Shown here one piece after another: positions 1 through 40,078 of a DNA stretch of 40,078 nucleotides. Every line of letters begins with the position of its first letter. Positions within the stretch are counted from its first letter, which is position 1. The stretch covers positions 1 through 40,078 of the forward strand of contig CAKKPE010000103.1 of NCBI GenBank assembly GCA_919901565.1. The letters are read 5' to 3'. The position numbers were made by a program, and so were the translations under genes. Under the pieces are notes generated by a model that searched no databases, was not told the origin of the DNA, and saw only the letters and a program-made list of their open reading frames with translations. The stretch is from a bacterium. Lineage in GTDB: Bacteria; CG2-30-53-67.

Positions 1-263
1 ACCCAATGCGGTTCTTCATAAACTATGCTGCATTATATAAGGCGTTATGTATAAATAGAAACAGCGGGCCTCGGTGAACCCTACATGCCAAACATAGATT
101 TCGTCATTGTACGGCTTTGGGGAAAATAGCATGTGAACAGAGGCGGCCGCGGGGTTCGCAGTCCGGTAGACACTCTATCAGCCCATAGGTTGTGCGTATT
201 ATGCGGAAACCAGATAAACTATAGTTAGATTTTCAAAAATAACATTTCCGTTCTGTGCTATTT

Positions 264-291
264 TGTGTATAATAAAGCATATTCATACACA
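264..291 (+). promoter_or_regulatory. Candidate vapBC promoter and operator
   Basis: A perfect -10 hexamer TATAAT lies at 268-273. The best -35 at 17-bp spacing (TTTCCG, 245-250) is weak. A 7-bp inverted repeat, TGTGTAT at 264-270 and ATACACA at 285-291 with a 14-base spacer, overlaps the -10 and sits just upstream of the antitoxin ribosome binding site (GGGAGGT, 293-299). Antitoxins of this kind usually repress their own promoter, so the repeat is a plausible VapB binding site. The operator role is inferred. Confidence 0.5.
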
Positions 292-303
292 CGGGAGGTA
301 AAA

Positions 304-498
304 ATGAGAACAAATGTTGTAATTGACGATGATTTAATGAAATCAGCACTTAAGCTTTCTGGATTGAGAACAAAAAAAGATGTCATAAAAGCCGGGTTAC
401 AACTGTTGGTGAAGTTCAATCGTCAAACAAAAGTTAAAGATTTTAGGGGCAAACTGAAATGGGTCGGTAATCTGGATGAGATGCGGACAGACAAATGA
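304..498 (+). CDS. vapB: VapB-type antitoxin
   Basis: A 64-residue protein with a ribbon-helix-helix start (MRTNVVIDDDL) followed by two short helices and a Lys-rich tail. This is the architecture of the VapB family that pairs with PIN-domain toxins. It would bind and inhibit the toxin and repress the operon. The start at 304 is chosen because GGGAGGT stands 5-6 bases upstream; an in-frame ATG at 265 has no such site and lies in the promoter. The stop overlaps the start of vapC (ATGA at 495-498), so the two are translationally coupled. Seen: pairing, overlap and the N-terminal pattern. Family assignment is by recognition. Confidence 0.88.
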   Translation: MRTNVVIDDDLMKSALKLSGLRTKKDVIKAGLQLLVKFNRQTKVKDFRGKLKWVGNLDEMRTDK

Positions 499-890
499 TA
501 TTGGTAGATTCATCAGTCTGGATTGATTATTTTAACGGCAGGAAAACTGATAAAACCGATTGGTTGGATTCTGCCATAGGGAATAAACAGATTATTGTTG
601 GTGACCTCATTTTGACTGAGATACTCCAAGGATTTCAAAGCGACAATGATTTCAGGACAGCGAAGAACTTGCTCTTGGATTTTCCATTCATGGAAATGGT
701 TGGACAGGAATTGGCCATAAAAAGCGCATTGAATTATCGGTTTCTCAGAAAGAAGGGAGTCACTCTTCGGAAGACTATAGATGTTATGATTGGAACTTTT
801 TGTATTCATTATCAGTGCTCACTGTTACATGATGACAGGGATTTTGATCCAATGGAAAAATATTTAAAACTAACAACAATTGCCGTCTAA
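495..890 (+). CDS. vapC: VapC-type PIN-domain ribonuclease toxin
   Basis: A 131-residue PIN-domain protein. Acidic residues expected to hold the catalytic metal are visible: D5 in VDSSVWIDYF, E42 in LTEIL, D96 in TIDVMIG, and D113/D114/D116 in LHDDRDFD. Length and motif order match VapC toxins, which are Mg-dependent endoribonucleases that cut tRNA or rRNA and are held inactive by VapB. Translated from an ATG that overlaps the vapB stop. No frameshift or lost catalytic residue is seen, so the toxin is probably functional. Its target RNA cannot be read from the sequence. Confidence 0.9.
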   Translation: MILVDSSVWIDYFNGRKTDKTDWLDSAIGNKQIIVGDLILTEILQGFQSDNDFRTAKNLLLDFPFMEMVGQELAIKSALNYRFLRKKGVTLRKTIDVMIGTFCIHYQCSLLHDDRDFDPMEKYLKLTTIAV

Positions 891-1056
891 CAACCGCTTG
901 TAGCCGACCGGCTACGCTGACACGTTTCATCCATGAAATAAAAGAGATGAAACTCCCGATAGATGCAATCGTTTTCAGTTTTGCTTAAAGTTCCTTGCGT
1001 ATAATGTGATGGTGAAACGGGCAGCATTTGCAGGAAAAAATTCCGAATTGGTCTCT

Positions 1057-1211
1057 GAGGGGCTGTTGAAAAAGTCTGCTACACAAGTTGGATTGTCATT
1101 CCGGGCAAGTGAAGCGAGACCCGGAATCCAGAAGAATCAATGAGTCCTGGATTCCCGCCTACGCGGGAATGACGGCATCAGGCCAGAAAAATACTTTTTC
1201 AACAACCCCTC
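1057..1211. repeat. Palindromic MITE-like element with 19-bp terminal inverted repeats
   Basis: Outer arms GAGGGGCTGTTGAAAAAGT (1057-1075) and its complement at 1193-1211 match at 18 of 19 positions. Inside are two smaller palindromes: ATTCCGGG...CCCGGAAT near 1100-1130, and ATTCCCGC-CTAC-GCGGGAAT near 1150-1170. The second is a widely dispersed intergenic repeat motif. There is no coding capacity. It fills most of the 359-base gap between vapC and the DUF1232 gene. The rest of that gap (891-1056) shows nothing I can name. Confidence 0.75.
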
Positions 1212-1249
1212 TGACAACAATTCCCTGAAGTCATTGGGATTGTATACGG

Positions 1250-1540
1250 ATGTTTGAGGGACTGAAGGCCGCTGCCGGCTCGCTTAAACGGGAACTGGCC
1301 ATTTACCGTCTCGTGCTGAAGCACAGCCGAACGCCTAAGATCGCCAGGATCCTGTTAGGGCTGGCGGTCGGATATGCGCTGATGCCGTTTGATTTGATAC
1401 CGGACTGGATCCCGGTTATCGGGCATCTGGATGACCTGGTCATCGTGCCGGCGCTGGTCATTATTGCGTTAAAATTCATACCGGATGATGTAATCCAAGA
1501 ATGCCGGAACAAGGCGGAGCAGGAACGTGCGGCCTTCTGA
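1250..1540 (+). CDS. DUF1232 (YkvA-like) small membrane protein
   Basis: A 96-residue protein with the DUF1232 signature in the middle: a hydrophobic helix ending in ALMPFDLIPDWIPVIGHLDD, then a second hydrophobic segment (LVIVPALVIIALKF). The Pro/Asp-rich FDLIPDWIPVIG loop is the recognisable core of the family. Members are small membrane proteins of unknown function. No strong ribosome binding site is seen before the ATG. It ends 18 bases before the lipoprotein gene, so the two are probably co-transcribed. Confidence 0.8.
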   Translation: MFEGLKAAAGSLKRELAIYRLVLKHSRTPKIARILLGLAVGYALMPFDLIPDWIPVIGHLDDLVIVPALVIIALKFIPDDVIQECRNKAEQERAAF

Positions 1541-1558
1541 CCATGGGATTGCAGGAAT

Positions 1559-1921
1559 ATGAAACTGCCGATTAAAATAATCATGCCGGTACTGATCATT
1601 TCTTTGTGCCTTGCCTGTGCCTCATCAAGAACACTTGAGCAGAGTTTTTCGTCCATACAGGACGGGATGTCCAGAGAGAATGTCAAAGGCATCATGGGGA
1701 AACCCGAAAGGAGCGATACAGGAGCGCTCCCCAAACGGCCGTTCTTCGGTCCCCAGGAATCTCTGACGCAGTTCCTTAAGCCCGGAGATCCTTATGAAGA
1801 GTGGCAGTATTCGGACAGGGAAACCATTTACCTGATCTGGTTCGGCAGCGTCAGCCATGGGCCGCAGGAGATCTGGAAGGTGATTACAAAATCCAGCCAC
1901 CCCAGAGGCGCCGTATTCTAA
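1559..1921 (+). CDS. Putative outer-membrane lipoprotein with SmpA/OmlA-like segment
   Basis: A 120-residue protein. Residues 1-19 form a signal sequence with Lys residues, a hydrophobic stretch (IIMPVLIISLCLA) and a Cys at position 20 followed by ASS. This is a type II lipoprotein cleavage site, though the -3 residue is Cys rather than Leu. After it comes IQDGMSRENVKGIMGKP, the pattern of the BamE/SmpA-like fold (G-M-[ST]-x2-[ED]-V-x3-x-G-x-P). The remainder has aromatic residues (YEEWQYSD, YLIWFG) as in that fold. It may be an envelope lipoprotein. Its partner is unknown. Ribosome binding site AGGA is about 5 bases upstream. Confidence 0.65.
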   Translation: MKLPIKIIMPVLIISLCLACASSRTLEQSFSSIQDGMSRENVKGIMGKPERSDTGALPKRPFFGPQESLTQFLKPGDPYEEWQYSDRETIYLIWFGSVSHGPQEIWKVITKSSHPRGAVF

Positions 1922-2011
1922 GTGCCCCATGGGTCCGGCACGATTGAATCCAATCGAACCTGTTCCCATGGATGATTTCCTCAAGGACAAGGCAGGGCGG
2001 AAAGGTTCCGT

Positions 2012-2124
2012 ATGGAGAGATTGATCAAGACTGCATTCACGTTAGGCTTTCTGCTGTTTTTCCCCTGTTAATCGGGCTGCTCGCATTTTATATGCCGGAT
2101 TCCATTAATCCGATGCAGGTGTAA
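2012..2124 (+). pseudogene. Frameshifted small membrane-protein ORF
   Basis: ATG at 2012 opens a short ORF (MERLIKTAFTLGFLLFF) that stops early. Restoring one base in the T5C4 homopolymer (about 2057-2065) continues it in another frame through a second hydrophobic run (PLLIGLLAFYMPDS) to a TAA at 2122-2124. That would make a 37-residue one- or two-helix membrane peptide. Either a decayed gene or a one-base sequencing error in a homopolymer. An opposite-strand ORF overlaps part of it, and only one of the two is likely real. Confidence 0.25.
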
Positions 2125-2261
2125 AGGATCCTTGCGAACAGCGGTACTTTGTCAAATAACCGGAGGACCACAGGAAGCGCCCCTATGGCCGCTCTGATCC
2201 GCCCATATGTCACAAGAAGAGTTGCATAAATCAGGGTTTTGCGGTGTAATGGATTAAGCAT
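2088..2261 (-). CDS. Possible small hydrophobic protein, unrecognised
   Basis: A 57-codon ORF from ATG (2259-2261) to TAA (2088-2090). It has two apolar stretches (LIYATLLVTYG and AAIGALPVVLRLF) separated by basic residues, and reads like a small membrane protein. No convincing ribosome binding site and no third-position GC bias support it, and I do not recognise the family. It accounts for most of the otherwise gene-free stretch 1922-2312. It could be chance. Confidence 0.2.
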   Translation of the reverse strand: MLNPLHRKTLIYATLLVTYGRIRAAIGALPVVLRLFDKVPLFARILYTCIGLMESGI

Positions 2262-2312
2262 ACAGGATATCCAATACCCGCTGATAAAGAACAGAATGGA
2301 GGACGATGCATC

Positions 2313-2753
2313 ATGCCTATTGTCAGTCAGCTCTTACAGGGAAAGGTCCGGGAGGTCTGGTCCATTGCACCGCAGGCGCCGGTATCCGATGCATTGCGGC
2401 TCATGGCCGACAAGAATATCGGGGCACTGCTGGTCATGGAGGAGGGGAAGCTTGTCGGCATCTTTTCCGAACGGGATTATGCCAGAAATTCGATCCTGAA
2501 AGGAAATTCCTGCCTGGCCGGTAAGATCGCACAGCTGATGACCGGTACGGTTTTCTATGTATCTCCGGAAGATTCCATTGAAAGCTGTATGGCGCTGATG
2601 ACGGAGAAGCATATCCGGCATCTGCCTGTGATGGAAAACGGCCAGGTGATCGGCATGCTGACCCCCGGCGATCTGGTCAGGGAGATCATTGCCGATCAGA
2701 AAATCACCATTGAGCAGCTTGAAAGATTTATCACCGGCGACTACAAGGCTTAG
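2313..2753 (+). CDS. Two-CBS-domain protein
   Basis: A 146-residue protein made of a tandem CBS pair. CBS1 covers roughly residues 10-65 (VSDALRLMADKNIGALLVMEEGKLVGIFSERD). CBS2 covers about 73-130 (DSIESCMALMTEKHIRHLPVMENGQVIGMLTPGDL). The closing GIFSERDYAR and GMLTPGDLVRE strands are typical of stand-alone CBS proteins that bind adenine nucleotides and act as energy or redox sensors. GGAGGA stands about 10 bases upstream of the ATG. No catalytic domain is attached, and the partner is not evident from the neighbours. Confidence 0.9.
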   Translation: MPIVSQLLQGKVREVWSIAPQAPVSDALRLMADKNIGALLVMEEGKLVGIFSERDYARNSILKGNSCLAGKIAQLMTGTVFYVSPEDSIESCMALMTEKHIRHLPVMENGQVIGMLTPGDLVREIIADQKITIEQLERFITGDYKA

Positions 2754-2896
2754 CGGTCATCGTCATATTCTTTTTTCGCGCTATACGGCGGCAAAGTCAC
2801 CATGAGGTGCACGCTCTCATCAGGGATCTCATCCATGGTTCCACTGGACTTGCAATAGATCCGGTCCATGTCTTCGGAATGGAACAGGGTGAGGCT
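2753..2896 (-). pseudogene. Remnant of an N4/N6 DNA methyltransferase
   Basis: Minus-strand translation gives LTLFHSEDMDRIYC, then MDEIPDESVHLMVT, then LPPYSAKKEYDDD and a stop. This matches the N-terminal part of site-specific DNA methyltransferases, where 'IPDxSVHLxVTSPPYN' carries the catalytic (D/S)PPY motif IV. Here the Ser before PPY is Leu, and the protein ends immediately after KEYDDD, before the SAM-binding and target-recognition parts. It is squeezed between the CBS gene and aconitase. Clearly a fragment and not a working enzyme. Confidence 0.6.
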
Positions 2897-2906
2897 TTTC
2901 AGCCTA

Positions 2907-4847
2907 CTACACCGATGGTGAACGGGTGTAGTTGAGCAGTCCTCCTGCAAGGAGGATGGATCTCTGCCGTTCGGTCAGGGTGTATGAGACCGGGATCTTC
3001 TTGTTTCCGGTCCTGTTGACGAGCATGAGTTTTTTTCCCTGCCTGAGAGATTCCCGGATATCCGGCAGGGTCACCTCATCCCCGGGATGGATCTCCGCAT
3101 AATCCGAACCATGATCAAAGGTCAGCGGGATGATCCCGAAATTGATCAGGTTCGCGGTATGAATCCGCTCCATGGACTTGGCTATCACGGCCCTGACCCC
3201 GAGGTACATGGGGCAGAGGGCCGCATGCTCCCGGCTTGAGCCCTGGCCGTAGCTCTCCCCGGCCACAATGATATTCTGGATGCCCGCGGCCTTGTTTTTC
3301 AGGCACCGAGCGGAAAAATCCGGGTCCACACCTTCGAAGACGAACTCCGCGTATCTGGGGACATTGGACCGGTACTTGAGGCGCGATCCGGCGGGCATGA
3401 TGTGATCGGTGGTGATCTTGTCGCCGACCTTGATCGAAACCATTCCCTGAATCGATTCGGGCATGGGATCGCTGACCGGCGGCTCTCCGATGTTGGGACC
3501 TCGATAGATCTGCACCTTTTCCGGCTCCGGGGAGGGCAGCAGGATCATGGTGTCGTCGATCCAGAAATGTTCGGGAAGCGGGATCACGGGATAGGGAATG
3601 TCAAGGTCCCGGGGGTCCGTAACCCTGCCGGTCAGCGCACAGGCCGCTGCGGTTTCAGGGCTTGCCAGATAAACCTTTGCGCTCTTTGTACCGGAGCGGC
3701 CTTCGAAATTCCGGTTGTTGGTCCGGATGGAGACGGCATTGGTTTCCGGGGCCTGGCCGTTCCCGATGCAGAACCCGCAGGCTGACTCCAGAACCCGGAC
3801 GCCTGAGGCAATCAGATCATTGATGGCCCCGGCCTTGGCAAGCATGCCCAGGACCTGCCGGGATCCGGACGCCACACCCACGCTCACATCGGGATGCACC
3901 CGCTTCCCTTTGAGCATCAAGGCCACGATCATGAGATCGCGGTACGATGAGTTGGTACAGGAGCCGATCATAACCTGGTTCACCGCGGTTCCCTGCATCT
4001 CCCGGACCGTGCAGATGTTGTCCGGTGAATGGGGTTTGGCCATGAGCGGGACCAGATCACCGAGATCGATATTTAGGGTCTTGTCATAGACTGCATCCGT
4101 GTCCGCCGAGATCTCGATCCATTCAGACCCCCTCCCCTGCGCCGTCAGGAATGCCCGTGTCACTTCGTCGCTGGGAAAGATGGACGTGGTCACACCCAGT
4201 TCGGCGCCCATGTTGGTGATGGTGGCCCGCTCCGGCACGCTCAGGGTCGCCACGCCGGGCCCGGCATATTCGATCACGGTACCTACGTTCCCTTTGGTGG
4301 TCAGGAACTCAAGGATATACAGGATCAGATCCTTGGCCGAGACCCAGGGTTGAAACCGGCCGGTGAGGAGAATCCGGGTGACACGGGGAGCGGTCAGGTA
4401 GAAGGGCCCCCCGCCCATGGCCACGGCCACGTCCAGCCCTCCGGCGCCGATGGCGATCATGCCCATGCCGCCGGCCATGGGGGTGTGTGAATCCGATCCG
4501 AGAAGGGTCTTCCCCGGCCTTCCGAATCGTTCCAGATGGACCTGATGGCAGATGCCGTTTCCGGCCCTGGAATAGAGGATCCCGTATTTTGCGGCCATGG
4601 TCTGAAGATAACGGTGGTCATCGGCATTTTCAAAGCCTTCCTGCAGGGTATTATGATCCACATAACTCACGGAAAGCTCGGTCCGGACCCTGGGGATCCC
4701 CATGGACTCGAACTGCAGGCAGGCCATGGTCCCTGTGGCATCCTGGGTCAGGGTCTGGTCGATCCGGACGGCGATCTCCTCCCCGGGGGTTAGTGTCCCA
4801 TGTTCCAGATGGGATTCCAAAATTTTATAGACAAGATTCTTCTGCAT
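2907..4847 (-). CDS. Aconitate hydratase, Aquifex-type
   Basis: About 646 residues. Interconverts citrate and isocitrate via cis-aconitate, using a [4Fe-4S] cluster. Numbered from the ATG at 4853, the cluster ligands are C299 in IGSCTNSS and C359/C362 in SACGFCIGNG. GSDSHTP (119-125) is the substrate-binding loop. The C-terminal swivelling domain carries GESYGQGSSREHAAL. The length fits the short bacterial aconitase type (about 650 residues) rather than AcnA (about 890). The ATG at 4847 is preferred because GAGAGG then sits 6 bases upstream; at 4853 it would touch the start codon. It stands alone on this strand. Confidence 0.92.
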   Translation of the reverse strand: MQKNLVYKILESHLEHGTLTPGEEIAVRIDQTLTQDATGTMACLQFESMGIPRVRTELSVSYVDHNTLQEGFENADDHRYLQTMAAKYGILYSRAGNGICHQVHLERFGRPGKTLLGSDSHTPMAGGMGMIAIGAGGLDVAVAMGGGPFYLTAPRVTRILLTGRFQPWVSAKDLILYILEFLTTKGNVGTVIEYAGPGVATLSVPERATITNMGAELGVTTSIFPSDEVTRAFLTAQGRGSEWIEISADTDAVYDKTLNIDLGDLVPLMAKPHSPDNICTVREMQGTAVNQVMIGSCTNSSYRDLMIVALMLKGKRVHPDVSVGVASGSRQVLGMLAKAGAINDLIASGVRVLESACGFCIGNGQAPETNAVSIRTNNRNFEGRSGTKSAKVYLASPETAAACALTGRVTDPRDLDIPYPVIPLPEHFWIDDTMILLPSPEPEKVQIYRGPNIGEPPVSDPMPESIQGMVSIKVGDKITTDHIMPAGSRLKYRSNVPRYAEFVFEGVDPDFSARCLKNKAAGIQNIIVAGESYGQGSSREHAALCPMYLGVRAVIAKSMERIHTANLINFGIIPLTFDHGSDYAEIHPGDEVTLPDIRESLRQGKKLMLVNRTGNKKIPVSYTLTERQRSILLAGGLLNYTRSPSV

Positions 4848-5099
4848 ATCCATCCTCTCGCTGCGAATATTTTAAACGGCTGATGCCGGATCATAGCAGA
4901 TTCAGGGGATTTTATCCATAACCAATCTTTCCGGGAGGGGGCATTGTCTTCCAACAATTATTTGTAGGCCCCTTTATGACAAATCAAGAGACCTGGAGGA
5001 TAAACGCTCATACTCTCCTGCTAATACCCGCGGGCAATAGCGCGATGGCAAAAGGCGTGGTATAGTATTTTTAATTTCCTCCTGAAATGACAGCAGGAC

Positions 5100-5378
5100 A
5101 TGTCGGGACAGTCCGTAAGGTACGTAAAGATGGGAGATCCGAAATTGCTGATCGACGGCAGGGGAGAGGATGAATCCATCTCCTATGAGAAACTGAAAGC
5201 CCTGATCACTGAGGATGCCTGTCTCCTCAATGACCTCGTCGAGGTGCTTGTGGACCGGGAGTCATCAGCCAAAAAGATCAACATTCTTGCAAGCCTCGCG
5301 GGATATGACACGGTCATCGAACACAGAGACGGGCACTGGGCACTGAAGGTCGACACCAGTCACCGGCGGTGCCGGTAA
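5100..5378 (+). CDS. TusA/YedF-like small protein lacking the Cys-Pro motif
   Basis: A 92-residue protein. The stretch KLLIDGRG aligns with the LDxRG opening of the TusA sulfur-carrier fold. The tail LVEVLVDRESSAKKINILASLAGYDTV followed by HWALKV matches the V-x-V-x-V-D-[ND]-x-S-x2-N-[VI]-x2-x-A-x-x-x-G-[YF] pattern of that fold. The catalytic CPxP that normally follows the DxRG is missing, replaced by EDESIS. It is therefore unlikely to carry persulfide sulfur like TusA, and may be a structural or regulatory relative. Not in a clear operon. Fold assignment is by pattern recognition only. Confidence 0.55.
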   Translation: MSGQSVRYVKMGDPKLLIDGRGEDESISYEKLKALITEDACLLNDLVEVLVDRESSAKKINILASLAGYDTVIEHRDGHWALKVDTSHRRCR

Positions 5379-5454
5379 AAAGATACCTTGGAATTTGATT
5401 TGTCATTTTGATTTTTGATCTTTGATTTTTGATTCTTAAAGGGAGGGAAATCCG

Positions 5455-5748
5455 GTGGAAAACAGAAACAAGGCCCGGAAACCAGTGAATTCTTATTTTC
5501 AGTACAACATCAAGGATGATCCTTCCGAGCAGCAGATCAAGGACGCCATGGTTGTGGATCACAGCGAAAAGGGACTCCGCTTTGAATCCCTGGAGAAACT
5601 CCCTGTGGGGGCAAAACTCAGACTGAGCTTCAAGGAGGTCAACCCACCCATCCAGGGTTTACCGCTGAATGCAGAAGGGATCGTAGTCTGGTGTGTCCAG
5701 CCCGATTCCGAAGAGTCGGTTTACCGGACCGGGCTGAAATATATTTAA
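5455..5748 (+). CDS. PilZ-domain protein (probable c-di-GMP binder)
   Basis: A 97-residue protein starting at GTG with GGGAGGG about 7 bases upstream. It carries the two c-di-GMP contact motifs of PilZ in order: RxxxR (R4...R8 in RNKAR) and DxSxxG (D35-G40 in DHSEKG), followed by the beta-barrel strands (LRFESLEKL, AKLRLSF, AEGIVVWC). Single-domain PilZ proteins are c-di-GMP effectors acting on motility or surface behaviour. The partner is unknown. Its stop overlaps the stop of the convergent membrane-protein gene. Confidence 0.8.
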   Translation: MENRNKARKPVNSYFQYNIKDDPSEQQIKDAMVVDHSEKGLRFESLEKLPVGAKLRLSFKEVNPPIQGLPLNAEGIVVWCVQPDSEESVYRTGLKYI

Positions 5749-6029
5749 AAATGATTCCCTTCCGCCGTCTCCCCTGGGGCATTCTCCCCGGTTTGTTCAT
5801 GCGTAGAAGAATCAATCAACTTCTGTTTGCTGTATGCCCCCATGGATGAGAGGTCCGATATCAGATAAAATACGCCGGCCAGAATCACGGCGATAATCAA
5901 AACACCAAACCCGAGTTTGGGGCTGCGGTAGAAGATAAAGGCGAGGAGCACGGCTATAGCTATGACATAGGGCTGATTGGTCTGGTAATAATTGACCATA
6001 TAATCAATAACCGGACTGATATCCATCAT
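5745..6029 (-). CDS. Small two-helix membrane protein, unrecognised
   Basis: About 94 residues. Two hydrophobic segments, PYVIAIAVLLAFIFY (roughly 20-35) and GFGVLIIAVILAGVFYLI (about 40-58), are followed by a polar, acidic C-terminal tail (STHEQTGENAPGETAEG). Family not recognised. Start: the ORF can begin at 6035, but GGAGGA would abut that ATG. The ATG at 6029 leaves six bases after it and is preferred. Convergent with the PilZ gene, and divergent from nothing obvious. Confidence 0.6.
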   Translation of the reverse strand: MMDISPVIDYMVNYYQTNQPYVIAIAVLLAFIFYRSPKLGFGVLIIAVILAGVFYLISDLSSMGAYSKQKLIDSSTHEQTGENAPGETAEGNHF

Positions 6030-6132
6030 AACCATTCCTCCATGATCAATATGATTATATCACAAGCCGGCTGGATTTGAACAGAACCGCGCAGGAAAGA
6101 ATCAGGGCTCACGCCGGTCCCCGGCATTCTCC

Positions 6133-6471
6133 TTAGTATTCCGAATACTTCAACGCCTTTCCCCGGACACGTTCCCTGGGATATTTCAGGGCATTCTTGT
6201 CCACTTTCTGATGGGCGGCCTCAATCAGATCGATGCCGAGTTTACTTGATAGTTGAACGAGATAAATCAGAATATCCCCCAATTCATCCCGGACCTCGGT
6301 TTTTTTCTCATCGGAAATCCCCATGCTTTCAGCCTCTGAAAGCCACTGAAAATGTTCCACAACCTCGGCAACCTCAACCGACAGGGCCATGGCAAGATTC
6401 TTGGGGGAATGAAAACGGTCCCAGTCCCGCTCCTCAACAAACTGTTTGATCTTTTGCGTCAGCTCTTTCAT
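6133..6471 (-). CDS. MazG-like nucleotide pyrophosphohydrolase
   Basis: A 112-residue all-alpha NTP-PPase of the MazG/RS21-C6 (dCTPase-like) kind. It hydrolyses (d)NTPs to NMP plus pyrophosphate, cleaning the nucleotide pool. The metal-binding signature ExxE...ExxD is present as E33/E36 (SVEVAEVVEHF) and E63/D66 (RDELGDIL). W17 and HFQWL are typical of the short RS21-C6 branch. ATG at 6471 is chosen because CAGGAGGAC lies just upstream. The longer frame reads into a repeat element (6497-6607). Monocistronic as far as seen. Confidence 0.88.
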   Translation of the reverse strand: MKELTQKIKQFVEERDWDRFHSPKNLAMALSVEVAEVVEHFQWLSEAESMGISDEKKTEVRDELGDILIYLVQLSSKLGIDLIEAAHQKVDKNALKYPRERVRGKALKYSEY

Positions 6472-6496
6472 CTCTTTGTCCTCCTGAGGCCAGTAA

Positions 6497-6607
6497 ACCC
6501 CGTTAGAGAACAAGTTCTCTAACGATGAGAGATTGTGGCTTTATACCACAATCTGTAAATGCATGATATTAACCGCCGACCGGATAGGAGGCTTTCTCTA
6601 ACGGGGT
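6497..6607. repeat. Palindromic element with 14-bp terminal repeats (CGTTAGA family)
   Basis: ACCCCGTTAGAGAA at 6497-6510 is perfectly inverted at 6594-6607. Inside are two perfect hairpins: an 11-bp stem at 6501-6511/6514-6524 with a 2-base loop, and an 8-bp stem at 6531-6538/6546-6553. A second element with the same CGTTAGA...TCTAACGGGGT edges is at 35219-35279. Looks like a small non-autonomous repeat. It occupies the gap upstream of the MazG-like gene. Bases 6608-6822 hold only a weak unsupported ORF. Confidence 0.7.
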
Positions 6608-6822
6608 AAAAGCCCGGTTTTTCATCCACTTATCTAAGGTATGGTACAGGCTATCATAACCAAAACCTTTACGCAAAATAAAAACCATGTTAACCTGAAT
6701 AGGTCAGTTAAAGTTTACGGGCGGATTGACGATAAGACATTTGAGGGTCTACGATCCAAATCGAGTATTAAAACCAGACCGACAACGGATACAGAACAAC
6801 CGTCCAGAAAAGAGCGTGACTC

Positions 6823-7281
6823 GTGGAATTCACTTTAAGCAGCCTGGTACGATACCTGATCCGTAAGGCCAGGCTGGTCAGGAAAGATTCCGGTACGGTG
6901 GTGGAAGTCGATGTGGAAGCCCCGGTCATGGTTCCCAAGGTCTGCGTGGTCCGAGCCCTGGTGGACCGGATGATCCCCGGTCAGGAGATCATTCTCCGCA
7001 GCACCGATCTCGAGATGCCGTGGGAGATGGAACACTTCTGCAATATGCTGGGGCATGAACTTCTGGACGTGGCAAGAGAAGGGGCGACCTACTTCTTCAC
7101 CCTCAGGGTGCGCGGAGATGAGGACCGGCTCCCCTCGCAGGACCCTTTCCAGCTTGACCTCAGCCCGCAAAGCATGCTCCGGACCGTGGATATCACCCCC
7201 AACAGGGAACCCTGGAGATTGCAGGGATCAAATCGGAAAATTTCCGGGCAGCGGCCTGCCCTCAAAGCCAAATACGGGTAA
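6823..7281 (+). CDS. TusA-fold-like protein with extended ends, unrecognised
   Basis: A 152-residue protein from GTG 6823 (weak ribosome binding site, so the start is uncertain). The centre (VVEVDVEAPVMVPKVC, then MEHFCNMLGHELLDVAREG and YFFTLRV) follows the TusA pattern: strand, x-P helix, G-x2-[IL]-x-[IL]-x-[ST]-D, FC-x3-GHELL, G-x-[YF]-x-[FL]-x-[LI]. The DCRGLxCPxP motif is reduced to VDVEAPVMVP, so no sulfur-carrying Cys is at the usual place. Residues 105-152 are low-complexity and basic. Function unknown. Confidence 0.5.
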   Translation: MEFTLSSLVRYLIRKARLVRKDSGTVVEVDVEAPVMVPKVCVVRALVDRMIPGQEIILRSTDLEMPWEMEHFCNMLGHELLDVAREGATYFFTLRVRGDEDRLPSQDPFQLDLSPQSMLRTVDITPNREPWRLQGSNRKISGQRPALKAKYG

Positions 7282-7376
7282 CCTCCAAACCTCCTGAGCA
7301 AAAACATTGTCTCATCTATAAGATGAACAAGTAGCCAATTTTTTATTCGCAATTCGATACTATTTAACATAAAAAC

Positions 7377-7405
7377 TTGACTTCTGATGATTCAATCATT
7401 AATAT
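7377..7405 (+). promoter_or_regulatory. Sigma-70-like promoter for the DUF4143 ATPase
   Basis: TTGACT (7377-7382), a 17-base spacer, then TAATAT (7400-7405). The predicted start of transcription (about 7412) falls within two bases of the ATG at 7414, suggesting a leaderless mRNA. No Shine-Dalgarno sequence precedes that ATG, which agrees. Confidence 0.5.
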
Positions 7406-7413
7406 TACTGATT

Positions 7414-8649
7414 ATGTATCTTGATAGAATCATTACAAAGCGGTTTTACCAGCTTGTTAATGCCTTCCCGGTTGTGGTCATCTGCGGGGCGCGACAAGTC
7501 GGCAAGAGCACGCTCCTTCAACATACGTTAGGGAAAAAAATCCCGATCGTGGTCTTTGATCCTGTTACCGATATTGAAAATGCCCGCAGGGATCCGGACC
7601 TCTTTCTCAATAACAGGAAGCCGCCCCTTATTCTTGATGAGATCCAGTATGCCCCTGAGCTTGTCGCCTCAATCAAACGCAGAATAGACCAGGACCGCAC
7701 ACCCGGCCAATACATTCTCACCGGTTCCCAGCAATGGGGTGTTCTCAAATCCATGGCGGAAAGTCTGGCAGGCCGCGCCGTATTCCTCGACTTGGAAGGA
7801 TTCTGCCTTACAGAAATCTCCCAGCCCCAAACCACGGAACCATGGCTGACCGAGTGGCTCAATGATCCGGCTGCGTTTCTGGCAAGACAGCCGCATCGAC
7901 TCCCTTTGCAAAGATCCCTTTATGAACAACTCTTGAGAGGGTTCCTGCCGGAAGCACAGTTCCTGCCCCTGGAAGTCATTGCTGATTTTCATTCCGCCTA
8001 CCAGAGAACCTATATTGAACGGGATGTCAGGCTTCTTGCTAAAGTATCCGACTGGCACCTATTCGGAAGATTCCTGCGCCTGCTCTCAGCCCTCACGGCG
8101 CAGGAGATAAACTTCAGTCAATTGGGACGCGAACTGGGTCTGACCCCACAAACATCCAGGCGCTGGACTGATATCCTGAAAGGGACCTTTCAATGGTGGG
8201 AAATTCCTGCTTACTCCGGTAACACGATTAAGCGGATCAGCAATAAACCGAAAGGGTTCATCACCGATACCGGCCTCGCATGCGCTGCGCAGGCCATCTC
8301 CTCACCCAATGCGATCGGCGGTCATCCTCTATGGGGAGCGCTTTTCGAAACAGCCGTTGCCGCAGAACTGCGTAAACAGTGCTCTTTTCTCTCTCCCAAA
8401 CCGAACATATATCACTGGCGGTCCTACGGCGGAGCAGAGGTGGACTTTATCCTCGAATACAACGGCGTTTTTTACCCCATAGAAGCCAGGGCAAAAAGCA
8501 ATCCAAGCCGCGGAGACACCACGGGGATCTCATCTTTCCGCAAGAAACATCCGAACCTCGAGATCAAGAATGGCTTGGTCCTGGCTCCGACAGAGAAGGT
8601 TCTCCAACTCTCTGATCTCGATTACGCTATGCCTTGGGATATTCAATAA
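7414..8649 (+). CDS. AAA_14/DUF4143 ATPase
   Basis: A 411-residue P-loop ATPase. N-terminal AAA domain: Walker A GARQVGKST (25-33), Walker B PLILDEIQ, sensor ILTGSQQ, then the family's LAGRAVFLDLEGF. The C-terminal DUF4143 domain has FITDTGLAC, GALFETAVAAEL and a PD-(D/E)xK-like end (GGAEVDFIL...PIEARAKS). Function of the family is unknown; members are patchily distributed and often lie near mobile or defence genes. The ATG at 7414 is preferred over 7387, which would lie upstream of the predicted transcription start. Its stop abuts the stop of convergent cobD. Confidence 0.85.
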   Translation: MYLDRIITKRFYQLVNAFPVVVICGARQVGKSTLLQHTLGKKIPIVVFDPVTDIENARRDPDLFLNNRKPPLILDEIQYAPELVASIKRRIDQDRTPGQYILTGSQQWGVLKSMAESLAGRAVFLDLEGFCLTEISQPQTTEPWLTEWLNDPAAFLARQPHRLPLQRSLYEQLLRGFLPEAQFLPLEVIADFHSAYQRTYIERDVRLLAKVSDWHLFGRFLRLLSALTAQEINFSQLGRELGLTPQTSRRWTDILKGTFQWWEIPAYSGNTIKRISNKPKGFITDTGLACAAQAISSPNAIGGHPLWGALFETAVAAELRKQCSFLSPKPNIYHWRSYGGAEVDFILEYNGVFYPIEARAKSNPSRGDTTGISSFRKKHPNLEIKNGLVLAPTEKVLQLSDLDYAMPWDIQ

Positions 8650-9732
8650 TCATACCAGATTCCGTACCGCCTTATTCATGGCCTGGACCAGGAGGAGGTT
8701 CTCCTCATGTACCCGCACGGCCACGCGGAAAAAAACGGGACCGAGGCCTGGGAATGAGGCGCAGTTCCGTACCAGGATTCCGGACCGGAGCAGGGACTCA
8801 AAGAGGCGTTCCGGTTCGGGCAGTGGAGGCGAGGTCTCAAAGAGCAGGAAGTTTGACTGTGAAGGGAAGACCCGGACACCGGGGATGGCGCCCAGTTCAT
8901 GAATCAGATAATCCCTTTCCTCACGGACCAGGGCGACCGTAGCCTGTCGGTACGCTTCATCGCTGAGTGCAGCGATCGCGGCCGCCTGGGAGAGTCGGTT
9001 GACCGTCCAGGGTTCCTGGTGCATCTTGATCCTCTCCATGAGAGGTTCCGATCCGTACAGGGCGCCCGCCCTGAGGCCGGGGATCCCGTAAAACTTGGTC
9101 AACGAACGGAGGACCAGGAGGTTCTCGTATTCGGTCACCTGGAACCGGAACGACTCACCCAGAACAAAGTCCATGAACGCCTCGTCAATCACAAGGGTGA
9201 CCTTTGAGTCTCTGGACGCGGAAAGGATCTTTTTCATCTCACCGCAAGGAACCAAGCCGCCGGTAGGGTTGTTGGGATTGCAGATCAGGACCAGGTCCAC
9301 ATCCTTCTGCATCTGCTGGATGAACCGGTCCGTATCGAGGGCAAACGCCTCTTCCTTGCGGAGGGCAAAGTGAACCACGGCAGAACCGGTTAGGGAAAGG
9401 GCCCTCTCATAATCCGAATAGGAGGGCATGGGGATCAGCGCTCTCTCAGGGCGTAGCGCCCTTGGAATGAGGTAGATGAATTCGGTGCTCCCGTTCCCCG
9501 CAAGGATATTCTCAGGCGGGATGCGGTCCCTTGAAGATAGAGTCTCTCTCAGGGTCATCGCATCGGTTTCCGGGTATTGTACCAGCCGGTCCATCTCCTG
9601 CATGATGGCCTTGATCGCTGTTCTGGGCGTGCCCAGGGGATTGATATTCGCTGAAAAATCGAGGATCTCCTTCTCCGGGACACCGTACCGCCTCGATATC
9701 TCTCTGAGATTTCCCCCGTGTTTTTGCTGCAT
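8650..9732 (-). CDS. cobD: L-threonine-O-3-phosphate decarboxylase (CobD)
   Basis: A 360-residue PLP enzyme of the HisC-like aminotransferase fold. It makes (R)-1-aminopropan-2-yl phosphate, the linker of the nucleotide loop. The start MQQKHGGN is diagnostic for CobD against HisC. Also seen are DFSANINPLG, ICNPNNPTGGL, and the PLP lysine in LRSLTKFYGIPGLRAG. The ATG at 9732 is chosen from the family start; a frame extension to 9759 exists. Last gene of the cobalamin operon, 36 bases after cbiB, whose product uses its own. Confidence 0.92.
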   Translation of the reverse strand: MQQKHGGNLREISRRYGVPEKEILDFSANINPLGTPRTAIKAIMQEMDRLVQYPETDAMTLRETLSSRDRIPPENILAGNGSTEFIYLIPRALRPERALIPMPSYSDYERALSLTGSAVVHFALRKEEAFALDTDRFIQQMQKDVDLVLICNPNNPTGGLVPCGEMKKILSASRDSKVTLVIDEAFMDFVLGESFRFQVTEYENLLVLRSLTKFYGIPGLRAGALYGSEPLMERIKMHQEPWTVNRLSQAAAIAALSDEAYRQATVALVREERDYLIHELGAIPGVRVFPSQSNFLLFETSPPLPEPERLFESLLRSGILVRNCASFPGLGPVFFRVAVRVHEENLLLVQAMNKAVRNLV

Positions 9733-9768
9733 GATGCCAACACCCCCTATTTTAAACAACCGGCCATA

Positions 9769-10725
9769 TTAGTGAGAAAGAAGGAACCGGATGAAAACCG
9801 AGAAAGCGATCATTAACAAAGAGCTCGCATACATCAGGGAGACGGCCTCCCGGATACACTTCACGTGGAGTGGCCTTTTGGGGTCGCCGAGATGAAGCTT
9901 CGGCCTCGCCGCCCCCATGTAGACATTCGTACCGCCGAGCTGCACGCCCAGCGCACCGGCTGCAGCCGCCTCGGGAATCCCCGCATTGGGGCTGTCGTGT
10001 TTTCTCCCGTCACGCCACATGATCCGCAAAGCCCCCGGCGCCGAGAGATTCAAGAAAAGGGAGCCCAGTACCATGAGCAGGCCCGTGATCCTGGCTGGAA
10101 TAAAGTTCGCAAAGTCATCAAACCGAGCTGGAAACCACCCGAGATCCCGGAAATGTTCGTGCTTGTATCCCAGCATGGAATCCAGCGTGCTGACGGCCTT
10201 GTAGGCCATGGCCGCGGGCGGCCCTCCGATGAGCAGATAAAAAAGAGGGGCGATTACCCCATCCGAGGTGTTCTCGCTCACAGTCTCGACCGCAGCGCGG
10301 ATGATCTCCTGCTCCGTAAGATCCTGCGTCTCTCTCCCTACGATCCCGGAGAGGAACCTGCGGGCCTCCTCTATGCGGCCTTGTTCCAAACATCTTTTGA
10401 CCCTGTCTGCCTCCTGGTGCAGGCTTCTTGCAGACAGAGTGGTGTAGGCCAGAAATACGGCAACTCCCCATCCCAGAACAGGGTGAATCCCGGCGGCCCC
10501 GTGTATCAGCAGGAGGCTCAGCCCGTAACACAGAAAAACCAGAAACAGTGTGATCATGATACCGGCCAGGCGTCTCCCTTGCGATGAATGCGTAATGCTT
10601 CGTGCAAAACCTTCCAGTCCGGCGATGAGCCTCCCCATCAGGACCACGGGGTGCGGGAACCCCTCTGGATCGCCGAAGATCAGGTCCAGGAAGCAGGCAG
10701 CAATCAGAGCCAAAGGCGTCATCAT
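9769..10725 (-). CDS. cbiB: Adenosylcobinamide-phosphate synthase (CbiB)
   Basis: A 318-residue inner-membrane protein that attaches aminopropanol phosphate to adenosylcobyric acid. Family landmarks: CFLDLIFGDPEGFPHPVVLMG at the N-terminus (residues about 11-30), SENTSDGVIAPLFY, and STLDSMLGYKHEHFRDLGWFPAR. It has four to five hydrophobic segments and a C-terminal membrane helix (LLMIAFSVFIRFLL). It starts at ATG 10725 or the adjacent ATG 10722, seven bases after the BPL_N-like gene. Confidence 0.95.
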   Translation of the reverse strand: MMTPLALIAACFLDLIFGDPEGFPHPVVLMGRLIAGLEGFARSITHSSQGRRLAGIMITLFLVFLCYGLSLLLIHGAAGIHPVLGWGVAVFLAYTTLSARSLHQEADRVKRCLEQGRIEEARRFLSGIVGRETQDLTEQEIIRAAVETVSENTSDGVIAPLFYLLIGGPPAAMAYKAVSTLDSMLGYKHEHFRDLGWFPARFDDFANFIPARITGLLMVLGSLFLNLSAPGALRIMWRDGRKHDSPNAGIPEAAAAGALGVQLGGTNVYMGAARPKLHLGDPKRPLHVKCIREAVSLMYASSLLMIAFSVFIRFLLSH

Positions 10726-10732
10726 TCAATTC

Positions 10733-11920
10733 CTAATTGCCGGCATGAACATCTATCAGGCGCTTGAATATCAGCGTATCGATTCTGTCGATTATCGACT
10801 TGAAGAGTCCTCCGTAGCTCTTGCGATCCGAGAACATCCTGGAACGCAGGGCCTTTATCTCACTGTCGGAGGTCTTTGAGAAGGTGATCGCCTCCCCTCG
10901 CTGGAGTACCTGCCTTTCAAGTTTGAGAAGCCTCCCCGCCTTTGATACAAAATCCCTCACGTCCTCTGCAAGACCACCGGTCTCATCATGATCCCCCCCA
11001 TAGAGCACAGCGAGTTCCCTGACCATCCTGAAAAGTGTGTAATATTCCCAACCCCTTATCCCCCTTCGCCACTGTATAAAGGGGCTCCTCTCGAACCAGA
11101 GGAAGTTCCGCTTCCCGAACTCGAATAGATCCTCCACAGCGTTATAAAGCGCTCCCGCAGGGGGAGTATCTTTGAGGACACGCGAGGCACCTAAGACAAG
11201 CCCGAGATGCTTCCAGAGGTTCCTGAGCGCCAGCTCCCCGTTTTCGTCGCCGGGAGTATCGAAGTGCAGAAGCGAAGCGAAAACTTTCCCTCTGCCATAG
11301 AGACCTTCGACCACAAGCGGGTCGCCCTCCATCCTTTCGGGATTCAGGTTTATGCCATAAGCCTTCTCAATGGTCTCCCATCCGCAGGACTTCATATCTC
11401 CGACGTTGAGGTCGGAACTGAAGGCATCGTCTGAAGCTTGCTCGAACGAGGCCAGGGTCCTCATTCCACCCCCGTCTATAACGAATTGGGAGGGCCACCA
11501 GATTGTGAACAAGGGCTCTTTCAAGCCCTCCCAGAGGGGATGGCCTTCTGTCTTTATCTGTATACGGCCTGAGAGGCTGGGTACCCTCTGCTTCAGAGGC
11601 TTTCTCCGTATGTCCAGAAGTCCGAGCCCCTCGGCTGTTGCAAGTCCGGCGCCACCGCATATCCCGATGTATGAGCCGCCGGAAGCTACAAATCTCCTTA
11701 TGCTTTCCGCCCCATCCCTGCCCAAGGCCCTCATTTTGTTAGAGGCCCATCCTCCGGGGACGAAGAGCGCCTTAAACTCATTAAGCCTTCCGGCCCTTAT
11801 TTCCTCGGAGCTGACAAGGGAAAACCCGGCCCCGAGACATCGCAGGCTCTTGTAGGATACCAGTGCCCAGAGAAAGGACTCGTCCCAGAAAAGCGCCGTA
11901 TCAGAATTCATATCAGCCAT
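10733..11920 (-). CDS. BPL_N-like (glutamine-amidotransferase-fold) protein in the cobalamin operon
   Basis: A 395-residue protein of unknown function. The first ~240 residues follow the BPL_N/COG4285 pattern, a class I amidotransferase-like fold: ALFVPGGWASNK, RRFVASGGSYIGICGGAGLA (nucleophile-elbow Cys in GICGG), GLGLLDI, GHPLWEG, and GRGKVFASLLHFDTPGD. Unlike true amidotransferases, it has no recognisable synthetase partner domain. The C-terminal ~150 residues are helical and basic, with no family I know. It starts 6 bases after the cbiP stop and ends 7 bases before cbiB, so it is firmly inside the operon. It could act on corrinoid side chains or be regulatory; this is speculation. Confidence 0.75.
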   Translation of the reverse strand: MADMNSDTALFWDESFLWALVSYKSLRCLGAGFSLVSSEEIRAGRLNEFKALFVPGGWASNKMRALGRDGAESIRRFVASGGSYIGICGGAGLATAEGLGLLDIRRKPLKQRVPSLSGRIQIKTEGHPLWEGLKEPLFTIWWPSQFVIDGGGMRTLASFEQASDDAFSSDLNVGDMKSCGWETIEKAYGINLNPERMEGDPLVVEGLYGRGKVFASLLHFDTPGDENGELALRNLWKHLGLVLGASRVLKDTPPAGALYNAVEDLFEFGKRNFLWFERSPFIQWRRGIRGWEYYTLFRMVRELAVLYGGDHDETGGLAEDVRDFVSKAGRLLKLERQVLQRGEAITFSKTSDSEIKALRSRMFSDRKSYGGLFKSIIDRIDTLIFKRLIDVHAGN

Positions 11921-11926
11921 GACAAA

Positions 11927-13426
11927 CTATCCCAATCCAGCCGCTTGCAAGATGGCATCCATATCAACATACTCCCGAAAGAGGCCGGCCAGACGAGCAA
12001 ACTCACGGGATTTCAACTCATGATAATCGGTCAGTTCGCTGCTGCATGCGTGGTGGCCTTTCCGGATCGAATCCAAAAGCCGCCGTCGGATGGGAGCATT
12101 TTCGAATATACCGTGGATATAAGTTCCCCAGACATTCCCCTTCGGACTCTGTGCTCCATCCTCCTCATCCACTGACCGGCCATTCCTCTTGGTGATACGA
12201 AACATGCCCGAACATCCATTCAAACGAATGCTCTTCCCCATATGAATCTCATATCCGGTCAGATTCGTGAGACCATCCATGGACACAGCTTGGACTTGAG
12301 CCGTAACTTTTTCCCGTTCCAGAACGGTCTCCACAGGAAGAAGCCCAAGACCGGCTTCTGCACTCTTTGCGCTCTCCACTCCATGAGGATCTTCAATGGT
12401 CTTACCGAGCATCTGAAAACCGCCGCAGAGACCGATGACCTGGCCCCCGTTATTTGAATAATCACAGATCGCATGGGCCATACCCGTCTCTTTCAAATAT
12501 CGGAGATCCCCGATCGTATCTTTGCTCCCCGGGATGATCACCACATCCAGTCCACGAATGGTTTCCTTGTCATCGACATAGATGACGTCCATGCCCGGAT
12601 CTCCTTCCAGGGGATCCAGGTCCGTGTAGTTGGATAGGCGAGGCAGTCTGACCACCCCGACACGGACCTTACCATCCGGCTCCATGCTTCTGCTCTTTTT
12701 TTCCGACAGGGCCACACTGTCTTCCTGTTCGATACGGAGATCTCTTATGTAAGGGAGCACACCGAACACGGGTTTCCCGGTCCGCTCCTCTATTTGCTTC
12801 AACCCCGGAGCGAGAAGACTCCGATCACCGCGGAACTTATTGATGAGAAACCCTCTGACCCGTTCTCTTTGTTGATCCGGAAGAAGGGTCATGGTCCCGA
12901 TCAAAGAAGCAAAGACCCCGCCCCGGTCAATATCAGAAACCAGGATCACCGGGGCGTCGGCCAATTCGGCCATCCGCATGTTAACAATATCCTGCTCAGC
13001 AAGATTGATCTCGGCAGGACTGCCCGCCCCTTCCAGGACAATCAGATCGAACCGCTCACAGAGGGATTCATAAGCCTCCCGAATGACATCGAGAGCCCTC
13101 TCCTTCATGGCATAATATTCCCGTGCCTTTGCGTTCCCCACAGGTCTCCCCATAAAAATGACCTGCGAACCTAAATCCGTGGTCGGTTTCAAGAGGATCG
13201 GGTTCATCTCCACACAGGGATCGATCCTTGCAGCCTCGGCTTGCACAGCCTGAGCCCTTCCGATCTCTTTGCCGTCTTTGGTGATAAAAGAGTTCAAGGC
13301 CATATTCTGGGCCTTAAAAGGAGCGACCTTCACTCCCATGTCCGAAAAGATCCGACAAAGGGCCGTCACCACAATGCTCTTTCCCACATGGGAAGCCGTC
13401 CCTTGAATCATGATGGATTTACACAC
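11927..13426 (-). CDS. cbiP: Cobyric acid synthase (CbiP/CobQ)
   Basis: A 499-residue ATP-dependent amidase that adds four amides (b, d, e, g) to adenosylcobyrinate a,c-diamide using glutamine. The N-terminal dethiobiotin-synthetase-like domain shows IQGTASHVGKS (7-17), APFKAQNMALNS and LEGAGSPAEINL. The C-terminal type 1-like glutaminase has the nucleophile C334 in GLCGGFQML and H438 in GTYIHGIFEN. Full length. Start at 13426, or at M6. It is preceded by about 80 bases of simple Pu/Py-biased sequence (13427-13505) separating it from cbiH. Confidence 0.96.
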   Translation of the reverse strand: MCKSIMIQGTASHVGKSIVVTALCRIFSDMGVKVAPFKAQNMALNSFITKDGKEIGRAQAVQAEAARIDPCVEMNPILLKPTTDLGSQVIFMGRPVGNAKAREYYAMKERALDVIREAYESLCERFDLIVLEGAGSPAEINLAEQDIVNMRMAELADAPVILVSDIDRGGVFASLIGTMTLLPDQQRERVRGFLINKFRGDRSLLAPGLKQIEERTGKPVFGVLPYIRDLRIEQEDSVALSEKKSRSMEPDGKVRVGVVRLPRLSNYTDLDPLEGDPGMDVIYVDDKETIRGLDVVIIPGSKDTIGDLRYLKETGMAHAICDYSNNGGQVIGLCGGFQMLGKTIEDPHGVESAKSAEAGLGLLPVETVLEREKVTAQVQAVSMDGLTNLTGYEIHMGKSIRLNGCSGMFRITKRNGRSVDEEDGAQSPKGNVWGTYIHGIFENAPIRRRLLDSIRKGHHACSSELTDYHELKSREFARLAGLFREYVDMDAILQAAGLG

Positions 13427-13505
13427 TGGTTTTCCCTTGTATTCTGTCCCCTGATTTTTTGTCTACCGCCTACTGTCTACTGATTTATCTGTCTTCTGTC
13501 GTCCG

Positions 13506-14354
13506 TCATCTGCCTTCTGTCCGATACCCCCGACTCGTAACCAAAACCTCTCCGAACTTTTTGGTGTCCGAGTTTCCGATGATCACGGTCGTCAGCATAT
13601 CTATCTCATGATCGAGCATATGGTCGAGGTCTGCGATCACGATCCTGCTCTCTCCCCGCAGGGCCGAGCGCACCAGGCCTACCGGGACATCCCCGCTTCT
13701 TGACTCTCGAATAATCTTCCGGGCCTCAACAATTTGTTCTGTTCTTCCCTTGCTCTTGGGATTGATCAAGACAATCACAAAATCCCCCAGGGCAGCGGCA
13801 TGAAGTCTCTTTTGGATGGTCTCCCAATCCGTTAACAGATCACTGAGAGAGATCACAGCATAATCGTTCATCAGCGGCGCGCCCAGAAGGCTCGCCGCGG
13901 CCTGACCGGCCGTGACCCCCGGGACCACCTCCAGGTAGATCTTGGACCGCGGATAATCCCGTTGCAGGTCATGGATCATCTCCAGCGCCGGTCCGGCCAT
14001 ACCGTAGACCCCGGCGTCCCCGCTCGAGATCAATGCCACCCTGCGCCCGAAAAAAGTCTCCCGCACCGCCTCCTCGCATCGTTTGATCTCACTCCTCATC
14101 CCCGATTCCCGGAACTCTTTCCCGGGAAATGCATTGGAGAGGAGGCGCAGATAGGTCCGGTACCCGACAATCACCTCGCACTCGTCCAGGACCTCCCTGG
14201 CTCGGCCGGTCATCTGGTCCAGGTCTCCGGGTCCGATCCCTACGAGGTAGAGGCGCCCCTTGACTCGGCCAGCGCCGCCGTCACATTGCCGGATACGGCC
14301 TTCGAAATCACAAGTGAATCCGCGCCTGCGCCTTTCATGGCCGCCTGTTCGCAT
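13506..14354 (-). CDS. cbiH: Cobalt-precorrin-3 C17-methyltransferase (CbiH/CobJ)
   Basis: SAM-dependent methyltransferase that methylates C17 and contracts the corrin ring. Family core seen: LYLVGIGPGDLDQMT, VIVGYRTYL, ALISSGDAGVYGMAG, VVPGVTAGQAAAS and the terminal TTVIIGNSDTKKF. The expected start (before KGRLYLVGIG, about 14264) has no ATG, GTG or TTG: the codon there is GTC. The nearest in-frame ATG is 14354, inside cbiG, and would add an odd Arg/Gly-rich stretch of about 30 residues. A one-base slip at the AAGGGG just upstream would instead fuse it to cbiG. Function is sure; the start is not. Confidence 0.88.
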   Translation of the reverse strand: MRTGGHERRRRGFTCDFEGRIRQCDGGAGRVKGRLYLVGIGPGDLDQMTGRAREVLDECEVIVGYRTYLRLLSNAFPGKEFRESGMRSEIKRCEEAVRETFFGRRVALISSGDAGVYGMAGPALEMIHDLQRDYPRSKIYLEVVPGVTAGQAAASLLGAPLMNDYAVISLSDLLTDWETIQKRLHAAALGDFVIVLINPKSKGRTEQIVEARKIIRESRSGDVPVGLVRSALRGESRIVIADLDHMLDHEIDMLTTVIIGNSDTKKFGEVLVTSRGYRTEGR

Positions 14355-15313
14355 ACCCCTTTTACCCCCAATTCCTTCTCTGCCCATGCCGAAGGGCCTG
14401 AGCCGTCCGGCATGGCATTGAGTTCATCTCTGGTATAGAAGACCAGAGGCACGCCGAGCTTCGCCGCAAAATCCAGGAGCCCGGCCTCATCCTTTTTCAC
14501 ATCGATGGTGGCGATCCGCTCCACGGACTGCAGGGCAAATCCCTCCCGTTTCAGGAGCTCCGTAACCACCTCATGGATCTCCGTCCCGGAGGTCCCCCGG
14601 TTGCACCCGATCCCCAGGACCAGGTTCCTCGGCCGGAGGATAAGTGTCCTGGGGTCCTGTTCCACTTGCCTGATCCTCCGGCTGCTGACGATGATTCGGG
14701 CTTCACATGACGAACCAAGAAGCCCCTCCAGGGTATCAAAAGAGACCCACGAGCCGTCCGCATCCCCAATCCACGCAACCCCCTCCCTGAAGATCCCCAC
14801 AGATAAACCGTTTACAAGAGAGGCGTTGATCTTCTTGACGGCCTCAGGATTTTCGACCACAAGGCCCATCTCCCCGGCCCAGAGTTCCACAGCCGGAAAA
14901 CCGGAGAGGTCCGTGGCCGTGGTAATCACGGGATCGGCCCCGATGGCTTGCGCGGCCTTCCTGCAGAGGGCATTGGCTCCCCCGATATGCCCGGATACGA
15001 GGCTGATGACATGCTCTCCCTTCTCGTCGATGACCAGGACCGCCGGATCCGTGCGCTTGTCCTCAAGCAGGGGAGCAATCACTCGTACCACGATCCCGAC
15101 GGCCATGACAAAAATCATCGAGCGGTACCGGCCCCAGATCCTTGCGACCAGATCCGAAAGCGGCGAATCAAAGGGGATGAGGTTCTCACCTTCCCCTGCA
15201 AGGTTTGAGAGCGTATAACCATGGCATGCGGGAAGTGCTTCGCATAGACGTTTCCCGATCTCCCTGCCGTTCCTGGTCACGGACAATACGGCTATGTCAG
15301 CTTCAGTTTTCAT
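14240..15313 (-). CDS. cbiG: Cobalt-precorrin-5A hydrolase (CbiG)
   Basis: About 357 residues. Opens the delta-lactone of cobalt-precorrin-5A and releases the C20 carbon as acetaldehyde. The N-terminal part has IAVLSVTRNG, IFVMAVGIVVRVIAPLL and HVISLVSGHIGGAN. The C-terminal CbiG_C domain has LVLGIGCNRGTSGTEI and VERIATIDVKKDEAGL. ATG 15313 is preferred over 15358 because AGGGGGAAG stands directly before it and it overlaps the cbiF stop. The 3' end overlaps the cbiH reading frame. Confidence 0.93.
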   Translation of the reverse strand: MKTEADIAVLSVTRNGREIGKRLCEALPACHGYTLSNLAGEGENLIPFDSPLSDLVARIWGRYRSMIFVMAVGIVVRVIAPLLEDKRTDPAVLVIDEKGEHVISLVSGHIGGANALCRKAAQAIGADPVITTATDLSGFPAVELWAGEMGLVVENPEAVKKINASLVNGLSVGIFREGVAWIGDADGSWVSFDTLEGLLGSSCEARIIVSSRRIRQVEQDPRTLILRPRNLVLGIGCNRGTSGTEIHEVVTELLKREGFALQSVERIATIDVKKDEAGLLDFAAKLGVPLVFYTRDELNAMPDGSGPSAWAEKELGVKGVCEQAAMKGAGADSLVISKAVSGNVTAALAESRGASTS

Positions 15314-16091
15314 CTTCCCCCTGGGCCTCCCGGTACCCGTGTGAAAAGTCTTCATCATAGAGCAGGGACCGGGGTGCGCTCTCCATGGAGCGGAGGATCG
15401 GATCCAGGACGTCTCCCACGATGATCAGGGCCTGGCGTTTGATCCCCTCCCGCTCCGTCTGCCCGGCGATCTCCGAGAGTTTCCCCCGGAGGATCTTCTG
15501 GTCCGGCCACGAGGCTCGATAGACCACGGCCGCCGGCGTATCCCCTCGGTAATGCTCCATGAGTTCCGAAACCACCTCCCGGATCATCCCCATACTGAGG
15601 AAGATCACCATGGTGGCGTTGTGACTTGCGAGCAGGGAAAGGCGCTCTTTCTGGGGGACCGGCGTCCTCCCGCCCCGCCTCGTCAGGATCACGGTCTGAG
15701 AGATGTTGGGAAGAGTCAGTTCCTGGCGCAGGGCCGCTGCGGCCGCTGACCATGAACTCACCCCGGGCACCATATCAAAGGAGATCCGGTATTTCTCCAG
15801 TTCCACCATCTGCTCGAAGATCGCTCCATAGATGGACGGGTCCCCGGAATGGATGCGGACCACCTGGCGCCCTTGTAGCGCATCGGCCACCATGGCCTTG
15901 ATGATCTCTTCGAGGGTCATCTTAGCGGTGTCTTGGATCCTGGCCCCCTCTTTGGCCCACTTCAGGATGTCGGGATTGACGAGTGAGCCCGCATAGAGGA
16001 TGGTATCCGCTTCAGAGATCAGCCGCCTGGCCCGCAGGGTCAGGAGTTCCGGGTCTCCGGGCCCGGCCCCCACAAAATAGACCTTAGACAT
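15303..16091 (-). CDS. cbiF: Cobalt-precorrin-4 C11-methyltransferase (CbiF)
   Basis: A 262-residue SAM-dependent methyltransferase of the tetrapyrrole methylase fold. Methylates C11 of cobalt-precorrin-4. Diagnostic CbiF/CobM features are YFVGAGPGDPELLT at the N-terminus, LYAGSLVNPDIL, RIHSGDPSIYGAIFEQM, MVPGVSSWSAAAAAL, and LTRRGGRTPVP. Translationally coupled to cbiG downstream. The 94-base gap to cbiL upstream holds an 18-bp hairpin (16139-16176). Confidence 0.95.
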   Translation of the reverse strand: MSKVYFVGAGPGDPELLTLRARRLISEADTILYAGSLVNPDILKWAKEGARIQDTAKMTLEEIIKAMVADALQGRQVVRIHSGDPSIYGAIFEQMVELEKYRISFDMVPGVSSWSAAAAALRQELTLPNISQTVILTRRGGRTPVPQKERLSLLASHNATMVIFLSMGMIREVVSELMEHYRGDTPAAVVYRASWPDQKILRGKLSEIAGQTEREGIKRQALIIVGDVLDPILRSMESAPRSLLYDEDFSHGYREAQGEDEN

Positions 16092-16138
16092 TCGTCAATC
16101 CCCCTCATCTCTCGCCCACCACACAGTGGTCAACTCTC

Positions 16139-16176
16139 TGCCACAGAGCCCACAGACCTCTGTGTTCTCTGTGGCA
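16139..16176. repeat. Inverted repeat between cbiL and cbiF
   Basis: Arms at 16139-16156 and 16159-16176 (TGCCACAGAG... type) match at 16 of 18 positions, with a 2-base loop. The CACAGAG/CTCTGTG motif is the kind of dispersed intergenic repeat seen in many related genomes. In the operon mRNA it would form a strong hairpin between two methyltransferase genes. No U-run follows, so it is not a standard terminator. Confidence 0.7.
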
Positions 16177-16185
16177 ATAGGTTTT

Positions 16186-16908
16186 TCATTCGTGTTGAGA
16201 TGTCACGATCAAGGTGGAAAGGTAGTCCACTTGATCAGGATTTACTGCCGAAAGGTCCCGGTAAATCTTCTCTTCCGGGGTCCCGCACCGGGAGACCAGG
16301 ATGGCCCGGTCCATCATCCCCATCTCCCTGAGAAGCCCGATCACCTCTCCGAGCACACGGTGGACCTTGATCAGGACCACGGTCTCGTACTTCTCCAGCG
16401 CCTCACGGATCTCGTCCATTCTGTAAGTTGCAGGAAGGATCAGGACACGTCCTCCGGTACGGGCCAGGGGGACTTGGGCCGCTGCCGCCGAGGCCGTAAT
16501 CGAACTGACCCCCGGGATAATCTTGCAGATCACATCCGGATGCTGCTTCTGCATCCGGCCGAGGACATACCCAAAGGTGCTGTAAAGCAGGGGATCGCCC
16601 AGAGTAAGAAATGCCGCGTCACTGCCTTTGGAGAGGACATGATAAATCTTTTCCACGGCATCCATCCATACTTTCTCCAAAACCTCGGGTTCCCGCTTCA
16701 TGGGAAAGGAAAGGAATTCTACCTTCTGCCACGCCGGATTTAGAATCTTCTTCACCACTTCGAATGCATGGCTCCCCGAATCGGATCTCGCCTCCGGGCA
16801 AAAGATGACCGGCACCTGCTGAAGGATCCGGGCTCCCTTGAGGGTCAGAAGTTCCGGATCCCCCGGCCCCACGCCTATACCGTAAAGTGTCCTTTGGAGT
16901 TTAGACAT
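16186..16908 (-). CDS. cbiL: Cobalt-precorrin-2 C20-methyltransferase (CbiL/CobI)
   Basis: A 240-residue SAM-dependent methyltransferase, the first methylation after cobalt insertion. Recognised by LYGIGVGPGDPELLTLKGA, the CPEARSDSGSHAF loop, AFLTLGDPLLYSTFGYV and IIPGVSSITASAAAA. Preceded by an AT-rich palindrome (about 16919-16944) separating it from cbiET. Confidence 0.95.
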   Translation of the reverse strand: MSKLQRTLYGIGVGPGDPELLTLKGARILQQVPVIFCPEARSDSGSHAFEVVKKILNPAWQKVEFLSFPMKREPEVLEKVWMDAVEKIYHVLSKGSDAAFLTLGDPLLYSTFGYVLGRMQKQHPDVICKIIPGVSSITASAAAAQVPLARTGGRVLILPATYRMDEIREALEKYETVVLIKVHRVLGEVIGLLREMGMMDRAILVSRCGTPEEKIYRDLSAVNPDQVDYLSTLIVTSQHE

Positions 16909-16940
16909 GTTCTTCCATATAATTTTTTATTTATAAAAAA

Positions 16941-18197
16941 TTATTTTTCCGCCGAGATGATGAACACGGGATTCTCCGCCTGCATCATGACCTTTCCCTT
17001 GAGGTCGTGCCCCCGGCCGATCTGGACCGAGACCACATCAAGAGAGAGTCCCCGTTTCTTCAGGAACGCCACGGTCTGGTGCAGGGTCTCCAGGGTCACG
17101 GCATTGACCACGATCCTCCCGCCTGGACCAAGCCTCCGGACCGCGTTCCTGAGGATCTCTTCCAGATGCCCGCCGCTTCCGCCGATGAAGACCCGGTCAG
17201 GATCGGCAAGCCCCTTGAGCACGGAAGGGGCCTCACCCCGGACGACTCGGATATTCCCGGACCCGAAGCGCAGGATATTCCGCTGAAGCCCGGAGATCCG
17301 CTTGGCCGACTTCTCCACGGCATAGACCGTAACCCCACGTGCGAGTCTCGCGGCCTCTATCGAGACCGAACCGGAGCCGGCGCCCACGTCCCAGAAGATG
17401 TTGCCCGGCCCGATCCTGAGCTTTCCAAGGGTCACGGCCCTGACCTCGGACCGGGTGATCATCCCCTTATCGTGGGCCAATACATGATCCGGGATCCCGA
17501 ATCCCTCTTCCCCGGCCCGGTCGTTCAGAACGATCATCACGTTCAGATCGGGAAACCGCTTCCCGGCCAGTGAAGAGAGGGTCCCCTGCCAGACCTTCTC
17601 ATCCGGTCCTCCCAACCGGCTACAGACATAGACCGTCGTGTCCGGAAGACCGGCTTTCAGCAGCTCTCTCGCAATACGAGACGGATGGTTCTTCGGGTCC
17701 GTGAGCACGGCCACCTTGGCGCGGCTCCTGACCGTATGAATCACCGAGAGGAGATCCCGTCCATGGGCCGAGGCAAAAGCCGCATCGTCCCAGGGGATCC
17801 GGACCCGTGCAAAGGCGAGCTGCATGGAGCTCACATGGGGATGGATCTCCATCTCTTCAGGCCGGAAAGACTTGAAAAGGAACCTCGCAATCCCGAAGAA
17901 ATTGGGATCGCCCGAAGTCAGCACCACCACCCTCTTCCCGAGTTTGACGGCATGACGGATCTTGCTGTCAAGCCCCTTGAGATGCCCATCCAGCGAAAAC
18001 CTCTGGCCGGTGAATCCCCTGAAACCCTGCAGGATCTTTGTCCCACCGACCAGCAGGTCCGCCTGTTGGATTTGATCCAGCACCTCGGGACACAGGCCCT
18101 CCGGTCCTTTGAGTCCTACACCCATTAATTGGATGGGACAAGGGCCATCCCCTGCTTTAAGCTTGCTTGGGCATGGTTTTAGATCAGAACCCTTCAC
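16941..18197 (-). CDS. cbiET: Precorrin-6Y (de)carboxylating methyltransferase, CbiE-CbiT fusion (CobL-like)
   Basis: A 418-residue fusion. The N-terminal CbiE half (about 22-225) has LMGVGLKGPEGLCPEV, VVLTSGDPNFFGIARFL and HPHVSSMQLAFAR, and methylates C5. The C-terminal CbiT half (about 235-418) has MITRSEVRAVTLGKL and the SAM site FWDVGAGSGSVSIEAA, and methylates C15 with decarboxylation of the C12 side chain. The start is GTG at 18197, overlapping the cbiD stop (GTGA); a later ATG at about codon 25 would just remove a short linker. Many anaerobes have two separate genes. Confidence 0.93.
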   Translation of the reverse strand: MKGSDLKPCPSKLKAGDGPCPIQLMGVGLKGPEGLCPEVLDQIQQADLLVGGTKILQGFRGFTGQRFSLDGHLKGLDSKIRHAVKLGKRVVVLTSGDPNFFGIARFLFKSFRPEEMEIHPHVSSMQLAFARVRIPWDDAAFASAHGRDLLSVIHTVRSRAKVAVLTDPKNHPSRIARELLKAGLPDTTVYVCSRLGGPDEKVWQGTLSSLAGKRFPDLNVMIVLNDRAGEEGFGIPDHVLAHDKGMITRSEVRAVTLGKLRIGPGNIFWDVGAGSGSVSIEAARLARGVTVYAVEKSAKRISGLQRNILRFGSGNIRVVRGEAPSVLKGLADPDRVFIGGSGGHLEEILRNAVRRLGPGGRIVVNAVTLETLHQTVAFLKKRGLSLDVVSVQIGRGHDLKGKVMMQAENPVFIISAEK

Positions 18198-19339
18198 CTC
18201 CCGCTCCCCTTTTCCCCTCCCATCAGAGGGGGATTTTGCGCCAGCACCTTCCCGTCGTATCCGATCAGCACGGTCCTTACCCTAACCTTGCCGCTCGAGA
18301 GGGATTCACAGCTCTCCCTGGCCCGACGGCAGATCTCATTATACAGAGGCGTATCTTCGGGCAGGATTTCCCATATCTCCCGGCTGGTGTTGGCATGAAT
18401 GACCCTCTGTACAGAACCTTCGTCCATCCCGAGGCCCACGGCCCAGGAACCCAGAACGTCAAATCTCAATTCCGAGGCCTTGTAGTGCGTGTCCTCATAC
18501 CCTATAGCGATCTTGGACATCTTGCCGGGCATGGCCACCACCGTCGCCTCGGAAACCCCCTGGTCTGAACACAGCCGAAGAGAGGCGCCCACAAAATCCC
18601 CCATCTGTACAAAGGCCTCCGAGGGAAGGCTCGGCAGGAGCGCCTCGGCCGCCTTCTCGCTGGACCGGCCCGGAGTCAGGACCACCGCTTGATTCCCGCA
18701 GGCCGCGGCCACTTGGATCTGCGCGGCAATGGTCTCTTCCCATGCCTTGTGGGAGAGGGGCTCCACGATCCCCGTGGTCCCCAGAATCGAGATCCCGCCC
18801 AGAATCCCCAGCCGGGGGTTCAGGGTCTTTTCAGCAAGGTTTTTGCCTTCCGGCACCTCAATGGTCACTTCAAACCGGACGCCCTGGATCTTCTTTGAGA
18901 AGTGCCTCAAGACCTGGGTCACTTCATTTGCGATCATGGACCTGGGCACCGGATTGATGGCCCATTCCCCGACCGCAACGGGGAGACCCGGCTTGGTCAC
19001 CCGGCCGACCCCTTCACCGCCCGCTATCGTGAGTTCATGTCCTTTCTGATCCGCTTCGCCCGGTGCTTTGCGGACCCGGGCCATGATCTCCGCACCGTGG
19101 GTCACGTCCGGATCGTCCCCCGCGTCCTTGACCACGGAACAGGAGGCCGTCAGGTCATCATACTTTAGGGTCTTAACCGGAAACACGACCGACCCTCCCG
19201 CGGGGAGATCAATCTCTATCCGGTAGACCGGTACCCCGGTCACCAAGACCAGTGCCGCGCTCTTGGCCGCGGCCGCGGCACAGGCGCCTGTGGTGTATCC
19301 TTTGCGGAGCGGCCTGTCCGAGACTTCATCATTTTTCAT
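18194..19339 (-). CDS. cbiD: Cobalt-precorrin-5B C1-methyltransferase (CbiD)
   Basis: A 381-residue SAM-dependent methyltransferase of a fold unlike the other methylases. Methylates C1 of cobalt-precorrin-5B. Recognised by RKGYTTGACAAAAAKSA near the N-terminus (12-28), KDAGDDPDVTHG, GEWAINPVPRSMI and ILGTTGIVEPLS. Its ATG overlaps the stop of the radical SAM gene cbpB (ATGA, 19336-19339), so its translation is tied to that gene. It overlaps cbiET by four bases. Confidence 0.95.
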   Translation of the reverse strand: MKNDEVSDRPLRKGYTTGACAAAAAKSAALVLVTGVPVYRIEIDLPAGGSVVFPVKTLKYDDLTASCSVVKDAGDDPDVTHGAEIMARVRKAPGEADQKGHELTIAGGEGVGRVTKPGLPVAVGEWAINPVPRSMIANEVTQVLRHFSKKIQGVRFEVTIEVPEGKNLAEKTLNPRLGILGGISILGTTGIVEPLSHKAWEETIAAQIQVAAACGNQAVVLTPGRSSEKAAEALLPSLPSEAFVQMGDFVGASLRLCSDQGVSEATVVAMPGKMSKIAIGYEDTHYKASELRFDVLGSWAVGLGMDEGSVQRVIHANTSREIWEILPEDTPLYNEICRRARESCESLSSGKVRVRTVLIGYDGKVLAQNPPLMGGEKGSGR

Positions 19340-20670
19340 TTATACTGATACTCATATTGCATATATGCCAATGAATCTTTACGCAAGAGATATTTAACTT
19401 TGTCTTCAGCAATCAATTTAAAGGCATGCCTTATGATCTCTTTATAAAAATCACAAAACTCCGCCTTTTTGTACATATTGCCGCGGGCGTACATTTCAGC
19501 CGGGCAGGGCGAGCCGCATATATGTCTGAAGTCGCAGGTATTACATTCTTCAATCTTTTCCACGGTCCTTGAACGTATTTCCTTAAAAGGTTTTGAGTTC
19601 ATGGCCTTTGAAATCGTCGTATCAAAGATATTCCCGCCTGAAAATTCCTTGGAACCGATAAATTCTCCGCAGGGAACCATTTCGCCGCCGGCAGTGATCG
19701 TGAGAAAGGTACGGCCGCCTCCGCATGGAGAAATATCACACATCATCCGTCTGGCAGACGGCGATATGATGGCGAGAATAACGTTGGAAAAGTTCCCCAC
19801 AACAATCTGCCGTCCGGATTTTATTGATAAATCCATTGCCGTATCAACAGCATCCATCAGATTTTCCGCAAATACCTTTTGATCAGGTTTCAGTTTCAAT
19901 GCGGGGATCCTCGTCACTCTTACCGGATTGAGAAGCACACAGGGGACCTTTTTCTTGTGAAGAAACCTCACGTGGTCGGAAAGTCTATGAACATTGAATT
20001 TAGTGACGGTTGAAATGACATTCAATCCCTCATAACCGTCAAACCAGTCTATGGCCTGCACCGCTTTCTCAAAGTTGCCGTTTCCTCTTGTCGTTGCCCG
20101 TGAAATGTTATTGATATCCGCTTCAGGGGCGTCAAGGGATATGCCGACGCCCATTCTGCGTTTTTTCATAAACTCAACATCCTCTTTTTCAAGAAGGAGA
20201 GCATTGGTCTGAATGCCGAAAAGAAGTTCTTTGTGGAACCTGTCTATTGCATTAAACAGGATTCCCTTTACCAGAAGCGGTTCTGCAGCATGGAAGACAA
20301 TGACCGGTTTTTTGGATGATGTCTTGAAATGCGCGGCAATCTTTGTCAACACGGCATCAAGCTCTTGTCCGGTCATCTGTGTGCCTTTTTTTCTTATCCT
20401 TGACGGGATGTAACAGTAAGGGCAGTTGGCATTGCATTTGTCGGTAGGGTCAATGTATATGCAATTTAATTCCGCATTGAATCTGAAATCATGAAGCTCC
20501 TTGTCAAGATGCTCTCTCTCCTTCTGATACAGAGTTATCAGGTCATCAGGCATCATGAAAGCACCATCAACCTTTTTCGGAACAACCCCCCAGAAGACAT
20601 TGTCGGCATCAAGGGCCAGCTTCCAGTCAGCATCAATGTCGGAAAAAGAGATGACGCGGTTGTTGTTCAT
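19336..20670 (-). CDS. cbpB: Radical SAM/SPASM peptide-modifying enzyme (CbpB-like)
   Basis: A 444-residue enzyme. The [4Fe-4S]-SAM motif is CX3CX2C: C79, C83 and C86 in DKCNANCPYC. A radical SAM barrel follows (FHAAEPLLVKG, GIQTNALLL, GVGISLDAPE). The C-terminal SPASM domain carries at least seven Cys (MCDISPCGGG, MVPCGEFIG, CNTCDFRHICGSPC, AEFC) for auxiliary clusters. SPASM enzymes typically alter side chains of a peptide made by a neighbour gene; the small peptide gene cbpA lies upstream. ATG 20670 is chosen for GGAAAGGA upstream and domain length; the frame runs open to 20775. Name follows my memory of the 'cobopeptide' family. Product unknown. Confidence 0.8.
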   Translation of the reverse strand: MNNNRVISFSDIDADWKLALDADNVFWGVVPKKVDGAFMMPDDLITLYQKEREHLDKELHDFRFNAELNCIYIDPTDKCNANCPYCYIPSRIRKKGTQMTGQELDAVLTKIAAHFKTSSKKPVIVFHAAEPLLVKGILFNAIDRFHKELLFGIQTNALLLEKEDVEFMKKRRMGVGISLDAPEADINNISRATTRGNGNFEKAVQAIDWFDGYEGLNVISTVTKFNVHRLSDHVRFLHKKKVPCVLLNPVRVTRIPALKLKPDQKVFAENLMDAVDTAMDLSIKSGRQIVVGNFSNVILAIISPSARRMMCDISPCGGGRTFLTITAGGEMVPCGEFIGSKEFSGGNIFDTTISKAMNSKPFKEIRSRTVEKIEECNTCDFRHICGSPCPAEMYARGNMYKKAEFCDFYKEIIRHAFKLIAEDKVKYLLRKDSLAYMQYEYQYK

Positions 20671-20761
20671 GCGTTTGAATTCCTTTCCTATAATAAATAG
20701 TTCAGGCAGCTTATTAATAGTCTCGAAATAGAATGAACATGGTTCATAAAATCTCCCCTTG

Positions 20762-20927
20762 CCCCTCTTTTCCAAAGAGGGGGAATTCCTCCCTTTGAAA
20801 AAGGGAGGTTAGAGCCTGCCCTCGAATGGGTTTATCGGGGGAGGGATTTTCGATATGATGTCGTTTCTATTACGAGAACCTTAATATCAACTTTGGCGGT
20901 TCAAGCGGTTTAACCCGCTTGAACCGC
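20762..20927. other. Three hairpins between cbpA and cbpB
   Basis: Perfect stems: 9 bp at 20762-20770/20774-20782 (3-base loop), 9 bp at 20788-20796/20800-20808 (3-base loop), and 13 bp at 20896-20908/20915-20927 (6-base loop). The last starts 12 bases after the cbpA stop on the minus strand. None is followed by a good U-run in that direction. They could stabilise the cbpA message, or cause partial termination so that much more peptide than enzyme is made. The two 9-bp stems resemble dispersed intergenic repeats. This is the only gap above 250 bases inside the operon. Confidence 0.7.
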
Positions 20928-20938
20928 TTAAACTTTTT

Positions 20939-21091
20939 CTACAGAGGCATCTTCTTTTTCGGCACATCGCCGTACATAACAAAATGAGTTAATCCATTGG
21001 CTGTCTTGGCGCACTTCAGGTGATAAGAGACAGCGCTTGGCTTTTTGCTGTGCCGGGTTTTTTTATTCTCGGATTTGATCTTTTTAGTCAT
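20939..21091 (-). CDS. cbpA: CbpA-like modified-peptide precursor in the cobalamin operon
   Basis: A 50-residue peptide. Lys-rich leader (MTKKIKSENKKTRHSKKP), then a tail with a single Cys (C27), aromatic residues Y23, F37 and Y40, an Asn-Gly (N32-G33), and a basic end (DVPKKKMPL). The ribosome binding site is AGAAAGGAGGTGA, a near-complete match to the 16S rRNA 3' end, 7 bases before the ATG and the strongest in the window. It lies 29 bases after cbiO and upstream of the radical SAM/SPASM gene, the usual order for a precursor and its maturase. Which residue is altered, and whether a core is cleaved off, is unknown. Confidence 0.78.
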   Translation of the reverse strand: MTKKIKSENKKTRHSKKPSAVSYHLKCAKTANGLTHFVMYGDVPKKKMPL

Positions 21092-21120
21092 ATCTTTTCA
21101 CCTCCTTTCTTATAAAATAT

Positions 21121-22020
21121 TTAAACTATTAATTTTGGATTTTGCATGACCTTTATGATCTCCCTTCGCGCCTCGCCGATGGTGAGCGGGATTTTCTCAA
21201 ACGGTAAAGTGTCCTCATGTTTGAGACGGTAAATCAGCTCGGCGATTTGAGGAAGCCTGAGCTTGACATTTGACATCTCCTCAGGCGCTGTAAATACGTC
21301 TTCAGGAATGCCGCCCCTTACCAGATAACCTTTGCTTAAAATATACAGCCTGTCAAGAAATAATGGAACGAGGTCGACGCTGTGGGTGGCCATGACCACG
21401 GTCACCCCCTGCTCCCTGTTGAGCCTCGTCAAGAGGATCATCATCTTGTATTCGCCCATGGGGTCCAGGCCTGCAGTCGGCTCATCGAGCAGCAGGACCT
21501 CATGCCCCATGGCCAGGAGCCCGGCGATGCAGATCCGCTTCTTCTGCCCGAAGCTCAGATTGTGGATCGACTTCTTTGCAAGTTCCTCCATATCCACGGC
21601 CTTCAGGGCGCTGTTTACGCGTCGGGCGACCTCGTCCTCGCCGAATCCCATGTTCAGGGGGCCGAAAGCCACGTCTTCAAATACCGTTGGCGCGAAGAGC
21701 TGGTCATCGGGGTTCTGGAACACGAGGCCGATCTTTTGGTAGATCTGCTTCGGAGAGAGTTTCCTGACGTCCGCTCCATCGAAAAAAACCATGCCTTGGT
21801 AATCCTTGATCAGCCCATCCATGACCTTGAGAAGCGTCGTCTTGCCGGATCCGTTCGATCCCAGGATGCCGATAAACTCGCCTCGTTTGACCTCAAGGCA
21901 AATATCGGACAGTGCCTCTGAGCCGTCAGGATATCGAAAAGAGTCTATCTTGACCGACAAGCGGATGTCAGCAGTCTGTACTCTGTCATCTATTCTCTGT
22001 TTTCTGCCTACATCTTCCAT
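21121..22020 (-). CDS. cbiO: Cobalt ECF transporter ATPase (CbiO)
   Basis: A 299-residue ABC ATPase powering cobalt uptake. Walker A GSNGSGKTT, Q-loop LVFQNPDDQLFAPTV (typical of ECF-type ATPases), signature LSFGQKKR, Walker B VLLLDEPTAGLD, and switch His in MATHS. The C-terminal ~60 residues extend past the core. Its start overlaps the end of cbiQ by 13 bases. A single ATPase gene suggests a homodimer in the complex. Confidence 0.94.
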   Translation of the reverse strand: MEDVGRKQRIDDRVQTADIRLSVKIDSFRYPDGSEALSDICLEVKRGEFIGILGSNGSGKTTLLKVMDGLIKDYQGMVFFDGADVRKLSPKQIYQKIGLVFQNPDDQLFAPTVFEDVAFGPLNMGFGEDEVARRVNSALKAVDMEELAKKSIHNLSFGQKKRICIAGLLAMGHEVLLLDEPTAGLDPMGEYKMMILLTRLNREQGVTVVMATHSVDLVPLFLDRLYILSKGYLVRGGIPEDVFTAPEEMSNVKLRLPQIAELIYRLKHEDTLPFEKIPLTIGEARREIIKVMQNPKLIV

Positions 22021-22760
22021 ACCACTCCCATGACCACAAGAAAGAGCGCGGACGCAACAACCTCGGATGACTTGAAGGGCTTGTGTCTGAGCATCGGCAT
22101 GGCGCCATCATACCCCCGCTGTACCATGGCCACGGTCGTGCTCTGGCTGTGATCAAAGGCCTTGATCGTCAGTGCCCCGGCTAGCGTCCCGAATGAGTTC
22201 AACCCGCGCCTCACCGTTGAATAGCCGAGACGGTTTTTCTGTGCCTGGTAGATGACCTGTGCGTCCTCAAAAAACACAAAAATATATCGGTAGGCAAACA
22301 TCAAAATCTCGATAAATCCTTTCGGCACCCTGAACCATGAAAGACCCGCCATGAACTCGGTGAACGGCGTGGCAAATCCCAGCACAGCGACCACGGATAC
22401 CGCGCCGATGATCCTGCTGACTATCAGGAGTCCTTCTATAAGTCCATCCGCATGACCGACGACCCTGAGACTCATGATATCCACAGAAAAGAGCGCATCT
22501 TCTCCGGAGTAAAAACATTTCAAAAAGAGCACGACAGCGGCGATGAACAGAGGCTCGGAAAACCTCAGGACAAGGGCCCGCAACGGTATCCGCATCATGA
22601 TGCAGAGAAAGAGGCAGAACAGAGTTACGAGCGAGGGGAAGGCGAACCCCCTATAGCTCAGAACCATGGCCAGAAGGACTAGGGCAACGAGGAGTTTAAC
22701 CCGCGCGTCGATCCGTGAAAGGACATGGTTTTTTTTGAAATGATCGGAGAATAATTCCAT
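22008..22760 (-). CDS. cbiQ: Cobalt ECF transporter transmembrane protein (CbiQ)
   Basis: A 250-residue membrane protein, the T component that couples CbiO to CbiM. Opens with DHFKKNHVLSRIDARVKLL, the CbiQ-type N-terminal segment. Several hydrophobic helices follow (LLVALVLLAMVLSY, ALVLRFSEPLFIAAVVLFL). The cytoplasmic coupling helices carry the A-R-G-like motifs (YSTVRRGLNS and MVQRGYDGAMP). Last membrane helix VVASALFLVVMGVVW. Sits 11 bases after cbiN. Confidence 0.93.
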   Translation of the reverse strand: MELFSDHFKKNHVLSRIDARVKLLVALVLLAMVLSYRGFAFPSLVTLFCLFLCIMMRIPLRALVLRFSEPLFIAAVVLFLKCFYSGEDALFSVDIMSLRVVGHADGLIEGLLIVSRIIGAVSVVAVLGFATPFTEFMAGLSWFRVPKGFIEILMFAYRYIFVFFEDAQVIYQAQKNRLGYSTVRRGLNSFGTLAGALTIKAFDHSQSTTVAMVQRGYDGAMPMLRHKPFKSSEVVASALFLVVMGVVWKM

Positions 22761-22771
22761 ATATCAGCTTC

Positions 22772-23098
22772 CTACTTTCCCTGGGAAAGAGACCCGCCGA
22801 TTTCTGTGTTCCGGTCTCTGCGTTCTGTCAGCACCCTCCAGTAATATCCTGCGGCGAATCCCCCAACCGTTCCTGCAAGAAGAAATACGAAAAGCAGGAG
22901 GTCTCCCTGGTCTGTGTTGATCAGCGGTTCCCTTGCTTCCCTGCCGTGCTCTTTTGCATATTTTTCGACGACCGATTCGTCGACACCGGGCCATTTCTCT
23001 TCGGCAAAAACAGCAGTGTATAGTGAACAGTGTATAGTGAACAGTAAAAAAATAATGGAGAAAATTTTAAATTTAAAATTTAAAATTTGTAATTTCAT
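22772..23098 (-). CDS. cbiN: CbiN-like small membrane component of the cobalt transporter
   Basis: A 108-residue protein with a hydrophobic N-terminus (IFSIIFLLFTIHCSLYTAVFA, cleavable signal or anchor), an extracytoplasmic loop (WPGVDESVVEKYAKEHG and PLINTDQGDL) and a second helix (LLLFVFLLAGTVGGFAAGYYW) ending in a basic tail. Topology and its place between cbiM and cbiQ match CbiN, which assists CbiM in metal loading. Sequence similarity to classical CbiN is low. The start overlaps the cbiM stop (ATGA). The signal segment is encoded by simple repeats: AAATTTAAAATTT-type runs and a tandem GTATAGTGAACA motif at about 23015-23045. Confidence 0.75.
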   Translation of the reverse strand: MKLQILNFKFKIFSIIFLLFTIHCSLYTAVFAEEKWPGVDESVVEKYAKEHGREAREPLINTDQGDLLLFVFLLAGTVGGFAAGYYWRVLTERRDRNTEIGGSLSQGK

Positions 23099-23838
23099 AA
23101 TGCCTCCTCTGGTTTTAATACCCGCATCTTCACCAGAAGATCAGGCCGTTTCTTATACAGCAGAACGACCATACCTGCCGTCATCGCCCCTTCCAGTATC
23201 CCCAGGGGAAGCTGCGTGGGGATGAAGGCAATGAGGAGCTTCCAGAAAAGCGGCATAAAAGGCGAGTCCCCTCGTATGCCCGAGGCAAGCTCGACTGAGG
23301 TGGCGAAATACGTCGCCCAGTCCGCGAGCAACCCCGCCATGAAACCAGCGATTGCCATATTGATTTTCATCGAGCGCAGCGCTCTGAATGTGAGATAGCC
23401 GGCAAAAGATCCAACCACGCCCATGGATACGATGTCCGCTCCCCAAGTACTCAATCCGCCGTGGGCAAGGAAAAGCGCCTGAATGAGGAGCGCCGCTGCG
23501 GTAATAAGAATGCTGATTCCAGGGCCGAGGAGTATGCCTGATATCCCTGTGCCGCAAGGATGAGAGCATGTGCCTGCAGTAGGCACCGGTATCGGCATGC
23601 AGGAGATGATAAAGACCACCGCCGCCATGAGACCGACGAGGGGCTTGAACGACAGGTCAACAGTTGATAGTTTCTTTAACCTGTATAATCCATAGGCCAC
23701 AAAAGGCGCTGCAACGACAAACCACAGTGCTGCCCACTTAAACGGCAGTATCCCCTCTGAAATATGCATAGCATAGGCAGGAGTCGTCGGAACGAACAGC
23801 ATCCACAACAAGATTATACCGGATTTACTCTCTTTCAT
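23095..23838 (-). CDS. cbiM: Cobalt ECF transporter substrate-binding membrane protein (CbiM)
   Basis: A 247-residue S component that binds Co(II). Residues 1-23 are a signal peptide ending AYA, whose removal exposes M24-H25-I-S-E-G. The free N-terminus and this His are known metal ligands in CbiM/NikM. A second His-containing loop, AGTCSHPCGTG, is also present. About six further hydrophobic segments. ATGA overlap with cbiC upstream and with cbiN downstream. Confidence 0.95.
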   Translation of the reverse strand: MKESKSGIILLWMLFVPTTPAYAMHISEGILPFKWAALWFVVAAPFVAYGLYRLKKLSTVDLSFKPLVGLMAAVVFIISCMPIPVPTAGTCSHPCGTGISGILLGPGISILITAAALLIQALFLAHGGLSTWGADIVSMGVVGSFAGYLTFRALRSMKINMAIAGFMAGLLADWATYFATSVELASGIRGDSPFMPLFWKLLIAFIPTQLPLGILEGAMTAGMVVLLYKKRPDLLVKMRVLKPEEAL

Positions 23839-24476
23839 CCCGCCTCCTGTTCCTGAAGAATAAGATGGATCAAGGCGTTCACAAGGGCCACGGCCACAGG
23901 CGTCCCCCCCTTTCGTCCCCGGTTGGTGATAAAGGTCAGATCTGTTTTCATCAGCGCCTCCTTGGATTCGGCCGCGTCCACAAACCCGACCGGAACGGCG
24001 ATCAGAAACCCGGGAGCAATCCCCTCCTCCTGATTGAGGCGGAGGACCTCCCGGAGCGCTGTGGGCGCATTCCCGATGACCAGGATCGATTCAGGAAGAA
24101 GCGGACCGAAGGAGCGGACCGCGGCCGCAGACCGGGTGATGCCGGAGGCCTGGGACTGGGCACTAACGTCCGGGTCGTCGATTCTGCAAAGGACCTCCCC
24201 GCCGCCGGCCTGTTTCAAGGCCGCCCTGGAGATTCCCGAGGCCACCATGCGGATATCGGTTAGGATCGGACACCCGCGTCGGATCAACTGTATCCCTGCC
24301 TGCACCGCTCCTGCGGAAAAGACCAAAGAACACCCGATCTCGAAATCCGCTGTGGCATGGACCACCCGGCGGACCAGTGGGAACTCGAGGGGGTTGAACC
24401 CATGTTCACCCATTTCCTGTTCAATAATCCGGAAGCTCTCCGCTTCTATGGCAGGCCCTTCTCTCCTGATCTGCAT
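23835..24476 (-). CDS. cbiC: Cobalt-precorrin-8 methylmutase (CbiC)
   Basis: A 213-residue enzyme that moves the methyl group from C11 to C12 to give cobyrinate. The catalytic His is in RVVHATADFE (H41). Also seen are ILTDIRMVASGI, VIGNAPTAL, and the C-terminal FITNRGRKGGTPVAVA that binds substrate. Its ATG follows the cbiX stop directly (TGAATG). Overlaps cbiM by four bases. Confidence 0.96.
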   Translation of the reverse strand: MQIRREGPAIEAESFRIIEQEMGEHGFNPLEFPLVRRVVHATADFEIGCSLVFSAGAVQAGIQLIRRGCPILTDIRMVASGISRAALKQAGGGEVLCRIDDPDVSAQSQASGITRSAAAVRSFGPLLPESILVIGNAPTALREVLRLNQEEGIAPGFLIAVPVGFVDAAESKEALMKTDLTFITNRGRKGGTPVAVALVNALIHLILQEQEAG

Positions 24477-24872
24477 TCACTGCTCCTTGGATGGACTGTT
24501 TCGCATCTCTTCCACCCGGTTCATGACCACTTGGGTGAGCAGGGGGTCGTCCCCCAGTTCCGTGCCCATGGCCATCTTCACATGCGGAAACCGTTTTTTC
24601 AACTCCACGAACACACTCGGGAGATCCTCCCGGATGTGAATTCCGGTATGCAGAAAATAGGGGACCATCAAAACCCTTTCCGCACCCTGGGCAATACAGC
24701 GCCCCAGCGCTTCCTCAATGGTCGGAGGACAGAGCTGAAGAAAGCCGCACTCCACAATAGTAAAACCTCCCGCCTTCCGGATCATCCCCGCGATCCGGAA
24801 CATCCCCTCATTGGCCTGCTCGGCCCGGCTTCCATGACCGATTAATAATAAAGCTTCCATCACTTCACTCAT
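24477..24872 (-). CDS. cbiX: Sirohydrochlorin cobaltochelatase, short form (CbiXS)
   Basis: A 131-residue chelatase that inserts Co(II) into sirohydrochlorin, the entry step of the anaerobic pathway. The length matches the short, homodimeric CbiXS. Catalytic His residues are in LLIGHGSR (about 13) and FLHTGIHIREDLP (about 75-79). ATG 24872 and an internal ATG at 24860 are both possible starts. No His-rich metal-storage tail is present. Ten bases downstream of cbiA. Confidence 0.93.
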   Translation of the reverse strand: MSEVMEALLLIGHGSRAEQANEGMFRIAGMIRKAGGFTIVECGFLQLCPPTIEEALGRCIAQGAERVLMVPYFLHTGIHIREDLPSVFVELKKRFPHVKMAMGTELGDDPLLTQVVMNRVEEMRNSPSKEQ

Positions 24873-24882
24873 CTTCTTTTCT

Positions 24883-26268
24883 TTACCAGGTCTTGGCCCG
24901 GGCCTGTTTCATCCTCAGTACCAAACTGCCGGCAAGGTTCTTCTGGGTTCCGAAATGGATGTGGACATAACTCCCGAAGGTGTTTTTTACCATGAACCCT
25001 TCCGGCTGTTTTTCCTCTCCGGCCCGTTTTTGTACGGATGTGGTGCACCGCACAGCGCCGCCCATCTCTCTGATCCGGGAGTAATGAAACTCGTGCCCCC
25101 GGATCACATCCCCGGGAACACCCAGCAGGTTCTCCTCCTCCACGGTGACCGTGACATATCCCAGGGCCTGCCGACGGGTGAGCATCTCGGTTTCAAAGGG
25201 GAAAACCCCGGCCATGGGATAGAGGTCCCCCCCCGTGTCATAGATCCCCCGTGAAAGGAAAATCATGCCGCCGCACTCCGCATAGATGGGGAGTCCGGAC
25301 TCCGCCGCCTCCCTGACCTCCATAAGCAGGGATTGGTTCTGACTCAGGTGTTCCGCATAGACCTCAGGATACCCTCCGCCCAGATAAAGCCCGTCCACAT
25401 TCCCGGGAAGGTGCAGGTCATGAAGCGGACTGAAAAAGATGAGTTCAGCCCCCATGTCCCGGAGAAGGTCGAGGTTGTCTTCATAGTAGAAACAGAAGGC
25501 CTCATCCATGGCCACGCCGATCCGGACCCCCTTACCCACATGGGGTGTGCCGGGCGGATCACTATAAGGCTGAAGCGGTCCTGCTTCGGCAAGGTCAAGG
25601 AGTCCTGAAAGGTCGATCCCCTGCCGGACGCAGCGGGCCAGTCTCTGGATCCAGGCCTCGTCGATCCGGCCCACCTGATCCGTGGAAAGCCCCAGATGAC
25701 GCTCGGGGAGGGTCAGATCTGCATCCAGAAAGAGTCCGCCCAGGCACCTCGCCCCGCAGTGATCCTCCACGGCCTGGGTCAGCCACTTCAGGTGCCTCTC
25801 ACTTCCCACCCGGTTGAAGATTACCCCGGCGACATTGAGTGCCGGGTCGAACGTCTCGAACCCCCGGACCAGGGCGCCCGCGCTTCGGGCCATGGAGCGG
25901 GCGTCCACCACCAGGATCACGGGCGCATGCAGCCACTTGGCGATCTCGGCCGTGGAGCCGGCCTCGGACCTGGAGTCATACCCGTCGAAGAGTCCCATGA
26001 CCCCTTCAACCACGCAGATATCCGCACCCCCGGAAGCCCTCTGAAACGAGGAGAGGACAGCCTCTCTTCCCATGAGCCATCCATCCAGGTTGCGTGAGGA
26101 GCGGCCGCAAATCTTTGTGTGAAAGAGCGGATCAATGAAATCCGGACCGGTCTTGAACGGCTGGACCGAAAGCCCATCCTCCCTGAACGCAGCCATCAGC
26201 CCCAGAGAGACCATGGTCTTTCCTGCACCGCTCGAGACACCGGCAATGACGAAACGTTTCAATGTCAA
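24883..26268 (-). CDS. cbiA: Cobyrinate a,c-diamide synthase (CbiA)
   Basis: A 461-residue ATP- and glutamine-dependent amidase for the a and c side chains. N-terminal ATP-binding domain with VSSGAGKT (11-18), FKTGPDFIDPLFH and VEGVMGLFDG. C-terminal glutaminase with nucleophile C332 in YAECGGMIFLS and a closing HFG near the end (YVHIHFGTQ). Full length. Three bases separate it from cobC. Confidence 0.96.
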   Translation of the reverse strand: MTLKRFVIAGVSSGAGKTMVSLGLMAAFREDGLSVQPFKTGPDFIDPLFHTKICGRSSRNLDGWLMGREAVLSSFQRASGGADICVVEGVMGLFDGYDSRSEAGSTAEIAKWLHAPVILVVDARSMARSAGALVRGFETFDPALNVAGVIFNRVGSERHLKWLTQAVEDHCGARCLGGLFLDADLTLPERHLGLSTDQVGRIDEAWIQRLARCVRQGIDLSGLLDLAEAGPLQPYSDPPGTPHVGKGVRIGVAMDEAFCFYYEDNLDLLRDMGAELIFFSPLHDLHLPGNVDGLYLGGGYPEVYAEHLSQNQSLLMEVREAAESGLPIYAECGGMIFLSRGIYDTGGDLYPMAGVFPFETEMLTRRQALGYVTVTVEEENLLGVPGDVIRGHEFHYSRIREMGGAVRCTTSVQKRAGEEKQPEGFMVKNTFGSYVHIHFGTQKNLAGSLVLRMKQARAKTW

Positions 26269-26271
26269 CTC

Positions 26272-26898
26272 CTATACTCCGTTTATCAGTTTCACGTATG
26301 CAAACCCGTCGTCATAATAATCGATCATGTTCAGGCACCCGAAGGCCTGGTCCATCCTGAAGATATACCGGATCTCAAGCTTCATGGCATGGGCGAGGAT
26401 CAGACGGTTCACGCCGCCATGCGCAACGATGAAAAAGCTTTCTCCACAGTGTTTCTCCAGCAGAGGGAGGTAGGTCTTCAGAACCCGTTCGGAAAGGTCA
26501 TAGGAACTCTCTCCGCCTCCGGGAGGCCGAACCGCGGTCACGTCTTTCTGCCAATAGCCAAAAAGATCCGGATAGTCCCTTCCGATCTCCTCGTAGGTCA
26601 GACCTTCCCAGTCCCCGAAGTTCCGCTCGCGGAGCCCCGGGAGCTTCTCGTAGGGGAGGTTCAGGCTTCCGGCGATGATCTCCGCTCCCTCCACCGTACG
26701 GCAAAGGTCACTGCAATAGACCGCTGAGATGCCGCAGTCCCGTACCCTGTCCAGCAGGGAGAGCATCTGCTCCCGCCCCACCTGTGTAATCGGCACATCG
26801 GTCTGCCCGTTGTAGACCCCGGATACGAAGTTTTCCACCTGTCCGTGCCTGGCGATATAAACCCTAGTCCGAACCTGATGCGCTCTTATTGGTTTCAT
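26272..26898 (-). CDS. cobC: Alpha-ribazole phosphatase-like histidine phosphatase (CobC)
   Basis: A 208-residue histidine phosphatase superfamily protein. The phosphohistidine is in ARHGQ (about 17-19), with a downstream His in VAHGGVNR and LRERNFGDWEG as the acid-loop region. In this operon it most likely removes the 5'-phosphate of alpha-ribazole phosphate or adenosylcobalamin phosphate. The superfamily is broad, so the substrate rests on context. Four-base overlap with cobS. Confidence 0.85.
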   Translation of the reverse strand: MKPIRAHQVRTRVYIARHGQVENFVSGVYNGQTDVPITQVGREQMLSLLDRVRDCGISAVYCSDLCRTVEGAEIIAGSLNLPYEKLPGLRERNFGDWEGLTYEEIGRDYPDLFGYWQKDVTAVRPPGGGESSYDLSERVLKTYLPLLEKHCGESFFIVAHGGVNRLILAHAMKLEIRYIFRMDQAFGCLNMIDYYDDGFAYVKLINGV

Positions 26899-27665
26899 AA
26901 CACGGCCGCTCCCAGCAAGAGAAAAAGGGCCTCACTCAGTTCCCCTGTGAACCCATGGGTGTCGCCGGTCACCCCTCCCAGTTTTGCTTCAAAGAACCGG
27001 GTCGTCAGATAGGTCGTAAGCCCGATCAGGCCAAGGATCAGGAGCCCTTTGATCCCGAGGGCCAGAAACACGGCCGCAGAGGTAAAGACAAACCCCACGA
27101 GATACTCCGGCCGCCCCGAAAAATCGGCAAAGGCCCTCCCGGTCCCCTCTCCCTCTCTCGCATATCTGGAAAAAGCGGACATCTGAAGCATGGACCATCG
27201 GCCCATGCAGGGCATGCAGAGCAGCAGGCCCGGCTTCCATCTCTCGGGGCACTGGTTCAAAGAGACTACCTTGAAGAGGATCAGGAGAATGAGTGCAATG
27301 ACCCCGATGACCCCGACCCGGCTGTCCCGCATGATATCGAGAATCTCTTCCCGGTTCCTGCCGCCGGCCAGTCCGTCAATCGAATCCGTAAAACCGTCCA
27401 GATGCAAACCTCCGGTCATGAGGATCAGTGCTGAAATCACCGAGAGGTCCACAAGCAACGTTGGGAATACGTAACTAAGAAGGGCATGGAGTATGACCAG
27501 GATCGCCCCCAGGACCAGCCCTACCGCCGGGAACATGGCCATGGATTTCCCAAGCCTCTCCGAAGAGAGGTCCGCCTCCCGGCCCAGGGGGATGATCGTC
27601 AGGAACCGCCAGGCCGTGGCAAACTGCCGGGACCATTCACGGATCATACCATAATCGATCATCAT
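26895..27665 (-). CDS. cobS: Adenosylcobinamide-GDP ribazoletransferase (CobS)
   Basis: A 256-residue membrane enzyme that joins adenosylcobinamide-GDP with alpha-ribazole (phosphate). The conserved metal-binding segment [18 protein letters not shown] (about 86-103) and [13 protein letters not shown] identify it. Several hydrophobic helices. Opening [15 protein letters not shown] is typical. ATGA overlaps with cobT upstream and cobC downstream. Confidence 0.95.
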
Positions 27666-28729
27666 GATTTCTCCGATACACCCGCTTCCGAGAAAGTGGA
27701 AACCTCGTTTAAGACTTTGACGCCCGCCTCAACGATTAAGAAACCGAGGGCGGCGCCGGTCCCCTCTCCCAGACGGAGATTGAGATCGAGGAGAGGCTGA
27801 AGTCCCATCCTGTCGAGCATGACCTGGTGGCCGATCTCCACGGAACGGTGCGCGGCAATCATATAAGGGGCCACCTGGGGCGCGAGGGTATAGGCGATCA
27901 GGGCCCCGGCCGTGGAGATCAGCCCGTCGATGACCACCGGGATCCTGCGGGCCGCCGCACCGAGGATCAGGCCTGTAATCCCGGCGATCTCAAAACCGCC
28001 GAGCTTGTGCAGGACATCCACAGGGTCCGATGGGTCCGGCCGGTTTACATCCATGGCCTTTTCGATCACCCGGATCTTCCGCCGCAACGCTTCGTCTCCG
28101 ATGCCGGTCCCTCTCCCCGTGACCTGGGCCACAGGCCGGTCCGTGAACACGGCCGCAATCGCGCTGCTGGGGGTGGTGTTCCCGATTCCCATGTCTCCGG
28201 TGCCGATGAGGTCTGTTTGATCCCCATATTTCTCTGCGAGGGAGATCCCGATGTTAATCGCCGAGACGGCCTGCTCCCTGGTCATGGCCGGACCGCGGGT
28301 AAAGTTTCGGGTCCCCCGCGCTACCTTTTGATGTTCAATCCCCGCCAACTCCAGAAGGTCGCCATCCACCCCCATATCCACCACCACAACCTCGGCGCCC
28401 GCATGCCGGGCCAGCACATTGATGCCGGCGCCGCCCCGCACGAAGTTTCTCACCATCTCCAGGGTCACCTCCTTGGGATAGGCCGAGACCCCTTCCTCCA
28501 CCACCCCATGGTCCCCTGCAAAAGTAAAAACCTTCTTGTTCCGGACATCGGGCCGCTCTTTGCCCTGGATCAGGGCCACCTGCTTCCCCAGGGACTGTAT
28601 CCTCCCCAGCGAACCGAGGGGAAGGGTCTGGCTATCCAGCCGGGCCTGTACGCGTCGGTCCAGTTCCGGGTCCATGGGCCTAATCCTGCGGATCACCTCG
28701 TTGATCTTCTGCATCCCATTCTCACTCAT
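27662..28729 (-). CDS. cobT: Nicotinate-nucleotide-dimethylbenzimidazole phosphoribosyltransferase (CobT)
   Basis: A 355-residue enzyme that activates the lower ligand base as alpha-ribazole phosphate. Seen: [66 protein letters not shown] and a catalytic Glu in the C-terminal [13 protein letters not shown] 28729 is set by AAAGGAGGAG seven bases upstream and overlaps the cobU stop (ATGA); a longer frame to 28756 would place the start inside cobU. Confidence 0.95.
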
Positions 28730-29265
28730 GTTGAATCTCCTCCTTTTTTCAGACAAAGCGGAATTCCCGCCGTAACCAGGAAGACCTCGTCCGCCACTTC
28801 TGCCAGACGCTGGTTGGCCATTCCCGCCAGGTCCCTGAACCGTCTCCCCAGGGGCTCAGCGGGAACCAGGCCCATGCCCACCTCATTGGCCACTGCAATC
28901 ACCGAAAAGCGGGATTCATGGATGGCTGAGGTGAGAGACTCGATCTCGCGCAGGAGTTCCTCATCTTCGTACATCTTTTCAATCATCAGGTTTGAAAGAA
29001 GCACGGTTATACAGTCGATGACCACCACATGGGTGCCCGCCGGCAGGGAACCGAGCAGGGAGACGACATCGAGCGGCTCTTCGAATGTCTCCCATAAGGG
29101 GCCGCGTTCCAGTTTGTGCTTCAGGATGCGCGCCTCCATCTCGGGATCGGTGGCCCGGGCCGTGGCCACAAGGATCCGGTCCTTTCCGAGTTTCTCCCCT
29201 ATCTTCAGGGCGAACTGGCTTTTCCCGCTCCTCGCACCACCGATGATCAGAGTCAATCTTCCCAT
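28726..29265 (-). CDS. cobU: Adenosylcobinamide kinase/guanylyltransferase (CobU)
   Basis: A 179-residue bifunctional enzyme that phosphorylates adenosylcobinamide and then transfers GMP to it. The P-loop is at the extreme N-terminus (GGARSGKS). [15 protein letters not shown] contains the His expected to be guanylylated. [13 protein letters not shown] and [11 protein letters not shown] are family motifs. ATG 29265 is chosen so that the P-loop stands near residue 10 as usual; AGAAG is upstream. First gene behind the riboswitch. Confidence 0.93.
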
Positions 29266-29279
29266 GATGAAACTCTTCT

Positions 29280-29366
29280 GCCACGAAGGCACAAAGTCAC
29301 AATGATGTAAAATTTAAGATGTAAAAGCGTACAAAGAATTCCTTCGTGTCTTGGTGCCTTGGTGGC
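29280..29366. repeat. Imperfect inverted repeat in the cobU leader
   Basis: Arms at about 29280-29301 (GCCACGAAGGCACAAAG...) and 29345-29366 (complement of GCCACCAAGGCACCAAG...) agree at about 18 of 22 positions. The 'ACGAAGGCAC' motif is a recognisable dispersed intergenic repeat. It lies between the riboswitch terminator and cobU, so it is present only in read-through mRNA and could fold near the cobU start. Confidence 0.6.
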
Positions 29367-29371
29367 CTTAT

Positions 29372-29411
29372 TTAAAAACAAAAACCCCGGATTTCCAAAG
29401 GGAAAACGGGG
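29372..29411 (-). terminator. Intrinsic terminator of the cobalamin riboswitch
   Basis: On the minus strand a CCCCG...CGGGG stem (29385-29389 with 29407-29411) is extended inward by a further 5 bp around a 4-base loop. It is followed by TTTTTGTTTTT (29384-29374). It stands between the aptamer and cobU and is the likely expression platform: B12 binding would favour this terminator and stop transcription of the whole operon. Confidence 0.82.
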
Positions 29412-29469
29412 TCTGAACGATCACGCATTCACCACCCTTGAGCCTCGAAGTCCGGTGAACATTTTTCCA

Positions 29470-29657
29470 TATCAGGCAGGTCTTCTGACTTACGGGCACC
29501 TCCAACATTCGGTTGGAGGAAGATCATCGCCCCTTCCCGTCTACCTGAAGCAGACAGTGGTTTTTGCGATGACATAACCCGATCACAGCGGCGGGTCCGT
29601 GAGGGATTCTCACCCTCTTCCCTTTCCAGGCCTTTCGGCACCTGAAATGTTCTATTT
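29470..29657 (-). promoter_or_regulatory. Cobalamin riboswitch (aptamer)
   Basis: Minus-strand sequence shows the conserved blocks in order. GGTGCCGAAAGGCCTGG and AAAGGGAA come first, then GGTGAGAATCC with the GCCGCTGTG segment. Next is the B12-box-like CCACTGTCTG, a variable stem (CCTCCAACCGAATGTTGGAGG), and the closing AAGTCAGAAGACCTGCC. This is the class I adenosylcobalamin aptamer. Transcription would be switched off by high B12. A TATAAA on the minus strand near 29681 could be its -10, but no good -35 is at the right distance. Confidence 0.93.
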
Positions 29658-29712
29658 TCAAGACAACCTACCACCGGCGTTTATATGAGTCAATCTTTTT
29701 TTCAAGACCCCC

Positions 29713-29741
29713 TTGACAAACGATCAGGAACCGTGTATATT
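29713..29741 (+). promoter_or_regulatory. Strong sigma-70-type promoter
   Basis: TTGACA at 29713-29718, a 17-base spacer, and TATATT at 29736-29741. The nearest downstream gene is at 29821, with GAGGAGG as ribosome binding site. Back-to-back with the B12 riboswitch transcript. Confidence 0.75.
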
Positions 29742-29820
29742 CAGGATAAACAGGATGAACTTAGTATAGTTAAAGATAAATGATTGATTTAAAAGGATTT
29801 TAAAAGAGGAGGATTACATC

Positions 29821-30270
29821 ATGTGCATGGCTCTTGAAAAAGAATGCGTTTGCGGAAAAGAAACGGCCCGGCTTCATCATTTGAACTCGATCCTTCCTTA
29901 TGAGACCGTCAAGACCATCTATTGCCCTTCCTGCAGCAAGGATGGTGGCTTTGATGCCGGGACCATGATCCGTGACAACGGCTGGATCATCGAGTATGAC
30001 ATGGAGGTCGTCTCCCTATATGCAGCAAAGATGGGGTTGAGCAGGGATGGCGTCACACCGGAACTGATCTTCGATGAGGGTTATTCCGCATGGCAGGGAT
30101 TCACGCCCACGGACCTTCACCAGGCCAACGAGGAGAAGACGGCGTTGGCTCAGGTGGCCAAAACCGATAAGGCCAAGTATCTGCAGATGATCCGGGAATG
30201 GAGCATTAACCGGGCAAGGAAACTCAAAGAAGAGGGCTGGAGAAAGGCCCGTGAGACGGTGGAGGCTTAA
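29821..30270 (+). CDS. Zinc-ribbon-like protein of unknown function
   Basis: A 149-residue protein. Two Cys pairs near the N-terminus (CVCGKE at about 9-14 and IYCPSCSKD at about 38-46) look like a metal-binding ribbon. The rest is mixed alpha (GWIIEYDMEVVSLYAAKMGL, YLQMIREWSINRARKLKEEGW). Family not recognised. It has a near-consensus promoter and AGAGGAGGA upstream of the ATG, so it is probably well expressed. First of three tightly spaced genes, the last of which is broken. Confidence 0.7.
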   Translation: MCMALEKECVCGKETARLHHLNSILPYETVKTIYCPSCSKDGGFDAGTMIRDNGWIIEYDMEVVSLYAAKMGLSRDGVTPELIFDEGYSAWQGFTPTDLHQANEEKTALAQVAKTDKAKYLQMIREWSINRARKLKEEGWRKARETVEA

Positions 30271-30286
30271 GAGGAGGGGTAGAACA

Positions 30287-30433
30287 ATGATCAAAGTTTA
30301 TATCTGTGAAGATTGCATGGCTGAAATGCCTGCGACCCAGGGACAACCAGAATCTTGCAGCTGTGGGGCCGGTCAGGACGGCTGGGTCTTTACCGAAAAG
30401 CCTGAACCAGGCTGCGGCGGAGGGAGCAAGTGA
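30287..30433 (+). CDS. Small Cys-rich (zinc-ribbon/rubredoxin-like) protein
   Basis: A 48-residue protein with CEDC and CSCGAG motifs and a C-terminal GCGGGSK. Six bases after GAGGAGGGG. The Cys spacing suits a metal knuckle, but there is no full rubredoxin motif. Its TGA overlaps the ATG of a truncated NifX-like ORF (TGATG at 30431-30435), so the three genes were once a coupled unit. Confidence 0.6.
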   Translation: MIKVYICEDCMAEMPATQGQPESCSCGAGQDGWVFTEKPEPGCGGGSK

Positions 30434-30492
30434 TGGTTAAAATTGCCGTACCATTCGATGATGGAGAACGGATCAGCGGACATCTGATTTGA
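30433..30492 (+). pseudogene. Truncated NifX/NafY-like (dinitrogenase Fe-Mo cofactor domain) gene
   Basis: Only 19 codons remain: MVKIAVPFDDGERISGHLI, then TGA. The sequence matches the start of the small FeMo-co-binding-domain family (typically M-K-I-A-[VI]-P-x-[DE]-x-G-x2-[IV]-S-x-H-F-G), which is about 110 residues long. The frame ends just where HFGRA would follow. No continuing homology is evident in the next 100 bases, so a deletion is likelier than a simple frameshift. Confidence 0.55.
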
Positions 30493-30590
30493 AAATTCCT
30501 TGCAGGTTACTGCATGAAGCTTCAATGACGAAATGGCTTACACTGGGAAATGGTTTCTCCTCTGACCCAAATCTCCGGTGAAAGCCGAAT

Positions 30591-30633
30591 GGGCCTTTCG
30601 CTCCCCCCTCCTCTGGGTGAAAGGCCCTTTTTT
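30591..30633 (+). terminator. Rho-independent terminator
   Basis: A perfect 9-bp stem GGGCCTTTC (30591-30599) / GAAAGGCCC (30619-30627), followed directly by six T. Ends the 29821-30492 unit. Confidence 0.88.
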
Positions 30634-30640
30634 ATACCAA

Positions 30641-30691
30641 GGTAAATTGGGGCCAGACACCTATTCAAATAGTGTCTGACCCCAATTTACC
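30641..30691. repeat. REP-like palindrome
   Basis: Arms 30641-30665 and 30668-30691 (GGTAAATTGGGG[CT]CAGACAC...) pair almost completely, with one mismatch and one bulged base, around a 2-base loop. The GGGGTCAGAC core resembles the GGGGTCAAATC edges of the RAYT transposase element near 38.4 kb, so it may be a substrate relic of that family. It also encodes the last eight residues and the stop of the CooT gene. Confidence 0.65.
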
Positions 30692-30877
30692 AATCTCTTC
30701 CAGGACAATCCGGTGATGCAGCATATCCGCTTCATAAAACCTTGCCTTCACTGACTTCTCTTCCCCAAAAATATCCCGCAGAACCAGATTGTCTCCCCGC
30801 TGACGGATGGTGTCGATATTTTCCATGAAGAGTTTTTCCTGACCCTCGCGGACCAGATATAAATTGGTGTCACACAT
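30665..30877 (-). CDS. CooT-like nickel-binding protein
   Basis: A 70-residue protein of the CooT family: MCDTNLYLV at the start (Cys2 is the reported Ni ligand in CooT), ENIDTIRQRGDNLVLRDIFGE in the middle, and ADMLHHRIVLEE near the end. CooT takes part in nickel delivery to CO dehydrogenase in known systems; no CODH genes are in this window. Its C-terminal KLGSDTI comes from a REP-like repeat, so the natural end may have been altered. It overlaps the upstream gene by eight bases. Confidence 0.78.
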   Translation of the reverse strand: MCDTNLYLVREGQEKLFMENIDTIRQRGDNLVLRDIFGEEKSVKARFYEADMLHHRIVLEEIGKLGSDTI

Positions 30878-31085
30878 CCCGGCCTCCTTTCAGAAGCTCG
30901 ACGGCCTTCTCGAAATGGCGGCTCATCCCCTGGGACAATTCCAGGGACTTCCGTATCTCCCCGGCCACATCCTGCCGTCCTGCCTCCCCGGCCCTCTGGA
31001 TCCAGTCCAGATACGTTGATTCATGCGACCGGTTGTGTTCAATCCAGTGCAAAAGGAGATGAGCGAGTTTTGATATGTCTTCCAT
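30870..31085 (-). CDS. Small helical His-rich protein linked to CooT
   Basis: A 71-residue, wholly helical protein with HLLLHWIEHNRSHESTYLDW near the N-terminus. The His residues (about 9, 13, 17, 21) sit four apart and would line one helix face, a possible metal site. AAGGAGC stands before the ATG. The stop codon lies inside the start of cooT (ATGTGTGA), so the two are coupled. I recall 'HWIEHNxxH' small proteins near CooT or C1-metabolism genes, but no function is known to me. Confidence 0.6.
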   Translation of the reverse strand: MEDISKLAHLLLHWIEHNRSHESTYLDWIQRAGEAGRQDVAGEIRKSLELSQGMSRHFEKAVELLKGGRDV

Positions 31086-31158
31086 TTTTTCTGCTCCTTA
31101 TCATCAGCTAACAGCGAATTTCCCTGCAATCCCCTCCAATTTATACCACTTTTCCGCG

Positions 31159-33774
31159 TCACTCTTCCAGCTTTTTCTTGAGTTCCGCCAGGAGATTCAG
31201 GGCCTCAAGCGGCGTCATGGTCTGTAAATCCAGTTCCCTGATCTCCTGCATGACCGGGTGAGGGCGGGCCGTAAACAGGTCGGGTTGAGCAAGCGGCCTT
31301 TCCTTGTTTTCGGAATGGGCGATCACGGGTTCTCCGGTCTCGTCGAGTTCGCTCTTCTCCAGATTGGCGAGTACCTCACGCGCCCGTTCGATCACGCCCC
31401 CCGGAAGGCCGGCAAGCCTGGCCACCTGGATCCCGTAGCTCTTGTCCGCTCCCCCTTCCACAATCTTGCGAAGAAAGATGACCTGATCGTTCCACTCCTT
31501 GACTGCAATGTTATAGTTCTTGACCCCATTGAGGGTCATGGCCAGTTCGGTTAGCTCGTGGTAGTGCGTCGCAAAGAGCGTCCTCGCCCGGATCCGGTCA
31601 TGAATAAACTCGCCCACGGCCCAGGCAATGCTAATCCCGTCGAAGGTGCTGGTCCCCCGGCCGATCTCATCGAGGATGATCAGGCTCCGGTCGGTCGCGT
31701 TGTGAAGAATGTTGGCGGTCTCGTTCATCTCCACCATGAAGGTGCTCTGCCCCCGCACCAGGGCATCCGAGGCCCCGACCCTCGTGAAGATCCGGTCCAC
31801 GATCCCGATCCTGGCCTCGCCCGCCGGGACGAATCCTCCCATCTGGGCCATGAGCACAATCAATGCCACCTGCCGCATGTAGGTGGATTTGCCCGCCATG
31901 TTGGGGCCGGTGATGATCAGAAGCCTCTCGCTCTCCGTATCCATGACCGTATCGTTGGGGACAAAGGGGTCCGCGCCTTCCATGGCCTCGATCACCGGAT
32001 GCCTCCCTTCCCGGATCACGATCCCTGCCTCCCCGTTTATTTCAGGGCGGACATAGCGATTTTCGCGTGCGGCCTCGGCCAGGGAACCGATGGCATCCAG
32101 AGTGGCGAGGGCGCCGGCCGTCTTCTGCACGCGCGGGGCCTCCTTTGACACGCTCTCCCTCACCTGGGCAAAAAGCTCCATCTCCAGTTCGATGATCCTC
32201 TCCTCGGCCCCGAGGACCTTGGCCTCATACTCCTTGAGTTCGGGAGTGATGAAGCGTTCGGCATTGACCAGCGTCTGTTTGCGGATATAATCTTCGGGTA
32301 CCTCGCCCAGATTGGACCTGGTTATTTCAATGTAATAGCCGAAGACCTTGTTGTACCGGATCTTGAGATTGTTGATTCCGCTCCGTGCCCGCTCCTGGTT
32401 CTCCAGACGGGCGATCCAGTTTTTCCCCTCCCTCCTGATGTTCCGGAGTTCGTCCAGCTCCTTGGAGTAACCGTCCCGGATCACCCTCCCCTCCCGTATC
32501 GTGTAAGGCGGGTCTTCGTGGATGGCCTCCTGAATCAGGCGGAAGAGGTCCTGCAGGTCATCGATCTGCTCACAAAGTTCAGCGAGAAGCGGGCTGGTCA
32601 GGCGGCTCATCAGCGCCCTGATTTCAGGAATGGGACTTAACGAAGACGCGAGGGCGAGAAGGTCCCTGGCATTGGCCACACCCAAGGTGGCCCGCCCGAT
32701 CAGGCGTTCCATATCATGGACCTCTTTCATCTGGTCCCTCAGGTCGTCCAGTACCTGTGGGTTCTCAAAGAGCTCGGCAACGGCATCCTGGCGTTTCCGG
32801 ATCTCTTCCGGATCGAGCAGGGGGTTGAGCAGAAAGTTCCTGAGTGTCCGGCCGCCCATGGCCGTCCGGGTCCGGTCCAGAACCCCGAGGAGAGTGCCCC
32901 GTTTTCCCCCGTCCAGGTTACTCCGGACCAGTTCAAGATTTTTAATGGTGGAGACATCCAGGAACATCCGGTCGCCGTCCCTGAGCGCCCGGAGCCCAAG
33001 GATATGCGGCACCGAGCCTTTCTGGGTCTCTTCCACATAGCGGAGAAGCGCACCGGCGGCCGCAATGCCGAGGACGAACTCTTCGCATCCGAATCCCTGA
33101 AGTGTGGTGGTCTTGAAATGCTGGGTCAGTTTACGGTAGGCCTCGGATCCCTCAAAGGCCCACCCTTCCATATACTGCACTGGAAGCCGGGGGTATTCAC
33201 GAAGGATCTGCTGAAGCAGGGGGGAACCCTTGATCTCCTCGGGAACGACCATCTCCCTGGGCTCATAGGTCCCGAAGCGGTCCAGGAGGAAATCCGCAAG
33301 GTGCTCCCCACGCCTCTCGGTCAGCAGGAACGCCCCGGTCGTCAGGTCCAGAAACGAGAGCCCGACCCCGCCGTTCACCGCCATCCACGACGCGAGGAAA
33401 TGATTTTCCCGTTCCTCCAGCATCCCCTGTTCCAGGACCGTGCCCGGGGTCACCACCCGGATCACCTCCCTTTTTACGATCCCCTTGGCCTTCCTCGGGT
33501 CTTCGACCTGCTCGCATACGGCCACCTTGAATCCCTGGCGGATCAGCTTCGCTATGTACGACTCGGCCGCATGGTAGGGAATACCGCAGAGGGGGATGTC
33601 CATACCCTCGGATTTCCCCCGCTTGGTCAGGGCGATCTGCAGTGCGCGGGAGGCTACTTTGGCGTCCTCGTTGAACATCTCATAGAAGTCGCCCATGCGG
33701 AAGAAGAGGATCGCATCCTTATACTGGGATTTGATCTGTGTGTATTGCCGCATCAGCGGCGTCATGTCAGACAC
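31159..33774 (-). CDS. mutS: DNA mismatch repair protein MutS
   Basis: About 871 residues, full length. The mismatch-contacting Phe-x-Glu is F30-Y-E32 in MGDFYEMF. Core and clamp domains follow. The ATPase has Walker A GPNMAGKSTYMRQ, FTRVGASD, Walker B LIILDEIGRGTSTFDG, and ATHYHEL. The C-terminal tail LLAELKKKLEE fits a dimerisation end. GTG 33774 is preferred over ATG 33789 or 33750 because GGAGGGA stands six bases before it. Confidence 0.97.
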   Translation of the reverse strand: MSDMTPLMRQYTQIKSQYKDAILFFRMGDFYEMFNEDAKVASRALQIALTKRGKSEGMDIPLCGIPYHAAESYIAKLIRQGFKVAVCEQVEDPRKAKGIVKREVIRVVTPGTVLEQGMLEERENHFLASWMAVNGGVGLSFLDLTTGAFLLTERRGEHLADFLLDRFGTYEPREMVVPEEIKGSPLLQQILREYPRLPVQYMEGWAFEGSEAYRKLTQHFKTTTLQGFGCEEFVLGIAAAGALLRYVEETQKGSVPHILGLRALRDGDRMFLDVSTIKNLELVRSNLDGGKRGTLLGVLDRTRTAMGGRTLRNFLLNPLLDPEEIRKRQDAVAELFENPQVLDDLRDQMKEVHDMERLIGRATLGVANARDLLALASSLSPIPEIRALMSRLTSPLLAELCEQIDDLQDLFRLIQEAIHEDPPYTIREGRVIRDGYSKELDELRNIRREGKNWIARLENQERARSGINNLKIRYNKVFGYYIEITRSNLGEVPEDYIRKQTLVNAERFITPELKEYEAKVLGAEERIIELEMELFAQVRESVSKEAPRVQKTAGALATLDAIGSLAEAARENRYVRPEINGEAGIVIREGRHPVIEAMEGADPFVPNDTVMDTESERLLIITGPNMAGKSTYMRQVALIVLMAQMGGFVPAGEARIGIVDRIFTRVGASDALVRGQSTFMVEMNETANILHNATDRSLIILDEIGRGTSTFDGISIAWAVGEFIHDRIRARTLFATHYHELTELAMTLNGVKNYNIAVKEWNDQVIFLRKIVEGGADKSYGIQVARLAGLPGGVIERAREVLANLEKSELDETGEPVIAHSENKERPLAQPDLFTARPHPVMQEIRELDLQTMTPLEALNLLAELKKKLEE

Positions 33775-33952
33775 GGGGTCCCTCCACATTCTGCGTCATT
33801 GCCCTTGCTCACCGAGGAAAAAATGCATCCTTTTGCCATTCAGATAGCATGCGATCGAAAGGTATGAATATTTTTGTCATAATGTTTTTACGGCCCAACA
33901 ATACGGTTATAGAATCAAATCGGGACACACCACATTTCTCGCGTCCAAAAGA

Positions 33953-34594
33953 TCATGAATCCTTGCCTGTTGATCGGCCCTTGCGTTGAGAAGCCTGCTT
34001 CAGATGCGACTTGATAAAATAGACCAGCGCCGCTGCAAGCAGGATAACCATGACCACGTCGATGGGTTTGCTGTATTTGTGAATCAGATCCCAGTGATTG
34101 CCGAGATGATAGCCGAGCCATGCAAGGAACATGTTCCACATAAAGGCGCCCAGGAGCGTATACCCTGTGAAATGAATCAGGTTCATCTTCCCTACCCCGG
34201 CCGGGATGGAAATCAGGTGACGGATCACAGGGATAAACCGGCCGACAAAGATGGCCGGAGATCCGTATTTCCCGAAGAAGCGTTCCGTGACTTCAAGATC
34301 ATGCTGATTCAGAAGGAAGTACTTTCCGAATTTGTTGACCAGAGGCCTTCCGCCGTAATACCCCATGACGTACGAGATCAGCGAACCCACGATGCTCCCC
34401 AGCGTGCTGGCTATGGCAACGCCCGTAAAGCTGAAGCGGCCCGTTGTAATCAGGCAGCCGGCAAAAGGCATGACCGCCTCGCTGGGGATAGGGGCGATCA
34501 TGCTCTCAAGCATCATGAGTATTGCAACACTTGGATATCCTGCCACATCGATAAAATAGGTGATCTTGTGTATCAGTATCTCGGTGATTCCCAT
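33953..34594 (-). CDS. DedA-family membrane protein
   Basis: A 213-residue integral membrane protein. Family motifs: ESMIAPIPSEAVMPFAG with Glu and Pro in the first re-entrant segment, GYYGGRPLVNKFGKY, FFGKYGSPAIFVGRFIPVIRHLISIPAG (the FxGR(x)xPxxR signature) and GAFMWNMFLAWLGYHLG. Members act in lipid transport or flipping and envelope homeostasis. AAAGGA lies upstream of the ATG. The basic C-terminal tail SQRKGRSTGKDS is cytosolic. Confidence 0.92.
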   Translation of the reverse strand: MGITEILIHKITYFIDVAGYPSVAILMMLESMIAPIPSEAVMPFAGCLITTGRFSFTGVAIASTLGSIVGSLISYVMGYYGGRPLVNKFGKYFLLNQHDLEVTERFFGKYGSPAIFVGRFIPVIRHLISIPAGVGKMNLIHFTGYTLLGAFMWNMFLAWLGYHLGNHWDLIHKYSKPIDVVMVILLAAALVYFIKSHLKQASQRKGRSTGKDS

Positions 34595-34641
34595 TGGACA
34601 ATAATCCTTTCTCTGAAGGCCCCCTGCAGAAACAATGAATT

Positions 34642-34780
34642 TTAAAATTCAACCATGCCGGCATGCCGCCAATCCGGTTTATCGTACCATAAGATGAGCC
34701 CGAGAATGATGAAGTGGGGGAGCCATACAAGCAAGTGCCATGCCGGCCTGAGCGGCCTGTCACCCGGCAGATCCCTTATT
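34642..34780 (-). pseudogene. Possible remnant of a small membrane protein
   Basis: A minus-strand frame without ATG, GTG or TTG before it reads DRPLRPAWHLLVWLPHF, IILGLILWYDKPDW and RHAGMVEF to a TAA at 34642-34644. It looks like a single-helix protein or the C-terminal tail of one, and overlaps the end of the 34760 gene in another frame. It may be a decayed gene, or the tail of that neighbour after a frameshift. Weak. Confidence 0.2.
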
Positions 34781-35113
34781 CTCTCCTGCCATATGGAGGG
34801 CTATTTCTATCTTTTTAACATGCGGGGATTTTTGATAGTTGCGGGTCAGTTCATTCCATTCCGTAAAGAGACCCTCGGATACGTCCTTGAGCAGAAAATC
34901 AAAACCGTATTGAAAAACGCCCCTTTCCGTACTGACGATGATTCCATAGTCGAACTGATAGTCTTCCTCATAAGAGAATGCAATGAGAGCCGATTCCGGG
35001 TTGATTCCCTTTTCCGAAAGCAGGTGCCTGATCCGTACCCAGAATGATTCACTGCTCGTCCTTAACAGTTTCGTATTTGTCTCTATTTCTGATCGGTCCA
35101 TTTTATCAGGCAT
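34760..35113 (-). CDS. Conserved-looking hypothetical protein
   Basis: A 117-residue soluble alpha/beta protein (SESFWVRIRHLLSEKGINPE, YQFDYGIIVSTERGVFQYGFDFL, FTEWNEL). No family recognised. TTGGAGAGAG stands before the ATG at 35113. No signal peptide or membrane segment. Next gene upstream of dedA with a 165-base gap, possibly the same transcription unit. Confidence 0.6.
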   Translation of the reverse strand: MPDKMDRSEIETNTKLLRTSSESFWVRIRHLLSEKGINPESALIAFSYEEDYQFDYGIIVSTERGVFQYGFDFLLKDVSEGLFTEWNELTRNYQKSPHVKKIEIALHMAGENKGSAG

Positions 35114-35218
35114 TCTCTCTCCAATTCATAACAAGCTCAGTCGTTCAACAGGACCAGGTAAGTGGTGATTTAACCTGCAAAATATACGTCAGGAATCCTA
35201 TGCAGTCAAGGAAATAGA

Positions 35219-35279
35219 CGTTAGAAGTTTGTTGCGTTCCATGGCAACAACTTCTTGTCGTAATTACTTCTAACGGGGT
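35219..35279. repeat. Second CGTTAGA-type palindromic element
   Basis: CGTTAGAAGT (35219-35228) is perfectly inverted at 35266-35275 and followed by GGGT, like the element at 6497-6607. Between the arms a hairpin forms from GAAGTTTGTTGC and GCAACAACTTC. The gene-free stretch 35114-35564 consists of this element followed by the nrdJ promoter and leader. Confidence 0.6.
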
Positions 35280-35315
35280 GAGAAAGAATTCTTTCACACG
35301 CTCCCAACTTTTTTC

Positions 35316-35343
35316 TTGACATCACTAAATATTGTAGTATATT
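35316..35343 (+). promoter_or_regulatory. Sigma-70-type promoter for nrdJ
   Basis: TTGACA at 35316-35321, a 16-base spacer, and TATATT at 35338-35343. This puts the transcription start near 35350 and gives a long (about 215 base) leader before nrdJ. Confidence 0.72.
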
Positions 35344-35373
35344 GGTCAGCCATATACAACATTATGCGGTTTT

Positions 35374-35441
35374 TGTGAAAAAGCTGTGTAAATCTTGTGT
35401 GCATTTTGAGTCTATCCTGTGGAAAAAATGTGTAGATCTTG
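35374..35441 (+). promoter_or_regulatory. Clustered TGTG repeats in the nrdJ leader (possible DnaA-like boxes)
   Basis: A direct repeat TGTGTAAATCTTG (35385-35397) and TGTGTAGATCTTG (35429-35441) recurs after exactly 44 bases, about four helical turns. Between and before them are TGTGGAAAA (35418-35426) and TGTGAAAAA (35374-35382), each one base from the DnaA box TGTGNATAA. Regulation of reductase genes by DnaA is known in other bacteria. The assignment here is inference. Confidence 0.35.
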
Positions 35442-35483
35442 AAGGAGAATACAGGTAAATCCTTTAAAAAAGAGATCTAACCG

Positions 35484-35509
35484 GAATGCACATCCCATGC
35501 GGTGCATTC
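35484..35509 (+). other. Hairpin in the nrdJ leader
   Basis: A perfect 8-bp stem GAATGCAC / GTGCATTC (35484-35491, 35502-35509) with a 10-base loop. It is 56 bases before the start codon. No U-run follows, so it is more likely a leader structure than a terminator. Confidence 0.5.
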
Positions 35510-35564
35510 TGTCCTTCAGTTCCACCAATTTGAAAAATAAAAAGCAATCAGGGGGGCAGCAATA

Positions 35565-38169
35565 ATGGCATTAAAAAGGACCATGGAGATGGGCGGAGAG
35601 GTGCAGGACCCGGGCGGCATGGATCTGATTCCTATATTATCCTGGGACCGTGACCACTTTATGAAGGCCCTTCTCCGGGAAAACCATGGCAACGAGGAGA
35701 TAGCGGCGATCATCAGCCGGGATATCGAACAGGAATTCCTTCAGCTGAACGGGCAGTCGGTTTCTCATGCGGTCATGCAGAAACTCATCGAGGCCAAACT
35801 GTTCAAATACGGCATCAAGCGGATGCCTCCTATGGTATTCCCCGTGCCCAAAGTCAGGGAAGATAAGCTTCAACTCTATCCCAATGCCATCAAGGTCCTT
35901 GAGCGGAGGTATTTGCAAAAGGACGAAGCCGGCAAAGTCATCGAGGAGCCGCGGGACATGTTCCTCCGCGTCTCCAAGAATATAGCGGAGGCCGAGAAAA
36001 TCTACGACAAGAAGGCCAACGTGCCGGAAAAGGCGCGGCTCTTCTACCGACTCATGACCGAGCTGGAGTTCCTTCCCAACTCTCCGACCCTGATGAATGC
36101 AGGCCGTGAACTGCAGCAGCTCTCCGCGTGCTTTGTGCTCCCGATTGAGGATTCCATGGAAGGGATCTTTGATTCCCTGAAACATGCGGCCCTGATTCAC
36201 AAGTCGGGCGGCGGCACAGGTTTCTCTTTCTCCAGAATCCGGCGCAAAAATTCCACGGTCGGCTCCACCGGAGGGGTCGCCTCGGGCCCCATATCGTTCA
36301 TGCGGATATTCAACACGGCCACCGAGCAGGTCAAGCAGGGAGGAACCCGCCGCGGGGCCAACATGGGAATCCTGCGCGTGGACCATCCGGACATCCTCGA
36401 ATTCATCCATGTCAAGAAGAACGACGGGGCACTGAACAATTTCAACCTCTCGGTCGGGATTACCGAAGAGTTCATGAAGGCGGTCCAATCCGGGGCCGAC
36501 TATGATCTGGTCGACCCCTGCACGCACGAGCACACCGGGACCCTGAATGCAAAAGATGTCTTTGACGAGATCGTGGACCTGGCCTGGCAGAGCGGGGACC
36601 CGGGGATCGTCTTTCTGGACCGGCTGAACCGGGACAACCCCACGCCCCTGCTCGGAGACATCGAGTGCACCAATCCCTGTGGAGAACAGCCACTTTTGCC
36701 ATACGAGGCCTGCAACCTCGGCTCCATCAATCTGGCCAGAATGGTCAAGATCGATCACGGGACGCCCGTGGTGGACTACGACCGCCTCAAACGGGTGGTC
36801 TGGACCTCGGTCAACTTCCTCGACAATGTCATTGATATGTCCCGGTTCCCTCTGCAGAAGATCACGGATATGGCGCAGGGAAACCGCAAGATCGGACTCG
36901 GCGTCATGGGATGGGCTGATATGCTGATCGCCCTCCGGACCCCGTACAATTCCGAGGCGGCCATCAAGACCGCTGAAGAGGTCATGTCCTTCATCCAGAC
37001 CGAAGCCCGGGCCGCTTCCGCTGACCTGGCCGAAAAACGGGGCGTCTTCCCCAACTTCAAGGGGAGCATCTATGACCGGAAAGAGATGCCGAGGGTGCGT
37101 AATGCCACTACCACGACCATCGCCCCCACCGGGACCCTCTCCATCATCGCCAACACGTCATCGGGGATCGAGCCGATCTTCGCCCTCTCCTACTACCGCA
37201 ATGTCATGGACAACGACAAGCTGATCGAGGTCAACGACGCCTTTCAGCAGGAGGCGAAGCAATGCGGCTTTTATTCCGATGAACTCATGGAAAAAATCGC
37301 CAGGACCGGGACCATCCAGGGAATGTCCGAGATCCCGCAGAATGTGCGGGAGGCCTTTGTAACAGCGCATGACGTGAACCCTGAGTGGCACATCCGCATG
37401 CAGGCCGCCTTCCAGAAATATACGGACAACGCCGTGAGCAAGACAGTGAACTTCCCCCATCACGCTACGGTCAAGAATGTGGAAGAGGTTTATCTCCGGG
37501 CCTATGAGAGCGGCTGCAAAGGAGTCACCATCTACCGCGACGGGAGCAAGGGCGAGCAGGTCCTGAACCTCAAGGGGGGGGGAGAAAAAGAACGGCAACG
37601 GGGCCAAACCAGTGAGCGAAACGCCCGCACCCGAAAAACTCAAGAAAGAAGCCCAGTCCAGGGAAGAGGCCCAGGCCAGAGCAGACGGGCTCCTTTCCCG
37701 GCCCGAGATCCTGGAAGGATTCACAGCCAAGATGAAGCTGATGAACGGCACACTCTATATCACGGTCAACGAACTCGACGGGAAACCCTTCGAGGTCTTC
37801 GCCACCATCGGGAAATCAGGACAGTCCACCATGGCCAAGACCGAGGCCATCGGCCGGCTGGTCTCGCTTTCGCTCCGCCACGGGGTTTCCGTGGAAATGA
37901 TCGTGGAGCAGCTCAAGGGAATCGGCGGGGACTACCCGATCTTCCAGAAGGACGGCCTGGTCCGTTCCATCCCCGACGCCATCGCCCGGATCCTTGAGCG
38001 GCGGTATATGAAAAAGAACGGGAACAACGGGACCCATGGCATCCGGGCCGAGCTTGATCCACTCTCCATGGCCACTGACACCTGCCCCGACTGCAGGGCC
38101 ACGGGGACCTTGGAGAGGGCCGAGGGATGTGTGAAGTGCCGCTCCTGCGGCTATTCAAAATGCGCATAA
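35565..38169 (+). CDS. nrdJ: Adenosylcobalamin-dependent ribonucleotide reductase (NrdJ), frame broken at G9
   Basis: Class II reductase, about 867 residues once the frame is restored. Reduces ribonucleotides via an adenosylcobalamin-generated thiyl radical, independently of oxygen. Seen: LQQLSACFVLPIEDSMEG (active-site Cys about 188), KSGGGTGFSFSRIR, NPCGEQPLLPYEACNLGSINL (about 370-390) and PTGTLSIIANTSSGIEP. A run of nine G (37574-37582) throws the frame. With eight G it continues through a linker into the C-terminal TSCPD-like domain (MNGTLYITVNELDGKPFEVF) and a final zinc knuckle (CPDC, CRSCGYSKC). As written, the first frame ends at 37997 with an unrelated Arg-rich tail. Probable sequencing or assembly error, or slippage. 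Confidence 0.92.
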
Positions 38170-38207
38170 CCTGATATCAGGGGATGTGGGTGTTGGCTCA
38201 GGGCATC

Positions 38208-38233
38208 GGGGGGTCTTCGAAAGGGGACCCCCC
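38208..38233 (+). terminator. Terminator-like hairpin after nrdJ
   Basis: A perfect 8-bp GC stem GGGGGGTC / GACCCCCC with a 10-base loop, 39 bases after the nrdJ stop. Only AAATTGTT follows, so the U-run is poor and its strength is uncertain. Other than this and a short ORF, 38170-38412 shows nothing I can name. Confidence 0.45.
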
Positions 38234-38303
38234 AAATTGTTCCGAATAGACCATGGCTTTAATGCTGTGGACTAATCTGACCGTCGCAGGCAGGGAGGAT
38301 TTT

Positions 38304-38408
38304 ATGCCGATCCGTATAAGACGCCATGATAACAAATCCCAAGACACGCAAGAGGCTGAACACACGGGCATTACCACAGCAACATTCGCTGTTTCAAAGG
38401 CGTGTTAG
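38304..38408 (+). CDS. Possible 34-residue peptide
   Basis: ATG 38304 follows AGGGAGG at ideal distance and opens a 34-codon ORF (MPIRIRRHDNKSQDTQEAEH...) ending TAG at 38406-38408, just before the transposase element. Polar, unrecognised. The ribosome binding site is its only support. It could be the 5' end of a gene lost when the element inserted. Confidence 0.22.
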   Translation: MPIRIRRHDNKSQDTQEAEHTGITTATFAVSKAC

Positions 38409-38437
38409 GAAAGATATCTGGGGTCAAATCTTTATAC

Positions 38438-38466
38438 TTGACAAACAGATCTTGTTTGCGTTATAA
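38438..38466 (+). promoter_or_regulatory. Transposase promoter (first copy)
   Basis: TTGACA (38438-38443), then 17 bases, then TTATAA (38461-38466). The ATG at 38478 is only about 5 bases after the predicted transcription start and lacks a ribosome binding site. The same promoter recurs at 38984-39012 for the complete copy. Confidence 0.55.
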
Positions 38467-38477
38467 GATTCATCACG

Positions 38478-38987
38478 ATGACCCGACCATTGAGAATACA
38501 GTATCCCGGAGCGGTATATCATGTAACCTGCAGAGGGAATGAGAGGCGAAAGATATACCATGATGATACAGACAGAATAAAGTTTCTTGAAATCCTTGCG
38601 CAGACAAAAGGGATCTATACCGTCAAGATTCACGGTTACGTCCTCATGAGCAACCATTTTCACCTACTGACCGAGACACCCCTTGGGAACCTCGGTGAAT
38701 TCATGAGACGGCTGAACGTGACCTATACGAGCTATTATAATCGAAGGCACGGCCGAGTCGGACATCTGTACCAGGGGAGATACAAGAGCCTTTTGGCAGA
38801 CAAGGATGAGTATGTGTCGGTTTTGTCCAGATATATCCACCTGAATCCGGTCAGGATACGGGCTTTCAAAGGGAAGCCGGATAAAGAGAAGGTTAAGGCC
38901 CTGCTGGGGTATAAATGGAGCAGCCTTCCGGGTTTTATAGATAAAGAAAGATATCTGGGATATCTGGGGTCAAATCTTTATACTTGA
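38478..38987 (+). pseudogene. Truncated REP-associated Y1 transposase (duplicate copy)
   Basis: 169 codons. The first 156 are identical to the full transposase at 39024, then the frame runs into the duplicated promoter region and stops after ERYLGYLGSNLYT. It retains the HUH motif (SNHFHLL, about residues 57-63) and the RYIHLNPVR segment but lacks the C-terminal DNA-binding half. Probably inactive as a transposase on its own. Confidence 0.85.
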
Positions 38988-39023
38988 CAAACAGATCTTG
39001 TTTGCGTTATAAGATTCATCACG

Positions 39024-40004
39024 ATGACCCGACCATTGAGAATACAGTATCCCGGAGCGGTATATCATGTAACCTGCAGAGGGAATGAGAGGCGAAAGAT
39101 ATACCATGATGATACAGACAGAATAAAGTTTCTTGAAATCCTTGCGCAGACAAAAGGGATCTATACCGTCAAGATTCACGGTTACGTCCTCATGAGCAAC
39201 CATTTTCACCTACTGACCGAGACACCCCTTGGGAACCTCGGTGAATTCATGAGACGGCTGAACGTGACCTATACGAGCTATTATAATCGAAGGCACGGCC
39301 GAGTCGGACATCTGTACCAGGGGAGATACAAGAGCCTTTTGGCAGACAAGGATGAGTATGTGTCGGTTTTGTCCAGATATATCCACCTGAATCCGGTCAG
39401 GATACGGGCTTTCAAAGGGAAGCCGGATAAAGAGAAGGTTAAGGCCCTGCTGGGGTATAAATGGAGCAGCCTTCCGGGTTTTATAGATAAGGGGAAGGCA
39501 GAGGATCTTGTGGATTATGATCTGGTCCTTGCAGAGCATGGAGGAGACAACCTCCGGGGGAGGCGGTCATACAAGGATAGGATTTTGGAAGATCTGGTTG
39601 AAGGGATTGGTATCCGGGACGAGATCATCGGACAGAGTGTATTGGGCGGAGAGCGTTTTGTTTCCTGGCTGAAGGACCAGGTTTTGAGCGGCAAGAAGGA
39701 TCGGGAGCGTCCCTCGTTGCAGGCATTGAATCGGTATTGCACAGAGGATGTGATCCTCGGTGCTATTGAAAAGGCGACCGGTAAAGAGATTGAGCAGATC
39801 AAATCTGAGAGGGGTCTGGTCCGGCAGATCGCCATGGATCTCTTATATAGGATCGGCGGCCTTAAGGGTGTGGAAATCGGCAGACTCCTGGGGGTTGATT
39901 ACAGTACAGTGAGTCAAGGGAGAAAACGGTTGATGGAAAGGATTCAGAGGGACCCTAAGACGAAGGCGTTGATTGGCCGTTTGGAGAAGGAGTTGTCAAG
40001 ATGA
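39024..40004 (+). CDS. REP-associated Y1 transposase (RAYT, IS200/IS605-like)
   Basis: A 326-residue protein. N-terminal Y1 transposase domain: RIQYPGAVYHVTCRGNERR, the metal-binding HUH motif in MSNHFHLL, GHLYQGRYKSLL and YIHLNPVR. The C-terminal ~100 residues form a DnaA domain IV-like helix-turn-helix (GLKGVEIGRLLGVDYSTVSQGRKRL), usual in the longer RAYT branch. Such proteins move or process REP palindromes by single-strand cutting. It appears intact. Confidence 0.92.
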   Translation: MTRPLRIQYPGAVYHVTCRGNERRKIYHDDTDRIKFLEILAQTKGIYTVKIHGYVLMSNHFHLLTETPLGNLGEFMRRLNVTYTSYYNRRHGRVGHLYQGRYKSLLADKDEYVSVLSRYIHLNPVRIRAFKGKPDKEKVKALLGYKWSSLPGFIDKGKAEDLVDYDLVLAEHGGDNLRGRRSYKDRILEDLVEGIGIRDEIIGQSVLGGERFVSWLKDQVLSGKKDRERPSLQALNRYCTEDVILGAIEKATGKEIEQIKSERGLVRQIAMDLLYRIGGLKGVEIGRLLGVDYSTVSQGRKRLMERIQRDPKTKALIGRLEKELSR

Positions 40005-40015
40005 AAGATTTGACC

Positions 40016-40078
40016 CCCAGACCCTTTTTGCCCAGACCCTTTTTGTGACCCCCAGACCCTTTTTGCCCCCCAGACCCT
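40016..40078. repeat. Short tandem repeats at the element end
   Basis: The 15-base unit CCCAGACCCTTTTTG occurs at 40016-40030, 40031-40045 and 40051-40065, with a fourth partial copy running off the window. Spacers contain further C-runs and one TGACC. Likely expansion of the outer end of the RAYT element, or an assembly-end artefact. Confidence 0.75.

Follow-up and report, generated by a model that had tools for sequence, protein, structure and literature searches.

A small peptide gene and a radical SAM enzyme gene, cbpA and cbpB, sit in the middle of a bacterial vitamin B12 operon, and the question raised by this locus is what such a pair contributes to B12 metabolism. The window, i.e. the whole stretch of 40,078 nucleotides that was analysed, carries on its minus strand a run of B12 genes, named through family models or by position: cobS-, cobC- and cbiA-like genes, cbiX, cbiC, cbiM, cbiN, cbiQ and cbiO are followed by cbpA, cbpB, cbiD, cbiET, cbiL, cbiF, cbiG, cbiH and cbiP, and then by an unnamed gene, cbiB and cobD. 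A cobalamin riboswitch lies on the same strand, upstream of the whole run. As argued below, the product of cbpAB is probably a modified peptide, so far undescribed, that aids the handling of B12 under scarcity. The features concerned, in window coordinates, are:

29458 to 29660, minus strand: cobalamin riboswitch (Rfam RF00174), complete (1-189/189), 99.6 bits against a gathering threshold of 31.5
22008 to 23838, minus strand: cbiM, cbiN and cbiQ, cobalt ECF transporter genes directly upstream of cbiO; CbiM and CbiQ by NCBIfam
21121 to 22020, minus strand: cbiO, transporter ATPase (TIGR01166 cbiO, 224 bits, cut-off 211.8)
21101 to 21106, minus strand: Shine-Dalgarno sequence AGGAGG of cbpA, read directly from the sequence, 9 bases 5' of the ATG
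20939 to 21091, minus strand: cbpA, candidate precursor peptide of 50 aa (homologues directly upstream of cbpB, alignment, codon test)
20896 to 20927, minus strand: 13-bp stem-loop, 11 bases past the cbpA stop
19336 to 20670, minus strand: cbpB, radical SAM/SPASM enzyme of 444 aa (TIGR04163, 495 bits, cut-off 375; Pfam Radical_SAM and SPASM)
18194 to 19339, minus strand: cbiD (TIGR00312, 414 bits)

The cbiN call rests on position and size, with no model match, and among the operon genes as named by model or position no cbiJ/cobK was recognised. The run also includes a 395-aa protein (10733-11920, minus strand), GATase_3-like with a weak Pfam BPL_N match and without an NCBIfam model, which recurs as the closing gene of many Nitrospirota B12 operons. 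On the plus strand, two ORFs at 38478-40004 are identical over their first 60 residues (MTRPLRIQYPGAVYHVTCRGNERRKIY...) and presumably resemble REP-associated transposases. Palindromic CCCCTCTTTTCC/GGAAAAGAGGGG-like repeats are found between cbpA and cbpB (20757-20810) and near the start of cbiET (~18200-18240).

The larger gene of the pair was described in the initial annotation as encoding a radical SAM/SPASM enzyme with a CX3CX2C motif and a set of SPASM cysteines, its stop overlapping cbiD, and all of this was borne out, the overlap with the cbiD start being 4 bases. The ORF is listed from a TTG (19336-20775, minus strand); since homologue alignments begin at the ATG at 20670, this is most likely the true start, with AGGAAAGG upstream of it. 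The TIGR04163 score is far ahead of that of every other model, the Pfam matches are PF04055 and PF13186, and the score against the PapB model (111 bits) lies below its cut-off of 340. The CX3CX2C motif is formed by C79, C83 and C86, and eight cysteines (C311, C316, C334, C376, C379, C385, C389 and C406) make up the SPASM set; in a 42-sequence alignment each of these cluster residues is present in all 41-42 alignable homologues. The AlphaFold model (pLDDT 88.6), which as regards a RiPP recognition element has three strands and a long helix ahead of the radical SAM domain, finds its best PDB neighbour in CteB (5WGG/5WHY, TM 0.70), followed by anSMEcpe, ChlB, TigE and SuiB. As modelled, CbpB resembles peptide-modifying SPASM enzymes. 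Auxiliary cluster I has an open site in CteB and is fully ligated in anSME (PMC6231123); the extra invariant C311 suggests that CbpB may share the fully ligated state of anSME, unlike CteB.

The smaller gene was initially noted as a tiny Lys-rich ORF with a near-perfect ribosome binding site, 29 bases after cbiO, and a closer reading agrees: it starts with ATG 29 bases past the cbiO stop (21121) and has 50 codons, of which 12 encode Lys. The picture of a close pair held as regards gene order, cbpA preceding cbpB; the two genes do not abut, being separated by 268 bases. The cbpA product is MTKKIKSENKKTRHSKKPSAVSYHLKCAKTANGLTHFVMYGDVPKKKMPL, with the core SYHLKCAKTANGLTHFVMYGDVPKKKMPL. Alignment of homologues, which had been suggested as a way to find invariant core residues, did yield them: C27, G33, L34 and H36 (window numbering) are invariant, as taken from the alignment and not selected by pattern, within the motif C-x3-[GA]-x-G-L-[ST]-H-[FY]. 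Comparison of the core codons with those of 50 homologues gave 680 identical codons, 686 with synonymous and 133 with non-synonymous differences, the excess of synonymous over non-synonymous changes indicating selection on CbpA at the protein level. In the branch to which the window belongs, the conserved core reaches the C-terminus (YGDVPKKKMPL), and in Nitrospirota almost 30 residues are conserved as far as that end. The residue four positions after the Cys is Gly or Ala, so that the ranthipeptide Cys-x3-Asp/Glu motif is absent. Taken alone, CbpA is predicted by AlphaFold to be unfolded (pLDDT 59.9), as would be expected of a precursor.

An invariant single Cys and an invariant His in a peptide encoded beside a SPASM enzyme suggest a radical modification of the core. 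That CbpA is modified at all is something that we infer, which leaves room for CbpA being a small accessory subunit of CbpB instead of its substrate, with CbpB acting on another molecule, e.g. a corrinoid. This would agree with the cysteines of CbpB, which suffice for both auxiliary clusters, as in anSME and unlike in CteB (PMC6231123), but a substrate is the better match for the invariant C, G, L and H of the core and for a CbpA that is predicted to be disordered.

The region behind cbpA bears on the same point. The first 70 bases past the cbpA stop fold far more stably than shuffled sequence, with a median z of -4.05 across 68 loci, whereas the same test gave medians of -0.22 to 0.18 behind cbiO, cbpB, cbiD, cbiC, cbiM and cbiF. 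Hairpins recur at this place in most bacterial loci. Their sequences are not related from one genome to the next, and several resemble dispersed repeats; the archaeal loci are mostly without one. The simplest reading is that the hairpin probably allows more precursor than enzyme to be made. Production of CbpA in excess, as the hairpin suggests, speaks against the accessory role, which is the least probable of the readings considered here, and the modification of CbpA by CbpB is retained as the working interpretation.

Whether this pair is a peculiarity of one genome was addressed by a scan of public genomes. It found CbpB relatives at 64 loci, the last three of them only distant. The initial annotation would have been undermined had CbpA homologues not been kept beside the enzyme; one immediately precedes cbpB at each related locus that is not cut there by a contig end. 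Pairs were recorded in Nitrospirota, Nitrospinota, Omnitrophota, planctomycetes and archaea, and the TIGR04163 cut-off is exceeded in Nitrospirota, Omnitrophota, Planctomycetota and archaea. The proposed assignment of both proteins to the NCBIfam families for CbpA and CbpB succeeded directly for the enzyme; the window peptide matches no NCBIfam or Pfam model, TIGR04164 (cut-off 35 bits) included. At that cut-off TIGR04164 also misses the tested Nitrospirota and Omnitrophota peptides, the scores of relatives being 47.4 for a planctomycete, 32.1 for an archaeal and 12.8 for an Omnitrophota sequence. Since planctomycete members of the same family do match the model, the window peptide can be regarded as a divergent CbpA, and in the broad sense, i.e. 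a gene beside cbpB whose product carries the core motif, it is a CbpA-type peptide. The common core and the planctomycete matches favour a single CbpA family, which on sequence grounds is better supported than two unrelated peptides.

The link to B12 that had been proposed for the pair was recovered in three ways: from the order of genes, from riboswitches and from co-occurrence. Within 6 kb of cbpB, same-strand genes specific to B12 were present at 47 of 53 Nitrospirota and other loci, 18 of 19 Omnitrophota loci and 2 of 5 planctomycete loci, and at none of 11 archaeal loci. The gene before the pair varies by genome (cbiO, cobD, cbiB, cobS, cbiX, cbiC or cbiH), and so does the gene after it (cbiD, cobA, cbiA, cbiX, cbiP, btuF or a TonB-dependent receptor gene). 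In six loci (L078, L133, L136, L137, L162 and L170) a cobalamin riboswitch is followed directly by cbpA, and at four of these (L078, L133, L136 and L162) the surrounding 6 kb contain no further B12 gene; the connection with B12 control thus concerns the pair itself and not just the operon. Lying in B12 operons or behind cobalamin riboswitches, cbpAB belongs to the B12 regulon, and its recognition as a two-gene module of that regulon in Nitrospirota, Omnitrophota and Planctomycetota is new here. The archaeal copies and two planctomycete loci (L083 and L084) have neither a B12 gene nor a riboswitch nearby. Additional cobalamin riboswitches were seen just after cbpB (L045, L047 and L049) and, in L088, ahead of a gene for a TonB-dependent receptor that lies upstream of cbpA.

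Co-occurrence was scored in draft genomes from the best few candidates per genome, with shared ancestry ignored. Among 285 Omnitrophota genomes, cobQ was found in 18/26 with CbpB and 36/259 without it (p 3.6e-9, kinship ignored). One archaeal phylum (23 genomes), in which cbpAB is not adjacent to B12 genes, has CbpB only in genomes with cbiD, the latter being present in 11/11 CbpB-positive and 4/12 CbpB-negative genomes (p 0.0013, kinship likewise ignored). In the Nitrospirota set of 246 genomes, cbiD occurs in 13 of the 19 with CbpB and 81 of the 227 without it (drafts, kinship again ignored). CbpB is thus present in 19 of these genomes against 94 for cbiD, and two members of the window's own family (G004 and G005) have cbiD and no CbpB. 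As the majority of B12 producers in these phyla do without it, cbpAB is an accessory element.

Six CbpB-positive genomes of the Nitrospirota set are without cbiD. In G008 the cbiD place is taken by a gene for a CobF-like methylase, and G133 and G151 have the same gene layout; G261 and G177 have cobQ (split in G177) although they are without cbiD. Neither cbiD nor cobQ was detected in G226, the sole such case of the six, and cobQ was not detected in G011. A CobF-like tetrapyrrole methylase gene was seen at the cbiD position in L028 (9841-10608), and likely in L034, L036 and L038; this arrangement is a mix of both B12 routes.

The eight CbpB-positive Omnitrophota genomes without detected cobQ point beyond synthesis. 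In six of them (loci L163-L166, L168 and L169) cbpAB is clustered with cobS and/or btuF, btuC and btuD, in L167 it has cobS beside it, and in L162 the riboswitch and cbpAB stand alone. In several salvage clusters (L135, L163, L164, L166 and L169) cbpA is preceded by a gene with an asparagine-synthase domain and cbpB is, in most cases, followed by a Diphthami_syn_2 (Dph6-like) gene; in L166 no stop separates the upstream frame from CbpA, owing either to a gene fusion or to faulty assembly.

These contexts bear on how the pair relates to cobalt. A tight link to cbiMNQO alone was dismissed, since cobS, cobD, cbiB, btuF, cbiX and other B12 genes are neighbours of the pair too, and the co-occurrence specifically with the transporter that the initial annotation had suggested testing gave way to a link with B12 genes in general. 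The same annotation had thought of a cobaltophore; in such a role, or as a metallochaperone for cobalt, the mature peptide would bind free Co(II) and supply CbiMNQO, CbiX or CbiK. The frequent adjacency of cbiMNQO, and sometimes of cbiX, speaks for this, as do the invariant Cys and His and the TonB-dependent receptors that neighbour the pair at L085, L049 and L088, two of these receptors being closest to the BtuB model. It is weakened by the salvage clusters of genomes without detected cobQ, in which the ring to be salvaged already contains its cobalt and a role in cobalt uptake alone is unlikely, by the absence of a recurring exporter or protease, and by archaeal and riboswitch-only copies with no cobalt transporter nearby, so that the proposal now seems unlikely.

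No fixed third gene, leader protease or exporter recurs among the neighbours of cbpAB in the loci surveyed. An antibiotic role was rejected, there being no immunity gene and no exporter, with riboswitch control instead. The lack of a recurring exporter or protease favours a product that stays within the cell. A modified peptide that reports the corrinoid state to another protein would agree with a small, B12-regulated module of two genes, but neither a receptor nor a transcription factor is conserved as a neighbour and B12 sensing is already supplied by the riboswitches, which makes a regulator or signal very unlikely.

Our tentative preference is for cbpAB as a RiPP-type module of the B12 regulon, in which CbpB modifies CbpA and the intracellular product handles a corrinoid. 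When B12 is scarce, the riboswitch would permit read-out of the operon, and the hairpin after cbpA would probably raise the small precursor above the level of the enzyme. CbpB would bind the Lys-rich N-terminal part of CbpA, and its 5'-deoxyadenosyl radical would introduce a crosslink or a similar change into the core motif. The modified CbpA would remain in the cell and bind cobinamide or a cobamide, possibly with the invariant His or Cys near the cobalt, and would carry, protect or present the corrinoid on its way from uptake or synthesis through adenosylation to nucleotide-loop assembly. Such a peptide is consistent at once with the occurrence in synthesis, with that in salvage and with riboswitch control. 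The more specific proposal of a dedicated, radical-SAM-made intracellular corrinoid-binding factor, giving cobalt an axial ligand or a redox group in both salvage and synthesis, is possible but doubtful.

The main rival to corrinoid handling is a peptide-derived cofactor or lower-ligand precursor, for which modified CbpA would be the scaffold: the small molecule excised from it could be a redox cofactor reducing cobalt before adenosylation, or a precursor of the lower ligand. SPASM enzymes of this type are known to yield peptide-derived cofactors, PQQ and mycofactocin being cut from peptide scaffolds, and cbpAB often lies beside cobA or among cobS and other nucleotide-loop genes. Yet neither a protease nor a partner enzyme recurs with the pair, and the almost 30 residues conserved to the C-terminus in Nitrospirota exceed what a residue donor needs; we consider this scaffold role rather unlikely. 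If corrinoid handling is correct, the B12 metabolism of bacteria and archaea from groundwater and the subsurface, which are represented mainly by draft genomes, would include a modified peptide as an unexpected component, and a corrinoid-binding factor would add a new function to those of RiPPs and a step to B12 metabolism that is so far unlisted.

In relation to known systems, CbpA and CbpB are already named in NCBIfam (TIGR04164, cobo_pep, and TIGR04163). The initial annotation knew of no described product, and likewise none, nor any function, was found in the open literature searched (cobopeptide, CbpB with cobalamin, and TIGR04163 included). The window enzyme exceeds its cut-off and the core motif is shared with planctomycete CbpA, while the peptide is a divergent variant missed by the peptide model, with a core extending to the C-terminus; the CbpA family now includes sequences beyond the reach of that model. 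Membership of the B12 regulon across phyla, in synthesis as well as salvage, turns an occurrence near cobalamin genes into a testable function. CteB, the SCIFF maturase, offers the closest solved fold, and it and PapB-type ranthipeptide maturases are among the next best NCBIfam models for CbpB; their peptides have repeated Cys motifs, whereas CbpA has one core Cys, and the open auxiliary cluster I site of CteB (PMC6231123) contrasts with the invariant C311 and possibly full ligation of CbpB. Metal-binding RiPPs such as methanobactin and bufferins share the proposed tie of a ribosomal peptide to a metal but, as far as PMC12452194 describes them, are products of MNIO and not of radical SAM enzymes, and bind copper, not cobalt or a corrinoid. 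The systems of PQQ (PqqA/PqqE) and mycofactocin (MftA/MftC) are alike in combining a small precursor with a SPASM enzyme in the service of cofactor metabolism and not of antibiosis; cbpAB differs from them in having no recurring protease, oxidase or PqqD-like protein and in being placed under B12 riboswitches.
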